From the NCBI GenBank assembly GCA_902763885.1, contig CACWTU010000001.1, positions 124,001 through 188,000 of the forward strand: a stretch of DNA of 64,000 nt, in the 5' to 3' direction. The stretch is from an uncultured Bacteroidales bacterium (GTDB lineage Bacteria; Bacteroidota; Bacteroidia; Bacteroidales; Bacteroidaceae). The translations under genes and the position numbers were made by a program. The notes below the pieces were generated by a model that was given only the letters and a program-made list of their open reading frames with translations, was not told the DNA's origin and searched no databases. This document shows, one piece after another, positions 1 through 64,000 of the stretch. Position 1 is the first letter of the stretch, and each line of letters opens with the position of its first letter.

Positions 1-1108
1 AGTCAAGCTGCTTGTATTTGGGATCCGATGAATAGGGGTATTCTACAAGTTTTCCTCCGTATTCACCGAGAACTTTCAAAACCTCTTCACGTATTGGTTT
101 CTGGAATCCGTTTATCCAATCGTCACCGTGAACTACATAATCTGGCTTGAGAACCCTGAGGTTATCTGAATAGCTCAAGGTCCTCTGCTCCACAACCTTC
201 TCTACTCCGGCTATGTTCTCAAACAGGGACTTCCGTTCATCAAAAGGAAGTAGAGGATAGCGTTTGTAGCTTGCAACTGCTTCATCAGACAAAACACCAA
301 TGATGAGACGGCCCAAACGACAGGCTTTGTTGATGATGGCAATGTGCCCACTGTGAATATAATCAGTAGAACAGCACATATATACCGTGCGGTTGTTGAC
401 TTCCTTTACCCGTGAGCTTACAATCTCCAGGTCTTCAGGAGTGTCAATTTCGGCACATAACATATCCTTTACGTCAACGGGATAGATGTGGCAACGGTTT
501 GAAACTTGGTTGAATGCGTTCTCCGCATAGCATTTGCGGTTATCCTGCTCGCAGAACTTTTCAATATTCTCCAACCATATCAGCCAGTCTTCTTTAAGTA
601 TCTTGTATAAAGGCTGAGCTGCCATAGCATCATCAAAGAACTCTATGCCTATTTTCTGAATCCGTCCGTCTTTTATGACAGCCTTGAAATCTTTTTCAGG
701 CAGAGGCTGGGTACTGCTTACCGCCATACAACTGACTTTACTTTGAATGATGGCTTCAAGTACAAGCGGTTCAAATACCAAGTCTCCATGCATAAGGATT
801 ATATCATCATCTTTGAGAACATCCTTAGCGCAGTAAATGCTGTATATGTAGTTGGTTTTGTCGTATATGGGGTTGTTTACAAAGGTAAACTTAATGGGAA
901 GATGGAGGTCGTTGCAATACTCTTCAAGAATATCGTTATAGTAACCGGTGGTCATTACAACCTGGTCAACTCCAAACGCAACCAGTTTCTTGAGTTGTCG
1001 GCTCAGAATGGTATTGTCCGATGATATTTCTGTCATACACTTAGGGTGAGTACTTGTTATGGAACCCATCCTGTGACCGAGTCCTGAATTAAGTATTATC
1101 GCTTTCAT
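1..1108 (-). CDS. Nucleotidyltransferase fused to PEP-mutase-type cytidylyltransferase-like domain (partial, cut by left edge)
   Basis: The reading frame starts at the ATG at 1108 and is open to base 1, giving 369 residues without a stop. Residues about 1-235 form an NTP-transferase (LicC/PntC-like) domain, opening with AIILNSGLGHRMG, with the PKCM lysine and the MHGD metal-binding aspartate. Residues about 245-369 form a second cytidylyltransferase-like domain with the HSGH motif and VVHGDDW, which closely resembles the N-terminal extension of Bacteroidota phosphoenolpyruvate mutases. The missing C-terminus would therefore be expected to carry the PEP mutase barrel that forms the C-P bond of phosphonates. 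By inference the protein makes and CMP-activates a phosphonate such as 2-aminoethylphosphonate for a surface glycan. It lies 22 nt after the small gene following folK, so it may be cotranscribed. The PEP mutase part is outside the window and not seen. Confidence 0.72.
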   Translation of the reverse strand, partial: MKAIILNSGLGHRMGSITSTHPKCMTEISSDNTILSRQLKKLVAFGVDQVVMTTGYYNDILEEYCNDLHLPIKFTFVNNPIYDKTNYIYSIYCAKDVLKDDDIILMHGDLVFEPLVLEAIIQSKVSCMAVSSTQPLPEKDFKAVIKDGRIQKIGIEFFDDAMAAQPLYKILKEDWLIWLENIEKFCEQDNRKCYAENAFNQVSNRCHIYPVDVKDMLCAEIDTPEDLEIVSSRVKEVNNRTVYMCCSTDYIHSGHIAIINKACRLGRLIIGVLSDEAVASYKRYPLLPFDERKSLFENIAGVEKVVEQRTLSYSDNLRVLKPDYVVHGDDWINGFQKPIREEVLKVLGEYGGKLVEYPYSSDPKYKQLD

Positions 1109-1130
1109 AAGCTGCAGTATTCAGTTTTGT

Positions 1131-1265
1131 TTATAGAGCCTCATCATCAGGTCTGTCTATAGAAGATGCGGGCTTGTTTTTTACACTATGCCGGAGTGAT
1201 TTCTCCCAAGCGGCCTTGCGCTTAAGATAATCGTCGTAATGCTTTTCCAAATAGTTGTCTGCCAT
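1131..1265 (-). CDS. Small conserved 44-residue protein downstream of folK
   Basis: A short frame runs from ATG at 1265 to TAA at 1131 and encodes 44 residues beginning MADNYLEKHYDDYLKRK. It is basic and charged, with no membrane segment or cysteine, and is probably cytosolic. A similar short protein starting MADNYLEK next to folK occurs in other Bacteroidales genomes as far as I recall, sometimes misannotated as a dehydrogenase. It starts 2 nt after the folK stop codon and ends 22 nt before the nucleotidyltransferase gene, which supports a real, translationally linked gene. The function is unknown. Confidence 0.7.
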   Translation of the reverse strand: MADNYLEKHYDDYLKRKAAWEKSLRHSVKNKPASSIDRPDDEAL

Positions 1266-1267
1266 AT

Positions 1268-1690
1268 TCAACTCTTTTTTAGTTCCGGTGCAATCTGTAA
1301 GAGCGGTTTCATTACGAACTCCCTTTGGTACATGAGAGGGTGAGGAATTGTGAGTTCAGGTGTATTCATGACGATGTCATCATACAGAAGCAGGTCAATG
1401 TCTATTAACCTATCCTTATACTCCCGGTTTACAGACTTCTCACTGCGTCCCATTTGGCGTTCGATGTCCTGTGTGGCGTGCAACACCTCAAGAGGCTGCA
1501 GTAGAGTTTCCACTTTAACCGCCATGTTCAGGAAAGAATTTGAACTGTCAAACCCCCACGGCTCTGTTTCAATCACGTCCGATGAAGAAATTACTGTACC
1601 CACTTCACGGGCAATGTGGGTGAGAGCGGTCTCAAGATTGGACCGTCTGTCACCCAGATTGGTGCCTAATGAGAGGTACAGTGTAGCCAT
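1268..1690 (-). CDS. folK: 2-amino-4-hydroxy-6-hydroxymethyldihydropteridine pyrophosphokinase
   Basis: The 140-residue protein transfers pyrophosphate from ATP to 6-hydroxymethyl-7,8-dihydropterin in folate synthesis. The N-terminal LSLGTNLGDRRSNLE stretch and the signature RLIDIDLLLYDD near residues 90-105, with its two metal-binding aspartates, identify HPPK. The following IPHPLMYQREFVMKPL segment is also typical of the family, and the length is slightly below the usual 155-165. The gene starts 5 nt after queA, in the same direction. The queA-folK order is common in Bacteroidales. Confidence 0.95.
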   Translation of the reverse strand: MATLYLSLGTNLGDRRSNLETALTHIAREVGTVISSSDVIETEPWGFDSSNSFLNMAVKVETLLQPLEVLHATQDIERQMGRSEKSVNREYKDRLIDIDLLLYDDIVMNTPELTIPHPLMYQREFVMKPLLQIAPELKKS

Positions 1691-1695
1691 CAGTA

Positions 1696-2814
1696 TCAGT
1701 CTGTAATCAGCATTGCATCACCGTAGCAGCCAAATCTGTAACCCTCCTTTACTGCCAGATTATATGCTGCCATCACCTTCTCATAGCCGCCGTATGCACA
1801 GGTGAGCATGAGTTGTACAGATTCAGGCAGTTGGAAGTTGCTTACCATGCTGTCAGCAACGCTGAAGTCATATGGCGGGAATATGAACTTGTTGGTCCAT
1901 CCGTCAAACGGCTTTATAAGGTGGTCTGTACCAACCACTGTCTCAAGGGCACGGTTTACGGTATTGCCTATGGCGCATATCTTGTGTCCGCCCAGTTTGG
2001 CATTGTTCACAATCTCTGTGCACTCTTCAGTAACGAACATCTGCTCTGATTCCATCTTGTGCTTGGTCAGGTCCTCCACGTCAATTTCGCGGAAATTACC
2101 CAGGCCGCAGTGCATGGTTATGAATGCACGGTCTATGCCCTTTATCTCCATACGCTTCATGAGTTCACGGCTGAAGTGCATACCGGCGGTAGGAGCTGTA
2201 ACGGCACCCTCGTTCTCTGCAAAGATGGTCTGGAAGCACTCATCATCACTGTAATCATTGCTGGTCATCTGTGCTGTGGGCACAGGATTGACAGTGCCGT
2301 CCTGGTTATATGACCAGGCACAAGCCTTGCGCTTCAGATAGGTGGGGATAGGTGATTCTCCAAGTGCATAGAGAGCTTTCTTGAACTCATCGTGCGGTCC
2401 GTCATACAGGAAACGGAGCACACGGCCGCGTGAGGTGGTGTTGTCAATTACCTCAGCCACCATTGAGTTGTCCTCACCAAAGTAGAGTTTGTTTCCGATA
2501 CGGATCTTGCGGGCAGGATCCACCTGAACGTCCCACAACAGGTTCTCCTCACGCAGCTCACGCAGCAGGAAAACCTCAATCTGGGCACCGGTCTTCTCCT
2601 TATTGCCGTACATACGGGCAGGGAATACGCGGGTGTCATTGAATACGAAAACGTCCTTTTCATCAAAATAGTTAAGGATGTCTTTGAACAGCACGTGCTC
2701 AATCGCATCACTTTTCTTGTGCACGACCATCAGTCTTGATTCGTCGCGGTGTTCTACAGGATACTGTGCAATCCTGTCTTCGGGGAGCTTGAATTTGAAT
2801 TGTGATAGTTTCAT
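1696..2814 (-). CDS. queA: S-adenosylmethionine:tRNA ribosyltransferase-isomerase
   Basis: QueA transfers and isomerises the ribose of SAM onto 7-deazaguanine in tRNA to give epoxyqueuosine. The 372-residue protein opens with the typical MKLSQFKFKLPEDRIAQYP, followed by FNDTRVFPARM and, in the middle, APTAGMHFS and the FITMHCGLGNF block, all hallmarks of the family. The C-terminal half ends with YGDAMLITD. The gene lies between the epimerase and folK in one minus-strand run with a 35-nt gap upstream. The start is supported by the family N-terminus. Confidence 0.96.
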   Translation of the reverse strand: MKLSQFKFKLPEDRIAQYPVEHRDESRLMVVHKKSDAIEHVLFKDILNYFDEKDVFVFNDTRVFPARMYGNKEKTGAQIEVFLLRELREENLLWDVQVDPARKIRIGNKLYFGEDNSMVAEVIDNTTSRGRVLRFLYDGPHDEFKKALYALGESPIPTYLKRKACAWSYNQDGTVNPVPTAQMTSNDYSDDECFQTIFAENEGAVTAPTAGMHFSRELMKRMEIKGIDRAFITMHCGLGNFREIDVEDLTKHKMESEQMFVTEECTEIVNNAKLGGHKICAIGNTVNRALETVVGTDHLIKPFDGWTNKFIFPPYDFSVADSMVSNFQLPESVQLMLTCAYGGYEKVMAAYNLAVKEGYRFGCYGDAMLITD

Positions 2815-2849
2815 TCCCTAGTATTTAGTTGTTATTAATCCTCTTTTTT

Positions 2850-3527
2850 TCAGTTAATGGCTTTGCGGAGTTTCTCCAGATTAGTGGCGTAGTCCTTTAT
2901 ATTGCCGGTGAAAAGGCATGAAGTTCCCGCAACAAAGATGCTGGCACCTATCTTGCTGAGAACTTCTGCATGTTCAAGTGTTATGTTTCCGTCCACCTCC
3001 ATGATAACATCTTCATGGTTCTTCTCCTTAAGAAGCTGCATCACCTTCTCGGCTTTCTTTATAGTAGAGGGAACGATGTGCTGGCCGGCAAATCCGGGAT
3101 TTACCATGAGGAGATGGATTCCGTCAATATAGTCAAGAACCTCTTCCAGTGAATATACGGGTGTGGCAGGGTTGATGGCCAGGAATCTCTTGCAGCCGAA
3201 CGGCTCCAGAAAATCCAGCGCACGCTGAACCTGGAATGTACTTTCATAATGAACGGAAACGATATCGTTTTCCTTTATTCCTACCCACTGGAATTTATAT
3301 TCCGGATCCTTTACCATCAGGTGCAGGTCCATGGGTATGTCAGTCAGTTCACGAAGACTGCGGATGTAGTCAACTCCAAGTCCAAAGTTGGGAACAAATG
3401 TTCCGTCCATCACATCAATGTGCAGATGCTCCACTCCTTCATCCTCAAAGATCTTCAGAGTCTCTTTAAGGTTGATGAGGTCTGAGCACATCATTGATGC
3501 AGAAATCTCTTTCTTGTGTGATTGCAT
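2850..3527 (-). CDS. Ribulose-phosphate 3-epimerase family protein
   Basis: The protein is a TIM-barrel epimerase of the Rpe family, which interconverts ribulose-5-phosphate and xylulose-5-phosphate. Visible family motifs are the metal-ligand stretch HIDVMDGTFVPNFG, DLHLMV, the phosphate-loop precursor LMVNPGFAGQ and EVDGNI. The start chosen (ATG at 3527, 225 residues) gives normal family length. An upstream in-frame start at 3557 would overlap the dehydrogenase gene and add ten residues. It sits directly after a polyol-phosphate dehydrogenase and an IspD/TarI-like cytidylyltransferase. This suggests a dedicated copy feeding a pentulose-phosphate branch rather than the housekeeping pentose-phosphate enzyme, though whether another rpe exists in the genome cannot be seen. 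Confidence 0.85.
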   Translation of the reverse strand: MQSHKKEISASMMCSDLINLKETLKIFEDEGVEHLHIDVMDGTFVPNFGLGVDYIRSLRELTDIPMDLHLMVKDPEYKFQWVGIKENDIVSVHYESTFQVQRALDFLEPFGCKRFLAINPATPVYSLEEVLDYIDGIHLLMVNPGFAGQHIVPSTIKKAEKVMQLLKEKNHEDVIMEVDGNITLEHAEVLSKIGASIFVAGTSCLFTGNIKDYATNLEKLRKAIN

Positions 3528-3544
3528 ATTGTCTTGTTTAATAG

Positions 3545-4558
3545 TTATTCGTTCCACAAAGTCATAACCTTACAGTAAGGCTCCTTATGTTCTTTCATCA
3601 GTTCAAGCCCTTCCATGAGTCTCTCCTGTCTGAAACGGTGTGTTATCAGACTTTCTCCGTCAATCTTTTGGGCGGCCAATGCTTCAACGACATCGGTCCA
3701 GTCAGACGGATTGGTGCCGTCATATGAGGAGTTCCATGTTCCGGTTATAACCAATTGCTTGCGCAGTATTTTCCAGTAAATGTTCTGATGGAGCAGAATA
3801 TCACCGCTTGGATTGCCCATCAGGACCAATCTGCCTCCACGGCGTGTGGCATTGATTGCACTTTCAATTGAGGCAGGTGTACCTACGGCTTCCAGGACAA
3901 AGTCATATTCATTCCGGGCCGATTCATTCAGGACCTGATATTCTAGTCCGAACTTCTCAATCATGTGACGTTTCTGCTCACTCCGGCCAATTATCGTAAC
4001 CTGTCCGGCATTGCGCATCCCGGCCCATAGTCCGGCTGCTATTCCAATCATTCCTGTGCCGATGATGGCAACCCTGTCCTGAGCCGATACCTGACCGAAC
4101 TTTATAGCATGCAGTGCTACAGAGAATGGTTCCAGCATGGCTGCCACCTCAAAAGGCATATTATCCGGGATCTCAATCAGATTCCAAACTGGTACAGCGA
4201 CATATTCTGCAAAAGCTCCATCCCGGCGTGAACCTATGTAGTCATAGTTCTCACACATCTCATAGTGCTTATCGGCACATGGACGGCATTTACGGCATGG
4301 AATGAGAGGGAACACTCCCACATGCTTTCCAATCCACTTTTTGTCCTCAGTATCTGCCACTGATTCTACAACACCTGAGAACTCATGACCGGGTATTGTG
4401 GGAAAGTGGTATGTGCCCTTGGTGAAGACACGGGATATGTCAGAACTGCATATTCCCGCAGCCTTAACCTTTACGATGGCCCATCCGCTTGCGCATTGCG
4501 GCATAGGTACTTCCTCGTAGCTAAGATCATTGACTGAATGCAGATTATATGCTTTCAT
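3545..4558 (-). CDS. Zinc-dependent polyol-phosphate dehydrogenase (TarJ/GatD-like MDR family)
   Basis: This 337-residue medium-chain dehydrogenase has the catalytic-zinc cysteine in ICSSDISR, the GHEFSGVV motif, the four-cysteine structural zinc loop starting CRKCRPC, and a Rossmann segment IIGTGMIGIAAG. The stretch YIGSRRDGAFAEY and the C-terminal KILRKQLVITGTW resemble galactitol-1-phosphate 5-dehydrogenase (GatD). TarJ, which reduces ribulose-5-phosphate to ribitol-5-phosphate, belongs to the same superfamily. Its start overlaps the end of the upstream cytidylyltransferase gene by 14 nt, and an epimerase gene follows, so a pentulose-phosphate substrate is a reasonable inference. Substrate specificity cannot be read from the sequence. 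Confidence 0.8.
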   Translation of the reverse strand: MKAYNLHSVNDLSYEEVPMPQCASGWAIVKVKAAGICSSDISRVFTKGTYHFPTIPGHEFSGVVESVADTEDKKWIGKHVGVFPLIPCRKCRPCADKHYEMCENYDYIGSRRDGAFAEYVAVPVWNLIEIPDNMPFEVAAMLEPFSVALHAIKFGQVSAQDRVAIIGTGMIGIAAGLWAGMRNAGQVTIIGRSEQKRHMIEKFGLEYQVLNESARNEYDFVLEAVGTPASIESAINATRRGGRLVLMGNPSGDILLHQNIYWKILRKQLVITGTWNSSYDGTNPSDWTDVVEALAAQKIDGESLITHRFRQERLMEGLELMKEHKEPYCKVMTLWNE

Positions 4559-5246
4559 TCCTAACTATTGATTCAAAGTTTGACAAATCTTCCTGAGTGG
4601 TGATCTTAAAGTTGTTCGTGTCACCTGGAATCAGTACGCATTTCAATCCTGCCCTGTATGAAACCTCGGTACTGCCGGTTATACGGTTTATTTCATCGGC
4701 CGATAATTTCATATTGGCCTCGTAGTATGTTCCAAACCGGAAAGCTTCGGGAGCCTGTCCGTTCCAGAGGGTCTTGCGTTCCAACAGGGAGTCTATGTTT
4801 TTGCCGTCCAGGCTCATATAGACAGTATCTTTGACAGGAATGACCGGTAATACCGCATCAGCATCTTTACATGCCTGAAGGCAATCTGTGACCAGTTTTG
4901 CAGTCAGCATAGGTCTTGCGGCATCATGAATAAGCACTATATCCGTTTCTGCTGCTCCTTTCTGCTTTGCTACCTTAAGAGCATTGATTATTGAGCCTTG
5001 CCTTGTCTCTCCAGGTTCAGAAAAAAAGACAGGAGTGGAGGATGATAACTTATTAATGCACTCATCAATCAGGTCATGCCATTCTGTGGAAGCTGCTATG
5101 ACAGCTATATCTATTTTGTCATGTCCCAAAAGAGTTGAAAGACAATACTCAATGACCGGTTTACCGTTCACTTCAACGTATTGCTTTGGTATTGAAAGAC
5201 CCATGCGGGTCCCCGTGCCACCTGAAAGTATGATTGCAATATTCAT
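4545..5246 (-). CDS. IspD/TarI-family cytidylyltransferase, probable CDP-polyol synthase
   Basis: The 233-residue protein has the IspD-family fold: LSGGTGTRMGLSIPKQY at the N-terminus and IHDAARPMLT in the middle. Features closer to TarI (ribitol-5-phosphate cytidylyltransferase) than to IspD are LWNGQAPEAF and the C-terminal NNFKITTQEDL. A second, more canonical IspD is encoded at 27783-28490, so this paralog is probably not the isoprenoid enzyme. The start codon overlaps the truB stop (ATGA) and the end overlaps the dehydrogenase start. This is tight coupling typical of one pathway. Together with the dehydrogenase and epimerase it plausibly makes CDP-ribitol or another CDP-polyol for a surface polymer. 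Confidence 0.78.
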   Translation of the reverse strand: MNIAIILSGGTGTRMGLSIPKQYVEVNGKPVIEYCLSTLLGHDKIDIAVIAASTEWHDLIDECINKLSSSTPVFFSEPGETRQGSIINALKVAKQKGAAETDIVLIHDAARPMLTAKLVTDCLQACKDADAVLPVIPVKDTVYMSLDGKNIDSLLERKTLWNGQAPEAFRFGTYYEANMKLSADEINRITGSTEVSYRAGLKCVLIPGDTNNFKITTQEDLSNFESIVRNESI

Positions 5247-5962
5247 ATCGCTTCCTGTTTTATTTCTGTTATCTCAGCGTTGTGTAAGTCAAGCCATTCA
5301 CTGAACTTTTCCGGATTAAGGCAATCCTCAACCTTGAAATCACCCACCCGGGTGCGTCTCAAGGCTATCAGATGTCCGCCGCTTTCAAGAGCCTGCCCGA
5401 TGTCACGGGCCAGAGCCCTTATGTATGTACCCTTACTGCAAACCACCCTGATTGTTATATCCGGCAGATTGCATTCAGTAAGTTCTATCTCGTCAATGAC
5501 CAGAGTCTTAGGCTTGAGTTCCACCTCATCGCCCTTGCGTGCCATCTTATAGGCGCGTTTGCCGTCCACCTTGCAGGCTGAGAATGTAGGCGGAACCTGC
5601 TCAATTTTTCCTTTGAAACGCTCTAATACCTGTTCCACCATCTCACGTGTAATATGTTCAGTAGGGTAGGTGGCGTCAATCGGCTTTTCAAGATCGTATG
5701 AGGGTGTGGTGGCACCGAGCCTTATGGTTGCATAGTACTCCTTTGTGCCGGACTGGAGTTCTTCAATGCGTTTGGTTGCCCTGCCGGTACATACAATCAG
5801 TATGCCTGTAGCAAGAGGATCCAATGTTCCGGCATGCCCCACCTTGAGTTTCTTTACACCAAGACGGCGGCATATCAGCCAACGGACCTTACCCACCACA
5901 TCGAATGATGTCCAGCGGTACGGCTTGTCAAACGTGAGAATAACTCCTTCCTGAAAATTCAT
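5243..5962 (-). CDS. truB: tRNA pseudouridine(55) synthase
   Basis: TruB converts U55 to pseudouridine in the T loop of tRNAs. The catalytic aspartate lies in HAGTLDPLATGIL, preceded by LTFDKPYRWTSFDVVGKVR, and CSKGTYIRALARDIG follows, all standard TruB motifs. I chose the ATG at 5962 (239 residues, MNFQEGVILTFDKPY). A longer in-frame version would start inside uppP and adds an unconserved leader. It lies 5 nt after uppP, as is usual in Bacteroidales. Confidence 0.95.
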   Translation of the reverse strand: MNFQEGVILTFDKPYRWTSFDVVGKVRWLICRRLGVKKLKVGHAGTLDPLATGILIVCTGRATKRIEELQSGTKEYYATIRLGATTPSYDLEKPIDATYPTEHITREMVEQVLERFKGKIEQVPPTFSACKVDGKRAYKMARKGDEVELKPKTLVIDEIELTECNLPDITIRVVCSKGTYIRALARDIGQALESGGHLIALRRTRVGDFKVEDCLNPEKFSEWLDLHNAEITEIKQEAI

Positions 5963-5967
5963 GTCTC

Positions 5968-6786
5968 TTAAAGGAAGATGAGTGTCAGTATTCCGGCCAA
6001 TGCGCAATAGGCTCCGAACCATATCAGTTTACCTTTGCGTACTATTGAAATCATCCATTTGCAGGCTGCGCATCCGGCCAGGAATGCGGCGATAAAACCG
6101 ATGGCAAGCACGCCTACGCTTGTATCGGCCCCTGCTGTACCTGTTCCGGATTCAATCAGGTCTTTCATATCCAGCAAAGCCTCTCCCAGAATAGGCGGTA
6201 TTACCATCAGAAAAGAGAACTGTGCCAGACGCTCTTTCTTATTACCCAGCATAATGCCTGTTGCTATGGTGGAGCCTGACCTTGAAATGCCCGGAAGGAC
6301 TGCCACAGCCTGTGCAATGCCTATGATGAAGGCATGCCATCCTGAAATGTTCTCTCTCTGGCGCGGTTTTGCGTAATAGGAGAAAGTAAGCAGTGCTGCC
6401 GTTACAAGCAGGCAATAACCTACAACGGTGGTTCCTGAACCGAAAACAGCCTCTATCTTGTCCTTGAAGAATACACCTACAATACCTACCGGAATCATTG
6501 AGATGATTATGTTGATGGCATAGCGTGTGCCTTCATTCAGATTGCTGTAACTCCTCCATGACTGTCTGGTAAACAGGTCACGGAGAATCCATACAATCTC
6601 TTTCCACAGAATAACCAGAGTGCTCAGCACGGTGGCTACGTGAACCAGAACGGTAAAAGCCAGATTCTGCTCTCCGTTTATCCCGAACAGCGATGAAGCT
6701 ATGGCCAGATGTCCGCTGCTGCTTATGGGCAGGTATTCTGTCAATCCCTGCAACAGTCCTAAAAGAAGTGATTCAAACCAGTTCAT
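5968..6786 (-). CDS. uppP: Undecaprenyl-diphosphatase
   Basis: This integral membrane phosphatase recycles undecaprenyl pyrophosphate for cell-wall and glycan synthesis. The 272-residue protein carries the two family signatures [16 protein letters not shown] near the N-terminus and [13 protein letters not shown] near residue 165, and about eight hydrophobic segments. It overlaps the upstream DUF3098 gene by 4 nt (ATGA) and precedes truB. The ftsX-DUF3098-uppP-truB order is a recurrent Bacteroidota arrangement. Confidence 0.96.
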
Positions 6787-7031
6787 TCTGCTTTCTTCTC
6801 TTCTTTATCGGCCTTGGGCTTGTAAACTATAGCCACGATTATGGTTATAAAACCTATTAGAGTAACTACAGGAGCTACTTTTACGCGGCGAACGCTGAAA
6901 ATATCAGGTTCAAAATACTCATTGGTACAGTTAGGACCTGTCATCAGCAGGAAGCCGATGATGATGATTGCCATTCCGATTGCTGTCAGAATGAAATTTG
7001 TCTTGGTAAATGCCAGTTTGTTCTTATCCAT
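6783..7031 (-). CDS. DUF3098 family small membrane protein
   Basis: This 82-residue protein has two hydrophobic segments (about residues 11-30 and 50-68) joined by a short loop containing [15 protein letters not shown], which matches the Bacteroidota DUF3098 family. A charged lysine/glutamate tail ends the protein. It lies between ftsX and uppP with a 19-nt gap and a 4-nt overlap. The function is unknown; the conserved position next to ftsX suggests a role in envelope or division, which is inference. Confidence 0.85.
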
Positions 7032-7050
7032 ATCGTTGAATATTATTTGA

Positions 7051-7923
7051 TTATACGTAGTGTAATTCTCCTGATTTCATCCTGAGGAAACGGTTCACTG
7101 AGTGCAGGGCGCAGACGCCTGTTATGAGCAGACCTATGAGAGTAACCACTGCAAAGACAGGAATTATTATTTGGGGTTCAGCCAGCATGATAAGCCATGG
7201 CTCATATTTGAGACCTAATTTGAGTCCGTACCAGATGATTATGCATGAGAGTAAGGCTGAAACCAAACCTATCCACAGGTTTCTTGTTATGAACGGTTTG
7301 CGTATGAATGACCATTTGGCTCCAACCAGTTTCATTGAATACAGAATGAAACGCTGTGAGTAAATGGTCAGTTTTATGGTGTTGTTAATCAGAGTGAATG
7401 ATACCAATGAAAGGATGACTGCCAGTAAGAGCAGTATGCCGGCAACCTTGCGTATGTTGCTGTTGATTATATCCAGAAGGTCTTTTTGCCAGGTAACCTC
7501 ACGTACCCCTTCCTTGGACGATATGATCTTTTCAATATTTCTCAGACTGTCACTGCAGGCATAATCGGCGTTGAGTCTGACAGAGAGCGATGCGTAAAAA
7601 GGATTGTATTCAAGAAATTGTGAGGGGTCAGTTCCCATGGCCTTGGTCATGGTCTCCAAGGCATCGTCCTTTGAGATGAATGAACAGACGGCACAGTAAG
7701 GTGAGGCCTCGATGCTCCGTCTGAGTGAAGAGAACTGTGTGTCAGTGATACTCTCCTTAAGAATCACCTCCACGGTCATTTCCTGCTTGAGATGATGTGA
7801 CAGGTTACCGGCTGTGAGCAGCAGCAGAGCCACAATGCCTATGAGCAACAGAACCAGTGAGGTGCTTATGCAGGCTGTTATGAACAGCAGGTCTATCTTT
7901 CTTTTTTTCTTCTGTTTGGTCAT
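7051..7923 (-). CDS. ftsX: Cell-division protein FtsX, ABC-permease-like
   Basis: The 290-residue protein has the FtsX layout: a cytosolic basic start (MTKQKKKRK), one transmembrane helix near 14-38, a periplasmic domain to about residue 165, then three further helices. In other bacteria FtsX pairs with the ATPase FtsE to control septal murein hydrolases. The GVREVTWQKDL segment is typical of the extracellular domain, and ILLLLAVILSLVSFTLINN of the first permease helix. ftsE is not adjacent, which is common in Bacteroidota. The gene starts 12 nt after the methyltransferase gene. Confidence 0.9.
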   Translation of the reverse strand: MTKQKKKRKIDLLFITACISTSLVLLLIGIVALLLLTAGNLSHHLKQEMTVEVILKESITDTQFSSLRRSIEASPYCAVCSFISKDDALETMTKAMGTDPSQFLEYNPFYASLSVRLNADYACSDSLRNIEKIISSKEGVREVTWQKDLLDIINSNIRKVAGILLLLAVILSLVSFTLINNTIKLTIYSQRFILYSMKLVGAKWSFIRKPFITRNLWIGLVSALLSCIIIWYGLKLGLKYEPWLIMLAEPQIIIPVFAVVTLIGLLITGVCALHSVNRFLRMKSGELHYV

Positions 7924-7935
7924 ATAGTTCTTGTA

Positions 7936-8832
7936 CTATCTTTTTCTGAAAACATAAACAATGGAACTGCTTTTACCGCGGTTTCCGAGAGACACCAACC
8001 ATGAGTACAAGCCCATCAGCATACCCCGCAGGAATGCCATCTTGTGTCTCATGTTCCTTTCTGAAAGGACAGAGATATAGAAACTGTCAAAGGGCATTCT
8101 CTCATGATGCATTAGGGTAAAACCATGTCTGTTCGTCAATGTCGTCAAAGAGCTTGGATCAAAATGCCATCGGTGTCTGGGGACATCATAAGCCGCCCAA
8201 TACGGACCATAGTGCATGGCATCGGTAGAACGTATGTTGGGGCATGCCATTATGAGTACGCCTCCCGGACGGAGCAGTTCATAGAACTTGTCCAACAGTT
8301 CATGAGGATGATAACTATGTTCAAACACATGCCACATCGTTATTACATCAAAAGTTCCCGGATGCAGGGAGTCCGTTTCCGGAACGTCAATCATGCGGTG
8401 ATGGAACATCTCAAGGGAGAATTGCCTCTCTTCATAGTATTTTTCTACCGATGTCACCTTCCAGCCGCGTTTCTCCATCCGGTGTGAAAAGAATCCTGTC
8501 TTGGCTCCGTAGTTCAGAAGGGAACCGCTTGTACGGTATGCCTGCATCTCAACGATTTTCACTTTCCGTTTAAGCATGAAGTTCCTTACATGGTAGTAAA
8601 GCTTGCTGGTAAAGCCGTTCGGTGAATCTCCCAAACTCAGTTTCAGGTTAAGCTTGTCATACGGTTTAATATCTTTTTCCTGAGGAGGATTAAGAGTATA
8701 AACCACACCACAGTCAGGGCAACGCAAAAGGTTGAATGATTCTTTGCTTACCATGAAATCGGTGCAGTTTGCGTAGGGAATCTGTCCCGCTGCCCCGCAT
8801 AACGGACAAGGTTTGAAATCCTGATATGCCAT
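7936..8832 (-). CDS. Class I SAM-dependent methyltransferase with N-terminal zinc ribbon
   Basis: Residues about 8-50 contain two cysteine pairs (CPLCG and CPDCG), a zinc ribbon. A methyltransferase domain follows with a weak glycine motif (LLNYGAKTGFFS), VITMWHVFEHSYHP and GGVLIMACPNI. This combination is found in methyltransferases of the UbiE/Methyltransf_23 type that modify sugars or small molecules; the substrate is not identifiable. It is the first gene of the minus-strand run that continues with ftsX, and a good promoter lies just upstream. Confidence 0.85.
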   Translation of the reverse strand: MAYQDFKPCPLCGAAGQIPYANCTDFMVSKESFNLLRCPDCGVVYTLNPPQEKDIKPYDKLNLKLSLGDSPNGFTSKLYYHVRNFMLKRKVKIVEMQAYRTSGSLLNYGAKTGFFSHRMEKRGWKVTSVEKYYEERQFSLEMFHHRMIDVPETDSLHPGTFDVITMWHVFEHSYHPHELLDKFYELLRPGGVLIMACPNIRSTDAMHYGPYWAAYDVPRHRWHFDPSSLTTLTNRHGFTLMHHERMPFDSFYISVLSERNMRHKMAFLRGMLMGLYSWLVSLGNRGKSSSIVYVFRKR

Positions 8833-8885
8833 TCCTGCGATGCTTTGTCACCATGTAATACGCACGCGTAGGCGCAAAGCGACCG

Positions 8886-8917
8886 CAAAGATAATACGCT
8901 GGGATACCCCTTGTCAA
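8886..8917 (-). promoter_or_regulatory. Promoter for the methyltransferase-ftsX run
   Basis: On the minus strand TATCTTTG (8886-8893) matches the Bacteroidota -7 consensus TAnnTTTG. A TTG at 8915-8917 lies 21 nt upstream, as expected for the -33 box. It stands 54 nt before the methyltransferase start codon. Confidence 0.6.
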
Positions 8918-8941
8918 GTGTTTTAAGGATTTTTATTAGGG

Positions 8942-8980
8942 AAATGATACAAAAGGGGACAGACCCCAATTGTATCATTT
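8942..8980. repeat. Dispersed palindrome family member 1, overlapping the miaB stop codon
   Basis: The segment AAATGATACAAAAGGGG, a short ACAG centre, CCCC, then AATTGTATCATTT forms an imperfect palindrome. Its outer arms AAATGATACA and the matching TGTATCATTT are inverted. It shares AATGATACAATTGGGG-type sequence with the copies at 13345 and 30602. The minus-strand miaB stop codon (8975-8977) lies inside the element. It could form a transcript-end hairpin after miaB. Confidence 0.8.
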
Positions 8981-10303
8981 TTCAATACCAAAGAGTGTTG
9001 CTGAGGTAGCGTCTGTGATTTGTACTGTAAGAAAATCTCCCGGTCTGTGGCTTCCTTTGTCAAATACCACGGTACGGTTCTGCTCAGTACGTCCGTACAG
9101 TTGCTCCCGGGAGCGTTTGGAGTAACCTTCAGCCAGGACCTCATACTCTTTTCCGATACATTCGCGGTTGCGTTCCAGTGAGAGTTGGTTCTGCAGCTCA
9201 ATCATCTCATTCAGGCGGCGTATCTTGACCTCTTCCGGCACATCATCGGGCAGATGTTTGCTGGCGTATGTACCCGGGCGCTCAGAGTAGCGGAACATGA
9301 ATGAGGCGTCAAAACGGCAAAGGCGCATGAGTGATAGGCTCTCCTGATGATCCTCCTCTGTTTCAGAGTGATAGCCGGTGAACATATCGGTAGTAAGGCC
9401 GCAGTCTGGAATGATCCGCTTTATGGCATCAACTCTTTCAAGATACCATTCACGTGTATATTTGCGGTTCATCAGTTTCAATATGCGGGAACTGCCGCTC
9501 TGTACGGGCAGATGAATGTGACGGCATATATTGGGAACCTCGGCAATCACGTGCAGGGTCTCATCGCTCATATCTTTGGGGTGGGATGTGGTGAACCTTA
9601 CCCTCATCTCCGGAACAGCCTCCGCAACCATGCGCAGCAACTGCGGGAATCCCACAACAGATTCTCCGTTTTCAAACTTGTATGAGTTTACATTCTGTCC
9701 CAGCAGGGTTACCTCTTTGTAACCTTTTTTCTTAAGGTCCATTACCTCATTGAGTATGCTTTGCGGATCACGGCTGCGCTCACGTCCGCGGGTATAGGGC
9801 ACTATGCAGTAGTGGCAGAAATTGTTGCAGCCGCGCATTATTGATACAAATCCGCTTATGTGGTTGCCGCAGATACGCTCCGGAATTATGTCGCGGTAGG
9901 TCTCTGTGGTGGAGAGTTCCACGTCCATAGCCTTGTGTCCGGCTTCAACCTGCGCCATAAGGTCAGGCAGTGAAAGATAGGCGTCCGGTCCGCACACCAC
10001 ATCCACATGATGGTTCTCGGTCAAATCCTCTTTGGTGCGCTCCGCCATGCAACCCATAACACCGATGAAAAGGCCCTTTTTTTTCTTTTTCATGGCATTC
10101 AGAGCCTCCAGGCGGTTCCATATCTTCTGTTCGGCGTTTTCACGTATGGAGCAGGTGTTCAGGAATATGGCATCGGCCTCATCAATGCTTTCCGTAGGCT
10201 CGTAGCCCGCCATGCGCATGATTGATGCAATAACCTCACTGTCGGCCACATTCATCTGGCAGCCGTAGGTCTCAATGAAAAGTTTCTTAGCCTGTTCTTC
10301 CAT
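8975..10303 (-). CDS. miaB: tRNA-2-methylthio-N6-dimethylallyladenosine synthase
   Basis: MiaB is a radical SAM enzyme that adds the 2-methylthio group to i6A37 in tRNAs reading U-starting codons. The 442-residue protein has the N-terminal domain (IETYGCQMNVADSEV, with cluster cysteines C15, then CSI and GCMAE), the radical SAM motif CNNFCHYCIVPYTRG, and a C-terminal TRAM domain. The last residues and the stop are contributed by the palindromic repeat at 8942-8980. Upstream on the same strand TAACTTCG at 10326-10333 is a possible -7 box, so it appears to be its own transcription unit. Confidence 0.97.
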   Translation of the reverse strand: MEEQAKKLFIETYGCQMNVADSEVIASIMRMAGYEPTESIDEADAIFLNTCSIRENAEQKIWNRLEALNAMKKKKKGLFIGVMGCMAERTKEDLTENHHVDVVCGPDAYLSLPDLMAQVEAGHKAMDVELSTTETYRDIIPERICGNHISGFVSIMRGCNNFCHYCIVPYTRGRERSRDPQSILNEVMDLKKKGYKEVTLLGQNVNSYKFENGESVVGFPQLLRMVAEAVPEMRVRFTTSHPKDMSDETLHVIAEVPNICRHIHLPVQSGSSRILKLMNRKYTREWYLERVDAIKRIIPDCGLTTDMFTGYHSETEEDHQESLSLMRLCRFDASFMFRYSERPGTYASKHLPDDVPEEVKIRRLNEMIELQNQLSLERNRECIGKEYEVLAEGYSKRSREQLYGRTEQNRTVVFDKGSHRPGDFLTVQITDATSATLFGIEK

Positions 10304-10376
10304 ATTCCTTGTTCTTTCCGGCCGCGAAGTTACTCATTTTCTGTAATAAGTAATAGGGAATTGGGCAAGCATGCTC

Positions 10377-10407
10377 TTGCTTTTAAATAAGTATATTCTT
10401 AATTTTG
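10377..10407 (+). promoter_or_regulatory. Promoter of the CoA-transferase gene
   Basis: TTG at 10377-10379 and TAATTTTG at 10400-10407 are separated by 20 nt and fit the Bacteroidota -33/-7 pattern. The box lies 48 nt before the start codon at 10456. Confidence 0.65.
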
Positions 10408-10455
10408 CACCGTTTTCAGTTTTTTTGACATCAAACAAGTAAAAAACATATAAAA

Positions 10456-11937
10456 ATGGCTTTCAAAAGAATCACCGCTGCTGAGGCAGCACGTTTCGTC
10501 AAGAATGGTGACAATGTAGGTCTGAGCGGTTTTACACCCGCAGGAACTCCTAAGGCAGTAACACATGAGATTGGTTTAATGGCCCATGAACTCCATGAGA
10601 AGGGGCAGGAGTTTCAGATAAGTCTGTTTACCGGTGCATCTACCGGTGACTCCTGTGACGGTATCCTGGCACGTGAGCACGCCCTACGCTACCGTGCGCC
10701 TTACACTACAAACAAGGATTTCCGTACCGCTGTCAACAACGGTGAGATTGCCTACAATGACATCAATCTGAGCCATATGGCACAGGAAATGCGTTACGGT
10801 TTCTACGGAAAACTGAACATAGGCATAATGGAGGCCTTTGATGTAACTGATGACGGTAAGATATGGGTAACCGCAGGTGTGGGTATCGCTCCCACTGTGG
10901 CACGTCTTGCCGATAAGATTATCATTGAACTCAATGCAGCCCACGCCCGTTGCGCCAAAGGCCTGCATGACATATATGAGCCGGCTGATCCTCCTTACCG
11001 TCGCGAGATACCTGTCTATTCTCCCAGTGACCATATCGGCAAGGATTACATCCAGGTAGATCCCTCCAAGATTCTGGGTGTAGTTGAAGTTAATATCCCC
11101 GATGAGGCACGCGGCTTTACCGCTCCTGATGAGACCACTCTCCAGATAGGCCATAACGTAGCCCAGTTCCTTATCAGTGACCTCAAGCGTGGAATCATTC
11201 CATCAACATTTCTGCCTCTGCAGAGCGGTGTAGGTAACGTTGCAAACGCTGTCCTGGGTGCTCTGGGTGAGGATCCTTCTGTTCCCGCATTCCAGATGTA
11301 CACTGAGGTTATCCAGGATTCCGTGATTGACCTGATGCGTGAGGGTCACTGCAAGTTCGGTTCAAGTTCATCACTGAGTGTAAGCAACGAGACCCTGCAG
11401 GGCATCTATGATGATATGAATTTCTTCAAGGATAAGCTGGTGCTCCGTCCTACCGAGATTTCAAACAGCCCCGAGGTTGCACGTCGTCTTGGCCTGATTG
11501 CAATGAACACTGCCCTAGAGGCCGATATCTACGGCAACGTGAACTCAACCCACGTAAGCGGCGTTAAGATGATGAACGGTGTGGGCGGTTCTGCCGATTT
11601 CACCCGCAACGCTTTCATCTCAATCTTCAGCTGTCCGTCAGTAGCCAAGGGAGGCAAGATCAGCGCCATCGTTCCCATGTGTACACACGTGGATCACAAC
11701 GAGCACAGCGTAAAGGTGCTCATCACCGAGCAGGGTATTGCCGACCTGCGTGGCAAGTCACCTGCCGAGCGCGCCAAGTGCATCATTGAGAACTGCGTGC
11801 ATCCTGACTACAAGCAGCTCATGTGGGATTACCTCAAGATAGCCCAGAAAGGCCAGACCAGCCACGCCCTCGACAAAGCTTTTGCTCTCCACAAGGCACT
11901 CGCCGAGAAGGGCGACATGCACCTCGCAGAATTCTAA
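10456..11937 (+). CDS. Succinyl-CoA:acetate CoA-transferase (acetyl-CoA hydrolase/transferase family)
   Basis: This 493-residue enzyme belongs to the class I CoA-transferase group that includes AarC, Cat1 and ScpC. It moves CoA between succinyl-CoA and acetate, and in Bacteroidales it links the succinate and propionate pathways to acetate activation. Recognisable segments are GLSGFTPAGTPKAV at the N-terminus, LQSGVGNVANAVLGAL, the catalytic-glutamate region MYTEVIQDS near residue 283, and the C-terminal ITEQGIADLRGKSP. It is monocistronic, between a clear promoter and a strong terminator hairpin. GC-rich codon use and strong signals suggest high expression. The exact acyl partner is inferred from the family. 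Confidence 0.92.
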   Translation: MAFKRITAAEAARFVKNGDNVGLSGFTPAGTPKAVTHEIGLMAHELHEKGQEFQISLFTGASTGDSCDGILAREHALRYRAPYTTNKDFRTAVNNGEIAYNDINLSHMAQEMRYGFYGKLNIGIMEAFDVTDDGKIWVTAGVGIAPTVARLADKIIIELNAAHARCAKGLHDIYEPADPPYRREIPVYSPSDHIGKDYIQVDPSKILGVVEVNIPDEARGFTAPDETTLQIGHNVAQFLISDLKRGIIPSTFLPLQSGVGNVANAVLGALGEDPSVPAFQMYTEVIQDSVIDLMREGHCKFGSSSSLSVSNETLQGIYDDMNFFKDKLVLRPTEISNSPEVARRLGLIAMNTALEADIYGNVNSTHVSGVKMMNGVGGSADFTRNAFISIFSCPSVAKGGKISAIVPMCTHVDHNEHSVKVLITEQGIADLRGKSPAERAKCIIENCVHPDYKQLMWDYLKIAQKGQTSHALDKAFALHKALAEKGDMHLAEF

Positions 11938-11944
11938 AAGAAGT

Positions 11945-11983
11945 GGAGGGGCACAAAAGGGACGGTTCTTTTTGTGCCCCTCC
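11945..11983 (+). terminator. Strong hairpin terminator after the CoA-transferase gene
   Basis: Perfect 14-nt arms (11945-11958 and 11970-11983, GGAGGGGCACAAAA and its complement) enclose an 11-nt loop and are followed by CTCTTTT. The loop and right arm contain the 16-mer GACGGTTCTTTTTGTG, which recurs at 18128-18143. Confidence 0.8.
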
Positions 11984-12042
11984 TCTTTTGGGAAATATCA
12001 GAAACGATTCGTAGCCATCTCGTTGCGGATCGTCTCTTTTGT

Positions 12043-12176
12043 GCCATACTTGCACGCAGTAGCGCTGTGAGCCACATTTTCCGCAAGTACGGCAACAAAT
12101 ACGCAGGTTTGGGCCATTTTTGCGGCCATACTTGCAAAAAACCGCCCGCACAAGCCCTGCACTTGCAAGTACGGCC
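12043..12176 (-). repeat. 134-bp double-hairpin REP-like element, copy A
   Basis: The element has two inverted pairs of the core GCCATACTTGC/GCAAGTACGGC. The first hairpin is 12043-12093 and the second 12124-12176, with a 30-nt linker. Its reverse complement matches copy B (15638-15772) over nearly the full length, including loops and linker, so it is drawn on the minus strand. It ends 4 nt from the stop codon of the RAYT-like transposase, the placement expected of a REP element and its transposase. Confidence 0.88.
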
Positions 12177-12179
12177 ACA

Positions 12180-13313
12180 TCAAAGGAAAAGACAACGTCG
12201 CGCCTGCATGTCCTGCACATGGAAATCATTGGTGAGGATAAGGTGTATTGACCAGCGTTTTTCAGGGTTTAATTGATAAATGGATTGCACCTTGAACTCC
12301 GGTAAAATGCATCGGTCTATAATACCACAAAGATCAATATCACTTCTGGTATTCTTGAAAGTGGAGGAACGCTCGTTGTATAGATAATCTTTGATATCGT
12401 CATCAGAATGAAGGGGCTCTATATCCGATATCTGTACTGAAGGTCTGCCATTTCTGTCCTGATCCTGCTCCTGAATCCACTTTTCATCGGTCTTGCGGAA
12501 CATGTTATATTCAAATGCTCCCGGTGAAACAAACAACAATTCGGTTTGCCTAAGTTGTTCAAAGCAAGGCCTCAGGAATACTCCGGATGGTGACATTACC
12601 CATTCATCGGGCCACTCGGAATATCTGGGAAGGTATTGTTTCATGTCACTTAGGTCTGTTATCGGACTATAACCAAAGGGGAAAACCAGTCCATGAGCAG
12701 TCTTATTATTCAAGGAGGTTGATTTAATCCAATGGCCGGACCTGTTCCTACGAAACTCTGTTAAGCTATTGCTTCCTTGGTATGGCCTGTCAGTCTTACC
12801 CAGTTCGGGAACAAACATATCGTTGATTGAAGAGTAGGGATACATGAAAGCAGTACCGGAAACACCATGATGCAAACCATTCCGCAACACATAACTACAG
12901 GCCGAAATCATATGGTAATTACCCTCAATTACCAACGAGAAGTAGTATTTCTGACCCATCCGTCCTTCATTGCGATGATATTTCTTGACAAAGAACCAGG
13001 TATATCTCCTCCTAAGTGAACTTACAAATTCTGAAAGTTGACTAGAGTCGGAATAAAGTATTCCTCCTTGTGTGTTGAAACCGTTTTTGTGTACTGTTTT
13101 GCCTGCGATTCCAAAAGAGAGTCTGTTCTCTTTTTTGTCCGATGAAAACAATAGAAGATGCACATGATTGGACATCTCTGTATCGGCAAAGATATCAACT
13201 CCGTACTTCCATGAACATAAGGCCAGAATATTAAGAAAAGTTCCTACATCATCGGGACTTCTGAACATCACCTCCTCGTGGGAAGTGAAACAACAATGAA
13301 TCATTTGTTTCAT
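12180..13313 (-). CDS. REP-associated tyrosine transposase-like protein (Y1/HUH family)
   Basis: The N-terminal 170 residues show the Y1 transposase pattern. A start like IHCCFTSHEEVMFRSPDD is followed by the HUH metal-binding motif in SNHVHLLLF. The later segment ACSYVLRNGLHH, then YPYSSI, corresponds to the family's catalytic-tyrosine helix and the usual YPWSS stretch. The protein (377 residues from the ATG at 13313) is longer than typical RAYTs, with about 180 extra C-terminal residues of no recognised domain. A TTG start at 13346 is possible but unlikely. The gene is flanked by the double-hairpin element at its 3' end and a GGGG-CAG-CCCC palindrome at its 5' end, which supports a role in moving such elements. 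Confidence 0.8.
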   Translation of the reverse strand: MKQMIHCCFTSHEEVMFRSPDDVGTFLNILALCSWKYGVDIFADTEMSNHVHLLLFSSDKKENRLSFGIAGKTVHKNGFNTQGGILYSDSSQLSEFVSSLRRRYTWFFVKKYHRNEGRMGQKYYFSLVIEGNYHMISACSYVLRNGLHHGVSGTAFMYPYSSINDMFVPELGKTDRPYQGSNSLTEFRRNRSGHWIKSTSLNNKTAHGLVFPFGYSPITDLSDMKQYLPRYSEWPDEWVMSPSGVFLRPCFEQLRQTELLFVSPGAFEYNMFRKTDEKWIQEQDQDRNGRPSVQISDIEPLHSDDDIKDYLYNERSSTFKNTRSDIDLCGIIDRCILPEFKVQSIYQLNPEKRWSIHLILTNDFHVQDMQARRCLFL

Positions 13314-13344
13314 GATAAAATGGTATTTAGAAAAGAAATAGATC

Positions 13345-13376
13345 AAAAGGGGGCAGCCCCAATTGCATCATTTTTT
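13345..13376. repeat. Dispersed palindrome family member 2, overlapping the helicase stop codon
   Basis: On the minus strand the sequence reads AAAAAATGATGCAATTGGGG, then CTG, CCCCC, TTTT. This is a diverged copy of the elements at 8942 and 30602. The helicase TGA stop (13368-13370) lies within it. It separates the helicase gene from the RAYT-like gene downstream and may end the helicase transcript. Confidence 0.72.
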
Positions 13377-15518
13377 GTGTTTGGCAATCAGTTCCAGGAT
13401 TTCTTCGCCGTACTGTTTCCATTTGGCGGGGCCGAATCCGTTTACATGTAACAGTTCCTCTTTGGTCGATGGGCAGGTGTCAGCTATTTCAAGGAGGGTG
13501 CGCTGGGTTAGAACCCAGTAGGCGCGGATGTTCTGAGCCATGTATTGTTCGGTACGCCAGTCTATGAGCGGTTGAATGAGCTCGGGGTGGCGGTTGTCAG
13601 AGTAGATTTCCTCAACGGTGGGCTTGGTTTTTACTATCTTCTCCTTAACCGGTTTAGGCTCTTTTATCTTTTTGACCGATGTTTTGGGTTTGGGTGACAA
13701 CAGGGAATCATTCCTTATTTTGAGATATGATTCTATGCTGAATCCGTTTTCCTGTATCTCTTTCAGACTTTGAATATGCATGGAGAGTTCAGGTAGCAAT
13801 TCGCCCGATGCATCAGTGAGAGATTTCTTTACATCTTTATTGTCGATAGATACGGACATGATTGGTGTTACATCCGATGCCACTTGGATCAGTATCGGAA
13901 GGAAATAACCGGCAGCTTTTTCAACTCTCTCAACAAGATGAGTTTTGTCGTTTGGTCCTATTCTGTCCAGTTCCCTACGAAATACCTCAGCAACTTTCTC
14001 AACATCCCTGATCTTGCGGCGGTTCTCCTCCATCCTTGCGGTCTGTTCCGGGTAGGTGTTCTTGAGATGGTTATTGAATATTCCGCCTGCCCAACCGGTT
14101 AGTCTTTCAAGTTCACTGAAAGAGAAGCACTCCTTGAGTATGTTCATGAAATACTCAGCACGCGATGCCGCCAGTTGCCTTTCCATCTCGGATACGGGCA
14201 GGAACTGCTCATGAAATCCTGATACATCGCTGTTGTTGAACAGACAGGATTGTGAAATCGGGCTGCTCAGAACAATCCCTTCAAGTGTACGACATCGTGA
14301 CAGTGCCACATATACCTGCCCGAATGTAAAGGCCGATGCCGCATCGATAATTACATTGTCAAATGTCAGTCCCTGGCTCTTATGAATCGTTACTGCCCAT
14401 GCAGCACGTAGCGGATACTGAGAGAATGTACCTTCAACCTTAGGTACAATCTCTTTTGTCTCTTTGTCTATCTCATATTGTATGTTCTCCCACTTTTCTA
14501 TAGGAACATTGATTTCATCGCCGTTTTCATCAGTCACTATGATACCTTCATCATAATCAATTTCGGTCACGGTGGCAATCTTTCCGTTATAGTATCGGCC
14601 CTCACGGGAATCGTTGCGCAGGAACATCACCTGCGCTCCTTCCTTGAGTTGGAGCACCTTCTCAGCAGGGAGAGTGTTCTCGGGGAAGTTGCCCTCAATC
14701 TCGGCATAGAATGTGTATGGCCTTGTCTTAAGGGCCTCCATTTTCTCCTGGTTTATACTATCCGCCTGGCGGTTGTGAGTGGTCAGGCGGATCCACCGTT
14801 GGCCCGATGCTGCAACACTGTCATCGGGATTGAAACGAGGATCCAGGCGGCTGTTCAGCATACGGTATGTGGCATTGTCCATCACTCCGCCTCTAATGCT
14901 GTTGAGTATGTTTAGAAATGATGTATCTGATTGACGGTAAACAGTTTGCAGTTCTATGGTGATGTACTTAAGTTGCCTCATGACCTTGGAGTGAAAAAAG
15001 AAAGGTGATCGATACACTTTCTTTAGCCAAGGCTCGTCCTGCTCGGTCACGACTGGTGGCAACTGGTGAGCATCGCCTATCATCAGCAACTGAACTCCTC
15101 CAAAAGGAAGGTTGCTATGCCTGTATCGGCGCATTACCGCGTCAACAGCATCCAACAGGTCTGCCCGGACCATGGATATCTCATCTATTATAAGCAGGTC
15201 CAGCGTCTTGATGATCTTTACTTTTTCTTTACGTAACTGGCGCCTTGCATCGGGCAACTGGTATTCAGTAACTAACTCTTTGACATCGGGCAGATAGGGG
15301 CACAATGGGAGTTGGAAGAAAGAATGGATTGTAACACCGCCTGCGTTGATTGCAGCCACACCTGTGGGCGCCAGCACGACACAGCGTTTGGGCGTATTCT
15401 CAACGATGTATTTAAGGAAAGTGGTTTTACCGGTCCCGGCCCTACCGGTAAGAAAGACGGATATTCCCGTCTCAGAAATGTAATTTTCGGCCAGTTCAAA
15501 CAAGTGATCTTTGTTCAT
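13368..15518 (-). CDS. PIF1-type DNA helicase with C-terminal HRDC domain
   Basis: The 716-residue protein is a superfamily 1B helicase. Its motifs are Walker A FLTGRAGTGKTTFLKYI (about residue 20-36), APTGVAAINAGG, Walker B LLIIDEISMVRADLL, GDAHQLPP, and the C-terminal helicase motifs AWAVTIHKSQGLTFDNVIID and YVALSRCR. After a helical linker rich in lysine and proline (about residues 595-635), the last 75 residues form an HRDC domain (FGPAKWKQYGEEIL) of the RecQ type. PIF1 relatives unwind DNA 5' to 3' and act on G-quadruplexes or R-loops; the HRDC domain would add nucleic-acid binding. The stop codon is supplied by a palindromic repeat. Confidence 0.9.
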   Translation of the reverse strand: MNKDHLFELAENYISETGISVFLTGRAGTGKTTFLKYIVENTPKRCVVLAPTGVAAINAGGVTIHSFFQLPLCPYLPDVKELVTEYQLPDARRQLRKEKVKIIKTLDLLIIDEISMVRADLLDAVDAVMRRYRHSNLPFGGVQLLMIGDAHQLPPVVTEQDEPWLKKVYRSPFFFHSKVMRQLKYITIELQTVYRQSDTSFLNILNSIRGGVMDNATYRMLNSRLDPRFNPDDSVAASGQRWIRLTTHNRQADSINQEKMEALKTRPYTFYAEIEGNFPENTLPAEKVLQLKEGAQVMFLRNDSREGRYYNGKIATVTEIDYDEGIIVTDENGDEINVPIEKWENIQYEIDKETKEIVPKVEGTFSQYPLRAAWAVTIHKSQGLTFDNVIIDAASAFTFGQVYVALSRCRTLEGIVLSSPISQSCLFNNSDVSGFHEQFLPVSEMERQLAASRAEYFMNILKECFSFSELERLTGWAGGIFNNHLKNTYPEQTARMEENRRKIRDVEKVAEVFRRELDRIGPNDKTHLVERVEKAAGYFLPILIQVASDVTPIMSVSIDNKDVKKSLTDASGELLPELSMHIQSLKEIQENGFSIESYLKIRNDSLLSPKPKTSVKKIKEPKPVKEKIVKTKPTVEEIYSDNRHPELIQPLIDWRTEQYMAQNIRAYWVLTQRTLLEIADTCPSTKEELLHVNGFGPAKWKQYGEEILELIAKHKK

Positions 15519-15556
15519 TGGTTTAGTTTTTTAGTGTATTTCATAATTCATCTTTG

Positions 15557-15564
15557 CAAATATA
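15557..15564 (-). promoter_or_regulatory. -7 box upstream of the helicase gene
   Basis: TATATTTG on the minus strand fits the Bacteroidota -7 consensus, 38 nt before the start codon. No convincing -33 box is seen. Confidence 0.4.
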
Positions 15565-15637
15565 TGTATTTAGACCGAAATAAATGTGCAGGAACACTCT
15601 TTCCTTTCAACGCAGGTGCATTCCATTTCTTTGTTGT

Positions 15638-15772
15638 GGCCGTACTTGCAAATGCAGGGCTTGTGCGGGCGATTTTTTGCAAGTATGGCCTCAAAAATGG
15701 CCAAAACCTACGTTTTTGCTGCCGTACTTGCGGGAAATGTGGTTTACAGAGCCACTGTGTGCAAGTACGGCC
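15638..15772 (+). repeat. 135-bp double-hairpin REP-like element, copy B
   Basis: Two hairpins (15638-15690 and 15721-15772) have stems GGCCGTACTTGC/GCAAGTATGGCC and GCCGTACTTGC/GCAAGTACGGC. The linker is 30 nt. Copy B is inverted relative to copy A 3.5 kb away and in the same orientation as copy C at 40920. It lies in the 464-nt gap between the divergent helicase and ABC-transporter genes. The rest of that gap (15519-15637, 15773-15890) holds only promoter-like boxes and a short CGCACGTGCG palindrome near 15840. Confidence 0.88.
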
Positions 15773-15893
15773 AGAAATGCGCGTTGCGGTGGGGGATGGG
15801 CCTTTGTGGTGATGAGGATTGTAGTGGTAAAAATAGGTTCGCACGTGCGTACGTAATGCAAGGATACTTTGTTGGGTTAAAGTGTGTTAATCA

Positions 15894-15934
15894 TGTTGCA
15901 CAAAAAAAAAGACACCATATCTTTGCAGTGTCTT
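15894..15934 (+). promoter_or_regulatory. Promoter of the ABC-GntR operon with overlapping inverted-repeat operator
   Basis: TGTTG (15894-15898) and TATCTTTG (15918-15925) are 19 nt apart and form a good promoter. A perfect inverted repeat AAGACAC/GTGTCTT (15909-15915 and 15928-15934) brackets the -7 box. This is where a repressor would block transcription, and the operon's own GntR protein is the obvious candidate. Confidence 0.6.
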
Positions 15935-15982
15935 AGTAAAGTAATACACCGATAACCAAAAGGACAAACACAAAACAATATT

Positions 15983-16819
15983 ATGATTACAATTAACAAA
16001 CTTGCTTTCAGTTATGGCGATAACGTGGTGCTGAAAGACATTTCAATGAAACTTGAAGAGGGCCGCATCTACGGACTTCTGGGAGAAAACGGAGTAGGAA
16101 AGACTACTCTGCTCACCTTGCTTGCCGGTCTTAAAAAGGCCGATGAAGGTTCTGTTGACATAGATGGTTATGTACCGTTTGACCGCAAACCTTCTTTCCT
16201 TTCCAAAATCTATTATCTGCCTGATGAAGTGGCAGCTGTAAAGTCAAAAGCTCTTGATTATGCAGCTGATCAGGGACAGTTCTGGACAGACTTTGACCTG
16301 GACAAGTTCCGCAAGATAATGGAGATATTTGAGAATGATGAGAATATGCGTATGGACCGTATGTCATACGGACAGCTCAAGAAGACCTACATCAGTTTTG
16401 CACTTGCCTGCAATGCCAGGTATCTCCTGATGGATGAGCCTACCAACGGTCTGGATATCCCTTCCAAGGCTCAGTTCCGCAAGGCTGTATCCAAATATAC
16501 ATCAGATGATTCCACCCTGCTTATCTCAACCCATCAGGTCCGTGATCTTGAGACCCTGATTGATCCCATCATCATTCTGGACCGCAGGGATGTGCTGCTC
16601 AACGCATCAATTGATGAAATAACCCAAAAACTCTATTTTGATTATACATCAGCCGTTGATGATGAGGCATTGTATTCAGAAACAATTCCCGGAGGTTGCA
16701 TACAGGTACTTAAGAATACAACAGGCAGTGAGAGCAAAGTGAACATTGAGGCTCTGTTCAACACTGTTCACATGCACAAGGATCTAATTAAGGATATGTT
16801 CAACAATAAAAACGCATGA
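15983..16819 (+). CDS. ABC transporter ATP-binding protein (YtrB/CcmA-type)
   Basis: The 278-residue ATPase has Walker A LLGENGVGKTTLL, a signature MSYGQLKK in place of LSGGQ, and Walker B YLLMDEPTNGLD followed by the H-loop ISTHQ. The atypical signature and the short length fit the GntR-linked efflux or bacitracin-stress ABC group (YtrB-like). It overlaps the membrane-protein gene by 4 nt, and a GntR regulator closes the operon. The exported substrate is unknown. Confidence 0.88.
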   Translation: MITINKLAFSYGDNVVLKDISMKLEEGRIYGLLGENGVGKTTLLTLLAGLKKADEGSVDIDGYVPFDRKPSFLSKIYYLPDEVAAVKSKALDYAADQGQFWTDFDLDKFRKIMEIFENDENMRMDRMSYGQLKKTYISFALACNARYLLMDEPTNGLDIPSKAQFRKAVSKYTSDDSTLLISTHQVRDLETLIDPIIILDRRDVLLNASIDEITQKLYFDYTSAVDDEALYSETIPGGCIQVLKNTTGSESKVNIEALFNTVHMHKDLIKDMFNNKNA

Positions 16820-17703
16820 CTATGGAAAACGAAATATTCAGTCTTAACAGATTCTGGCGTTATTTAAAGAGTGATTTTGACGCTTTTATATCTAAATACG
16901 GCATCACTTTGCTGGTAGTAAGCACTATGCCTATTACTTGTGATGTCTTTACCGGAGTCTTTTCATTAATGAACATGGGTAAATGGGAAGGCTTGGAGGT
17001 ATATTCCCGATTGGCTTTCTTTGTCATGTTCGGCATGATACTGCTTGTAAGTGCTCCAGCCAGATTGTACGGACACCTTACAGACCGTAAAGAAGGTTCC
17101 GCTTTCCTTTTGCTGCCGGTTTCAAGACTTGAAAAGTATATCTCAATGATACTGATAACATGCATCGTGCTGCCTTTTATCTTTATCCTTATCTATCTGG
17201 GATTGGATGTTATGGTCTGCATGATTGATTCCACCACTGATGTATCAGTGTTCAGTTTCATTTATTCACTTGAAGATTTTAAAGCAACCTTGGCAGGAGT
17301 GCCGGTTGAAAATCTGAGCAGATTATTGAATAATTTCGGATCACTTGCCAATCCGTATCTTTATATAGATGATATAATTCAGGTATCACTTATTTTCCTT
17401 CTTGGTGCCATTATTTTTAAGACATCAAAAACAGGCAAGACAATGGGTAGCGTCATATTGATAAGTCTGGTTTTTAAACTCGCTACTGCTCCTATACTCG
17501 CTTATATTACAAATATTGAAAATTTGTACCAGATGGGCAACGCCGGTTATCTGGACTATACATCTGAGGCGTTTGCTAATTCATACCCGTTTTATGCGTG
17601 GGTGTGGAGTCATCTCACTTTGATAGATACCATATGGGATAACATACTGAACTGCCTTCTGCTTTTCTTCATATGGTTCAGACTTAAAAGGATTAAACTG
17701 TAA
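16816..17703 (+). CDS. ABC transporter membrane subunit
   Basis: The 295-residue protein has about six hydrophobic segments (near residues 33-52, 68-86, 115-140, 190-205, 212-232 and 275-290) and little other signature. It lies between an ABC ATPase and a GntR regulator with translational overlap, so it should be the permease of that system. It resembles Bacteroidota ABC-2-like hypothetical membrane proteins. The start at 16816 overlaps the ATPase stop; an ATG two codons later is equally possible. Confidence 0.75.
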   Translation: MTMENEIFSLNRFWRYLKSDFDAFISKYGITLLVVSTMPITCDVFTGVFSLMNMGKWEGLEVYSRLAFFVMFGMILLVSAPARLYGHLTDRKEGSAFLLLPVSRLEKYISMILITCIVLPFIFILIYLGLDVMVCMIDSTTDVSVFSFIYSLEDFKATLAGVPVENLSRLLNNFGSLANPYLYIDDIIQVSLIFLLGAIIFKTSKTGKTMGSVILISLVFKLATAPILAYITNIENLYQMGNAGYLDYTSEAFANSYPFYAWVWSHLTLIDTIWDNILNCLLLFFIWFRLKRIKL

Positions 17704-17720
17704 TTAAAAAAAGGACTATT

Positions 17721-18062
17721 ATGGAATTCAATGAAAACAAACCAATCTATCTTCAGATAGCCGATGGAATCGCTGAAAAGATTCTGGGCGGTGAACTGAA
17801 AGAGGGAGACAGAATACTTTCTGTGAGGGAATTAGGCGCCGAATTGGGGGTAAATCCCAATACAGCCATGCGCAGTTATGAAAAACTGACAATGGACGGC
17901 GTCATATTTAATCAGCGTGGTATAGGATACTTTGTGGCCGATGGCGCCAAAGAGGTAGTTTTGCGTAACATGCGGGCCGATTTCTTGCAGAATGAGGTAC
18001 CCATCATAAAACGCAAGATGGAATTGCTTCAACTAAAAGTGTCGGATTTAGGATTAGGTTAG
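17721..18062 (+). CDS. GntR-family transcriptional regulator (YtrA-like)
   Basis: This 113-residue protein is a winged-helix DNA-binding domain with a short helical tail, typical of the YtrA subgroup. It opens with NKPIYLQIADGIAEKIL, then GDRILSVRELGAELGVNPNTAMRSYEKL and RGIGYFV. YtrA proteins repress their own ABC transporter operons. It is the third gene of the operon, 17 nt after the membrane subunit. The inverted repeat over the promoter at 15909-15934 is a candidate operator. Confidence 0.9.
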   Translation: MEFNENKPIYLQIADGIAEKILGGELKEGDRILSVRELGAELGVNPNTAMRSYEKLTMDGVIFNQRGIGYFVADGAKEVVLRNMRADFLQNEVPIIKRKMELLQLKVSDLGLG

Positions 18063-18126
18063 GTTCTATTGTTGTTTTTAGTGACAAACAAGTAATCCAT
18101 GTAAAAACACAGTCATTTGGCATTGG

Positions 18127-18159
18127 TGACGGTTCTTTTTGTGAATAAAAGAACCGTCA
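18127..18159 (+). terminator. Hairpin after the GntR gene
   Basis: Perfect 13-nt arms TGACGGTTCTTTT and AAAAGAACCGTCA enclose a 7-nt loop, 64 nt after the GntR stop. It contains the same 16-mer GACGGTTCTTTTTGTG as the hairpin at 11945-11983. The absence of a clean T-run directly after it makes termination likely but not certain. Confidence 0.6.
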
Positions 18160-18219
18160 TATTTGTTTCCCTTATGTATATCTTTTCGTATCTTCGTGAC
18201 AATCTAAAAAATATCCACT

Positions 18220-20388
18220 ATGGGCAGATCATACAAAGGCGGTGTCCGTCTCAACCGCAGGACAATGACGGACCTTGTTACAGACTGGTTCCGTGACAAT
18301 CAGGAGAGTTCTATCAGCATCAAGAGGCTGTATGATGAACTTAAGCTCAAGACGCATCCCATGCGTTCCATGTGTCTGGATATCGTTCTGGAACTGCTCG
18401 ATGACGGTTTCCTCAAGGAGAAAGACGGCCAGTTCCAGCTTATGCAGAAGAGCAAGTTCCTGGAGGGTGTGCTTCAGCGTCGTGTGGGCGGCAAGAACTT
18501 CCTGGTACCTGATGACGGCAGTGAGAATGTCTTTGTGGCTGAGCGAAACTCGGCCGGTGCCGTAAACGGTGACCGCGTCAAGGTGGTGCTGTTTGCCCGT
18601 AAGCCGCATTCAGGCCTTGAAGGTGAGGTTACTGAGATTCTCAAACGTGCCAAGGATACATTCGTAGGCACGCTCCAGGTAAAAGGCAAGTTTGCCTATC
18701 TTGTTACGCCCGATAAATCCGATAAGGACATATACATACCTCTGTCCAGCCTCAAGAAGGGCCGTGACGGAGAGAAAGCCGTAGTGAAGGTGGTTGAGTG
18801 GCCCGATACCCCTGACCGCAATCCCGTAGGCAAGGTAATAGACATACTCGGTGCTGCCGGTGAGAACAATACTGAGATGCATGCCATATTGGCTGAATAC
18901 GGATTGCCTTACAGCTATCCGGAGAATGTGGAGCAGGCTGCAGAGGATATCCCATCGGAGATAACTGATGCCGCGCTTGCCGGCCGTGAGGATTTCCGCA
19001 ACGTGACCACATTTACAATTGACCCGCGTGATGCCAAGGACTTTGATGACGCCCTATCCATCCGTCCCATCAAGAAGGGCCTTTGGGAGGTGGGTGTCCA
19101 TATTGCCGATGTAAGCTATTACGTTCAGGAGGGCAGCATAATAGACAAGGAGGCATTCAAGCGCGCCACATCAATCTATCTGGTGGACCGCACCATACCC
19201 ATGCTGCCGGAGAAACTCTGCAACAACCTCTGTTCTCTGCGTCAGGATGAGGATAAACTTACCTACTCCGTAATCCTGGAGATGACTGATGCCGGCGTGG
19301 TAAAACGCTCCCGCATAGCCCGTACCGTAATACGCAGTAACCGTAGGTTTGCTTATGAGGAGGTGCAGGCTATCATAGAACGTGAGCAGCAGGGCGGCAA
19401 GGATCCGCTTCCGGGCGATGAGTTCAGGCAGGAGATAATGACCCTTGACAGCCTTGCCAAGATACTGCGTCAAAAGCGTTTTGCCGATGGCGCACTCAGT
19501 TTTGACCGCGTGGAGGTTCGTTTTGACATAGATGAGAAGGGACATCCCGTAAGCGTGTTCTTCAAGGAGTCAAAGGATGCCAACCAGCTTGTGGAGGAGT
19601 TTATGCTTCTGGCCAACCGTACCGTAGCAGAGTCCATAGGAAACGTAAAGGGAGGCAATCCCAAGACCTTTGTCTATCGTGTGCATGATGAGCCTGATCC
19701 TGAACGTATGGAGAATCTGCAGAACTTTGTAGCCAAGTTCGGCTATAAGCTCAAGGCCACAGGTGATCCGGTGGATATGGCCAAATCCATGAACAAGATG
19801 CTTTCTGAGGTCAAGGGCAAGAAGGAGCAGGAACTCATTGAGACCATCTCAATCCGCTCCATGCAGAAGGCTTGCTACACCACAGAGAACATTGGTCACT
19901 ATGGTCTGGCATTCAAGTTCTATACGCACTTCACATCACCCATACGCCGTTATCCGGACCTTATGGTACACCGTCTGCTTACCCGTTACATAGGCGGCGG
20001 ACGTAGCGTGAGCCAGCCCAAGTATGAGGAGTACTGTGAACACTGCTCCGGCCGCGAGCAGTTGGCTGAGCAGGCTGAACGCGCCAGCATCAAGTACAAG
20101 CAGGTGGAGTATATGGCTGACCGCATGGGCCAGGTGTTTGATGCTGTCATCAGCGGCGTTACGGAGTGGGGTATCTACGCTGAAATCATAGAGAACAAGT
20201 GTGAAGGCATGATTCCGATACGCTCACTCGGCGGTGATTACTTTGAGTTTGATGAGAAGAACTACTGCCTCATAGGCCAACGTACCCGCAAGCGCTACCG
20301 TCTGGGTGACCACGTAAAGGTCAAGGTGGCCCGCTGCAATCTTGAGAAGAAACAGATGGACTATGAACTGGTATCGGCCGATGAGTAA
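18220..20388 (+). CDS. rnr: Ribonuclease R
   Basis: RNase R is a processive 3'-5' exoribonuclease that degrades structured RNA. The 722-residue protein has an N-terminal winged helix (residues about 10-70), two cold-shock OB domains, and the RNB catalytic domain with FTIDPRDAKDFDDALS, whose aspartates bind Mg2+, and HFTSPIRRYPDLMVHR. A C-terminal S1 domain (ISGVTEWGIYAEI) completes it. The start MGRSYKGG gives normal family length. It has its own leader, with TATCTTCG near 18197 as a possible -7 box, and is followed by the heptose cluster. Confidence 0.96.
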   Translation: MGRSYKGGVRLNRRTMTDLVTDWFRDNQESSISIKRLYDELKLKTHPMRSMCLDIVLELLDDGFLKEKDGQFQLMQKSKFLEGVLQRRVGGKNFLVPDDGSENVFVAERNSAGAVNGDRVKVVLFARKPHSGLEGEVTEILKRAKDTFVGTLQVKGKFAYLVTPDKSDKDIYIPLSSLKKGRDGEKAVVKVVEWPDTPDRNPVGKVIDILGAAGENNTEMHAILAEYGLPYSYPENVEQAAEDIPSEITDAALAGREDFRNVTTFTIDPRDAKDFDDALSIRPIKKGLWEVGVHIADVSYYVQEGSIIDKEAFKRATSIYLVDRTIPMLPEKLCNNLCSLRQDEDKLTYSVILEMTDAGVVKRSRIARTVIRSNRRFAYEEVQAIIEREQQGGKDPLPGDEFRQEIMTLDSLAKILRQKRFADGALSFDRVEVRFDIDEKGHPVSVFFKESKDANQLVEEFMLLANRTVAESIGNVKGGNPKTFVYRVHDEPDPERMENLQNFVAKFGYKLKATGDPVDMAKSMNKMLSEVKGKKEQELIETISIRSMQKACYTTENIGHYGLAFKFYTHFTSPIRRYPDLMVHRLLTRYIGGGRSVSQPKYEEYCEHCSGREQLAEQAERASIKYKQVEYMADRMGQVFDAVISGVTEWGIYAEIIENKCEGMIPIRSLGGDYFEFDEKNYCLIGQRTRKRYRLGDHVKVKVARCNLEKKQMDYELVSADE

Positions 20389-20432
20389 TCTGTTAATTAA
20401 AAAAGTGATACATTTGCACAAAATCCTGAATA

Positions 20433-21461
20433 ATGAAGATTAGAAGCAAGGCTCCCTTACGTTTAGGTTTTGCAGGTGGCGGCAGTGACGTCTCACCCTA
20501 CAGTGAACTCTACGGAGGGCTTATCCTGAATGCCACAATAAACCTGTACGCCTATTGCACCATTGAGGAGACAGATGATGACAGCGTGACCGTAGCAGCC
20601 ACTGACCTTGGTGTCTCCCAGACCCATTCTTTGGGTAGCGAATTGCCCATTGACGGTACTCTTGATCTGCACAAGGGAGTATTCAACAGGGTAATAAAGG
20701 ATTTTGGCGTAACCCCTAAAGCCTGCCGCATTACTACATATTCCGATGCTCCCGCCGGCAGTGGCCTGGGCTCTTCATCAACCATGGTAGTATGTATCCT
20801 CAAGGCTTTTGTGGAGTGGTACAACTTGCCCATGGGTGACTATGAGATAGCGCGTCTGGCATATCAGATAGAGCGTGTTGACCTGGGCCTCAGCGGAGGC
20901 AAGCAGGATCAATATGCGGCTGCATTCGGTGGTTTCAACTATATGGAATTTCTGCCGGATGGCAATGTGATAGTAAACCCGCTGCGTGTAAAACGCTGGA
21001 TAGTTGATGAGCTGGAATCATCAATCGTACTCTATTATACAGGTGCCTCCAGGTCATCGGCCGCAATCATTGAGGAGCAGAAAAAGAACACCAGCAGCGG
21101 TAAGAGTGATGCCGTTGAGGCCATGCACCGCATAAAGCAGAGCGCCATAGACATGAAGAGAGTCCTGCTTGAAGGTAATATGGAAGGATTCTCACGAATC
21201 CTGGGAAAGGCTTGGGAGGATAAGAAAAAGATGGCTTCTGCCATTACCAACCCAATGATTCAGGCGGCGTTTGACGTGGCTTTTGCAGCCGGTGCCACTG
21301 CAGGTAAGGTGAGCGGCGCAGGTGGCGGAGGTTTCATCATCTTTATGACAGACCCTGCAAAGCGTCGTCTGGTTATCAATGCCCTTAACGGGATGCCCGG
21401 TCAGGTGGTGGGTTTCCAGTTCAGCGAGGGCGGTACGCACGGTTGGAAAATATATGATTGA
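20433..21461 (+). CDS. hddA: D-glycero-alpha-D-manno-heptose-7-phosphate kinase
   Basis: This 342-residue GHMP kinase has IRSKAPLRLGFAGGGSDVSPY at the N-terminus, the ATP-binding loop APAGSGLGSSSTMVV (about residue 107-121), and the C-terminal AGKVSGAGGGGFIIF motif. HddA phosphorylates C1 of D-glycero-alpha-D-manno-heptose 7-phosphate. It is followed without gaps by gmhA, hddC and gmhB, which completes the GDP-heptose route and fixes the assignment over the related fucose kinases. Its start is 44 nt after rnr. Confidence 0.93.
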   Translation: MKIRSKAPLRLGFAGGGSDVSPYSELYGGLILNATINLYAYCTIEETDDDSVTVAATDLGVSQTHSLGSELPIDGTLDLHKGVFNRVIKDFGVTPKACRITTYSDAPAGSGLGSSSTMVVCILKAFVEWYNLPMGDYEIARLAYQIERVDLGLSGGKQDQYAAAFGGFNYMEFLPDGNVIVNPLRVKRWIVDELESSIVLYYTGASRSSAAIIEEQKKNTSSGKSDAVEAMHRIKQSAIDMKRVLLEGNMEGFSRILGKAWEDKKKMASAITNPMIQAAFDVAFAAGATAGKVSGAGGGGFIIFMTDPAKRRLVINALNGMPGQVVGFQFSEGGTHGWKIYD

Positions 21462-21463
21462 GT

Positions 21464-22042
21464 ATGAAAAGCATTAAAGAAGAGATAACACAGTCAATAG
21501 CCACCAAGCAGGCTATTCTAGATAATGAAGAGATTCTGGCCAAGATAGCTCAGGCTGCAGAGATAATGACCGATGCATACCGCAACGGTCACAGCGCTCT
21601 GCTGGCAGGAAACGGAGGTTCTGCTGCCGATGCCCAGCATCTGGCTGGTGAGCTGGTCAATCAGTTCTATTTTGCCCGTCCCGGCATCCCGGCCCATTCT
21701 CTCAGCACAGATACATCGGTGATGACGGCCATCGGTAATGACATAGGCTACAAGTATCTGTTCTCAAGACAGATTGAGGCTCAGGGTTCCAAGGGTGATG
21801 TCTTTATAGGCATCTCCACATCAGGAAACTCGGAAAATATCGTTGAGGCACTCAAGGCTTGCCGTGAGAAGGGTATCACCTCAATAGGTCTTACCGGAAA
21901 CAAACCTTGTAAGATGGATTCTCTTGCAGATCTTTGCATCAAGGTTCCTTCTGACTGCACTCCACGCATTCAGGAATCACATATCCTTATCGGCCATATC
22001 ATCTGCGCAATAGTTGAGGAGAACCTTTTCGGTAAAAAGTGA
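21464..22042 (+). CDS. gmhA: Sedoheptulose-7-phosphate isomerase (SIS domain)
   Basis: GmhA converts sedoheptulose 7-phosphate to D-glycero-D-manno-heptose 7-phosphate, the first step of heptose synthesis. The SIS domain shows LLAGNGGSAADAQHLAGELV and FIGISTSGNSENIVEAL, and PRIQESHILIGHIIC contains the catalytic histidine and glutamate region. I chose the ATG at 21464 (192 residues). A TTG at 21458 would overlap hddA. The gene ends in TGATG, overlapping hddC. Confidence 0.95.
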   Translation: MKSIKEEITQSIATKQAILDNEEILAKIAQAAEIMTDAYRNGHSALLAGNGGSAADAQHLAGELVNQFYFARPGIPAHSLSTDTSVMTAIGNDIGYKYLFSRQIEAQGSKGDVFIGISTSGNSENIVEALKACREKGITSIGLTGNKPCKMDSLADLCIKVPSDCTPRIQESHILIGHIICAIVEENLFGKK

Positions 22043-22752
22043 TGTTTGATGCGGTTATTCTTGCCGGTGGATTGGGCACACGCCTGCGCAGTGTGGTGAG
22101 CGATGTTCCCAAGTGTATGGCTCCCGTGGGGGGCCGTCCTTTCCTTGAGTGGCTGCTGGCATGGATTGAGCCGTTCCGTCCCGGTAAGATAGTGCTCTCA
22201 TTAGGCTATCTCTCAGAAACGGTTACTGATTGGGTACAGCACACTCTGAACGATTATCCCATTCCTATTGAGTGGGTCATTGAAGAGACTCCCCTTGGCA
22301 CCGGTGGCGGCATAAAACTGGCTCTTTCAAAGGTTACAGCCCCGCAATGTGTCATTCTTAACGGTGATACATTCTTTGATGTTGACCTAAATGCCTTGTG
22401 TCAGCAGCGCAATCACAGTGCGGCACCTCTTGCCGTTGCACTCAAGCCTATGGAACGTTTTGAACGTTACGGATCTGTCACTGTTGATGCCAAGAACCGT
22501 ATCAGTTCATTCAATGAGAAGCGTTACTGTGAGAAAGGTCTTATAAACGGGGGCGTTTACTGTATAGACTGCGGCGCCGGTCTGCTAGAAGGTAAACCTG
22601 ACAAGTTCTCTTTTGAGAAGGATGTCCTGGAGCCTGAGTCAGCTAAAGGAGGTTTGTGCGGATTCATTTCAGACGGCAGTTTCATTGACATAGGCATTCC
22701 TGAGGATTATGCCCTGGCTCAGACTTTCCTCCCTGCAAACATAAGGTTATGA
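22042..22752 (+). CDS. hddC: D-glycero-alpha-D-manno-heptose-1-phosphate guanylyltransferase
   Basis: The 236-residue nucleotidyltransferase opens with VILAGGLGTRLRSVVSDVPKCMAPVGGRPFLEW, which contains the G-x-G-x-R loop and catalytic lysine, and NGDTFFDVDL supplies the metal-binding aspartate. In this cluster it should join GMP to heptose-1-phosphate to make GDP-D-glycero-alpha-D-manno-heptose. The ATG at 22042 shares one base with the gmhA stop, and its stop overlaps the gmhB start, so translation is probably coupled. Confidence 0.9.
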   Translation: MFDAVILAGGLGTRLRSVVSDVPKCMAPVGGRPFLEWLLAWIEPFRPGKIVLSLGYLSETVTDWVQHTLNDYPIPIEWVIEETPLGTGGGIKLALSKVTAPQCVILNGDTFFDVDLNALCQQRNHSAAPLAVALKPMERFERYGSVTVDAKNRISSFNEKRYCEKGLINGGVYCIDCGAGLLEGKPDKFSFEKDVLEPESAKGGLCGFISDGSFIDIGIPEDYALAQTFLPANIRL

Positions 22753-23219
22753 TTATCCCTGATTCCCTGCTCCAAAAGTGTGATACCCTGTTCCTTGACC
22801 GTGACGGGGTTGTGAACGTATGGCTTCCGGGAGATTATGTCAAGAGCTGGCAGGAGTTCCGTTTCAATCCGGGATTTCTCGATTTCATCGGCAAATATTC
22901 AGATTCATTCAAGCATATATTCATAGTTACCAACCAACGTGGTGTGGGCAAGGGGTTGATGACTATGGAACAGCTTGAGGATATCCATTCACGAATGCTT
23001 AGGGCAATTGCTGATGCAGGCGGCAGGATAGACCGTATCTACCTGTGCACATCAGTTTCAGACAGTGACCCTATGCGCAAGCCCAATACGGGAATGGCTC
23101 AACAGGCCATGAAAGAGTATCCTGATATCACTATGGAGCGCTCCCTTATGATAGGCGACCAGCCTTCTGACCGCCTCTTTGCCGATAACTGCGGGATGGA
23201 TTTCCTGCTCTGGGAGTAA
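22749..23219 (+). CDS. gmhB: D-glycero-alpha-D-manno-heptose-1,7-bisphosphate 7-phosphatase
   Basis: This 156-residue HAD phosphatase has the nucleophile motif LFLDRDGVVN, motif II TNQRGVGKG, and motif IV MIGDQPSDR. The zinc-binding cysteine/histidine loop of E. coli GmhB is missing: the RKPNTGM segment follows a short loop with no cysteine cluster. The family is known to split into alpha- and beta-anomer-preferring enzymes; in a cluster with hddA and hddC the alpha anomer is expected. The stop is 1 nt from that of the convergent glycosyltransferase gene. Confidence 0.92.
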   Translation: MIIPDSLLQKCDTLFLDRDGVVNVWLPGDYVKSWQEFRFNPGFLDFIGKYSDSFKHIFIVTNQRGVGKGLMTMEQLEDIHSRMLRAIADAGGRIDRIYLCTSVSDSDPMRKPNTGMAQQAMKEYPDITMERSLMIGDQPSDRLFADNCGMDFLLWE

Positions 23220-23220
23220 A

Positions 23221-24345
23221 TTATTCAGCCGCTTTCCTTACAGACCTTGTCATATTTGACCAGGCGTACTGTTTCTTCTCGGTGAGTATCCCCTCTGTAA
23301 ACTGCTCCTGACGGCTGTTCTCAAAGAAATCCACCAAGGCATCGGCTATTTGGGCTGAATCAGGTTCAACAACATAACCCACTTTACCGTCCGGAACAAT
23401 CTCGGCCAGACCGCCCACATTCGTTACCAGCATAGGTTTCTCAAAGTGATAGGCTATCTGAGTAACGCCGCTCTGTGTGGCTGATTTGTAGGGCTGTACT
23501 ATGATATCGGCTGCGCCAAAGCAGTAACGTACCTCACTGTCAGGGACAAAATCACTCTTCCATACAATCATACCCTCCAAGCCAAGCTCCTTCTCCATCT
23601 CAAAGTATTTCTCTGACCCGCTGTAGAACTCGCCGGCCACTATCAGCTTTACATTCATCTTGCGGAAACGGCTGTCAGCGTATGCCTTGAGCAGCAGGTC
23701 CAGGCCCTTGTAGTCACGTATCAAGCCAAAGAACAGCATATAACGCTGCTTAGGGTCCAATCCAAGGAACTTAAGAGCCTCTTCACGTGATGCCTTAGCC
23801 CCGAAGTTGTCATACAGGGGATGTCGGCAGAATACTCTGGGCTTTACGGTATCAAACTGATTGAGATCCTCAAGGACAGAATCAGACATAGCCACAAAAC
23901 CGTCAACCGATCGGGTAAAATATCGGCCGAACAGACGGTCTCCCGGACGGTGCTCATGCGGTATGATGTTGTCAAGGATTGAAACCACTTTGGTCTTGCC
24001 GCCACGCTTTACGATGCGTGCCACGCGCCCCAGGCAGGGAGCCATAAACGGGAGCCAGAACTTTATTATAAGGATATCGGGTTGCAAAGCCCTGATGGCA
24101 CGGCCGGTCTTGCCCCAGCTTAAAGGGTTTATGGAATTCAGGCTGCGCACAATCTTAAGGTCAGAGGGTGCGGGTTCTGTTGAGTATTGTGTCTTGCCGG
24201 GAAACAGGAATGAAGGGTACTGGAGCGTAAAGGTGTATATGGTAACATCGTTACCCTCTGCGGCGAATTCACGCGCCAGCCGCTCATTATAGACTGCCAG
24301 TCCGCCACGATATGGCCAGGCTGTTCCTAAGATCACTATTTTCAT
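23221..24345 (-). CDS. Glycosyltransferase family 4 protein
   Basis: The 374-residue GT-B protein starts with LGTAWPYRGGLAVYNERLA, the donor-independent N-terminal loop, and carries GLIRDYKGLDLLLKAYAD and PYKSATQSGVTQIAYHFEKP in the C-terminal nucleotide-sugar-binding half. It has no signal peptide and should act at the cytosolic face of the membrane in surface-glycan assembly. It is convergent with the GDP-heptose cluster, so use of GDP-heptose is possible but unproven. Confidence 0.85.
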   Translation of the reverse strand: MKIVILGTAWPYRGGLAVYNERLAREFAAEGNDVTIYTFTLQYPSFLFPGKTQYSTEPAPSDLKIVRSLNSINPLSWGKTGRAIRALQPDILIIKFWLPFMAPCLGRVARIVKRGGKTKVVSILDNIIPHEHRPGDRLFGRYFTRSVDGFVAMSDSVLEDLNQFDTVKPRVFCRHPLYDNFGAKASREEALKFLGLDPKQRYMLFFGLIRDYKGLDLLLKAYADSRFRKMNVKLIVAGEFYSGSEKYFEMEKELGLEGMIVWKSDFVPDSEVRYCFGAADIIVQPYKSATQSGVTQIAYHFEKPMLVTNVGGLAEIVPDGKVGYVVEPDSAQIADALVDFFENSRQEQFTEGILTEKKQYAWSNMTRSVRKAAE

Positions 24346-24450
24346 AAATACTGAGAATAATCTGACACAAACTTACAAAAAATAACCCTCTAAAAGACCT
24401 GACTGGATTTGAAAAATTGTACATTCGCAAGCAAATTAAACATACAGGTT

Positions 24451-25299
24451 ATGGGCATAAAGAGATTTTTCTTTCGGATGGCTGTCCGTACAATGGAGAG
24501 CCTGTTCCTGCGCAGGCGTCCGTCAAGCCTGAAATCTGTATTTCTTAGTCTTGACAAGGTTCAGGAACCGGATAGTGTTGATGTCTATACCATTGCTTTC
24601 AATAATGCCCAGGTAATAGAACTTCATAACAGGTACGTTGCCAAATATCTGAAGGGTAATGTTACGCACATAGTGATTGACAATTCGTCTGATGCGTTAC
24701 AGGCAGAGAAGATATGTGAGGTGTGCAAATCCACAAACACGCCTTATCTGAGGCTTCATAAGAACCGCATGGGCATATTCAGCGGAAGTTACTCACATGC
24801 AGCGGCTGTCAACTGGACTTACAGGCATATTGTATTGTCGCGCCAGCCGTTCGGTTTCGGATTCATTGACCACGATATCTTTCCTGTGGCGCCCATTGAT
24901 ATTGCTTCAATACTTCATGACAAACCTGTTTATGGAGCAAAAAGAGTGCGTGGTGAGGCATGGTATCTCTCTGCTATCATCAGTTTCTACAGGCTGGATT
25001 ATTTAAAGGGCAGACGTTTTGATTTCATGCCGGTAACAGTGAATGGTGCCTATCTTGACTCAGGTGGCAGCAACTGGAATAATATCTATTCAACTGTTGA
25101 TGAATCTGATATTAATGTGGTTTCTGAGCGCACTGAACCTTTCCGTGATGGCAATCAGAGGCATCAGGACCTTATTGAACTCTTTGATGATGACAAATGG
25201 GTTCACACCATCAACGGTTCGTATTGGAAGACCATTGATGTGGTAAAAGAGGATTTCATTCCTGATATAATCAGCAGGTTTGAGGCCAAAGAGGCCTGA
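24451..25299 (+). CDS. Putative glycosyltransferase (GT-A/GT2-like)
   Basis: The 282-residue protein (ATG at 24451; a longer in-frame start lies at 24409) has YTIAFNNAQVIELHNRYVAKYL, VTHIVIDNSSD and the acidic motif FGFIDHDIFPV near residue 155, which looks like a DxD metal-binding motif. This arrangement fits a GT-A fold, but similarity to known families is weak. It is divergent from the GT4 gene and convergent with the YfhO-like gene. Acceptor and donor are unknown. Confidence 0.6.
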   Translation: MGIKRFFFRMAVRTMESLFLRRRPSSLKSVFLSLDKVQEPDSVDVYTIAFNNAQVIELHNRYVAKYLKGNVTHIVIDNSSDALQAEKICEVCKSTNTPYLRLHKNRMGIFSGSYSHAAAVNWTYRHIVLSRQPFGFGFIDHDIFPVAPIDIASILHDKPVYGAKRVRGEAWYLSAIISFYRLDYLKGRRFDFMPVTVNGAYLDSGGSNWNNIYSTVDESDINVVSERTEPFRDGNQRHQDLIELFDDDKWVHTINGSYWKTIDVVKEDFIPDIISRFEAKEA

Positions 25300-25303
25300 T
25301 TCT

Positions 25304-27748
25304 CTATTTCTGTTCCTTTTTCCTGAAGTGCCAGACAGGCAATCCCAAAGTCAGTAGAACTGAAAGAATGACCAATGCTATGCACAAGCGGTCTATCTTG
25401 AGTGCATCGGGAATGAATTCCATGATGATAGAGTGCTTTCCGGCAGGGATTACCGCGGCTCTGAGCACATAGTTTACACGCGCAATCTCGTGCTCTTTTC
25501 CATCAATGTAAAGATGCCACTCATTGGGATAGTATATCTCTGAAAAGACTGCAATCTTGTCTTTGCTGGAACTTGAGGTATATTCCAGATGATCAGGAAT
25601 ATATTTATCCAGTCTGATGAATGCGTCGGGATCACTTGATGAAACAGGGATGTTAAGGGCATCGGCAAACTGCTTGTCTGCTACAGCCGTTGTCTTGATA
25701 TCTATTTCGTTCAATGCCTGACTCTCCTGAAGGGGTGAATCTACAAGCAGCAGACTGTCAACGAACCATGCATTGCCCATGGCGCTGGGGTTACGCATTA
25801 CCTCTCCGTCAGAGATGTAATATTTTGTATTCAGCATATTGATGACAGCCTTGTTGTTCTTTGAGATATGGGCCTCAATCAGATCCTGATACCTACGCAT
25901 CTTCACTGCAGAATAACCTCCTATATGTTTTAGCCTGTAAGATGTCCTTGCGTCATTAAAGGTGTTCACATCCAGGTTGAGAACACGATAATCAAGTGAT
26001 TTGTCCTGAAGGATACTCTTCTCCCAGTTTTGCATGGCAAATAACTGTGAGTTCTCCTTGGTTGTTATGAAATCCTGTTTACCAAAGTATTTTCTGTCAA
26101 CAGGAATCAGGTCAGACAGAATGGCAACTCCAAGCGCAAGAGCCAATATGACGGTGCTGTTCTGCTTCTCTTTTCTGTAGCAGTAAACCAGGGTAATGGC
26201 TGCTCCTATAAGCACAAACACAAGACTGCGCAGGGCCGATGATGAGATCAGCGCCTGCCTCTGATTAAGTATGGCGTTATATATGGCGTCAAATATACTC
26301 GGGTCAATGTATGACTTCAATCGCTGGTCATAGGTGGATGTAGTGTCAATTGAGCCGGAAGAAGCTGCAACTATCAGGCAGATGGCCGCGGTTATACCGG
26401 CTGAGATGAGTATGGCTTTCCTGTTTCCTTTTTTGTCATCGGATTCAATCAGTTTCTTGACGGCCAGGAATCCCAGAAGCGGCATGGTTATCTCCGCAAT
26501 GACAAGTATTGACTCTACTGTCCTGAATTTGTTATACAGTGGGAAATGGTCAAAGAATAGTCTTGAAAGCCATTCATAATTATGCCCCCAGGCGAGTGCT
26601 ATTGAAAAACATGTTGCTGCTAGCAGTACCCATTTGTAGGTCCCTTTTACTATTATAAGTCCAAGTATAAAGAGGAAGCAGATAATGGCACCTATATAAA
26701 CCGGACCGCTTGTGAATGATTTTTCACCCCAATACGTGGGTGCACCGCTGCAGAAACCGCGTGCGCTGCCGGCAGAAAGGCCTATGTTCCTGAGCTCCTT
26801 TTCCAGTTTGGAATCCTTTCCAAGATTGTAATTGCTGGCTCCTCCCATATAGTCAGGAATGAGCAGTGTCAGGGTCTCTGCCTTACCGTATGACCATGCT
26901 GTCGCATAGTCAAAATCCAAGCCTACAAGCTTTTCATCGTTTCCCTCATCTGATACCAGTTCACTATGTCCTCCGCGCATGGTCTCTTTCAGATAATTGC
27001 GGTTCATTTCAAGCCAACTGAGTTTTGTTCCCAGGATTATGAGCATGGAAACTATCAGCAGCGCAGTGGATTTAATGAATTCTTTCCAGGCTTTCTTTTG
27101 GGCGTGAATGAATATCTCGCCTATGAACATGACTCCCAACAGCATGAAAACGTAATAGGTCATCTGAGTGTGCAGGGCAAGACCTATGGTTCCGTAAAAC
27201 AATAGAATGGGGATGCCAATCCAATATCTGTTCCTGAATAGGGCATAGAAACCACCTATCATAGGAGCTAGACAGCATATGGCATTGGCTTTTGTGATAT
27301 GCCCGGCAGGGATAATAAGCATGAAATAAGAGGAGAGTGTCAGCGCTATTGCACCGGCAATGCTGATCCAAGGATTTACGTTAAAGCATATCAGCATAAT
27401 GAAGAAACCTATAAGGTACGCTATCAGAATACCTACAGGAGCCTTGTCTCCCACAAGCCCAAGGTGTGAGATTGTTTCCAGTTTGTTACGCAGTTTGTTT
27501 GCGGGTGTCTGTCCGCTTATCTGATATGAAGGCATACCGCCAAACATGGAGTTGGTCCACCACACTTGCCTTCCTTCTGATTTTGAATATTCACGGATTT
27601 CATTTGAGGCTCCTAAGTAATGGGTGGTATCACCGGCTTGCAGCACTTTGCCATCAAGGATAGGAGAACAATATATGAATCCCATAACTACAAATACAAT
27701 CAATGCAGTAATGAAAGGGGCCAGTTTCTTAAGGTTAGCTTTATTCAT
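25304..27748 (-). CDS. YfhO-family multi-pass membrane protein
   Basis: The 814-residue protein has about a dozen hydrophobic helices in its first 550 residues, starting near residue 10, and a soluble domain before a last helix near 785. The early segment GDTTHYLGASNEIREY, then WTNSMFGGMPSYQ, and the late HLEYTSSSSKDKIAVFSEIYYPNEWHLYIDGKEH are typical of Bacteroidota YfhO proteins. These are GT-C-like membrane proteins thought to glycosylate envelope polymers. It follows ispD on the same strand with a 34-nt gap. Confidence 0.88.
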   Translation of the reverse strand: MNKANLKKLAPFITALIVFVVMGFIYCSPILDGKVLQAGDTTHYLGASNEIREYSKSEGRQVWWTNSMFGGMPSYQISGQTPANKLRNKLETISHLGLVGDKAPVGILIAYLIGFFIMLICFNVNPWISIAGAIALTLSSYFMLIIPAGHITKANAICCLAPMIGGFYALFRNRYWIGIPILLFYGTIGLALHTQMTYYVFMLLGVMFIGEIFIHAQKKAWKEFIKSTALLIVSMLIILGTKLSWLEMNRNYLKETMRGGHSELVSDEGNDEKLVGLDFDYATAWSYGKAETLTLLIPDYMGGASNYNLGKDSKLEKELRNIGLSAGSARGFCSGAPTYWGEKSFTSGPVYIGAIICFLFILGLIIVKGTYKWVLLAATCFSIALAWGHNYEWLSRLFFDHFPLYNKFRTVESILVIAEITMPLLGFLAVKKLIESDDKKGNRKAILISAGITAAICLIVAASSGSIDTTSTYDQRLKSYIDPSIFDAIYNAILNQRQALISSSALRSLVFVLIGAAITLVYCYRKEKQNSTVILALALGVAILSDLIPVDRKYFGKQDFITTKENSQLFAMQNWEKSILQDKSLDYRVLNLDVNTFNDARTSYRLKHIGGYSAVKMRRYQDLIEAHISKNNKAVINMLNTKYYISDGEVMRNPSAMGNAWFVDSLLLVDSPLQESQALNEIDIKTTAVADKQFADALNIPVSSSDPDAFIRLDKYIPDHLEYTSSSSKDKIAVFSEIYYPNEWHLYIDGKEHEIARVNYVLRAAVIPAGKHSIIMEFIPDALKIDRLCIALVILSVLLTLGLPVWHFRKKEQK

Positions 27749-27782
27749 AAATACAAGGTGTTTCGTTTATATTGTTGCGAAC

Positions 27783-28490
27783 TTAGTAAAAACTTCCGTT
27801 TGAAAGCAGGAATTCCAATAAAGATATATCATCAGCATAAGTGAGCTTGATATTCCGTTCGCTTCCGCGTACAATACCTACCTTCTCATTGGGGAGATAG
27901 CGCAGTACCGTGCCGCAGTCATCGGTAGCAGTGAATTGAGCATCTTTAAGTGCAATCTCATAGGCCCGGGCTATTGTCTTCTGGCGGAATCCCTGCGGGG
28001 TCTGCATCCTCCACAGCAGGTTGCGGTTTTGGATTGATTCCATGTGTGTTCCCTGGGCGTCACATTGCACGATGGTATCTACGGTAGGTATTGCCACATC
28101 CACAGCGTTATATGTTTCCATGGCTTTCAGCGCATCGGTAATGATACGTTCCGATACTAACGGACGGGCGGCATCGTGGAAAAGCATAACCATATCCGGT
28201 TTGCTGCTGAAATAGCGTACTGCAGCCAGACTGGAGTCAAAACGCTCCTTTCCACCGGGCAATACGGCAGTAACCTTGGTCCAGTTGTTGGCTTTGACAA
28301 TATCTTGTACCTTACCGATGAATTCAGTTGCTGTGACTATTACCACCTGATCTATTCCGGGGTGGTTATGGAAAGTCTGTACGGAGTGTTCCAAAACAGT
28401 CTTTCCACCCAGAAGCAGGAACTGCTTGGGGGTGGAAAGGCCGGTTCTTGAACCGGAGCCTGCTGCCAGTATTACAGCTACGGTCTCCAT
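27783..28490 (-). CDS. ispD: 2-C-methyl-D-erythritol 4-phosphate cytidylyltransferase
   Basis: IspD makes CDP-methylerythritol in the MEP isoprenoid pathway. The 235-residue protein has VILAAGSGSRTGLSTPKQF, FHDAARPLVSE, and RMQTPQGFRQKTIARAYE with TDDCGTVLR, all typical of true IspD. It is the more canonical of the two IspD-family proteins in the window. It lies 11 nt after metG, in the same direction. Confidence 0.9.
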   Translation of the reverse strand: METVAVILAAGSGSRTGLSTPKQFLLLGGKTVLEHSVQTFHNHPGIDQVVIVTATEFIGKVQDIVKANNWTKVTAVLPGGKERFDSSLAAVRYFSSKPDMVMLFHDAARPLVSERIITDALKAMETYNAVDVAIPTVDTIVQCDAQGTHMESIQNRNLLWRMQTPQGFRQKTIARAYEIALKDAQFTATDDCGTVLRYLPNEKVGIVRGSERNIKLTYADDISLLEFLLSNGSFY

Positions 28491-28501
28491 ATCTTATTGT
28501 T

Positions 28502-30563
28502 TCAGCAAACTTCGCTACCTGGTTTTACGGGGCGCTGTACTGTAGTTACAGCCAGTGTGCCGTCTGCGTCAAGGGCGCTCAGAATCATGCCCTGGCTCTC
28601 ACGGCCCAGAATCTTGCGCGGTGCAAGGTTGGCAATGAAGCATACCTGCTTACCTACCAGATCCTCAGGATTGTAGTAGTTTGCAATACCGGAGAGGATG
28701 GTGCGGCCACCAAGTCCGTCATCAATCTTGAACTGGAGCAGCTTGTCAGACTTGGGCACCTTGATGCACTCAAGCACTGTACCTACGCGGATATCCAGCT
28801 TCTCAAACTCGGGGAACTGGATGTTTTCCTTGATAGGTTTGGCAGGCTGAGCGGCTGCGGCAGCCTTCTCATTCTCCTCCTTGCGTTTGAGCAGCTTCTG
28901 TATCTGAGCCTCAATTACATCATCCTCAATCTTCTCAAACAGAAGCTCCGGCTTATTCAGTTTATGTCCGGCGGGCAGCAGGTCAATTGCACCTAAGCGG
29001 TCCCACTGTGCACCCTCCAAAGCAATCATACCGCGCAGTTTCTCACTTGAGAACGGTAGGAACGGCTCAAATGCTATAGCCAGGTTGGCAACCAACTGGA
29101 GAGATATGTTGAGGATGGTCTCCACACGCTTCATATCGGTCTTGGCCAGTTTCCAGGGCTCTGTATCGGCCAGGTATTTGTTGCCTATGCGGGCCAGGTT
29201 CATGGCCTCCTTCTGGGCCTCGCGGAACTTGAAGTTGTCAAGCAGAGACTCAAGCTGCTGCTTTACATCGGCAAACTCCTTAAGGGTGTCGCGGTCATAG
29301 TCTGTAAGCTCACCGCACTCCGGAACCACGCCGTCAAAGTACTTCTGCGTGAGCACCAATGCACGGTTTACAAAGTTTCCGTAGATGGCTACAAGCTCGT
29401 TGTTGTTACGTGCCTGGAAATCCTTCCATGTAAAGTTGTTGTCCTTGGTCTCAGGGGCGTTGGCGGTAAGTACGTAACGCATTACGTCGGCCTTGCCGGG
29501 GAAATCCTCCAGATACTCGTGTACCCAGACTGCCCAGTTGCGTGAGGTGGATATCTTGTCATCCTCCAGGTTCAGGAACTCGTTGCTGGGCACGTTGTCG
29601 GGAAGTATGAATGAACCCTCAGCCTTAAGCATGGCGGGGAATACTATGCAGTGGAACACTATGTTGTCCTTGCCGATAAAGTGAATCAGACGGGTTTCAG
29701 GGTCTTTCCACCATGTCTCCCAGCTGCCGCGCTCGGGGTGAGCATCGCAGAACTCCTTGGTGTTGCTTATGTAACCTATGGGAGCATCAAACCATACGTA
29801 GAGCACCTTGCCCTCGGCTCCCTCAACGGGAACGGGGATACCCCAGTCAAGGTCACGGCTCACGGCACGGGGCTGCAGGCCCATGTCAAGCCAGCTCTTG
29901 CACTGACCGTATACGTTGGGGCGCCACTCCTTGTGCTCCTGCAGAATCCATTTCTCAAGCCACTCCTGATACTGCTCCAAGGGCAGATACCAGTGTGTGG
30001 TCTCCTTCATCACGGGCTTGCTGCCGCTCACTGTACTTACCGGATTGATAAGTTCAGTGGGTGATAGTGAAGTACCGCACTTCTCGCACTGGTCACCGTA
30101 TGCATGGTCGTAGTGGCAGTGAGGGCACTCACCGGTAATGTAACGGTCGGCCAGGAACATCTTGGCCTCCTCATCATAATACTGCTCGCTGGTCTTCTGG
30201 ATGAACTTGCCGGTATCGTACAGTTTACGGAAAAAGTCAGATGCAACCTTATGGTGCGTAGGGGAACTGGTGCGTCCGTAGATATCATATGATATACCCA
30301 TACCCTTGAAGGTATCCTTCATCTGATAGTGGTAGCGGTCAATGATTTCCTTGGGGGTGACGCCCTCTTTCTTGGCGCGGATGGTGATGGGCACTCCGTG
30401 CTCGTCACTGCCTCCAATGAACATCACGTCCACCTTCTTGAGACGTTGGTAACGGACATAAATATCGGCGGGAACGTATGCGCCTGCCAGATGGCCTATG
30501 TGCAGCGGGCCGTTGGCGTAGGGCAGGGCCGATGTAACCAGAATCCTCTTGTAATCTTTCATA
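28502..30563 (-). CDS. metG: Methionyl-tRNA synthetase
   Basis: MetG charges tRNA-Met. The class I HIGH motif appears as [11 protein letters not shown] and the KMSKS motif as KISTS ([13 protein letters not shown]). The zinc knuckle [18 protein letters not shown] lies between them. A C-terminal EMAPII-like tRNA-binding domain ([12 protein letters not shown] to the end) completes the 687 residues. I start at the ATG at 30563 ([18 protein letters not shown]); a longer frame would begin inside the palindromic repeat. It has its own -7 box at 30591-30598. Confidence 0.97.
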
Positions 30564-30590
30564 TTGTGTCTATAATTGTTTCCAGACTGC

Positions 30591-30598
30591 AAAGGTAA
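30591..30598 (-). promoter_or_regulatory. -7 box of metG
   Basis: TACCTTTG on the minus strand matches the TAnnTTTG consensus, 28 nt before the metG ATG. The region where a -33 box should lie is occupied by the inverted repeat at 30602-30706. Confidence 0.5.
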
Positions 30599-30601
30599 TA
30601 A

Positions 30602-30706
30602 AAAATGATACAATTGGGGTCAGACCCCTTTTGCACATGCTAAAGTTTGCGATTATGGATGAATTATGCACGTGCAAAAGGGGTCTGACCCCAATTGTAT
30701 CATTTT
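30602..30706. repeat. Perfect 35-bp inverted repeat with 35-nt spacer (palindrome family member 3)
   Basis: Arms 30602-30636 and 30672-30706 are exact reverse complements. Each arm contains its own palindrome GGGGTCAGACCCC, followed by TTTTGCAC, and AAAATGATACAATTGGGG lies on the outside. The comM stop codon (30700-30702) is inside the right arm. The element lies between comM and the metG promoter and could end the comM transcript in either orientation. Confidence 0.9.
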
Positions 30707-32238
30707 CCCCACGATGCTCGGTCAAGGCTGCGGTACCCAATGGCTTCTGCGATGTGTTGCGGGGTTATGGTGCGGGAGCCTTCCATGTCGGCTATGGTGC
30801 GGGCAACCTTGAGGATTCGGTCGTAGGCGCGGGCAGAGAGGTTCAGGCGGTTCATGGCTTCTCCCAATATACGGATGGCGGCAGGTTCTGCCATCGCATA
30901 CTTGCGCAGCAGACGCGAATCCATTTGAGAGTTGCAGTAAACGCCTTTTTCATCGGCAAAACGGATAGCCTGCACGTTCCTGGCCGCAATGACACGCTCA
31001 CGTATTTCTGAACTCCTCTCACCCTGCTGTGACGATGAAATATCCTCAAAACCTACAGGCAGGATCTCACACTGCAGGTCAAAACGGTCCATCAACGGTC
31101 CTGACACACGTCCTAGATAGCGTTCTATTATAGCAGGTGTGCAGTGACACTCCTTGGTGGGGTGGTTGTAGTAGCCGCAGGGACATGGGTTCATTGAAGC
31201 TACCAGCATGAATGATGCCGGATATTCTACCCTGTACTTGGCCCTTGAAATCACAATTGTGCGGTCCTCAAGGGGTTGGCGCAAAACCTCAAGGGCACTG
31301 CGGGTGAACTCCGGAAGTTCATCAAGATAGAGTACGCCATTGTGCGCCAGACTTATTTCACCGGGCTGCGCATTGCTGCCGCCGCCTGTGAGCGCCACAT
31401 TGGTGATTGTATGATGCGGATGTCTGAAAGGGCGTTCGCTGATAAGGGCAGCTCCGTGACCTGTAAACCCGGCTACAGAATGTATCTGTGTTGTCTCAAT
31501 ACTCTCCTCCTCTGTGAGAGGTGGCAGAATGGATGGTAATGCCCTGGCCATCATGGATTTACCGCTGCCGGGAGGGCCAACCATTATTATATTGTGTGAG
31601 CCGGCGGCTGCTACCTCAAGGGCACGTTTTACTGCCGTCTGTCCTTTGACATCGGCAAAATCAGAATACGTGTGTTCCATACTGGGTTCAAAAGATGCAC
31701 CTGAACGCTCAGTTGCAGTGATGTGCCCGGGAGTCTGGTTCAGAAGATCTACAACTTCACGTATGTTACGGGCGCCATACACCTCTATGCCGTCTATGAC
31801 AGCAGCCTCAGGCGCATTCTGTACAGGCAGGATTATTCCTTTGAACCCTTCACTTCGGGCACGGATAGCCATTGAGAGTGCACCTTTGACAGGTTGCAAT
31901 GTGCCGTCCAGACTCAGTTCACCCATAATAACGTAATCATTGAGCAGGTCTGCGTTCAGTTCACCTACGGTTGCCATGATACCTATGGCCAGCGGCAGGT
32001 CATATGCCGCCCCCTCCTTGCGTATATCGGCAGGAGCCATATTGATGATAATCTGGCATGAAGGGAACTTGTAACCGTTTACATGGAAAGCTGATATTAT
32101 TCGCTCATGACTTTCCTTGACTGCACTGTCAGGCAACCCTACAAGAAAGAATTTGATACCGCGCGATGTACTCGCTTCAATTGTCACGATGTATGCGTCT
32201 ATCCCTTGGACAGCCGCACCGAAAACTTTGATAAGCAT
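30700..32238 (-). CDS. comM: YifB/ComM family Mg-chelatase-like AAA+ ATPase
   Basis: The 512-residue protein has an N-terminal Lon-protease-like domain (residues about 1-170), Walker A MVGPPGSGKSMMARALP, Walker B GVLYLDELPEF, and a C-terminal Mg_chelatase_C domain. ComM is a hexameric helicase that promotes branch migration during integration of incoming DNA in naturally transforming bacteria. The C-terminal stop codon is provided by the palindromic repeat. The start MLIKVFGAAVQGIDAY is typical of the family. Confidence 0.93.
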   Translation of the reverse strand: MLIKVFGAAVQGIDAYIVTIEASTSRGIKFFLVGLPDSAVKESHERIISAFHVNGYKFPSCQIIINMAPADIRKEGAAYDLPLAIGIMATVGELNADLLNDYVIMGELSLDGTLQPVKGALSMAIRARSEGFKGIILPVQNAPEAAVIDGIEVYGARNIREVVDLLNQTPGHITATERSGASFEPSMEHTYSDFADVKGQTAVKRALEVAAAGSHNIIMVGPPGSGKSMMARALPSILPPLTEEESIETTQIHSVAGFTGHGAALISERPFRHPHHTITNVALTGGGSNAQPGEISLAHNGVLYLDELPEFTRSALEVLRQPLEDRTIVISRAKYRVEYPASFMLVASMNPCPCGYYNHPTKECHCTPAIIERYLGRVSGPLMDRFDLQCEILPVGFEDISSSQQGERSSEIRERVIAARNVQAIRFADEKGVYCNSQMDSRLLRKYAMAEPAAIRILGEAMNRLNLSARAYDRILKVARTIADMEGSRTITPQHIAEAIGYRSLDRASWGK

Positions 32239-32285
32239 GGTTAAGATATTGGTATTAATAAGTTAATAAATGGGCAAATACAAGG

Positions 32286-33335
32286 TTATTTCTTTTTCTT
32301 TTTGTTCTGTTTTTTTTCGGGTTGAGGTAATATTCTGTTTAACTCTTTATCCAAATCACTGAATGTAGCTGTATGAAACAGCACTCTTTTTGTTCCCGAG
32401 CAAATGATGAAATAGGGAAGGAATTTAATATTACAGTTTTTTATTACAGTGCTTTCCCATCCTTTATTGTCAATGTATGAGAACCAGTCTAAAGTGTCTT
32501 TTTCAATCGCATTCTTCCATCTTTCCGTGTTGACATCAATGGAGACATCGGCAACATATAGTTTACGGTCAGAATACTTTATTCTTAGCGAATCCATTGC
32601 CCTGCGTGCAGACAGCCCTTCGTCGCCGTTCCAGGTGGCCCAGACACATAGAAGCAGATGATTTGAGGAACCTCCTACCTCTGAGAATGCGAAAGATTCT
32701 CCTAAAGAATCTTTTACGTTCCAAGAATTAAGATAGGTGTTGTTTGCCACTTCACCCCTGAATTCTGATTTAAGGGCTGTAATGTAAGGAGAATCCTGCA
32801 TATTTCCGCTCATTCTGGAGATGAGTGAAATGGCCGATTTTTCATCTATATGTTTGTTCTGAACCAAATGTTCAAATATCACGTATGGAATAGCTTCTGA
32901 GAAAGGATCCCGGGTAATCAACGAATCTATACGTTCTATGCTTTGTTGCAAAGAAGTATCATTCTGTGATTCCATATAGAATGATTGGTACAGGTCATTA
33001 CAGTAACCTCCCTCTACATGAAACAGAGCAGTATCGGAAGGAATTGTTATGGTTGATTCTACATCCTTCTCTGCAAAAACCGGATGACGGCGGCCGTCAG
33101 GCAGTACCAGAATGAGTGTAGTAACCGTATCAGGGTGGAATGACCATTTGAATCGGCCCTCACTGCAAACGATAGTATCAACTCTCTCAAAACGGGAATC
33201 AAGTCCCACTACCAGAATTGAGTCCGTATCATCCTGAACAGTTCCATGCAACACAAACTCTCCTTTGTGCCTGCCACATGATACTGACAGGAACAGAACA
33301 AAGAGAGTCAATATTGCATAAAACCTTGATTTCAT
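32286..33335 (-). CDS. DUF4369-type lipoprotein with degenerate thioredoxin fold
   Basis: The signal peptide ends in LFLSVSCGRH, a lipobox with the lipidated cysteine at about residue 20. A DUF4369-like beta domain (FVLHGTVQDDTDSILVVGLD) follows, then a thioredoxin-like domain from about residue 215. The usual WATWCGPC active site reads WATWNGDEG, so both redox cysteines are missing and it should not be a disulfide oxidoreductase. A lysine-rich tail ends the 349-residue protein. It is 12 nt after typA and 47 nt before comM. Confidence 0.8.
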   Translation of the reverse strand: MKSRFYAILTLFVLFLSVSCGRHKGEFVLHGTVQDDTDSILVVGLDSRFERVDTIVCSEGRFKWSFHPDTVTTLILVLPDGRRHPVFAEKDVESTITIPSDTALFHVEGGYCNDLYQSFYMESQNDTSLQQSIERIDSLITRDPFSEAIPYVIFEHLVQNKHIDEKSAISLISRMSGNMQDSPYITALKSEFRGEVANNTYLNSWNVKDSLGESFAFSEVGGSSNHLLLCVWATWNGDEGLSARRAMDSLRIKYSDRKLYVADVSIDVNTERWKNAIEKDTLDWFSYIDNKGWESTVIKNCNIKFLPYFIICSGTKRVLFHTATFSDLDKELNRILPQPEKKQNKKKKK

Positions 33336-33347
33336 CGGCAGATTCGG

Positions 33348-35141
33348 TTATTTGGCTGCACGTTTGCGCTCCAGTTCGCTAAGTATGATCTTACGCATAC
33401 GCATGCTCTTGGGAGTAACCTCTACGTACTCATCGTTCTTGATGTACTCCAGAGCCTCCTCAAGTGAGAAAATCACAGGAGGAGCTATGTGGGCCTTTTC
33501 ATCGGCACCGCTGGCACGCATGTTGGTAAGCTGCTTGCTCTTGGTGACGTTGATTACCAGGTCTTTCTCATGAACGTGCTCACCAACCACCTGGCCTGCA
33601 TAAACCTGATCCTGCGGGTTCACAAAGAACTTGCCGCGGTCCTGCAGCTTGTCAAGTGCATATGCAAACACCGTTCCGGTCTCCATTGCAACCATAGAAC
33701 CGTTGGTACGGCGCTCAATGTCACCTTTATAAGGTTGATACTCCTTGAAGCGGTGTGCCATGACAGCCTCACCCTGTGATGCTGTGAGCACGTTTGTACG
33801 GAGTCCGATGATACCGCGTGAAGGAATATCGAACACAATGACCACGCGGTCCCCCTGGGTATCCATCGATGTCATTTCACCCTTGCGCTTGGTAGCCAGG
33901 TCAATCATCTTGCTGGCAAACTCCTCAGGTACGCTGATGGTAAGCTCCTCGATAGGCTCGCAGGTCTTGCCGTCTATCTCTTTCATGATTACCTGAGGCT
34001 GACCAACCTGCAGTTCATAGCCCTCACGGCGCATAGTCTCTATCAATATGGAAAGATGCAGCACGCCGCGGCCTGATACTATCCACTTTCCGTCCTCCTC
34101 TGTGCGGCGAACGCGCAGAGCCAGGTTCTTGTCAAGCTCCAGGTTCAGGCGGTCCTGAATGTGGCGTGATGTAACATATTTTCCTTCCTTTCCAAAGAAA
34201 GGTGAGTCATTTATTGAGAAGAGCATACTCATGGTAGGCTCGTCAATTGCGATAGGTGGCAGGGGTTCCGGGTTCTCTGCATCGCAGATGGTATCACCAA
34301 TCTCGAACTTGTCAAGACCAACTATGGCGCATATATCTCCGGCCTCTACGGTAGGAACGCGCTTACGGCCCATTCCCTCAAAAGTATGCAGTTCCTTGAT
34401 CTTGACCTTCTCCTTGCTGCCGTCACGGTGTGCCAGCGTACAGGTCATACCCTCGTTCAGGACACCGCGGTTAACACGGCCTACAGCGATACGGCCGGTA
34501 TATGATGAGTAGTCAAGTGATGTAATAAGCATCTGGAGTGTGCCCTCCTCCTGCTTGGGAGCAGGAATATGTTCGATTATCGCATCGAGCAGGGGCAATA
34601 TGTTGTCTGTGGGCTGTTTCCAGTCGGTGCTCATCCAGTTCTGCTTGGCAGAGCCGTAGAGTACGGGGAAATCAAGCTGTTCCTCAGTGGCATCAAGAGC
34701 GAACATAAGGTCAAACACCATCTCATAGACCTCGTCGGGGCGGCAGTTGGGCTTATCTACCTTATTTACTACAACTATAGGCTTAAGACCTATCTGAAGA
34801 GCCTTCTGCAACACGAAACGGGTCTGAGGCATGGGGCCTTCAAAAGCATCCACCAGAAGGATGCATCCATCGGCCATATTGAGTACACGCTCCACCTCAC
34901 CGCCGAAATCGGAGTGTCCCGGAGTGTCAATGATGTTAATCTTGGTATCCTTATAGGTAATGGAGACGTTCTTGGAGAGAATGGTTATGCCGCGTTCGCG
35001 CTCCAGGTCATTGTTGTCAAGCATCAGTTCACCTTTGGCCTGGTTGTCGCGGAACAGGTGTCCGGCCAGCATCATCTTGTCAACCAGTGTTGTCTTTCCG
35101 TGGTCAACGTGGGCAATAATTGCGATGTTCCTTATGTTCAT
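33348..35141 (-). CDS. typA: Ribosome-associated GTPase TypA/BipA
   Basis: TypA is a translational GTPase related to EF-G that helps 50S assembly and stress responses. The 597-residue protein has the G1 motif [14 protein letters not shown], the ERGITI switch, [12 protein letters not shown], and [10 protein letters not shown]. An EF-G-like domain V ([15 protein letters not shown]) and a basic C-terminus complete it. It diverges from rpsO, with typical promoters in the 121-nt gap. Confidence 0.97.
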
Positions 35142-35164
35142 ATATACCTTTTTGTTTTCGGGTG

Positions 35165-35172
35165 CAAAGTTA
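35165..35172 (-). promoter_or_regulatory. -7 box of typA
   Basis: TAACTTTG on the minus strand fits the Bacteroidota consensus and lies 24 nt before the typA start. No clear -33 TTG is seen. Confidence 0.5.
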
Positions 35173-35195
35173 CGGGAAAAATGTTAGATTTTTCA

Positions 35196-35225
35196 TTGTG
35201 TATTAAAAAAGAAGATATAACTTTG
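35196..35225 (+). promoter_or_regulatory. Promoter of rpsO
   Basis: TTG at 35196-35198 and TAACTTTG at 35218-35225 with a 19-nt spacer form an excellent Bacteroidota promoter, 38 nt before the rpsO start. Confidence 0.75.
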
Positions 35226-35262
35226 CGCCCGCTAAACGAGTTTTCACATTATTTTTAAGAAA

Positions 35263-35532
35263 ATGTATTTAGACAAAGAGAAAAAACAAGAGATCTTTGG
35301 ACAATACGGAAAGTCCAACACGGATACTGGCTCACCTGAAGCCCAGATAGCCTTGTTCTCATACCGTATTTCCCATTTGACGGAACATCTTAAGGAGAAC
35401 CGTAAGGATTATAGCACTGAAAGGGCACTGACCCAGCTGGTAGGTAAGCGCAGGAGACTGCTCAACTACCTCAAGGAGAGAGACATTGAGCGCTACCGCG
35501 CCATCGTAAAGGCTCTCGGTCTGCGTAAGTAA
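35263..35532 (+). CDS. rpsO: 30S ribosomal protein S15
   Basis: S15 binds 16S rRNA early in 30S assembly. The 89-residue protein has the family core [23 protein letters not shown] and the C-terminal [13 protein letters not shown]. Its length is exactly that of typical S15. It is monocistronic, between a clear promoter and a 19-bp terminator stem. Confidence 0.98.
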
Positions 35533-35539
35533 GGCTAGA

Positions 35540-35587
35540 CAAGAAAGAAGAGGGGTTGACCTGGAGGCCAACCCCTCTTCTTTCTTG
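35540..35587 (+). terminator. rpsO terminator hairpin
   Basis: Perfect 19-nt arms (35540-35558 and 35569-35587) with a 10-nt loop follow the rpsO stop by 7 nt. The long stem, rich in GAAG and CTTC, is a very stable 3' end. The right arm is followed by AT-rich repeat DNA. Confidence 0.85.
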
Positions 35588-35696
35588 TAATTGAAAATTG
35601 AAAATTGAGAATTGAAAGACGCAAGCGTCTTATGTCGCAAGCTTACGCAGGTGCGTATGTATTAATTTTCAATTTTCAATTTTCAATTCTCAATTA
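35588..35696. repeat. AATTGAAAATTG-bounded small repeat element, copy 1
   Basis: About 30 nt of tandem AATTGAAAATTG/AATTGAGAATTG units (35588-35617) and their inverted counterpart (35662-35696) bracket a 44-nt core containing GACGCAAGCGTC and CGCAAGCTTACG. The layout is that of a small MITE-like insertion. The related copy at 40134 has similar ends and a different core. Confidence 0.65.
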
Positions 35697-35701
35697 TAAA
35701 G

Positions 35702-35709
35702 TATCTTTG
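35702..35709 (+). promoter_or_regulatory. -7 box of ahcY
   Basis: TATCTTTG matches the Bacteroidota -7 consensus 34 nt before the start. The -33 region would lie in the AT-rich repeat, where no TTG is correctly spaced. Confidence 0.5.
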
Positions 35710-35743
35710 TACCCCAATTAGACACTAGTACACTTAATTAACT

Positions 35744-37159
35744 ATGGATTTATATTCTACCCTGCCCTACAAGGTGGCAGAAATCAATCTGGCCGATTTT
35801 GGCCGCAAAGAGATAGAGATGGCCGAGAAGGAGATGCCCGGTCTTATGGCTCTCCGCGACAAGTACCGTGATTCAAAACCTCTCAAGGGAGCCCGCATTA
35901 TGGGTTCGTTGCACATGACCATCCAGACGGCTGTCCTTATAGAGACACTGCATGAACTGGGCGCAGAGATACGCTGGTGCTCATGTAACATTTATTCTAC
36001 GCAGGATCACGCCGCCGCTGCCATTGCTGCAGCCGGAAGCGCTGCCGTTTTTGCCTGGAAGGGAGAAACTGCTGAGGAGTACTGGTGGTGTACTCTCCAG
36101 GCTTTGAACTTCCCTGAGGGAGGTCCCAATATGATAGTTGATGACGGCGGTGATGCCACACTTATGATACATCTGGGCGTAAAGGGTGAGAAAGACTCTA
36201 AGGCTTTGGATTATAATGCTGAATCAGCCGATGAACGTGAACTCCTGAATGCTCTCAAGGAGGTAGCCAAGGTTAAGGGTAACAGTTACTGGCAGAATAT
36301 TGCCAAGAACATAAAGGGTGTAAGTGAGGAGACCACCACCGGCGTACATCGTCTGTATCGCATGCAGCAGAACGGAGAACTCCTGTTCCCTGCATTCAAT
36401 GTGAATGACTCAGTAACCAAGAGCAAGTTCGATAACCTGTACGGTTGCCGTGAGTCATTGGCCGATGGAATCAAGCGTGCTACCGATGTCATGATAGCAG
36501 GTAAGGTTTGCGTCGTGGCCGGTTACGGTGAGGTAGGTAAGGGTTGTGCCCAGAGCATGCGCTCATACGGTGCCCGCGTACTTGTAACAGAGATTGACCC
36601 CATCTGCGCACTGCAGGCTGCCATGGAAGGCTATGAGGTAGTAACCATGGAGGAGGCAGCTCCTCTGGGCAATATTTTCGTAACCACCACCGGTAACATA
36701 GATGTAATCACAACAGATCATCTCAAGGTAATGCCTGACCAGGCAATCGTCTGCAATATAGGCCACTTTGACAGCGAGATCCAGGTTGACAAACTCAAGA
36801 AGATACCGGGTATCAAGTGCCAGAACGTAAAGCCTCAGGTGGACCGTTACTTCTTCCCGGACGGACACAGCATAATCCTTTTGGCCGATGGTCGTCTGGT
36901 TAACCTGGGTTGCGCTACAGGTCACCCCAGTTTTGTAATGAGTAATAGCTTTACCAACCAGACATTGGCCCAGATTGAACTCTTCAACAAGCATTATCCG
37001 GTTGATGTATATCGCCTGCCCAAGCATCTTGATGAGGAGGTGGCACGCTTGCACTTGGAGCGCATCGGCGTACATCTTTCTAAGCTTTCTCAGGCTCAGG
37101 CTGATTATATCGGGGTTCCGGTGGAGGGACCTTATAAGGCGGAGCATTATAGGTATTGA
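35744..37159 (+). CDS. ahcY: Adenosylhomocysteinase
   Basis: This NAD-dependent enzyme splits S-adenosylhomocysteine into adenosine and homocysteine and so removes the product inhibitor of methyltransferases. The 471-residue protein has [31 protein letters not shown], the NAD-binding loop [16 protein letters not shown] and the C-terminal [16 protein letters not shown], all classic SAHH signatures. The length matches the long bacterial form. Confidence 0.97.
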
Positions 37160-37170
37160 TTTTTAGCACT

Positions 37171-37369
37171 GGGGACAGTCCCCTTTTGCACTTGGTAATG
37201 AAGTGACTAATTCTAATTTTATCAGGTGACAAAAGGGGACAGTCCCCGGTGCAAATGGAAAGGAAAGCGTGTAATTGGGGACAGTCCCCTTTTGCACGGG
37301 ATAAAGAAGTGACTAATTCTAATTTTATCAGGTGACAAAAGGGGACAGTCCCCGGTGCAAATGGAAAGG
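37171..37369. repeat. 106-bp tandem duplication carrying four GGGGACAGTCCCC palindromes
   Basis: GGGGACAGTCCCC occurs at 37171, 37235, 37277 and 37341. The two units have a period of 106 nt, and the 63 nt from 37200 are identical to those from 37306. In each unit the two palindromes face each other through inverted CAAAAGGGGAC/CCCCTTTTG flanks. The second unit ends with the ATGGAAAGG that starts the LOG gene, and the first unit carries a non-functional copy of that start. It belongs with the palindromes at 8942, 13345 and 30602. Confidence 0.88.
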
Positions 37370-37948
37370 GATACTATTGTTGTATATGGAGCATCGAGTG
37401 CAGATGCGGAGAAGGTGTTCGTGGATGCAGCTTACCAGTTGGGCGGGCTTATAGCAAAAGCCGGAAAGAGGCTTGTGTCCGGTGCTGGAAGTACCGGGCT
37501 GATGGCGGCTGTTGAGAACGGTGCTCTTGATGCCGGCGGCGTATCCATCGGCATAATACCCCAGTTTATGGTAGATAACGGTTGGCTTCATGAGGGGCTT
37601 ACAGAGACAATAATCACTCCCAATATGCATGAGCGCAAGAACCGTATGGCCCAGATGGCTGATGCGGTCATTGCACTTCCTGGTGGCACGGGAACCTTTG
37701 AGGAACTGTTTGAAATCATCACCTGGAAAATGTTGGGATTGTTTGTAAAGCCTATTGTCATCCTGAACACGGACCATTATTATGATCCGCTCCTGGAGAT
37801 GCTGGAACGTACTGCTGACCGTCATTTCATGAATCCTGTCTTCAGGAGACTCTGGGCGGTGGCCGATACCCCTGATGCTGCTTTGCAACTGGTGGATTCA
37901 CTGCCTGATTGGGATGATATGACAAGTAAAGTGCGATTAGACCGATAA
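37361..37948 (+). CDS. LOG-family protein (cytokinin riboside 5'-monophosphate phosphoribohydrolase-like)
   Basis: The 195-residue Rossmann-like protein has VYGASSADAEKVF, VSGAGSTGLMAAVENGAL and the family signature ALPGGTGTFEELFEIITW. LOG proteins hydrolyse nucleoside monophosphates to base and ribose-5-phosphate; the cellular role in Bacteroidota is unclear. The ATG at 37361 is chosen over an in-frame GTG at 37355, and both lie inside the duplicated repeat. The DUF4271 gene follows by 5 nt. Confidence 0.9.
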   Translation: MERDTIVVYGASSADAEKVFVDAAYQLGGLIAKAGKRLVSGAGSTGLMAAVENGALDAGGVSIGIIPQFMVDNGWLHEGLTETIITPNMHERKNRMAQMADAVIALPGGTGTFEELFEIITWKMLGLFVKPIVILNTDHYYDPLLEMLERTADRHFMNPVFRRLWAVADTPDAALQLVDSLPDWDDMTSKVRLDR

Positions 37949-37953
37949 TTATT

Positions 37954-38637
37954 ATGCCTATGTCAATACTTAATTCACCGGTGAGTATCAATGACTGGTT
38001 TCTGCTTGTCATGATTTCATCGATGGTTTTAATGATATTGATTATGGGTCCTTACTGGAAGTCTTACAAGACCTCAATCAGGTCAATGTACAAGTTCAAG
38101 ACTCCTGATGGTGATGTGGAATATCCTCTGTTTTCCACCTTGGGTTTTGTCGTGTTGTTTATTCTTTCATGCATCAGCATAGGAATATCAATCGTGTTAT
38201 ATTCAGAGGATGTCTCTGTGGAGGGAACGGGGCCTGTGATAACCCTATTGTCAGTATCCTTGGTTCTGGTAATCTGCTTTTTTGTCAAGTTGTTACTTTA
38301 CACAATAGTAAACAATTGGCTTTATAGGGCACAGGTCATTAACTTGAAACCTCTTAGATGGAATTGTTTTGTGGTGATGACATTTTCTGTTGCCGGATTC
38401 GTTATTCTGGGGTTGGCTATGATAGTGCATTTCTTCAGATTACCGACTATTTTTCTTCTCGTTTTCTGCTATATGGTGCGCATTTTTGTGATAACAGGAA
38501 GAATTTTCAAGATAAAAACCTCCTTATTTAAGAACAGGAGTTCCAATTCAGGATTTATTTTGTACCTTTGTGCGTTCGAAATTGTACCTGTGATAATTGA
38601 GTTAGGATTTCTGAACAAATACATTGGTCTAATTTAA
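37954..38637 (+). CDS. DUF4271 membrane protein
   Basis: The 227-residue protein has about six hydrophobic helices (near residues 14-32, 64-86, 98-118, 140-160, 168-188 and 205-222). It matches the layout of Bacteroidota DUF4271 proteins, which commonly precede hemD, as here with an 11-nt gap. Function unknown. Confidence 0.8.
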   Translation: MPMSILNSPVSINDWFLLVMISSMVLMILIMGPYWKSYKTSIRSMYKFKTPDGDVEYPLFSTLGFVVLFILSCISIGISIVLYSEDVSVEGTGPVITLLSVSLVLVICFFVKLLLYTIVNNWLYRAQVINLKPLRWNCFVVMTFSVAGFVILGLAMIVHFFRLPTIFLLVFCYMVRIFVITGRIFKIKTSLFKNRSSNSGFILYLCAFEIVPVIIELGFLNKYIGLI

Positions 38638-38648
38638 ACTTTACAGCC

Positions 38649-39398
38649 TTGAAAGTTAAGAAGGTTCTCATATCCCAGCCGCAGCCTACAACAGGCAAGT
38701 CACCCTATTTTGACCTGGCTGAGAAATATGGCGCAGAGTTCGTGTTCAAACCGTTTATCCGTGTAGAGCCGCTCACCGCCAAGGAGTTCAGACAGCAGCA
38801 TGTCAATATACTTGATCACACCGCTGTGGTATTCACTTCCCGTCATGCGGTAGATCACTTCTTCCATCTCTGCGCTGAGATGAGAGTTGTCATCCCGGAG
38901 GATATGAAGTATTTCTGCATTACAGAGACAGTATCACTGTATATCCAGAAGTATGTTCAGTATCGTAAGCGTAAGGTGTTCTTTGGTAATACCGGTAAGG
39001 TAGATAGCCTCATGGCTCCTATACTCAAGCACAAGACAGAGAGATATTTCATCCCGATGTCAAACGTGCATACCGGTGAGCTCAAGGAGTTGCTCGATGC
39101 CAACAAGATTGCCCATACCGAGGCTATCATGTATCGTACCGTCAGCAATGAATTTGCAGCCGGTGAACTTGATGATTATGATATGCTGGTATTCTTCAGC
39201 CCTGCCGGCATTGAGTCTCTCAAGCAGAATGCACCAGACTTTGTACAGGGTGAAAAGATAATAGGCTGTTTTGGTGGCACTACCGCCAAGGCCATCCGTG
39301 ACGCAGGCCTGCGTCTTGACATAGAGGCACCGGTACCCGGCATCACCTCCATGTCAGCCGCCATTGATGCCTGGTTCGCTGCCAACCAGAAGAAGTAA
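38649..39398 (+). CDS. hemD: Uroporphyrinogen-III synthase family protein
   Basis: HemD closes the linear tetrapyrrole to uroporphyrinogen III. The 249-residue protein starts with a TTG codon. The N-terminus KVKKVLISQPQPTTGKSPYF is typical of Bacteroidales HemD, so this start is well supported. Further motifs are HTAVVFTSRHAVDHFF, MYRTVSNEF and LVFFSPAGIESL. A perfect terminator hairpin follows, then rnpA. Confidence 0.9.
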   Translation: MKVKKVLISQPQPTTGKSPYFDLAEKYGAEFVFKPFIRVEPLTAKEFRQQHVNILDHTAVVFTSRHAVDHFFHLCAEMRVVIPEDMKYFCITETVSLYIQKYVQYRKRKVFFGNTGKVDSLMAPILKHKTERYFIPMSNVHTGELKELLDANKIAHTEAIMYRTVSNEFAAGELDDYDMLVFFSPAGIESLKQNAPDFVQGEKIIGCFGGTTAKAIRDAGLRLDIEAPVPGITSMSAAIDAWFAANQKK

Positions 39399-39413
39399 AA
39401 TACACATTATACT

Positions 39414-39467
39414 GACGGGTTCCTCCCATACGGGCATTTTGGCCTGATGCGGAACCCGTCTTTTTTT
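39414..39467 (+). terminator. Rho-independent terminator between hemD and rnpA
   Basis: Arms GACGGGTTCC (39414-39423) and GGAACCCGTC (39451-39460) are followed by seven T residues that end directly at the rnpA ATG (39468). The terminator therefore sits against the rnpA start codon, which implies partial read-through or a promoter in the loop region. Confidence 0.82.
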
Positions 39468-39896
39468 ATGACGACAGGAGCAAATACATTTTCAAAAGAG
39501 GAGCGTCTGTGTAGCAGCAAGATTATAGACCGGCTCTTCAGTGAGGGAAACCGCCAGATTTCGGCTTTTCCCATCCGTTTGGTGTGGCTTCTGTCAGATG
39601 ATATTGAAGGTGTGCGGATACTTATCAGTGCGCCCAAACGCAACTTCCATCATGCCGTTGACCGCAACCGTATCAAGCGGCAGATAAGAGAGTTTTACCG
39701 CACATCATCCGCTCCGCTCAAAGAGTCTGTTTCAGCCCAAGGCAAGGGTCTGGTTATGGCTTTCCTCTTCAATGACAACAAACTGTGGGATACCTGCAAG
39801 CTTGTCCCGCGCCTTCAGACGGCAATGGATAAACTTGTGGAGGCAGTAACCGGACAAACCTCAGGAAACGGGAAGGAAAAGAGTGTTGAGGAATGA
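39468..39896 (+). CDS. rnpA: Ribonuclease P protein component
   Basis: RnpA assists the RNase P RNA in 5' processing of tRNAs. The 142-residue protein has [21 protein letters not shown] and the RNA-binding signature [20 protein letters not shown] start at the ATG at 39468, just after the T-run; a longer frame from 39447 would read through the terminator stem. It overlaps yidD by 4 nt. Confidence 0.94.
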
Positions 39897-40135
39897 AACG
39901 ATTGTTGAATATTTTTACTAAATTCTTAGGGTGGTTGCTGATGCTTCCCATCAGGTTCTACCGCAGGTTCATTTCACCTCTTACTCCGCCCTCCTGCCGC
40001 TTTGTCCCCACCTGCTCTCAGTATGCTATTGAGGCTATCACAAAGCATGGCCCGTTCAAGGGGAGCTGGCTGGCCTTGAAGAGGATTCTGCGGTGTCGGC
40101 CGGGTGGTGGCTCGGGGTATGACCCTGTCCCGTAA
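39893..40135 (+). CDS. yidD: Membrane protein insertion efficiency factor YidD
   Basis: The 80-residue protein has an amphipathic or hydrophobic start, then [28 protein letters not shown] with the conserved cysteines, and ends with [14 protein letters not shown]. YidD supports insertion of membrane proteins by YidC and is typically encoded next to rnpA. Its stop codon is immediately followed by the AATTGAGAATTG-type repeat. Confidence 0.96.
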
Positions 40136-40291
40136 AATTGAGAATTGAAAATTGAAAATTGAAATTTTTTGGAGCAGTGAGAGGAGAGCCAAGCTTGCTT
40201 GAGCTCTAGCGAGATTCCCGAGCAAAGCTCGCCTACCCGTAGCCTTTCGCGACAAAAATCATGGAACGAAGTGACATAATTGAAAATTGTT
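40134..40291. repeat. AATTGAAAATTG-bounded small repeat element, copy 2
   Basis: Tandem AATTGAGAATTGAAAATTG units (40134-40170) start at the yidD stop codon. A 105-nt core with repeated GAGC/GCTC palindromes (for example CGAGCAAAGCTCG) follows, and a short AATTGAAAATTG copy (40279-40290) contains the TTG start codon of the tatD gene. It resembles copy 1 at 35588. Confidence 0.6.
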
Positions 40292-40918
40292 GATATACAT
40301 ACTCATTTGTTGCCGGAGGAGGCGGGGACGGCGCTGGTGTGCATCAGTTGCGGACCGATTCCGGATGGTGCGATGGAACAGGGGCACGTGTTCAGCGCAG
40401 GACTGCACCCATGGGATGTTACAGGACATGACGATGAGGCATTCCATAATCTTGAAAAATTGCTTGAGCTGCCGCAGCTCCTTGCTGTAGGCGAATGCGG
40501 ATTCGACACGCTGAAAGGCCCCTCACATGAACTGCAGGAACAAGCCTTTATCCGTCAGGTGGAACTTTCCGAACATTTCAGAAAGCCCATGATCCTCCAC
40601 GTAGTCCGCGATTTTGACACCGTAATCCGTCTACGCAAAAAACTAAAGCCCACCCAGGCCTGGCTAATCCACGGATTCCGCGGAGGCCCCGAACAAATGA
40701 ACCAACTCTACGCCAACGGCATCCTGGTCTCATTTGGTCTAAAACACAACCTCGAAGCACTCAGACAGATTCCATCCACCCGCCTCTTCCTTGAAACCGA
40801 TGGGAATGCCACAATCGTGCAAACCATTTCTTTGGCATCAGCCCTCCGCGTAACCTCGCCCGAAGCAATACAAAGCCAAATTACACAAAACACCACTCTC
40901 TTGCTATCTCCAAGATAG
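40280..40918 (+). CDS. TatD-family metal-dependent hydrolase
   Basis: The 212-residue protein is a TIM-barrel hydrolase with DIHTHL (metal histidines 6 and 8), AVGECGFD, ILHVV, WLIHGF and LFLETDG, so the metal ligands H, H, E, H, H and D all appear present. TatD proteins act as 3'-5' DNA exonucleases or D-aminoacyl-tRNA-like deacylases. It is shorter than the usual 255-265 residues. The start is a TTG inside the adjacent repeat. Copy C of the double-hairpin element begins 2 nt after the stop. Confidence 0.86.
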   Translation: MKIVDIHTHLLPEEAGTALVCISCGPIPDGAMEQGHVFSAGLHPWDVTGHDDEAFHNLEKLLELPQLLAVGECGFDTLKGPSHELQEQAFIRQVELSEHFRKPMILHVVRDFDTVIRLRKKLKPTQAWLIHGFRGGPEQMNQLYANGILVSFGLKHNLEALRQIPSTRLFLETDGNATIVQTISLASALRVTSPEAIQSQITQNTTLLLSPR

Positions 40919-40919
40919 T

Positions 40920-41053
40920 GCCATACTTGCAGAAAAAATGCTCCACAAGCCGTACACCTGCAAGTACGGCTCCAAAAATGCCCAAAACAGCTGATTTCGT
41001 TGCCGTACTTGCACAAAATCGCCCTTACGAACTATCTGTCTGCAAGTATGGCC
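40920..41053 (+). repeat. 134-bp double-hairpin REP-like element, copy C
   Basis: Hairpins 40920-40970 and 41002-41053 use the same stems GCCATACTTGC/GCAAGTACGGC and GCCGTACTTGC/GCAAGTATGGC, separated by a 31-nt linker. Loops and linker are more diverged than between copies A and B, but the stems are conserved, as expected if the structure matters. It begins 2 nt after tatD and ends 29 nt before the structured RNA candidate. Confidence 0.86.
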
Positions 41054-41081
41054 GGATATGCGACAGTTTCCTTTTGCAGGA

Positions 41082-41273
41082 GCCGGAAATCCGTTTTGGA
41101 GAGCGTTAGTGCAGTGGCGTTAAGCGTAGGCCCTCGGAAGATCCCGTTAAGAACGGCGCATGTTTGAGGAACGTTACACACCGAAGGTGGGTAAAAGTCC
41201 GAGTTCGACGTTTAGGGTCTGGAGAGGGCCGGAGTAGCCACGGAATGTCGTCTCTCTAAAACGGATGTCCGGC
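41082..41273 (+). ncRNA. Candidate structured RNA of about 192 nt, family not identified
   Basis: The 22-nt arms 41082-41103 (GCCGGAAATCCGTTTTGGAGAG) and 41252-41273 pair throughout, except one mismatch and one G-U. Further inside, GTGGC (41114-41118) pairs with GCCAC (41237-41241) and GGCCCTC (41129-41135) with GAGGGCC (41224-41230). Near the tip are small hairpins CCGTT-AAG-AACGG and CACC-GAA-GGTG. The result is a long rod with internal loops and a branched tip, reminiscent in outline of 6S-type RNAs. I could not match it to 6S, RNase P, tmRNA, SRP RNA or a known riboswitch. No convincing coding frame spans it. The strand is assumed from the neighbours, since helices are symmetric. A MITE with terminal inverted repeats is the main alternative. 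Confidence 0.55.
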
Positions 41274-41302
41274 GGAGTCCCAAACAAAAGACGCTTTTCC
41301 TG

Positions 41303-41333
41303 TTGTGCCTTTAACCAAAGAATTGTATATTTG
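41303..41333 (+). promoter_or_regulatory. Promoter of tyrS
   Basis: TTG (41303-41305) and TATATTTG (41326-41333) with a 20-nt spacer fit the Bacteroidota promoter. They lie after the structured RNA, so tyrS can be transcribed independently of it. Confidence 0.6.
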
Positions 41334-41366
41334 CGAACTTTTTGTAAAAATCTAAATCATAGACTG

Positions 41367-42665
41367 ATGACTAATTTTGTTGAAGAACTTACCTGGAGAG
41401 GCATGATTCATCAGATGATGCCCGGTACTGATGAACTTCTGAGCAAGGAACAGGTTACAGCGTATGTGGGTTTTGATCCCACCGCAGATTCCCTTCATAT
41501 CGGACATCTGTGCAGCATCATGATACTGCGTCACTTCCAGCGTTGCGGTCACAAACCTTTGGCACTGATAGGCGGTGCCACAGGAATGATAGGTGACCCC
41601 AGTGGAAAATCACAGGAGCGCAACCTCCTGAATGAGGAGACTCTTAAGCATAATGTGGAGTGCATCCGTAAGCAGTTGGGCAAGTTCCTGGACTTTGACA
41701 GCGATGCTCCCAACAAGGCAGAACTTGTAAACAATTATGACTGGCTCAAGGATGTAACATTCCTTGATTTCTCACGTGACATAGGCAAGCACATCACGGT
41801 AAATTACATGATGGCCAAGGATTCCGTCAAGAAGCGTCTTAACGGTGAGGCCCGTGATGGTCTTTCATTCACAGAGTTTACCTATCAGTTGCTCCAGGGT
41901 TACGATTTTCTCTATTTGAACGAGCATAAGAACTGCAAGCTCCAGATGGGCGGTGCTGACCAGTGGGGAAACATCACTACCGGTGCAGAGCTTATCCGCC
42001 GTATCAACGGTACTGAGTGCTTTGCCCTGACCTGTCCTCTTATCACCAAGTCTGACGGCACCAAGTTCGGCAAGACAGAGGGCGGCAACGTATGGCTGAA
42101 CCCGGAATACACTTCACCCTACAAGTTCTACCAGTTCTGGCTGAACGTAAGTGATGAAGATGCCAAACGTTACATTAAGATTTTCACCAACATTGAAAAG
42201 GATGAGTGCGAGGCCCTGATAGCAGAGCATGACGCCGCTCCGCATCTGCGTCTGCTCCAGAAGCGTCTGGCCAAGGATGTAACCTGTATGGTTCACAGCG
42301 AGGCTGATTATGAGGCTGCTGCAGGCGCCTCCGATATACTGTTTGGAGGTAATGCTTCATCAGATGAGCTCAAGAGCATTGATGAGGATATGCTGCTTTC
42401 CATGTTTGACGGTGTTCCGCAGTTTCGTTTCAACCGTCAGGCGCTGAATGAGAATGTCAAGGCTTCAGATTTCCTGACAGATATCTGCCCGGTATTCTTC
42501 TCCAAGAGTGAAGCCCGCAAGATGATGCAGGGAGGTGGCGTTTCCATCAACAAAGAGAAGACATATGATCATTCCCGCATCTTTACTGAGGCAGATCTGA
42601 TTGATAACCGATATATCATTTTGCAGCGTGGTAAGAAGAACTATTATTTGCTTATAGCTGATTAA
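41367..42665 (+). CDS. tyrS: Tyrosyl-tRNA synthetase
   Basis: TyrRS charges tRNA-Tyr. The 432-residue protein starts [20 protein letters not shown], with the class I motif [11 protein letters not shown] and the KMSKS equivalent KFGKTEGG. The C-terminal S4 domain ([20 protein letters not shown]) binds the tRNA. A longer frame from 41265 would include the promoter and is rejected. tRNA-Gln follows by 48 nt. Confidence 0.97.
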
Positions 42666-42680
42666 TTCGGGATATTTGAG

Positions 42681-42688
42681 TATCTTTG
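42681..42688 (+). promoter_or_regulatory. -7 box before tRNA-Gln
   Basis: TATCTTTG lies 26 nt before the tRNA. No well-spaced -33 box is visible, so it may be an activated or weak promoter. Confidence 0.4.
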
Positions 42689-42713
42689 CAGGCGCTTAGC
42701 GCTATAAGGCGAT

Positions 42714-42784
42714 TGTCGTATGGTGTAATGGTAGCACAACAGGTTTTGGTTCTGTTTGTCCTGGTTCGAATCCGGGTACGACAG
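42714..42784 (+). tRNA. tRNA-Gln (anticodon UUG)
   Basis: Acceptor arms TGTCGTA and TACGACA pair. The D arm GGTGTAATGGTAGCAC, anticodon loop TTTTGGT (anticodon TTG) and T arm CTGGTTCGAATCCGG are all present. The 3' CCA is not encoded, as is common in Bacteroidota. Confidence 0.95.
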
Positions 42785-42787
42785 CTG

Positions 42788-42814
42788 ACAGGGTGAGAAA
42801 ACTTCTCACCCTGT
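42788..42814 (+). terminator. Terminator after tRNA-Gln
   Basis: Arms ACAGGGTGAGAA and TTCTCACCCTGT with a 3-nt loop are followed by TTCTGTG. The stem is strong and the T-tract weak. The next 140 nt to 42961 show no gene. Confidence 0.75.
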
Positions 42815-42961
42815 TTCTGTGTACTCCAGCGAGGGTTTTCCGGAACAAATTCTAACCAATTTGAAACAAATGCAGTCGGCTGCCGGTGGCAATTTGGAAT
42901 GCATGGAACAAATGTTAATCCCATTGATACACGCAGGATCGTCTGTTTGGAATACGGGTGC

Positions 42962-43095
42962 TATCTTTGCCACGTAAGTTTTCATGCACATATTTGGTTA
43001 GTAATTGACTTTCGTTAGGTCTCTGCCGGTCTGAGAAGATGTGGCAGTTGACTGAAAAAAAGGGCTGCTTTCAGGCGGCCTTTTTCTATGTCCGT
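42962..43095 (+). other. Possible small-RNA transcription unit in the tyrS-GH43 gap
   Basis: In the 642-nt gap between tyrS and the GH43 gene, TATCTTTG (42962-42969) could start a transcript near 42975. The transcript would contain a CTGCC/GGCAG stem (about 43021-43046) and end at a hairpin AAAAAGG-GCTGC/GGCGG-CCTTTTT near 43060-43093 followed by T residues. No correctly spaced -33 box and no coding frame with family features are seen. The support is only the pairing of promoter-like and terminator-like signals. Confidence 0.3.
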
Positions 43096-43234
43096 TCCTG
43101 TGTTTTTCATACTCTTAATTTTAACGTTTCAATTGTGAAGATTTTAACATTTCAAATTGACTTGATTTTTGCGTCACAAGTAGTCCGAAAGGATTTTTTC
43201 ATGCTTTTTCTAAAAAAAATCAGGATAAAGATGT

Positions 43235-43262
43235 TTTGAAAGCAAAAAAAGAGTTAACTTTG
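43235..43262 (+). promoter_or_regulatory. Promoter of the GH43-SusCD locus
   Basis: TAACTTTG (43255-43262) is a strong -7 box 46 nt before the GH43 start. TTTTG ending at 43238 is 16 nt upstream, slightly short for a -33 box, which would suit an activator-dependent promoter. Confidence 0.5.
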
Positions 43263-43308
43263 GCCGCTAACTGAATTTTTAAATAATAAAATATTAACCA
43301 AAAAACTT

Positions 43309-44343
43309 ATGAAGAAGCGTTATCTTTTCCCTGCGGATTATATGGCAGATCCCTCTGTACATGTGTTTAACGGCAGGGTTTACATCTATCCTTCTCATGA
43401 CTGGGAATGTGAAAACGTTGAGAACGACAACGGTGACCAGTACGTGATGAAGGATTATCACGTCCTTTCCACAGATGACATCATGAACGGTCAGGTTGTT
43501 GACCACGGCAAGGTGATAGGCCTGGAGGATATTCCATGGGCAGGTCGCCAGCTTTGGGACTGTGATGTCCAAGAGTATGAAATTGAAGTCCCCACCAATG
43601 CTGAGGAGCAGTCTCAGGGTATGGGTTTCAGCAAGAAAGTTAAGCGTTACATCATGTACTTCCCCATGAAGGACCGCAACGATGTGTTCCATTGGGGTAC
43701 AGCCATCGCTCAGCGTCCTGAGGGCCCGTTCATACCTAATCCTGCACCGGTAGCCGGAAGTTACAGCATCGATATGTGTGCTTTCCGTGATGATGCTGAC
43801 GGTGAAGTTTACGTTTATTTCGGTGGCCTTTGGGGCGGACAGCTTCAGCGCTACAAGGATAACATCCATCTGGAGACCCCGTATCTGCCGGAAGGTAAGG
43901 AGGATGCCCTGCCCAGCCGTTGTGTACGTCTTACCAAGGACGGCTTGAACTTTGCAGAGGCTCCGCGTCCAATCCTGGTTGTTGATGAAAAGGGTAATCC
44001 TCTCAAGGCAGATGATCCCCATCGTTTCTTTGAGGCTTCATGGATGCACAAATACAAAGGCAAGTATTACTTTTCATATTCTACCGGTGACAGCCATTTC
44101 CTGTGCTATGCTACCGGTGACAATCCTTACGGCCCATTCACTTACCAGGGTGTAATCCTTACTCCCGTTGTGGGCTGGACGACTCACCACTCCATTATCG
44201 AGTATAAGGGCAAGTGGTATCTTTTCCATCATGACAGTGTACCTTCAGGCGGTAAGTCATGGCTCCGCAGTCTCAAGGTTTGTGAACTTGAGTATGATGC
44301 AGAGGGCCGCATCAAGACCATCGAGGGTATTGATAAGGAATAA
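43309..44343 (+). CDS. Glycoside hydrolase family 43 protein
   Basis: The 344-residue five-bladed beta-propeller enzyme shows the three GH43 acidic sites: the general base in YMADPSVHVFNGRVYIYPSHD, the pKa-modulating aspartate in SYSIDMCAFRDDADG, and the acid in RFFEASWMHKYKGKYYFSYS. GH43 enzymes act as alpha-L-arabinofuranosidases, beta-xylosidases or arabinanases; the specificity here is not clear. No signal peptide is present, so it should be cytosolic and act on imported oligosaccharides. It heads the SusC/SusD locus, 34 nt before the first FAS1 gene. Confidence 0.9.
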   Translation: MKKRYLFPADYMADPSVHVFNGRVYIYPSHDWECENVENDNGDQYVMKDYHVLSTDDIMNGQVVDHGKVIGLEDIPWAGRQLWDCDVQEYEIEVPTNAEEQSQGMGFSKKVKRYIMYFPMKDRNDVFHWGTAIAQRPEGPFIPNPAPVAGSYSIDMCAFRDDADGEVYVYFGGLWGGQLQRYKDNIHLETPYLPEGKEDALPSRCVRLTKDGLNFAEAPRPILVVDEKGNPLKADDPHRFFEASWMHKYKGKYYFSYSTGDSHFLCYATGDNPYGPFTYQGVILTPVVGWTTHHSIIEYKGKWYLFHHDSVPSGGKSWLRSLKVCELEYDAEGRIKTIEGIDKE

Positions 44344-44377
44344 TTTCATCTTGTATAATATTTAAATTAACTATATA

Positions 44378-47300
44378 ATGAAAAAATTCAAATCTTCTAC
44401 AGGCCGTTTCGGGTTGTTCGGATCTGTCTTGACATTTTTTGCCGTAACATTCGGCATCTCGTCATGCAGACCGGATTTTGACCTTGACAAAAGGTTCCCG
44501 GAGTGGCTCGGTACCAGTATTTACGAGACCTTGAGTGAAGGTTTCGATGGTCACACCTTTAATTATTATGTAAGGCTTATCGATGCTCTTGATCAGAAGA
44601 GCATTCTTGCCAAGACAGGTAGTAGAACGCTTTTCGTTGCTGACGATGTGGCTTTCCAGAGATTCTTGGACAAGTGTCCTATCGCAGGCAATAAAGCTGT
44701 CAGGTTTGAAGACCTGAGTAAGGCTCAGCTCAAGATGATCCTTAAGGGTTCAATGTTGAACAACGTGTTCCAGGTGGCTGCGCTTTCCAGTACTTCAACG
44801 GAAAACGGAGTAAGAATAGGTGACTGCATGCGTAGAGTCTCCACGATGAGTGAATATGACACCGTACGCGTGATTAAGACTGACGATATGCCTAAATCTC
44901 CATATTGGGATTACTTGAGGAATAATCCCAACCGTCAGACAAAAGGTACTATCCTTTTGGAGGATGGAACCAAGAAACCTATGATCTTCTTTGCTCCCAA
45001 GTTCCTGGAGTCAAGAAAGATTACTGATGATGATTACAACTTCCTGTTCAACCTTGGTTCTTACGGTGGCAATGCCAAACCCGGTCGTCTTCCTGACGAT
45101 GCCAGCGTTAACGGTGTCAGGATAGCACTCCAGAACAAGAAATGCTTCAATGGTTTCATCCATGTCATGGAGGATGTGGTCTATCTGCTCCCCAGTATGG
45201 CTGAGTATCTTGCACAGGTTGATGCTGATGGTACTTCCAACACCAAGATATACAGTTCAATCATAGAGCGTTTCTCAGCTCCGTTCTATCCTGAAAATAG
45301 TAGTACTAGTGCTTGGTCCTCAGATAACGCTCATTCAGGTTCTTCCAATTCCAGGAAGATTAGGGACCTTGTAAGAGACAATTATTATGGAACAATGAGT
45401 AACACCATCTCTGAAGCACTTGATCCAAATGGTAACGGAAAGGACTCTGCATTCACAAAGTTATACTTCTCTGCCCGTTATCAGGGTGCCGGTCAGAATA
45501 AGGATACCCTTGCTGTTGATCCCAAGCGTAAGGCCTATCAGAAGTCTGCAGTGCTCAAGTTTGATCCGGGATGGAATTCATATTTCATTTCATCCAGTGC
45601 AGATGATGACGTAGCTCTCCAGGAGGAGATGGCTGTGATGTTTGTTCCTACTGATGATGCATTGATGGATTGGTGGCTGAATGATGCCCAGGGTCAGGAG
45701 ATGAGGGAGAGATACGGAATCCTCGCTTCATGCCCCAGAGACGCTGACTCAGTTGCCAAGGATATGAGTGCCATTGACCTTAATGTAATTGTCAAGCTGA
45801 TAAACAACAGCATGTTTGCTTCACTCTCCAACACCGTACCCAGCAAGTTCAAGGATTTGCTTAATGATGCTCAGGATCCTTTCTTCTCAGATCCAAGTAC
45901 TGCAGTAAATCATTTTGATAATGTGGTAATGTGTTGTAACGGTGCCATATACTTCTCAGATATGGTATTTGTTCCCACTACATACAAATCAGTTTCATAT
46001 CCTGCTCTTGTGAGAGACAGACTTAAGATCATGAACTGGGCTATTGAGGACAATGAGATGCAATTCAGTTATTATCTCAACTCAATGGCTACAGGTTACA
46101 GTCTTTTCCTCCCGGAGGTGAATTTTGTAGATAACCTTGAGACAAAGCTTCGCGACAAGCTTATTTGGGTAGATCCCGCTTCATTCTCTCTCAATAAGAT
46201 GGGTTCTAAAGATGATGAAGGAAATCCTACGGATACAGCACTTATAGCTTTGGCTTTCTATTATGATGAGGATGCAAAGGCTGTAAAGGCTGACTATTAT
46301 AAATATAGTGCTGTCAACAATGTGGTTTACGGAGCCAAGGTCAATTCAACTTCAATCACAAACCTGGCGTTCCTGCGTAACCGTATGGAAGATTTCCTTG
46401 ATTATCATATCATACTGCTCAATGACAAGAACTACTACGCTATGGAAGGCGGCGTTACTCCCGATGCCCAGGGTTATGCATATTTCCGCACCAAGGGCGG
46501 TGGTGTAGTCCGTTTCGCAGCTAACGGATTCGTTGCAAATGGTGATCCTGATCAGGATCTCAGCCCGCTGAATGTAGCCGGCGGTTGGGAGATTGAGCAG
46601 AATCTGCCTGTAGGATTCGTAAAACGTTTCGATATGACTAAGGTTGACGGTAACGGTGTAACATACGTTATTGACAGGCCTATCCAGTCATCAAGAAAAT
46701 CTGTATATGATGTGCTTTCAGACACTTTAACCTATCCTGAGTTCACGGCGTTCTTCAAGTTGATGAATAAAGCCGAGAACAGTGAAGGTCAGAAACTCTT
46801 TGCAGGTGATTATGGTGGCTTGAGCATAAGTTCATACAGATGCGTATCCACATTCAACACTTACAACTATACTATATATGTACCGGATAGTGCTGCCATC
46901 GGGGCTCTTTTGAGAAATAAGGTCTTTTACACACCTGAAGACCTGAACTTGTGGGACAGCCTCTGCTCAAGTGCATGGTGGAATATTTATGAGGATGTTG
47001 CTGCTGCAGATAGGGAAGCTGCATGGAAAGATTCTCTCACTGATTTCTACTCCACATATCTTGGAATAGCTATTGATGAGAGTGATTCTATCCTTGTCTT
47101 TACTAATAAGGAGGAGGATTATAAATACACTCCCTTCAAGAAAAACTTTATCGATGTAAAGCGTGATGAACTTGTAAACTTCCTTAAGTATCATATTCAG
47201 GATAACTCAGTATATACCAATGCAGAGTTCAACAGAGGTCCTGCAGAGTATGAGACTGCATATATGAACCCGAGCAGGCAGTTCGGCAAGCTTAAAGTTA

Positions 47301-47551
47301 CTGTAGATGAGAATATCACCATAACAGATGCTAATAATAATGAACGTCATGTTCTGAAGAACATTGTAGGAGGTGTTCCCCGCTGGAACATCATGACCCG
47401 TGAGTATGTATTCAAGAAATACTCAAGTGACTTTTCCAGCGCAAGCGCCGGTGATTTATCTGATGTCCCCACTACAAAACTTGAGACATCATCGTATGCT
47501 GTAATTCATCTTATAGATGGTGCTTTGTGTAACGGCGAAGTTAAATTTTAA
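44378..47551 (+). CDS. Large FAS1 (fasciclin) repeat lipoprotein
   Basis: The signal peptide ends at the lipobox GISSCRPDFD (cysteine about residue 30), and the acidic residues after the cysteine suit surface export. The 1057 residues appear to hold about four FAS1-like units, each with a hydrophobic strand such as RTLFVADDVAFQRFL, MAVMFVPTDDALMDWWL, or YTIYVPDSAAIGALL, and closing segments like NGFIHVMEDVVYLLP or AVIHLIDGALC. FAS1 domains are adhesive. Placement immediately before a susC gene, repeated downstream, suggests a surface partner of the SusCD complex. The exact number of domains is approximate. Confidence 0.82.
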   Translation: MKKFKSSTGRFGLFGSVLTFFAVTFGISSCRPDFDLDKRFPEWLGTSIYETLSEGFDGHTFNYYVRLIDALDQKSILAKTGSRTLFVADDVAFQRFLDKCPIAGNKAVRFEDLSKAQLKMILKGSMLNNVFQVAALSSTSTENGVRIGDCMRRVSTMSEYDTVRVIKTDDMPKSPYWDYLRNNPNRQTKGTILLEDGTKKPMIFFAPKFLESRKITDDDYNFLFNLGSYGGNAKPGRLPDDASVNGVRIALQNKKCFNGFIHVMEDVVYLLPSMAEYLAQVDADGTSNTKIYSSIIERFSAPFYPENSSTSAWSSDNAHSGSSNSRKIRDLVRDNYYGTMSNTISEALDPNGNGKDSAFTKLYFSARYQGAGQNKDTLAVDPKRKAYQKSAVLKFDPGWNSYFISSSADDDVALQEEMAVMFVPTDDALMDWWLNDAQGQEMRERYGILASCPRDADSVAKDMSAIDLNVIVKLINNSMFASLSNTVPSKFKDLLNDAQDPFFSDPSTAVNHFDNVVMCCNGAIYFSDMVFVPTTYKSVSYPALVRDRLKIMNWAIEDNEMQFSYYLNSMATGYSLFLPEVNFVDNLETKLRDKLIWVDPASFSLNKMGSKDDEGNPTDTALIALAFYYDEDAKAVKADYYKYSAVNNVVYGAKVNSTSITNLAFLRNRMEDFLDYHIILLNDKNYYAMEGGVTPDAQGYAYFRTKGGGVVRFAANGFVANGDPDQDLSPLNVAGGWEIEQNLPVGFVKRFDMTKVDGNGVTYVIDRPIQSSRKSVYDVLSDTLTYPEFTAFFKLMNKAENSEGQKLFAGDYGGLSISSYRCVSTFNTYNYTIYVPDSAAIGALLRNKVFYTPEDLNLWDSLCSSAWWNIYEDVAAADREAAWKDSLTDFYSTYLGIAIDESDSILVFTNKEEDYKYTPFKKNFIDVKRDELVNFLKYHIQDNSVYTNAEFNRGPAEYETAYMNPSRQFGKLKVTVDENITITDANNNERHVLKNIVGGVPRWNIMTREYVFKKYSSDFSSASAGDLSDVPTTKLETSSYAVIHLIDGALCNGEVKF

Positions 47552-47563
47552 TCTGTAAACAAA

Positions 47564-50500
47564 ATGAAGATGAAATATAATAACAGATTATGGAGAGGGG
47601 CTTTGGTGCTGGCTATGACTACCATGCCAAGTTTACTTTTTGCCCAGAAAGCCGGTGATATCATCAGCGGTGTCATTGAAGACAATGATGGTCCTATGAT
47701 GATGGTTAACGTTACTGAGAGAGATGCTGCTGACCGTATCGTAGCACATGCCATTACCGATATTGAAGGTAACTTCTCTTTCCAGTTGAAGAACCCCAAG
47801 GACAGATTGCAGATTTCATACGTAGGTTATGAGACTGTCGATATTCCTATTGACAAGCTTTACTTTGAGATCAAGATGAAAGATCAGTCTGATCTTCCTC
47901 CTGTAGATATCATAGCTGACCGTGTTCTTGAAGGTAACGGACTTCCCATTCCTCTGCGTGAGGTGGCATCGGCCATTACAACCATTAATATGGAGGAGTT
48001 TGAAGGTCTGGGTATGACCACAGTCGATGAGGCTCTTCAGGGTCGTGTTCCGGGACTTGATATCGTGTTCAACTCAGGTGACCTTGGTGCCCGTTCTACC
48101 ATGCACCTTCGTGGTGTGACTACCATGACCGGTGATGCCAACCCGCTGATTGTAGTGGATGGTAACATTTGGGAGATTGAGAGTAACCTTAAGAACAACT
48201 TTGACTACACTAACGAGTCACAGAATACTGAGAAGGTATCTGAGCTCCTTAACATCAATCCTGAGGATATCGCTACCATCAACATTCTTAGGGATGCCGC
48301 CGCTACTGCCATTTGGGGTTCACGCGGTGCCAATGGTGTAATGGAAATCAAGACCAAGCGTGGTTCACGCGGTAAGACCCGTGTAAATTACTCTTATCGT
48401 TTGAACGCCACATGGCAGCCCATGGGTTATACACTCCTCAATGGTGACCAATATACCATGTTCCTTAAGGAGTCCTTCTTTAATCCTAAAATGGATGCCG
48501 CTCTCGTGGATGCTATCCGTGAGATCAACTATGAGGAGGATTTCTCAGAGTACCGTATGTACAACAACAACACCGATTGGGTTGATGCTGTAAAGCAGGT
48601 AGGTCTCCAGCAGGGTCACAACGTCTCAGTATCCGGTGGTGGTGACAAGGCCAACTTCCGTATATCTGCCGGTTATGACCTCCAGCAGGGTTCTGTAATA
48701 GGCCAGAAGATGAACCGTTTCACCACACGTGTGGCATTTGACTACTTCATTTCTGAGCGTATCAAGATCGTTACGAACTTCTCTATGACCTACTCCAAGA
48801 ACAAGCAGAATTCTGCTGCTATCGGAACGGCCATGAAGATGATGCCTAACCTGGCCATCTATTATGAGGATAATAATGACCAGTCAACCGGTGAGTTCTA
48901 CCACATGCTTCCTACAGCCAATGAGAACCTGCCTTCAAACACCAACCCTGTTGCTGAGGCAGCTGAGAAGGAGCAATACAGTACCTCACTTAATGTAAAC
49001 CCGGAGTTCCAACTTGTATATAACCTGCTTGGTCTTGAAAACAACCAGACCAAACTTACATACGATGCACGTGTTACATTCGGTGTTACCAATAGTGATG
49101 GTGACAACTACACACCGTCCAGCCTTTCCAAGAACGGTTTTGCTGACAGCAATGCAAACTCAGTTTCTGCAAACTCAAGCAAGAGTTCTTCAATCGGTAC
49201 CACTCATTCTCTTACCTTCATTCCTCATCTGAACAATCCTAACCATTCGTTCATGATGATGGTAAGATACCAGTTGAATACCAGCAACAGCAAGAACCAG
49301 AGCAACGGTCTGTCAGGACTTCCCTCTAAGTTCAATTCAACAGGTCTGCCGGGTAAGATCAACAACATATCAACCGGTGCAAGCCGCAGCCGCAGCATAA
49401 ACATTACCGGAACTGCTCACTATTCTTATAAGAGTAAGTATTCTCTTGACTTCACATTGCGTTCAGACGGTAACACCCGTTTCGGTGACGCTGCCCGTTG
49501 GGGTACATTCCCTGCAGCATCAGGCCGTTGGAACATAATTGATGAGAAGTTCATGGAGAGAATCCGTCAGTCTGGAATCCTTACCATGTTGGCCGCACGT
49601 TTCAGCTGGGGTCTTCAGGGTAACGCTCCCGGTGGTGACGGCATGTTCTACAGCAAGTATTCCAGCGGTGACTCTTATATGGGTAGCTCCTCAATGGTTC
49701 CTGACAATATCCGCCTGAGCACAATGCAGTGGGAGGAGACCACTTCATGGAACTTAGGATTTGATTTCGGTCTGTTCCGTGACAAACTGAGCGTAGGTGT
49801 TGAGGTTTATGACCGTCATACCACCAATATGCTTAACTCAGGTTACTCCATTCCTTCATCATCAGGTTTCTCATCCCTGTCAGTTGTTAACGGCGGTGAG
49901 ATGCGTAACCAGGGTTGGGAGTTGAGTTTGAATGCCAACCGTATCTTCTCAACAAGACTGTTGGGTAAGGACTTCAACGTAGGCGGTAACATCAACTTTG
50001 CTGACAACACGAACCAGATTCTGGAGATGAATCCTACCATCCTTGAAAAGATGACCAATGACTTTGACTACAAGAACGGTTCTTACCTTTCATACGTAGC
50101 TCTTAAGAATGCATTCGGTTCAATCTATGGATTCAAGAGTCATGGTGTATATCAGTACAGTACATGGAGTGAGGTTGAGGTTCCCGGCGTAAGCGGTCCT
50201 AATGCTCCTGTAGCAAGAGATGCTGAAGGTAACGTCATTGCAATTGAAAAGAACGGTGTAAAATATACCCGTCCTATGATGTATGACTATGGAACCGGAC
50301 GTACCAACTATGAGTTCGTTGGCGGTGATGCCATTTATGAGGACATCAACCATGATGGTAATATCAACGAGCTTGATATTGTTTACTTAGGTAGTTCACT
50401 GCCTAAGCTGAACGGTGGATTCGGTTTCCGTATTTCATGGGGACGTCTCTCTTGGAGTAACCAGTTCAACTTCCGTTATGGTAACAGAATCGTGAATGGT

Positions 50501-50896
50501 TCACGCCAGAATGCTGAGATGATGTACAATACAGACAACACATCAGCTGCCATCAACTGGCGTTGGCGTGTTGAGGGTGATAATACAATCATGCCGCGTG
50601 CCCTCCACCAGTATGGTTATAACTCTCTTGGTTCAGACCGTTATGTTGAGGACGGTTCATTCCTGCGTTGGAACAACACCGTGCTGAACTATTCACTGGA
50701 TCCCAAGATCACCAAAAAGCTTCATGTAAGCAACATAAGCTTCAGCTTCAACCTTAACAATGTGTTGACACTCACCAAGTATTCAGGTTTGGATCCTGAG
50801 AGTGCCGGTAGTGGTGGCCGTGGCAGCGTAGCCAAGGATAACTCACAGACCCCGCGCTCCAAGCAGGCTTCATTCAGTGTTTCTGTACAGTTCTAA
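47564..50896 (+). CDS. SusC-like TonB-dependent outer-membrane transporter, first copy
   Basis: The 1110-residue protein has a signal peptide ending at LLFAQKAG, a carboxypeptidase-D-regulatory-like beta domain (residues about 28-105), a plug (VDEALQGRVPGLDIVF, then DPEDI-type INPEDIATINILRDAAATAIWG and GSRGANGVMEIKTKRG), and a large beta barrel ending in SFSVSVQF with the C-terminal aromatic residue. It should import glycans with energy from TonB. It is 12 nt after the FAS1 gene and 18 nt before susD. Confidence 0.95.
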   Translation: MKMKYNNRLWRGALVLAMTTMPSLLFAQKAGDIISGVIEDNDGPMMMVNVTERDAADRIVAHAITDIEGNFSFQLKNPKDRLQISYVGYETVDIPIDKLYFEIKMKDQSDLPPVDIIADRVLEGNGLPIPLREVASAITTINMEEFEGLGMTTVDEALQGRVPGLDIVFNSGDLGARSTMHLRGVTTMTGDANPLIVVDGNIWEIESNLKNNFDYTNESQNTEKVSELLNINPEDIATINILRDAAATAIWGSRGANGVMEIKTKRGSRGKTRVNYSYRLNATWQPMGYTLLNGDQYTMFLKESFFNPKMDAALVDAIREINYEEDFSEYRMYNNNTDWVDAVKQVGLQQGHNVSVSGGGDKANFRISAGYDLQQGSVIGQKMNRFTTRVAFDYFISERIKIVTNFSMTYSKNKQNSAAIGTAMKMMPNLAIYYEDNNDQSTGEFYHMLPTANENLPSNTNPVAEAAEKEQYSTSLNVNPEFQLVYNLLGLENNQTKLTYDARVTFGVTNSDGDNYTPSSLSKNGFADSNANSVSANSSKSSSIGTTHSLTFIPHLNNPNHSFMMMVRYQLNTSNSKNQSNGLSGLPSKFNSTGLPGKINNISTGASRSRSINITGTAHYSYKSKYSLDFTLRSDGNTRFGDAARWGTFPAASGRWNIIDEKFMERIRQSGILTMLAARFSWGLQGNAPGGDGMFYSKYSSGDSYMGSSSMVPDNIRLSTMQWEETTSWNLGFDFGLFRDKLSVGVEVYDRHTTNMLNSGYSIPSSSGFSSLSVVNGGEMRNQGWELSLNANRIFSTRLLGKDFNVGGNINFADNTNQILEMNPTILEKMTNDFDYKNGSYLSYVALKNAFGSIYGFKSHGVYQYSTWSEVEVPGVSGPNAPVARDAEGNVIAIEKNGVKYTRPMMYDYGTGRTNYEFVGGDAIYEDINHDGNINELDIVYLGSSLPKLNGGFGFRISWGRLSWSNQFNFRYGNRIVNGSRQNAEMMYNTDNTSAAINWRWRVEGDNTIMPRALHQYGYNSLGSDRYVEDGSFLRWNNTVLNYSLDPKITKKLHVSNISFSFNLNNVLTLTKYSGLDPESAGSGGRGSVAKDNSQTPRSKQASFSVSVQF

Positions 50897-50914
50897 TCTT
50901 AATAATAGGATAAT

Positions 50915-52654
50915 ATGAAGAAGATTAAATCATATATACTTGTTGCAATGATGGGACTGACAGTCACATCTTGCGAGGATTTCCTGACCCTAATGCCTCT
51001 TAATGAGGTGGTTCTGGAAAATTTCTGGACTGACTCCAAGGATGTGGAGAGCGTGCTCAGGGGAGCATATGCTGCTCTTGAATCATCTGCTTGCATAAAC
51101 AGGATGGCAGCCTGGGGTGAGTTCCGCTCAGACAACATACTTTATGGTTCTGATAATACTGACAGCAGTGATGACCTGAGTAAGTTCATTAATGAGAACA
51201 TCAATGAGAATAATGAACTTACCACATATCTCTGCTTCTACAAGGCTATAAACTATGCCAATACGGTTCTGCATTTTGCACCTGAGGTACATGCCAAGGA
51301 CCCTAACTATCGTGGTTCACAGTTAAAGGCACATGAGGCTGAGGCCATAGGCATCCGTACCCTTTGCTATTGGTATCTGCTGCGTGCATTCAAGGATATA
51401 CCTTATGTAACCCGTCCTTCTATAGACGATACGCATGATTTCTTTATAGGACAGACTCCTTTTAATCAGGTTCTGGATTCTCTTATCTATGATCTGGATA
51501 AGGTTAAGGACTATGCTCCTATACATTTCTCAGCTAAGCTTGATAATCAGTCTAACTCCTCACGTTTTACACGTTCAGCTTTGTATGCAATGCTTGCTGA
51601 CCTCTATCTCTGGAAACAGGATTGGGACAAGTGTATAGAGTGCTGTGAGTTTGTTGACAGCATAAAGAGAATGGAATATGCTGATCTGTTCGCGGAGAAA
51701 GGTATAGGTTGTAACATCACTCTTATGGCTGGCAAGTATCCGCTTATAAACGGTGCTGATGCCGATAAGCAGTGCGGACGTGCCTATACTGAGATATTCG
51801 GTAGCGGAAACTCCTTTGAATCATTGTTTGAGCTTCCTTTCGGTACAGACGCTGATAACAATTTCGTTTCCACTTATTACAACGGTTCTACTCCTACTGT
51901 AGGTAGAGTCAAGGCATATACTACCGTTGGTAAGAATGGTGAAGCCACTTCAGTATTCAAGACCCAGTATGATACCCGTTATCATGAGGATATACTTAAG
52001 TCAGGTTCAAACTATGGTATCATGAAGTATGTTTACCAGAAGATGGCCTATAAACTGGATGGTGGAACAATGACTCCTACCGACAATCAGAATAGTAACC
52101 GTCCCGGTTCTGTACGTCAGTCAAACGGTGCAGATCCTAACTGGATTATCTATCGTTACTCAGAAGTGCTTCTCATGCAGGCTGAGGCCAAGGTCATGAA
52201 AGCAAAATCATTTGGTACCACCGGTCTTTCAGATTCACTCAACACTGTCAAGAACAACCTGCTTAATGAGGCATTTGAACTTGTAAGCGCTGTTTATGAC
52301 CGTGCTATCTGCAAGGATGTCAATACTCTTGCTCCCAGTCTGGTTATTGGAGACTACAAGAATGTTGATGATTTTGAGACACTGGTGTTTGACGAGCGTC
52401 GTCGTGAACTTCTGTTTGAGGGAAAGCGTTGGTTTGACTTGGTACGCCAGGCTATGCGTAATGGTGATTCCAAGAAAGTTTTCACCGCTGTATCTGGTAA
52501 ATATGAAGGCAATACAAAATCCATTGAGATTAAGTTATCAAATCCCAACGGTCTTTTCCTGCCTATAAACAAGGATGAGGTCAAGATTAATGACAAGCTC
52601 ATACAGAATCCTGCTTACCAGCGTACTGATGAAGTTATCAAGAAAGCTCAATAA
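50915..52654 (+). CDS. SusD/RagB-like nutrient-binding lipoprotein, first copy
   Basis: The lipobox TVTSCEDFLTL lies near residue 21. A SusD helical TPR scaffold follows, with AIGIRTLCYWYLLRAFKDIPYVTRP and RRELLFEGKRWFDLVR, both typical RagB/SusD segments. The 579-residue protein is the surface lid that delivers glycans to the SusC barrel encoded just upstream. Confidence 0.94.
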   Translation: MKKIKSYILVAMMGLTVTSCEDFLTLMPLNEVVLENFWTDSKDVESVLRGAYAALESSACINRMAAWGEFRSDNILYGSDNTDSSDDLSKFINENINENNELTTYLCFYKAINYANTVLHFAPEVHAKDPNYRGSQLKAHEAEAIGIRTLCYWYLLRAFKDIPYVTRPSIDDTHDFFIGQTPFNQVLDSLIYDLDKVKDYAPIHFSAKLDNQSNSSRFTRSALYAMLADLYLWKQDWDKCIECCEFVDSIKRMEYADLFAEKGIGCNITLMAGKYPLINGADADKQCGRAYTEIFGSGNSFESLFELPFGTDADNNFVSTYYNGSTPTVGRVKAYTTVGKNGEATSVFKTQYDTRYHEDILKSGSNYGIMKYVYQKMAYKLDGGTMTPTDNQNSNRPGSVRQSNGADPNWIIYRYSEVLLMQAEAKVMKAKSFGTTGLSDSLNTVKNNLLNEAFELVSAVYDRAICKDVNTLAPSLVIGDYKNVDDFETLVFDERRRELLFEGKRWFDLVRQAMRNGDSKKVFTAVSGKYEGNTKSIEIKLSNPNGLFLPINKDEVKINDKLIQNPAYQRTDEVIKKAQ

Positions 52655-52671
52655 TAAAAAAATAACGATAT

Positions 52672-54411
52672 ATGAATAAATATTTCAAACTGATAACCGG
52701 GTCTGTTTTGACTTTAGCTTCTGTTGTGGCCATGGTGTCATGTGAAAGTGATACCTGGAAAGACCATTACAGCGTCAAATCAGATGGAGATGAGGCTGTT
52801 GCCTCACTTGGCCAGACAATTGCAAGAATTCCTGAGGCTGCGAAATTCGTAGAAGCTCTTAAGAGTACATATATGTATAACGGCACCAAGCGCATGTCAC
52901 TTACATATTGGGACTTCTTGAATGACAATCAGTATCTCACTGTATGGTTGCCTGATCCCACATCTATTTCTGATGCAGAGTGGGCTGTCTATACATCAAC
53001 AGATGATGACAAGGACCATAAAAAGGTAGGTACGGAGTTTATCCTTAACCATATTGCCCGTTTCAGCCATCCTGTAGGAACTGATACCAAGGAGCGTATC
53101 AAGATGATGAGTGATAAAACCTATAACTCACGTGGTGATTTTGGTACCTTTGATGGCGTAGGATATAAGGAAAACAATATCCGCTGCACCAATGGTCTTC
53201 TGCATGTTCTTAACGGCCGTGTGCTTTACAGACCCAGTCTGTATGACTATATAACAGGAGCTTTTAAGATTAAGAGTGCCAATGGCGTGGATTATGATTA
53301 TAAGTTGCGTACAGGTGAACTTGGAAAGTGGCTTGCCAAATATACCAAGGAGGAACTTGATGAAGAGAGAAGTATTCAGGGTGAGGTTAATGACAAGGGT
53401 GAGATAGAGTATATAGACAAGGTCATCACCAGATCCAACGCCGTGTTGAAGAAATATGGTTTCATCGATGTTGAGGACAGTAGCTATATCATGGTGCTCC
53501 CCAGACCTAATGTATGGGATTCTGTCTATAATGCCATTTCAAATTTTTATAGCTATGATTTGACTGATAAGACATTGGCTCCCGTCAGGGATTCATTGCA
53601 GCAGTATTGGACAAATATTGCGATGATTACCGATGCTTTCTTTAACCGTAATCTCCAGAAGCATATCAACGATTCCGCTACCTCTACCCAGTTCAAGTGG
53701 AGTGAGCGTATGACACAGAAATATCCGTATCATGTATTCAGCAAGCCTTTCAGTGAAGGTGGACTCTTTGCTGATTCAACTCTTGCTTCACCTAATGGCG
53801 TAATTGATTCTGTTAACTGCAGCAATGGTGTATTATTTGTTCGTAATGATTGGCCTTTCTCAGATTCAGTGTTCCGTCGTACCATCAAGATTGAGGCTGA
53901 GAATGAGATCCTTGCCGGTAAGGAATGGACTACCAAGAAGAAGAATGCCATGTATAAGGTCAATGACAGTACTGTGAAGTCAGTTCGTGTACTGGAGATA
54001 ACCAACACACAAATGACCTGGACTGCCGAATTCAACATCAAGAACAATCTGAGCGGAAAATACAGGGTCAAAGCGGTGTTCTTCCGCAATGTTGAAGATG
54101 ATCAAAGCAGTAGGGTATCTTTCAAGTTGAAGTATCTCTCTAATCCTGTCAATGAACTCTTCAATGGACGTCTTCCCGGAATCAGAAGCCTGGTTTACAA
54201 TGTAGGCCGTACTGAATTTTACCCGGACACGGTTATTGTAGGAACATCCCAGACTGATGCCAGATATACTGACATGATCTTTGATTTCCCCAGCGGTAAC
54301 TATGAGAGTGGATCCGCCAAGCTCAGATTGGAGATGACATACGTAAAAGGTAATGATTTGTCCCAAAAGATCTGGTTGGATTGCATTATACTTGAACCTG
54401 TTTTTGAATGA
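52672..54411 (+). CDS. FAS1 lipoprotein with C-terminal beta domain
   Basis: The lipobox is AMVSCESDTW. About two FAS1-like units are visible (residues about 30-200 with NGLLHVLNGRVLYRP; 215-390 with SYIMVLPRPNVWDSV and NGVLFVRNDWPF). From about residue 400 a beta-rich domain begins IKIEAENEILAGKEWT and ends IWLDCIILEPVFE, resembling a carbohydrate-binding beta sandwich. At 579 residues it is about half the size of the first FAS1 protein, but it sits in the same position before a susC gene. Confidence 0.78.
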   Translation: MNKYFKLITGSVLTLASVVAMVSCESDTWKDHYSVKSDGDEAVASLGQTIARIPEAAKFVEALKSTYMYNGTKRMSLTYWDFLNDNQYLTVWLPDPTSISDAEWAVYTSTDDDKDHKKVGTEFILNHIARFSHPVGTDTKERIKMMSDKTYNSRGDFGTFDGVGYKENNIRCTNGLLHVLNGRVLYRPSLYDYITGAFKIKSANGVDYDYKLRTGELGKWLAKYTKEELDEERSIQGEVNDKGEIEYIDKVITRSNAVLKKYGFIDVEDSSYIMVLPRPNVWDSVYNAISNFYSYDLTDKTLAPVRDSLQQYWTNIAMITDAFFNRNLQKHINDSATSTQFKWSERMTQKYPYHVFSKPFSEGGLFADSTLASPNGVIDSVNCSNGVLFVRNDWPFSDSVFRRTIKIEAENEILAGKEWTTKKKNAMYKVNDSTVKSVRVLEITNTQMTWTAEFNIKNNLSGKYRVKAVFFRNVEDDQSSRVSFKLKYLSNPVNELFNGRLPGIRSLVYNVGRTEFYPDTVIVGTSQTDARYTDMIFDFPSGNYESGSAKLRLEMTYVKGNDLSQKIWLDCIILEPVFE

Positions 54412-54426
54412 TAAAAAACTAAGAAT

Positions 54427-57400
54427 ATGAATATATTTGGAAAAAAGTTAGTGCATTTGTGTCTGGCCGGCTTACTTGCGTTTATGTCAGCCCCAGCTTT
54501 TTCACAGGTTGAAGGTACTGATGACAATATCGTTGTAACCGGTATAGTGACAGATGCTTCGTTGGGTACTCCCATGGCGGGTGTCAAGGTGCAGGCATAT
54601 AATAATGCCCTCCACTCTTCCATGACCAAGGGTGATGGTTCTTTCTCAATCAAGTTACCCTCTTATGTTACATCGTTGACTTTCTCTGTAGAAGGTTGTA
54701 ATACTGTAGTGTGTGCTCTTAATGGCAGGACAGATGGCGTTAATGTGAAGATGTATTCAGATGCGTTTTCTGAGTCCTACAATGTTCAGATGGTAGCAAC
54801 CAGCTCTGAGAGTGCAAAGATTTCAAATCTCGGTGCAGACATTGAGGTTGACAACCAGATTCAGCAATCACTCCAGGGTAGTGTGTTGTCTGTTATCCGT
54901 TCCGGTCAGATAGGTATTGGTGCATCCATGCAGATAGACGGTATCAATTCTCTCAATATCAATACCCAGCCTCTTATTGTATTGGATGGTGTTATTATGG
55001 ATATGGGCTATGACCGTACTGCCATGCATGACGGTTACTATAACAATCTTCTGGCCAATATACAGATTGAGGATATTGAGTCAGTACAGGTTCTCAAGAA
55101 CGGCTATGGTATTTACGGAGCTAAGGGTGCCAATGGTGTGATACTTATCAACACCAAGCGCAACAAGAGCATGGCTACCAAGATTGACGTGAATCTTTCT
55201 GGTAGTTTCCAGACTCTTCCGCATATGCCTAAGATGATGGATGCCAGCCAGTACAGAGCCTTTACATCTGAACTGTTAGGTACTACCGGAACAAACATGA
55301 ACATATTCAAGTTCCTGCAGAACGACCCCAGTTATTATTATTATAACATATATCATAATGATACTGATTGGACAAAGGATGTTTACAGAACCTCTTTCAT
55401 TCAGAATTACAACGTAGGCGTTCAGGGAGGTGATGATATAGCCAATTATAACCTTTCTGTAGGTTATGCTATGGGTGATGCCACAATTGTCAACAATGAT
55501 TTCTCACGTTTCAGTCTGCGTCTTAACTCAGACATCATTCTGGGAGATCATCTGTCACTCCGTTTTGACGCTAATTATAGCGATATAACACGTGATATGC
55601 GTGATGATGGCGCTCCTATGAATATTGACAACAATATGATCAATTCTCCCGGATTCCTTGCTTTGGTCAAGTCTCCGTTCCTTTCACCTTATGCATATAA
55701 TGATGATGGACAGTTAACCAATTATCTTTCACAGGAGGATGATTACCTTAAGGAGGTGCTTGGTTCACGGGCTTCACTTTCCAATCCGCTTTCCATACTG
55801 GAGAATGGTGACGGTATAAACAAGAACTATTTCGGCAGCCGCCTGATAACCCTATCAGTTACTCCCAAGTGGCAGTTCGGCAAGCGTCGCAGATTTACTC
55901 TGTATGAGCATTTCTCATATGTGCTTGCCAATACTGATGAGAACTACTTCATACCAATCTACGGTACTCCAAAATACAACATCGATGGTGTAGGTAGGGA
56001 TATAGACAACAAGGTTTCTGCCATGAATGCCAAGCAGGATGGATTCAACAGCAATACGTACGTTACATACAATAAGCGTTTCAACGCCCATGACATTGAT
56101 GTTCGTGGTGGTGTGCGTTATATAAACAACTCCATGTACCAGACATCCATGAGCGGTTACAACTCAGGTAATGACAAGACTCCTAATATGACGGGCTCAC
56201 TCCAGTATAAGAGCACGGAAGGTGTTGATTCCAAGGATATTTCAATGACCTGGTGGGCACAGGGTGACTATAACTATATGGAGAAATACTACGCATCAGC
56301 AAGCTTAGGTGTATCCGCTTCATCCCGTTTTGGCGGTGAAGTTTCAAACGGAGCCAAGATGTTCGGTGTGCCATGGGGCTTCTTCCCATCTCTGTCAGGT
56401 GCATGGGTGGTTTCTGCTGAGCCTTGGTTCAATGTTGGTGTAATAAACTATCTTAAGTTGAATGCAGGTATTGACGTTACCGGTAATGACGGATTTGATG
56501 ATTCAGCATCAAAGAGTTATTTCTCACCGGTCAAGGTCTTGGGCGTAAACGGTATTGTTCTTGCTAACATAGGTAACAACACCCTTGAGTGGGAGACAAC
56601 CCGTAAACTTACAGCCGGACTGGAGATGAATATGTTTGACAACCGTTTGAATATCGCTGCCAATGTATTCAGCAGTACTACTGATAACCTGCTTTCTATT
56701 AGTTCTCTGTCATACCTTACCGGTCTGCCTGAGAGCTGGAGCAACGGAGGTTCACTCTCCAACAAGGGATTTGATGCTTCATTCAATGTTAAACTGATGA
56801 ATACTCCGCTTGTCAAGTGGGAGGCCGGAGCCAGCATAGGTCACTACAAGAATGAGGTTACCAAGTTGCCGAGTGATGCACTTGAGTATTCATACTGCGG
56901 TGCTACCATAAGGACGGAAGTAGGCCAACCTGTAGGTGTGTTCTACGGATATAAGACAGCAGGTGTCTTCTCTACTGATGCTGAAGCCAAGAGTTCAGGA
57001 CTCCATATGGTTTCAGACACAGGTCAGGATACTCCTTTCGTAGCTGGTGATGTAAGATTTGTCAACGTGAACGGTGATGCATCCAATATCATCGATGAGA
57101 ATGACATGACCATAATAGGTGATCCCAACCCGGATTTCTATGGCCGTATCTTTACCCGCGTGGGTGTAAAGAATCTCTCATTGAGCGCTACTTTCACCTA
57201 TTCTATAGGAGGTGACATCTATAACTATCAGCGTATGTTGCTTGAAAGCGGTTCCCGTTTCATGAACCAGACCGTAGCCATGACAAACCGCTGGACTGCT
57301 GAAGGTCAGAAGACAGATATACCTCGTGCCGTATATGGTGATCCGCACGGTAACAACCGCTTCTCCGACCGTTGGATTGAGGATGGCTCTTATCTGCGTC

Positions 57401-57618
57401 TCAAGAACATTACCCTGAGCTACAATATTCCTATCAGAAGTACTTATCTGCAGGGAATAACAGTATGGGGTTCAGCAAACAACCTGTTTACTCTGACTAA
57501 ATACTTAGGTTCTGATCCTGAATTCTCAGCAAGTAACAATGTGTTGACTCGTGGTGTTGATCGTGGCTTGCTTCCACAATCCACCAACTTCTCATTAGGA
57601 CTTAAGATTAATCTCTAA
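54427..57618 (+). CDS. SusC-like TonB-dependent outer-membrane transporter, second copy
   Basis: The 1063-residue protein has a signal peptide ending at APAFSQVEG, a carboxypeptidase-regulatory-like domain (VVTGIVTDASLGTPMAGVKV), a plug ending IESVQVLKNGYGIYGAKGANGVILINTKRN, and a C-terminal barrel finishing in NFSLGLKINL. It is clearly related to the first SusC but diverged along its length, so the duplication is old or the copies were acquired separately. It is followed 13 nt later by a susD gene. Confidence 0.95.
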   Translation: MNIFGKKLVHLCLAGLLAFMSAPAFSQVEGTDDNIVVTGIVTDASLGTPMAGVKVQAYNNALHSSMTKGDGSFSIKLPSYVTSLTFSVEGCNTVVCALNGRTDGVNVKMYSDAFSESYNVQMVATSSESAKISNLGADIEVDNQIQQSLQGSVLSVIRSGQIGIGASMQIDGINSLNINTQPLIVLDGVIMDMGYDRTAMHDGYYNNLLANIQIEDIESVQVLKNGYGIYGAKGANGVILINTKRNKSMATKIDVNLSGSFQTLPHMPKMMDASQYRAFTSELLGTTGTNMNIFKFLQNDPSYYYYNIYHNDTDWTKDVYRTSFIQNYNVGVQGGDDIANYNLSVGYAMGDATIVNNDFSRFSLRLNSDIILGDHLSLRFDANYSDITRDMRDDGAPMNIDNNMINSPGFLALVKSPFLSPYAYNDDGQLTNYLSQEDDYLKEVLGSRASLSNPLSILENGDGINKNYFGSRLITLSVTPKWQFGKRRRFTLYEHFSYVLANTDENYFIPIYGTPKYNIDGVGRDIDNKVSAMNAKQDGFNSNTYVTYNKRFNAHDIDVRGGVRYINNSMYQTSMSGYNSGNDKTPNMTGSLQYKSTEGVDSKDISMTWWAQGDYNYMEKYYASASLGVSASSRFGGEVSNGAKMFGVPWGFFPSLSGAWVVSAEPWFNVGVINYLKLNAGIDVTGNDGFDDSASKSYFSPVKVLGVNGIVLANIGNNTLEWETTRKLTAGLEMNMFDNRLNIAANVFSSTTDNLLSISSLSYLTGLPESWSNGGSLSNKGFDASFNVKLMNTPLVKWEAGASIGHYKNEVTKLPSDALEYSYCGATIRTEVGQPVGVFYGYKTAGVFSTDAEAKSSGLHMVSDTGQDTPFVAGDVRFVNVNGDASNIIDENDMTIIGDPNPDFYGRIFTRVGVKNLSLSATFTYSIGGDIYNYQRMLLESGSRFMNQTVAMTNRWTAEGQKTDIPRAVYGDPHGNNRFSDRWIEDGSYLRLKNITLSYNIPIRSTYLQGITVWGSANNLFTLTKYLGSDPEFSASNNVLTRGVDRGLLPQSTNFSLGLKINL

Positions 57619-57631
57619 TAGAATTGAAAAA

Positions 57632-59680
57632 ATGAAACTTAAAAACATTATATCAGCGGTTATAGTGGCAGGTGCTGTGCTGACCGCTTCCTCATGTGAG
57701 GATATGTTCAAGGTTGATTCAAAGGTAGTATTGTATGATTATGAGAATACTTTGGATCGGGCTACTGATACAGTTTATTCTGTATTGGGTATAATCAAGA
57801 ACATGCAGAAGATTGCTGACCGTTCTGTTCTTCTTGGTGAGGTAAGAGGTGATCTTGTCTCCACTTCAACCCATGCAAACAAGGATCTGGCAGAACTGTA
57901 CAAGTTTGATTACCAGAATCTGAGCAAAACCAACCGTTATAATAAGCCTTCTGATTATTATGCGGTCATAAACAATTGCAACTTTTTCCTGGCTCATGCA
58001 GACACTGCATATACCCGTAACCGCAAGAATGTGTTCCTGAAGGAGTATATCGCCGTTCTCTCTTTCAGAGCTTGGACCTATCTGCAGTTGGCACAGATAT
58101 ATGGTGATGTCTATTTCTTCTATGAGCCTATCCTGAGCGGTGATCAGGCCGATGAAATCAAGAAACAGGGTAAGTTCAACATTAAGGAGATTGCAACCAT
58201 CCTGCTCAATGACTTTGAGGATCGTTTCCTTGATGAAGCCGTACCTAATTACGGTGACCTGGGCGGTGAGACTACCGGTAGCGGTGACAAGTCAACCACT
58301 CATACATCAGGTAATTTCTTTATCCCTGTCAGAATCATAATGGGTGATCTGGCTCTCTGGTCAGAACAGTACGGTAAGGCTGCCAAGTATTACCATGACT
58401 ATCTGTCAGGCAATACAAATAAACTGATTACCCCCGGAATAGCCCGCATCACATGGTTTGGTAGTGACTTTATATATCCGGATCCCAATGGAGACAGCTA
58501 TTCATCAACCTTTGGTGATAACATTAAGCCCATCTGTTATATCCCTATGGAGATAGATGAATATAACGGTGTGGTTAGTGACCTTCCCAACATCTTCAAT
58601 TCTGTTGAGTCAAATGATTATTGGTATCAGCTCACACGTTCCAATGCACTTACCAGTCTGAGTACCCGCCAGAACTACTGCTATCATAATATTTCAATGC
58701 AAGACAGATTGGAAGGTGATTTTGTCAGGACTCCTAAGTATATGACTAACAAATATGACCAGGAGGTTGAGTTGCGTCGCGGTGACCTGCGTCTGCAGTC
58801 TATACTCACAACCAAGGGTAGGACATTGGATGAATACAGCTCATCAAATCTTAGTTCTGTTGAACAAAAGTTAATTAAAATTAATGCTGAAAAAATTTGT
58901 TTGTACAGAAATGATGTCGTATATTTGAGGCTTGCAGAGGCTTTGAATAGAGCAGAATGCCCCTCATTGGCATTCTCAATACTCAAATCAGGTCTTTGCT
59001 ATGAGATCATTGACAGTCATATCTTAGGCTATGATACAGATGATAATCCCATTGTTGATGCTGAGCTTGAAAGAGCTAAGTCATTTGGTATTGATTATAC
59101 CACTATGGATTATTATAACAAGAACTTCTGCCTGTATCAGATGGGTCAGCAGGGTAACGACGGCTTCAACAGGGTTTATTATGACCTTGAGAATGCCAAT
59201 CCAATGGGATCTGCTGATTATGAGAATGTTAGCAGAACCATTGACGGTGCAACAATCTATAGAGTCAATTCCCAGATCGTGTCTAACCGTAACTCAATGG
59301 GCAGCGGATCACCCAATACTATGGGTATCCATTCAAGAGGTTGTGGTGATGCCGATATTGATACCCTCTACACTATAGGACATAAGCTTTCTGAGATGGG
59401 TAAGCCGCGTACAGGCTCCCTTCAGGATTCAATTCTGGCTGTTGAGGAGTATATCATTGACGAGATGGGTCTTGAGACCTGCTTTGAGGGATACCGTTTC
59501 GGTGACCTGATGCGTATAGCTCAGCATCGTGCCAACGGCAGTGGTTATGATACTGATTTCTTTGCAGAGAAGGTTGCTTCACGTGAAAAAGCTACTATGG
59601 AGGATCCGTATGGAGCTAAGGATATGACTCTTTATGACCGCCTTAAAGACAGCAAGAACTGGTTCTTGCCGTTGGAGTGA
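57632..59680 (+). CDS. SusD/RagB-like nutrient-binding lipoprotein, second copy
   Basis: The lipobox LTASSCEDMFKVDS lies near residue 23. The 682-residue protein has VLSFRAWTYLQLAQIYGDVYFFYEP and the C-terminal GLETCFEGYRFGDLMRIAQHR of the family. It is about 100 residues longer than the first copy, mainly in the central part around residues 190-330. It is probably the glycan-binding lid for the second SusC. Confidence 0.92.
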   Translation: MKLKNIISAVIVAGAVLTASSCEDMFKVDSKVVLYDYENTLDRATDTVYSVLGIIKNMQKIADRSVLLGEVRGDLVSTSTHANKDLAELYKFDYQNLSKTNRYNKPSDYYAVINNCNFFLAHADTAYTRNRKNVFLKEYIAVLSFRAWTYLQLAQIYGDVYFFYEPILSGDQADEIKKQGKFNIKEIATILLNDFEDRFLDEAVPNYGDLGGETTGSGDKSTTHTSGNFFIPVRIIMGDLALWSEQYGKAAKYYHDYLSGNTNKLITPGIARITWFGSDFIYPDPNGDSYSSTFGDNIKPICYIPMEIDEYNGVVSDLPNIFNSVESNDYWYQLTRSNALTSLSTRQNYCYHNISMQDRLEGDFVRTPKYMTNKYDQEVELRRGDLRLQSILTTKGRTLDEYSSSNLSSVEQKLIKINAEKICLYRNDVVYLRLAEALNRAECPSLAFSILKSGLCYEIIDSHILGYDTDDNPIVDAELERAKSFGIDYTTMDYYNKNFCLYQMGQQGNDGFNRVYYDLENANPMGSADYENVSRTIDGATIYRVNSQIVSNRNSMGSGSPNTMGIHSRGCGDADIDTLYTIGHKLSEMGKPRTGSLQDSILAVEEYIIDEMGLETCFEGYRFGDLMRIAQHRANGSGYDTDFFAEKVASREKATMEDPYGAKDMTLYDRLKDSKNWFLPLE

Positions 59681-59704
59681 TATTAAAGATACTGGCTGTT
59701 CCTG

Positions 59705-59739
59705 CTGTCCTTTTTATCCGTTACGGATAGAAAGGGCAG
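59705..59739 (+). promoter_or_regulatory. Intercistronic hairpin between susD and the terminal gene
   Basis: CTGTCCTTTTTATCCGT pairs over 17 positions with ACGGATAGAAAGGGCAG, with two G-U pairs and a very short loop, 25 nt after the susD stop. It lies in a 155-nt gap, far larger than the 12-34 nt gaps in the rest of the locus. It may stabilise the upstream mRNA end or attenuate read-through. No T-run follows. Confidence 0.6.
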
Positions 59740-59835
59740 GGGTACAGACAGGTTATATATGAGAGTTGTTTTAACTGTTTAACTAAAAGAGAAAAGAGTT
59801 TTTTACCTAATTATTATTAACTTAAATTTTTATTT

Positions 59836-62800
59836 ATGAAAAAAAGAGACTTATTACTTGCAGGATTGGTCCTGTTTAATGTGTCTGCTTTTGCTCAGGA
59901 CGGGCCTACCCGTTACTCAGATGATGCAAAAGTGATTTTCACACAGGACTTTGAGGATGCTCCTCAGGTCTTTAATGAGATTCGTCTCAATCCGAGCCCC
60001 AAGCGTCCTACTACTCTTTACACCTGGAATGAGAAGCCCGTTGACAGCATCATGAAGGTGGCATATTATGTTAAGTCAGATAGTGTTGCAAGCTTCAAGA
60101 TCAGCAAACCTTCTGAGATGCAGGGCGAACAGTTTGAGATAGCCGGTTTAAGAGACTCTGTCATTATGATGTATGACGGTGTTATGAGAACTGATGCTGC
60201 ATGGCCTGATGATTCAGCTCTGCAGTGGGATGCTCATTTTATTCTCGAACATGACGGTGAGTCTCAGCATGGTGATAACATAGGAGGCGCACAATATGGT
60301 CTGGACCGTTATGGTGAAGATGGTGGTGATCAGTACTTCCGTTATAAGTCAGCTACCAGTGATAAATTAGCTAACCGTGCCGGAAGTAATGGTGACCACT
60401 ATGTACCTGAATATCGTCGTAACCTGTTTGTACGTAATATTCCTATTGAAGAGAAATCATCATATCGTGTCACTGTTTTCGTAAAGCCTACCCGCTATAG
60501 TGTATCTACAGCCATCAAGCCCAGAATCGGTTTGGATCTGATGCGTGGTTATTTCCACTCAGAGAAGAGTTTCCTTGTTGACCTTGAAGGTACTACAACC
60601 TTCTCTGACAAGACTGACTATACTACTCTTGATGAGGGCCAGTGGAACAAGATTACCCTTATGGCATACTATAACAACGAAGAGGTAGGTAATGCATCAC
60701 CTTATCTGCTCTCTTACTACTGGCAGACTGACTGGGACTGGAAGGTTAATGTTGATGCAGACGGTAAGGTAGCAGAAGAGGGTACTCCCAAGACCTTGCG
60801 TTACATCCAGCAGCCCGACAAGTATTTTGTACGTCTGTCTTTCCGTTCAGACTCCACTATATTTGATGTTGATAACCTCTCTCTTACCAAATCATGGATT
60901 GGCGGTGTTGAGTACTACAATGAAATGATCCGTGTTGACATGGGTTATGAGACCAATCTTGGTAAGTTGGCAGATGCTGCATTGGAAGAAAACAAGATTG
61001 CATCAGTAGAGCTCCCCGGCACATATTTCGATGTTTGGGGTCGTTGGGAGGACACCCATGAATGGGAGCAGGTTCCTATCCTTTCCGCTGAGTATCAGGG
61101 TGACGGCTTCATGTACATGTGGACAGAGCCTGAGGAAGACGGTACACCTTTCACTCTTGATGTATATGATTCTCTTCTCGTATCATTTACCAACCCCCAG
61201 GATCCCGCACTTAGGCTGATGTACACGGGTGACAGATATCCTAACGGTGTTGATTCAGCTTGGGCTGCAAACAAGGAGAACAGAGTTGTATTTGATTTCC
61301 ACAATGAAATAGCTTACCTTAACCCCACTATCATGAAAAGCCCTGTTACAGGAAAGGCTGTCCGTTCACTTGCTGAACTCACTCCTGTGCTGCAGAAGGA
61401 GACAATCGTTGATGGTGCATTCGGTCTTGCTTCAGATACAAGAGAGTTGACATTCAAGTTCTCAAAGAACCTTTCATTTGATAATCTTGGTGCCACTTCA
61501 AATAAAACTACTGTAACTCTTACCGGAAATGGTGTAACAGAGTATTGGACTATAAAGGAATATCCTGAGGATGCTAAGGGCTTTACCACAATTGAGCGTC
61601 CGGCACAATATAATACTCCTTTACAGGGTGACTATGTTCTGAATTTCAGAAAGGTTACTCACCTCAAGAATCCGAATCCTGAGAGGTCAGAAGACTATAG
61701 CGATCCAGTCACTATTAACTACCATTTTGGCGAATTTGACACCACTACTAGATTGGAAGGCTTTGATACCAATTGGGATGTCAAAGAGAATGAAGCTGAG
61801 GCCGTTTGCTTTGGTACTGCTATCATAGATAATAATACACAGAAGTATAAGGAAGGTGATGGTAAGAAAGGAGCCGGAAGCCGTATGTACAGACAAAGTC
61901 CTAAGGGTCAGTTCAGTTGCTCGTACTACATGAGTCCGCGTGGTGGTAGTGTAAATGGTCAGTTGTATATTGGTACTGGTGATGACAGATATTCTATTAA
62001 CCTTACTGCTGGTATCGACTACAAACTTACATTTATGACTTTAGGTTGGGACAATAAGGCTCAGACAAACGTTTACATCTTCCCCAAACCAGTTGAAGGA
62101 ACTCCCGCTGATGTGAAAGCTGAAGACAAGACAAAGCTTGGTGAGTTCACTCCTACCAATTCAGTTGGCAATGCTGAAGGCCGTAAAACTACTTATGTAG
62201 TTAGTACAGCCGATACTATCAATTATTTCTTCACTGTACCTGCTGATGGCAAGTATATTGTAGAATTTGAGATGCCTAGCAGTGCTGGTTGGACCGGAAC
62301 ATTGTATAGTGATATACACATCACCAAAGCTAATGATACACATGTAGGCGATCTCTCCGATGTTTCTGTAAGCAGAATTAACAAGGCTCTTGACAATGCT
62401 TACAAAGCTATTCAGGCAGCTGAGCCGGCTAAGTATCAAGGTGCTGACCTTGAAAACCTTATAAAAGTTAAGGCTAAGAGTGACGGCTTTATTGCTGCCA
62501 AGAAGGCTACCAACCTTAACCTGCCGTCAGAGTATGAGGAAGAAGCCCAGATTATTGATGCTGCTACAAGCGCCCTTAAACTCCATATGGACACTGTTGA
62601 TGCATTCAATAAGGCATTGGCAGATGCACAGGCTAAGCTTGATCTTTACGATGCTGATACACTCAAAGCATATAAGAATCTTGTTGTAGTAGGTGATCTG
62701 CAGACTGCTGTAACCAGATTTGACGGCTATGACTTCTCAGCTCAGGCTCCTGGTCAGATTAATGCTGATACCAAGATTCTGCTTGATGCCATCAAGGCTG

Positions 62801-64000
62801 TTGAAGACCGTCAGGCTCTGAATTACGAGCTGAAAGATGCCAAGACTGCTGCTTCTGCTATATTGCTGGCTAATGCTAAGTATTCAGCCCTGGCTGCATA
62901 TGTTGATCTGGAGGATGCTATCACTTCTGCAAATGAATTAGATTCTATTGCTGCAGTTGATGAGGAAATCAACAGCACTATCAGTGCTCTGTCAGGTGCA
63001 ATTAGGCCTGTTAAGCTGCTTGCATATGCTAATGTAATCACTAAGCGTATTACAGCACTGAACTCTTTGGCTACCGAACTTGGCGTAGAATTTGATTCAG
63101 ATACTAAGACACGCATAGCTGATGCTGTTATCGATGATGATGAACTTGCTGATCTTATGAAGACAATGATCACAGAGGCTATCTACAATAGGGTTAACGA
63201 TGGTAACAATAGGCCTTTGGATCTGTCTGCATTCATCAAGAACTACTATCTGTATGCTACTCCTATCCTCAATGAGGTTAGTTCAGTTACCAAGGATAAT
63301 GGTAATACATTGAAGAATGCTACTATCGTTACTCCTGGAGCTCAGATCCAGCACATTGAGCACAGATGGAATACTAACCAGGTATGGGGCGTAATTCTTG
63401 ATGTAGAATTTGATAACCTCTATCCGGGTTGGAGCTTCACTGCTAACAACAACGGTGGCAGCGGTAACAGATATGTAACTCCTGACGATGAGGGCTATCC
63501 TACCTTTACCGGTGAAGATGAGACCAAGTACCTCGCATTTGACGGCCAGCTTGCTATGGACTGGAACTCAAAGGCTGAGATGAAGCAGGTTGTTACAGGA
63601 CTTCCTATCGGTACCTATTCTCTGGGTATTAACCTTAAGAATAACGGTAACCCCGGTAGCACTAGCCTTACTGCAATTGTAGGCGAAGATACTTATAAGG
63701 GTACAAATCCTTCAGGAACAGGCGTATTCAGTGTTGACAGTATCTTGGTTGGAGCTGAAGGTGTGATGGCTATTGACTTCATCCTTGCTTCTGGCAACAA
63801 CTGGTCAAAGGCTGATAACTTCTCACTGACCTTTACTCCTCGTGCAGACTTTGACTATAGTACAGTTGCTACAGTTGTTGACTTTGCACAGGCTGAGATT
63901 GCTGCAGGTGAGTATGAGTACTACACTCTGACCTGGATTAAGGTTGAGGCACCTGAGAAGGGTCAGGTTTACTTCCGCAAGAGCGGTAATGTTGTTGAAA
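59836..64000 (+). CDS. Very large secreted protein of the SusCD locus (partial, cut by right edge)
   Basis: The frame opens at ATG 59836 and is uninterrupted to base 64000, more than 1388 residues. A signal peptide (MKKRDLLLAGLVLFNVSAFAQDG) without lipobox implies export. The first 830 residues look beta-rich and include WIGGVEYYNEMIRVDMGYET, with Ig-like segments near residues 440-640. Residues about 845-1115 form an alanine-rich helical region of FIVAR type (NKALDNAYKAIQAAEPAKY, ADAQAKLDLYDADTLKAY). A beta sandwich follows (DVEFDNLYPGWSF, then YSLGINLKNNG). No catalytic signature was recognised. By position it is likely a surface glycan-binding or glycan-cleaving protein; the C-terminal sorting signal, if any, lies outside the window. 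Confidence 0.7.
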   Translation, partial: MKKRDLLLAGLVLFNVSAFAQDGPTRYSDDAKVIFTQDFEDAPQVFNEIRLNPSPKRPTTLYTWNEKPVDSIMKVAYYVKSDSVASFKISKPSEMQGEQFEIAGLRDSVIMMYDGVMRTDAAWPDDSALQWDAHFILEHDGESQHGDNIGGAQYGLDRYGEDGGDQYFRYKSATSDKLANRAGSNGDHYVPEYRRNLFVRNIPIEEKSSYRVTVFVKPTRYSVSTAIKPRIGLDLMRGYFHSEKSFLVDLEGTTTFSDKTDYTTLDEGQWNKITLMAYYNNEEVGNASPYLLSYYWQTDWDWKVNVDADGKVAEEGTPKTLRYIQQPDKYFVRLSFRSDSTIFDVDNLSLTKSWIGGVEYYNEMIRVDMGYETNLGKLADAALEENKIASVELPGTYFDVWGRWEDTHEWEQVPILSAEYQGDGFMYMWTEPEEDGTPFTLDVYDSLLVSFTNPQDPALRLMYTGDRYPNGVDSAWAANKENRVVFDFHNEIAYLNPTIMKSPVTGKAVRSLAELTPVLQKETIVDGAFGLASDTRELTFKFSKNLSFDNLGATSNKTTVTLTGNGVTEYWTIKEYPEDAKGFTTIERPAQYNTPLQGDYVLNFRKVTHLKNPNPERSEDYSDPVTINYHFGEFDTTTRLEGFDTNWDVKENEAEAVCFGTAIIDNNTQKYKEGDGKKGAGSRMYRQSPKGQFSCSYYMSPRGGSVNGQLYIGTGDDRYSINLTAGIDYKLTFMTLGWDNKAQTNVYIFPKPVEGTPADVKAEDKTKLGEFTPTNSVGNAEGRKTTYVVSTADTINYFFTVPADGKYIVEFEMPSSAGWTGTLYSDIHITKANDTHVGDLSDVSVSRINKALDNAYKAIQAAEPAKYQGADLENLIKVKAKSDGFIAAKKATNLNLPSEYEEEAQIIDAATSALKLHMDTVDAFNKALADAQAKLDLYDADTLKAYKNLVVVGDLQTAVTRFDGYDFSAQAPGQINADTKILLDAIKAVEDRQALNYELKDAKTAASAILLANAKYSALAAYVDLEDAITSANELDSIAAVDEEINSTISALSGAIRPVKLLAYANVITKRITALNSLATELGVEFDSDTKTRIADAVIDDDELADLMKTMITEAIYNRVNDGNNRPLDLSAFIKNYYLYATPILNEVSSVTKDNGNTLKNATIVTPGAQIQHIEHRWNTNQVWGVILDVEFDNLYPGWSFTANNNGGSGNRYVTPDDEGYPTFTGEDETKYLAFDGQLAMDWNSKAEMKQVVTGLPIGTYSLGINLKNNGNPGSTSLTAIVGEDTYKGTNPSGTGVFSVDSILVGAEGVMAIDFILASGNNWSKADNFSLTFTPRADFDYSTVATVVDFAQAEIAAGEYEYYTLTWIKVEAPEKGQVYFRKSGNVVE

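Follow-up and report, generated by a model that had tools for sequence, protein, structure and literature searches.

The question raised by this locus is whether a RAYT-like transposase gene and the palindromic repeats on both of its sides belong together as a REP-type system, and what such repeats do to the chromosome between them. Among domesticated transposases of bacteria, REP/RAYT systems are well known. The stretch of DNA that was analysed (the window) comprises 64,000 nucleotides of an uncultured Bacteroidales bacterium, whose genome (G000) encodes one RAYT. The reading that we consider probable (about 0.65) is that a RAYT and a REPIN-like repeat cognate to it form a REPtron-type unit, in which inward-facing copies allow inversion, most likely through homologous recombination.

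The edges of the block are an acetyl-CoA hydrolase/transferase gene (10456..11937, plus strand) and an ABC transporter ATPase gene (15983..16819, plus strand), both assigned by Pfam. Copy A of the repeat (12043..12175, minus strand) lies at the RAYT end, followed by the gene of the RAYT-like Y1 HUH protein (12180..13313, minus strand; 377 aa from the ATG, or 388 aa from a TTG upstream at 13346), which has a long C-terminal extension, and by that of a 716-aa PIF1-like helicase with an HRDC domain (13368..15518, minus strand; Pfam PF05970 and PF00570). Copy B (15639..15771, plus strand) is found at the helicase end. Copies A and B are inverted partners whose homology runs 13 nt past the element into the block (12176..12188, minus; 15626..15638, plus), forming a 146-nt inverted repeat (12043-12188 / 15626-15771) that is 89% complementary. 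Copy C (40920..41052, minus strand) is solitary and stands before a tyrS-like gene. The three copies are where the earlier note had placed them, with the ends refined to 133 bp each and arms at offsets 0, 40, 82 and 122; the third is indeed more diverged (at best 84/133 identities to A and 86/133 to B, vs 119/133 between A and B), and the transposase gene does end 4 nt from copy A (stop codon 12180-12182). With up to one mismatch allowed, the arm GCC(A/G)TACTTGC has 12 matches in the window, all exact and all inside copies A, B and C; shuffled windows contain 1.66 on average and 6 at most (0/100 reach 12). A literature search found no published description of this stem.

Each element consists of two inverted 51-bp halves and a 31-bp spacer, with 11-bp arms and 29-bp loops. 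The length is 133 bp in 20/21, 18/18 and 20/23 copies from three wider-pattern searches, which share copies, and 134 bp in the remainder; this constancy rests on the wider patterns, since the pattern yielding 46 copies preset a spacer of 31 and loops of 29–30. The search gave six copies in this genome as a whole and a range of 1–11 among the ten RAYT genomes. The position of copy C is also occupied in G312, with no alignment there in G302, G104 and G311; lone copies of G000 and G312 have none at the matching place in these three genomes, and no target duplication was seen in the comparison.

The element is linked to the RAYT on both sides, changes with it and co-occurs with it, and we regard the linkage as strong. 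It is present in 10/10 genomes with this RAYT or a remnant, in 3/27 other genomes of the genus and in 0/280 sampled genomes of other genera. Presence was scored in 11/37 genomes by the outer arms without mismatch and in 13/37 by the inner arms with two mismatches. A spread of the element over many genomes without any Y1 transposase, which the earlier note had named as evidence against its reading, was not seen within the genus: the three exceptions are G297 (7 copies), G243 (1) and G308 (1, with two mismatches), and the first two encode other RAYT paralogs. Among the genomes with a RAYT ortholog, both the RAYT-side and the helicase-side copy are seen in 7/9, always inward-facing, and one copy is seen in each of the remaining two (G313 and G301). 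On the tree, four independent pairs were usable (scored by outer arms, no mismatch); three agree and one has no difference (p 0.25). Repeats with other arm sequences are found on 23/37 flanks of 20 diverged RAYT loci of the genus, compared with 0/37 shuffles and 5/118 control stretches, two of which belong to a single array; the other 14 flanks have no such repeat. These 37 are the flanks long enough to test out of 40, and several of the loci are closely related. At G267:C40 the single flank tested, on the helicase side, scored nothing.

Concerning the protein, H50, H52 and Y141 (the HUH motif and the tyrosine) are invariant in 24 aligned family members; the catalytic role of the tyrosine is suggested by an alignment with 4er8, a weak match (E 1). 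The window RAYT does not reach the curated cut-offs of NF047646 (21.6 bits, cut-off 80) and Y1_Tnp (12.2 bits, cut-off 23), its family members being below or weak, and all 24 aligned members match the NCBIfam REP transposase model weakly. The gene is under purifying selection (dN/dS 0.052–0.076 in four pairs; a fifth is saturated). The C-terminal extension had been called unusual and turned out to be a family trait in the genus: among 28 distinct ORFs of at least 120 aa, 24 have at least 300 aa and make up our alignment (A3), and the four left out (287, 206, 154 and 131 aa) are fragments, cut or broken. The full-length structure model is poor (mean pLDDT 36.6), and that of the C-terminal part has a mean of 50.8, with about the last 50 residues alone at block means of 65–86; a PDB search with the extension gave no match at E ≤0.001 among 178 at E 10. 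We claim no fold for it. An HTH model is touched by one of the 24 members (E 0.027). In viral contigs, a pattern had 23 matching stretches, none of which encodes a relative.

The locus had been likened to the REP/BIME–RAYT relationship. Its REP/RAYT half stands, given the HxH and tyrosine residues, the weak NCBIfam matches, the inverted cognate repeats, the repeats at diverged RAYTs and the co-occurrence; the BIME-like consecutive hairpins do not. In the passages on REPtrons of Nunvar 2010 (PMC2817692) and Quentin 2018 (PMC6006769), a RAYT/TnpA-REP gene lies between inverted REPs. Our block shares with that description the Y1 HUH protein, two inverted cognate repeats flanking the RAYT, a repeat co-evolving with it, further genomic copies and purifying selection. 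It differs in having six copies instead of hundreds (the REP-like number of >100 per genome is not reached), no conserved GT(A/G)G foot, a 377-aa protein, a helicase inside the block and both block orientations. The foot, a hallmark of REPs, is not conserved: before arm 1 we find GTGG in both G000 copies examined, ATGG or TTGG in G133, G314 and G315, and TTGC in one G316 copy. Atypical structures flanking RAYTs of Bacteroidetes are already described in the passages of Quentin 2018 (PMC6006769) on TnpA-Y1 subclass 2.6 (Bertels group 5), which has the motifs NH[LIV]H, WQ and YIH[QN]NP and typically 179 aa. As far as those passages go, the window RAYT shares the Bacteroidetes host, flanking secondary structures that are atypical and lack the GT(A/G)G foot, further copies at other places and the first motif (as NHVH), but it has G(Q/E) for WQ, YVLRNG for YIH[QN]NP and 377 instead of 179 aa, so the full motif and length of the subclass are not present.

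By analogy with TnpA-REP proteins, the repeat in single-stranded DNA would form one long nested hairpin, which the RAYT, as a Y1 HUH single-strand nuclease, would nick and rejoin, and the repeat would be kept and thinly spread. The inward-facing copies around the helicase–RAYT block would act as inverted homologies through which the block inverts, most likely by ordinary homologous recombination; we infer this route, as well as any role of the helicase. Copies at the block edges may also serve as exchange borders between species.

What is new here is that the helicase adjoins this RAYT in 11/11 cases and that the block is found in opposite orientations between conserved flanks. Across related gut and rumen Bacteroidales species, four genomes have one orientation and three the other, with at least three changes on the tree and nearly no relation to phylogeny; such repeats may thus reshuffle genomes besides residing there. 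A second segment with inward-facing elements at its edges, which has no RAYT, also occurs in both orientations (7 genomes), and an element-bounded segment in some species contains DNA methylase and HNH nuclease genes. Orientation was scored at 19/28 helicase loci (21 for AcH-MiaB) in mostly draft or metagenome assemblies, one genome per species; unscored are G203 (block at another place of the neighbourhood), G313 and G301 (stretch without the ABC gene), G267 (contig ends at the RAYT), G119 and G310 (contig ends), and G070, G189 and G309 (helicase elsewhere). Site-specific invertible segments of Bacteroidales are bounded by inverted repeats and occur in both orientations. Our block shares these two traits, but its two genes include no serine or tyrosine recombinase, its repeats measure 133–146 bp and its crossover positions vary.

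The RAYT itself might drive the inversion in a dedicated system, nicking both inward-facing palindromes and exchanging strands with the helicase as a helper. The inward-facing pairs at two loci, the orientation nearly independent of phylogeny (3 changes, 7 genomes) and the constant helicase neighbour are in line with this. We judge it unlikely, however, as the helicase is found in 28/37 genomes, many without the RAYT, and stands beside 0/20 other RAYT-family loci. In RAYT-free genomes the helicase alone also flips (at least four changes among 12), and its junctions there have no inverted repeats near the element length (the longest match scored 27, in G175); since flipping occurs in element-free lineages too, RAYT-driven inversion is unproven. 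Where along the element the crossover falls differs among the pairs G000/G312, G133/G314 and G297/G315, the remaining opposite-orientation pairs being hardly informative; the single fixed crossover site of site-specific inversion is thus not seen in these three pairs, and homologous recombination is favoured. Equally doubtful is the wider form, in which an HUH (Y1) REP transposase whose C-terminal part is long would, with a PIF1-type helicase as its partner, actively invert and swap chromosomal segments bounded by its palindromes, that with the methylase and HNH genes included; if true, a domesticated single-strand transposase would here operate a system for shuffling segments.

The REPIN concept reportedly goes back to Bertels and Rainey 2011. 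Over 42 aligned copies (46 minus three of 134 bp and one duplicate), the nested pairing (arms 1-4 and 2-3) has a covariation of 0.103 vs 0.068 shuffled (reached by 0/500 shuffles), and the consecutive pairing 0.071 vs 0.067 (64/500); RNAalifold returns the nested form without constraint. Because the arms covary as nested pairs, the element is one long imperfect palindrome of REPIN-like build. The earlier note had drawn two consecutive hairpins with all stems kept, which we reject as the conserved structure: their pairs do not covary, and pairs 8-44 and 93-123 are broken in 24/42 and 25/42 copies. The stems covary in the nested pairing of the same arms, where pair 11-123 is broken in 26/42. A REPIN, as quoted in Quentin 2018 (PMC6006769), is a REP doublet forming a hairpin; the two inverted halves giving one long nested hairpin are shared with that wording, while the 51-bp halves, 11-bp arms, 29-bp loops and fixed 31-bp spacer differ.

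Nested covariation would be equally expected from the dyad symmetry of a binding site in duplex DNA. The element could then be bound by the C-terminal part of the RAYT or another protein at four phased subsites, in regulation or chromosome packing, with the dyad symmetry and not a hairpin being conserved. The arms are spaced at 40/42/40 bp, each step close to four helical turns; nearly all copies keep this spacing while their loops vary, and the outer and inner arm pairs each agree by dyad. Still, this is improbable in our view: Y1 enzymes act on single-stranded DNA, and the predicted folds are nested in 4/6 strands (A minus, B plus and both C strands), all of which beat shuffles (z −5.74 to −3.24). 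The A plus strand forms the first of two hairpins only and is not unusual vs shuffles (z −1.10).

The BIME-like form, in which two hairpins in succession would each be one REP, is very unlikely, since its pairs lack covariation and have the two broken positions given above; the B minus strand does fold as two hairpins. BIME arrays, in the passages of Nunvar 2010 (PMC2817692), are alternating REPs; the four arms alternating at regular spacing and the arrays with a period of about 83 bp that adjoin some diverged RAYTs of the genus resemble them, whereas the window element amounts to one doublet whose length is fixed.

Least probable of all is a composite transposon moving element–helicase–RAYT–element as one unit, which recurs whole and whose helicase has the lowest identity (78.8%) among ten genes compared between G000 and G302; all ten RAYT or remnant blocks share one gene neighbourhood, G000 has a single RAYT, and with no second block location seen we set it aside. 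Bearing on this unit and on a possible exchange of the helicase between species, the DNA tree rejects common descent of the G000 helicase with that of G302 (p 0.006); on the protein tree the helicase clade is not rejected (p 0.279), and this clade was chosen after the identities had been seen.

The genus contains many RAYT paralogs, many of them beside repeats with other arms, which offer material for studying RAYT–repeat specificity; the loci with scorable orientation make a consequence of the repeats, inversion and segment exchange, directly testable. In G267, a 59% relative has the arms TGACAATGTCGC.

The arm motif GCC(A/G)TACTTGC is found at 12 sites of the window, all of them inside copies A, B and C of the element, which bears out the earlier note's claim of three arm-bearing copies; 100 shuffles gave a mean of 1.66 sites and a maximum of 6. 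Each copy is 133 bp long, with arms at offsets 0/40/82/122. Copies A (12043-12175) and B (15639-15771) have opposite orientations and enclose a block comprising the genes for the RAYT-like protein (12180-13313; 377 aa) and a PIF1/HRDC helicase (13368-15518). The homology between A and B extends over 146 nt (89%) and reaches 13 nt into the block. The genome of the window (G000: 2.71 Mb, 27 contigs, completeness 90.92) contains six element copies and one RAYT of this family. Directly after the acetyl-CoA hydrolase gene lies a 47-bp near-perfect palindrome (11941-11987; two 23-nt arms that are 87% complementary and separated by 1 nt), which is probably a terminator.

Across the genus, the block is found in both orientations. 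It is flanked on one side by genes for acetyl-CoA hydrolase, a MiaB-type enzyme and a methyltransferase, and on the other by those for an ABC ATPase, a GntR regulator and RNase R. In G000, G024, G315 and G133 the block is directed away from the ABC gene, and in G312, G316 and G314 it faces this gene. G000 and G312 are closely related (nucleotide identity of 94.8% for the helicase and 86.5-100% for nine flank genes). Based on a tree in which 7 of the 20 inner branches are poorly supported, block orientation changed at least three times among these seven genomes, helicase orientation at least seven times over 19 scored genomes (four of these changes among the 12 without a RAYT), and that of the neighbouring hydrolase–MiaB pair at least three times in 21 genomes. 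In G314 the element is present at all three junctions of this locus. Since the helicase junctions of RAYT-free genomes contain no inverted repeat of near-element length, these genomes either lost ancestral elements or flipped by another route. In RAYT-free G175, the stretch between helicase and hydrolase contains a different kind of palindrome, 109 bp long (L087, 10116-10224) and partly repeated at the methyltransferase junction.

A second segment edged by the element, carrying FecCD transporter, esterase and ArsP_2-type exporter genes (Pfam names from the G314 genes, assigned elsewhere via protein clusters) and no RAYT, is found in seven genomes, next to isopropylmalate-dehydrogenase-like genes. 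Both edges are whole and inward-facing in G133, G297, G314, G315 and G301; the second copy of G024 runs off the contig, and the contig of G313 holds only one edge. The segment has one orientation in G133, G297, G313 and G301 and the reverse orientation in G314, G315 and G024, with at least two changes on the tree. It gains and loses cargo (L152, L154, L151), because an EcoRI-methylase family gene (G297, G024, G301) and an HNH/GmrSD family gene (G024, G301) are present in some species and absent in others; each call is based on Pfam for one member and on clusters for the rest. G312 has a further pair of 134-bp copies that face inward and are separated by about 5.5 kb (L157, 321-454 and 5957-6090, contig C75); the matching place in G000 holds one copy, with another in the same orientation 5 kb further along.

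Concerning the crossover positions, the last half of the element in G000 and G312 matches at 102 of 102 positions when compared by flank and at 88 by block end; the element stays with the flank, which places the crossover at its block-side edge. At the second locus of G133 and G314, the first 40 bases follow the segment end (74 vs 66) and the spacer follows the flank (74 vs 70). Both element parts follow the segment end in G297 and G315 (76 vs 65 and 75 vs 71), and two more pairs at the second locus lean the same way; the other 11 opposite-orientation pairs at the first locus are hardly informative. Because these positions differ among pairs, they fit homologous recombination better than the action of a site-specific enzyme. 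The literature search for RAYT, inversion and helicase found no paper, and neither there nor among the entries listed for REPIN with RAYT and inversion was a RAYT block described in both orientations. Two papers (Nunvar 2010, PMC2817692; Quentin 2018, PMC6006769) describe RAYTs with an inverted pair of REPs on their flanks, the cognate evolution of RAYT and REP, and orthologous RAYT genes that stay in place, with transposition of the REPtron as a unit not observed; one Bacteroidetes RAYT subclass has atypical flanking structures (Quentin 2018, PMC6006769).

The repeat belongs to the RAYT. A RAYT ortholog is present in nine of 37 genus genomes (that of G133 lacks an inner stretch), and G203 has a broken remnant; all ten contain elements, 1 to 11 each, as do three of the remaining 27 (G297: seven, G243: one, G308: one with two mismatches). 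Four independent pairs were usable in a tree-aware comparison: three agree and one shows no difference (p 0.25). Of 301 genomes searched, 21 belong to the genus, and none of the 280 sampled from other genera of the family contains the element; the reversed-pattern control gave 0 among the matches listed. A RAYT relative in G267 (59%) likewise adjoins a helicase; upstream of the latter lie TGACAATGTCGC arms with offsets of 0/41/82/124 (read by eye), and a TGACAATGTCGC-type arm starts at the RAYT stop codon, after which the contig ends. At 20 further or diverged loci, a four-arm repeat is found on 23 of 37 testable RAYT flanks (both sides at 11 loci) and not on the other 14. The corresponding figures are 0 of 37 for dinucleotide shuffles and 5 of 118 for stretches at least 3 kb from the RAYT at the same loci. 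The arms vary (CAAACCTGCA, CAATACTGCA, CAACTTTGCA, ACCTTAGGGA, GTTAGGGACA, CAGGATAGGG, GCGGACACTA and others), and several of the repeats are arrays with a period of about 83 bp. Diverged RAYT genes at L114, L115, L116, L120, L121 and L127 are flanked by tandem arrays (period about 83-84 bp) of alternating arms, which are BIME-like.

The element had been described as two consecutive hairpins with all stems kept. Over 42 distinct gap-free copies, this pairing fills 92.0% of cells, is broken at two positions in 24 and 25 copies, and covaries no more than expected (0.071 vs 0.067 shuffled; 64 of 500 shuffles reach 0.071), and was rejected. Nested pairing of arms 1-4 and 2-3 is supported instead by the alignment: 94.8% of cells are paired, 26 are altered on both sides, and covariation is 0.103 vs 0.068 shuffled (reached by 0 of 500), although the counts are inflated by related rows and a duplex site with dyad symmetry would give the same signal. 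Pair 11-123 is broken in 26 of the 42 copies. Unconstrained RNAalifold returns the nested form, as do four of six single-strand folds of the window copies; the minus strand of B forms two hairpins and the plus strand of A is unremarkable.

The RAYT has no Pfam match at E 0.001 and scores 21.6 bits with the NCBIfam REP transposase model (cut-off 80). At E up to 1, that model matches all 24 aligned family members (best 3e-10) and Y1_Tnp matches 21. H50, H52 and Y141 are invariant in this alignment, and conserved columns extend to the C-terminus. The C-terminal extension, which the earlier note considered unusual, is a trait of the family: 24 of 28 distinct ORFs reach at least 300 aa and were aligned, the other four being cut or broken. 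The RAYT is under purifying selection, since dN/dS is 0.052-0.076 in four pairs (a fifth is saturated). The RAYT profile matches 53 of 393 genomes sampled from the order at E 1e-10, G000 included; among the matches listed, those from other genera extend no further than position 207 of the 308 in the profile. A single-sequence search of 301 genomes of the family found matches in 12 of them at E 1e-5, all in the genus.

With regard to possible exchange between species, the helicase is the least similar of ten genes compared between G000 and its near relative G302 (78.8% identity), followed by the methyltransferase gene (80.2%), with the remaining eight at 84.7-92.0%; for the helicases of G175 and of five RAYT-bearing species that are more distant, the value is 82.9-83.6%. 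A clade of G000, G312 and G302, chosen for testing after the identities were known, is rejected by the DNA tree of helicases (p 0.006) and not by the protein tree (p 0.279). The lone C3 copy has the same place in G312; in G302, G104 and G311 the intergenic stretch at this site is much shorter and without the element. Copy C is also in place in G312, and no alignment crosses it in G302, G104 and G311. No target duplication was seen. Directly after copy C and ahead of a tyrS-like gene lies a dispersed repeat about 200 bp in length (41066-41283). It is strongly structured, with an RNA fold of -91.5 kcal/mol (z -5.07, 0 of 200 shuffles), and has no Rfam match at the gathering threshold. A query across this region gave 24, 20, 44 and 12 alignments in G312, G302, G104 and G311, respectively, some of them to flanking genes or the element.
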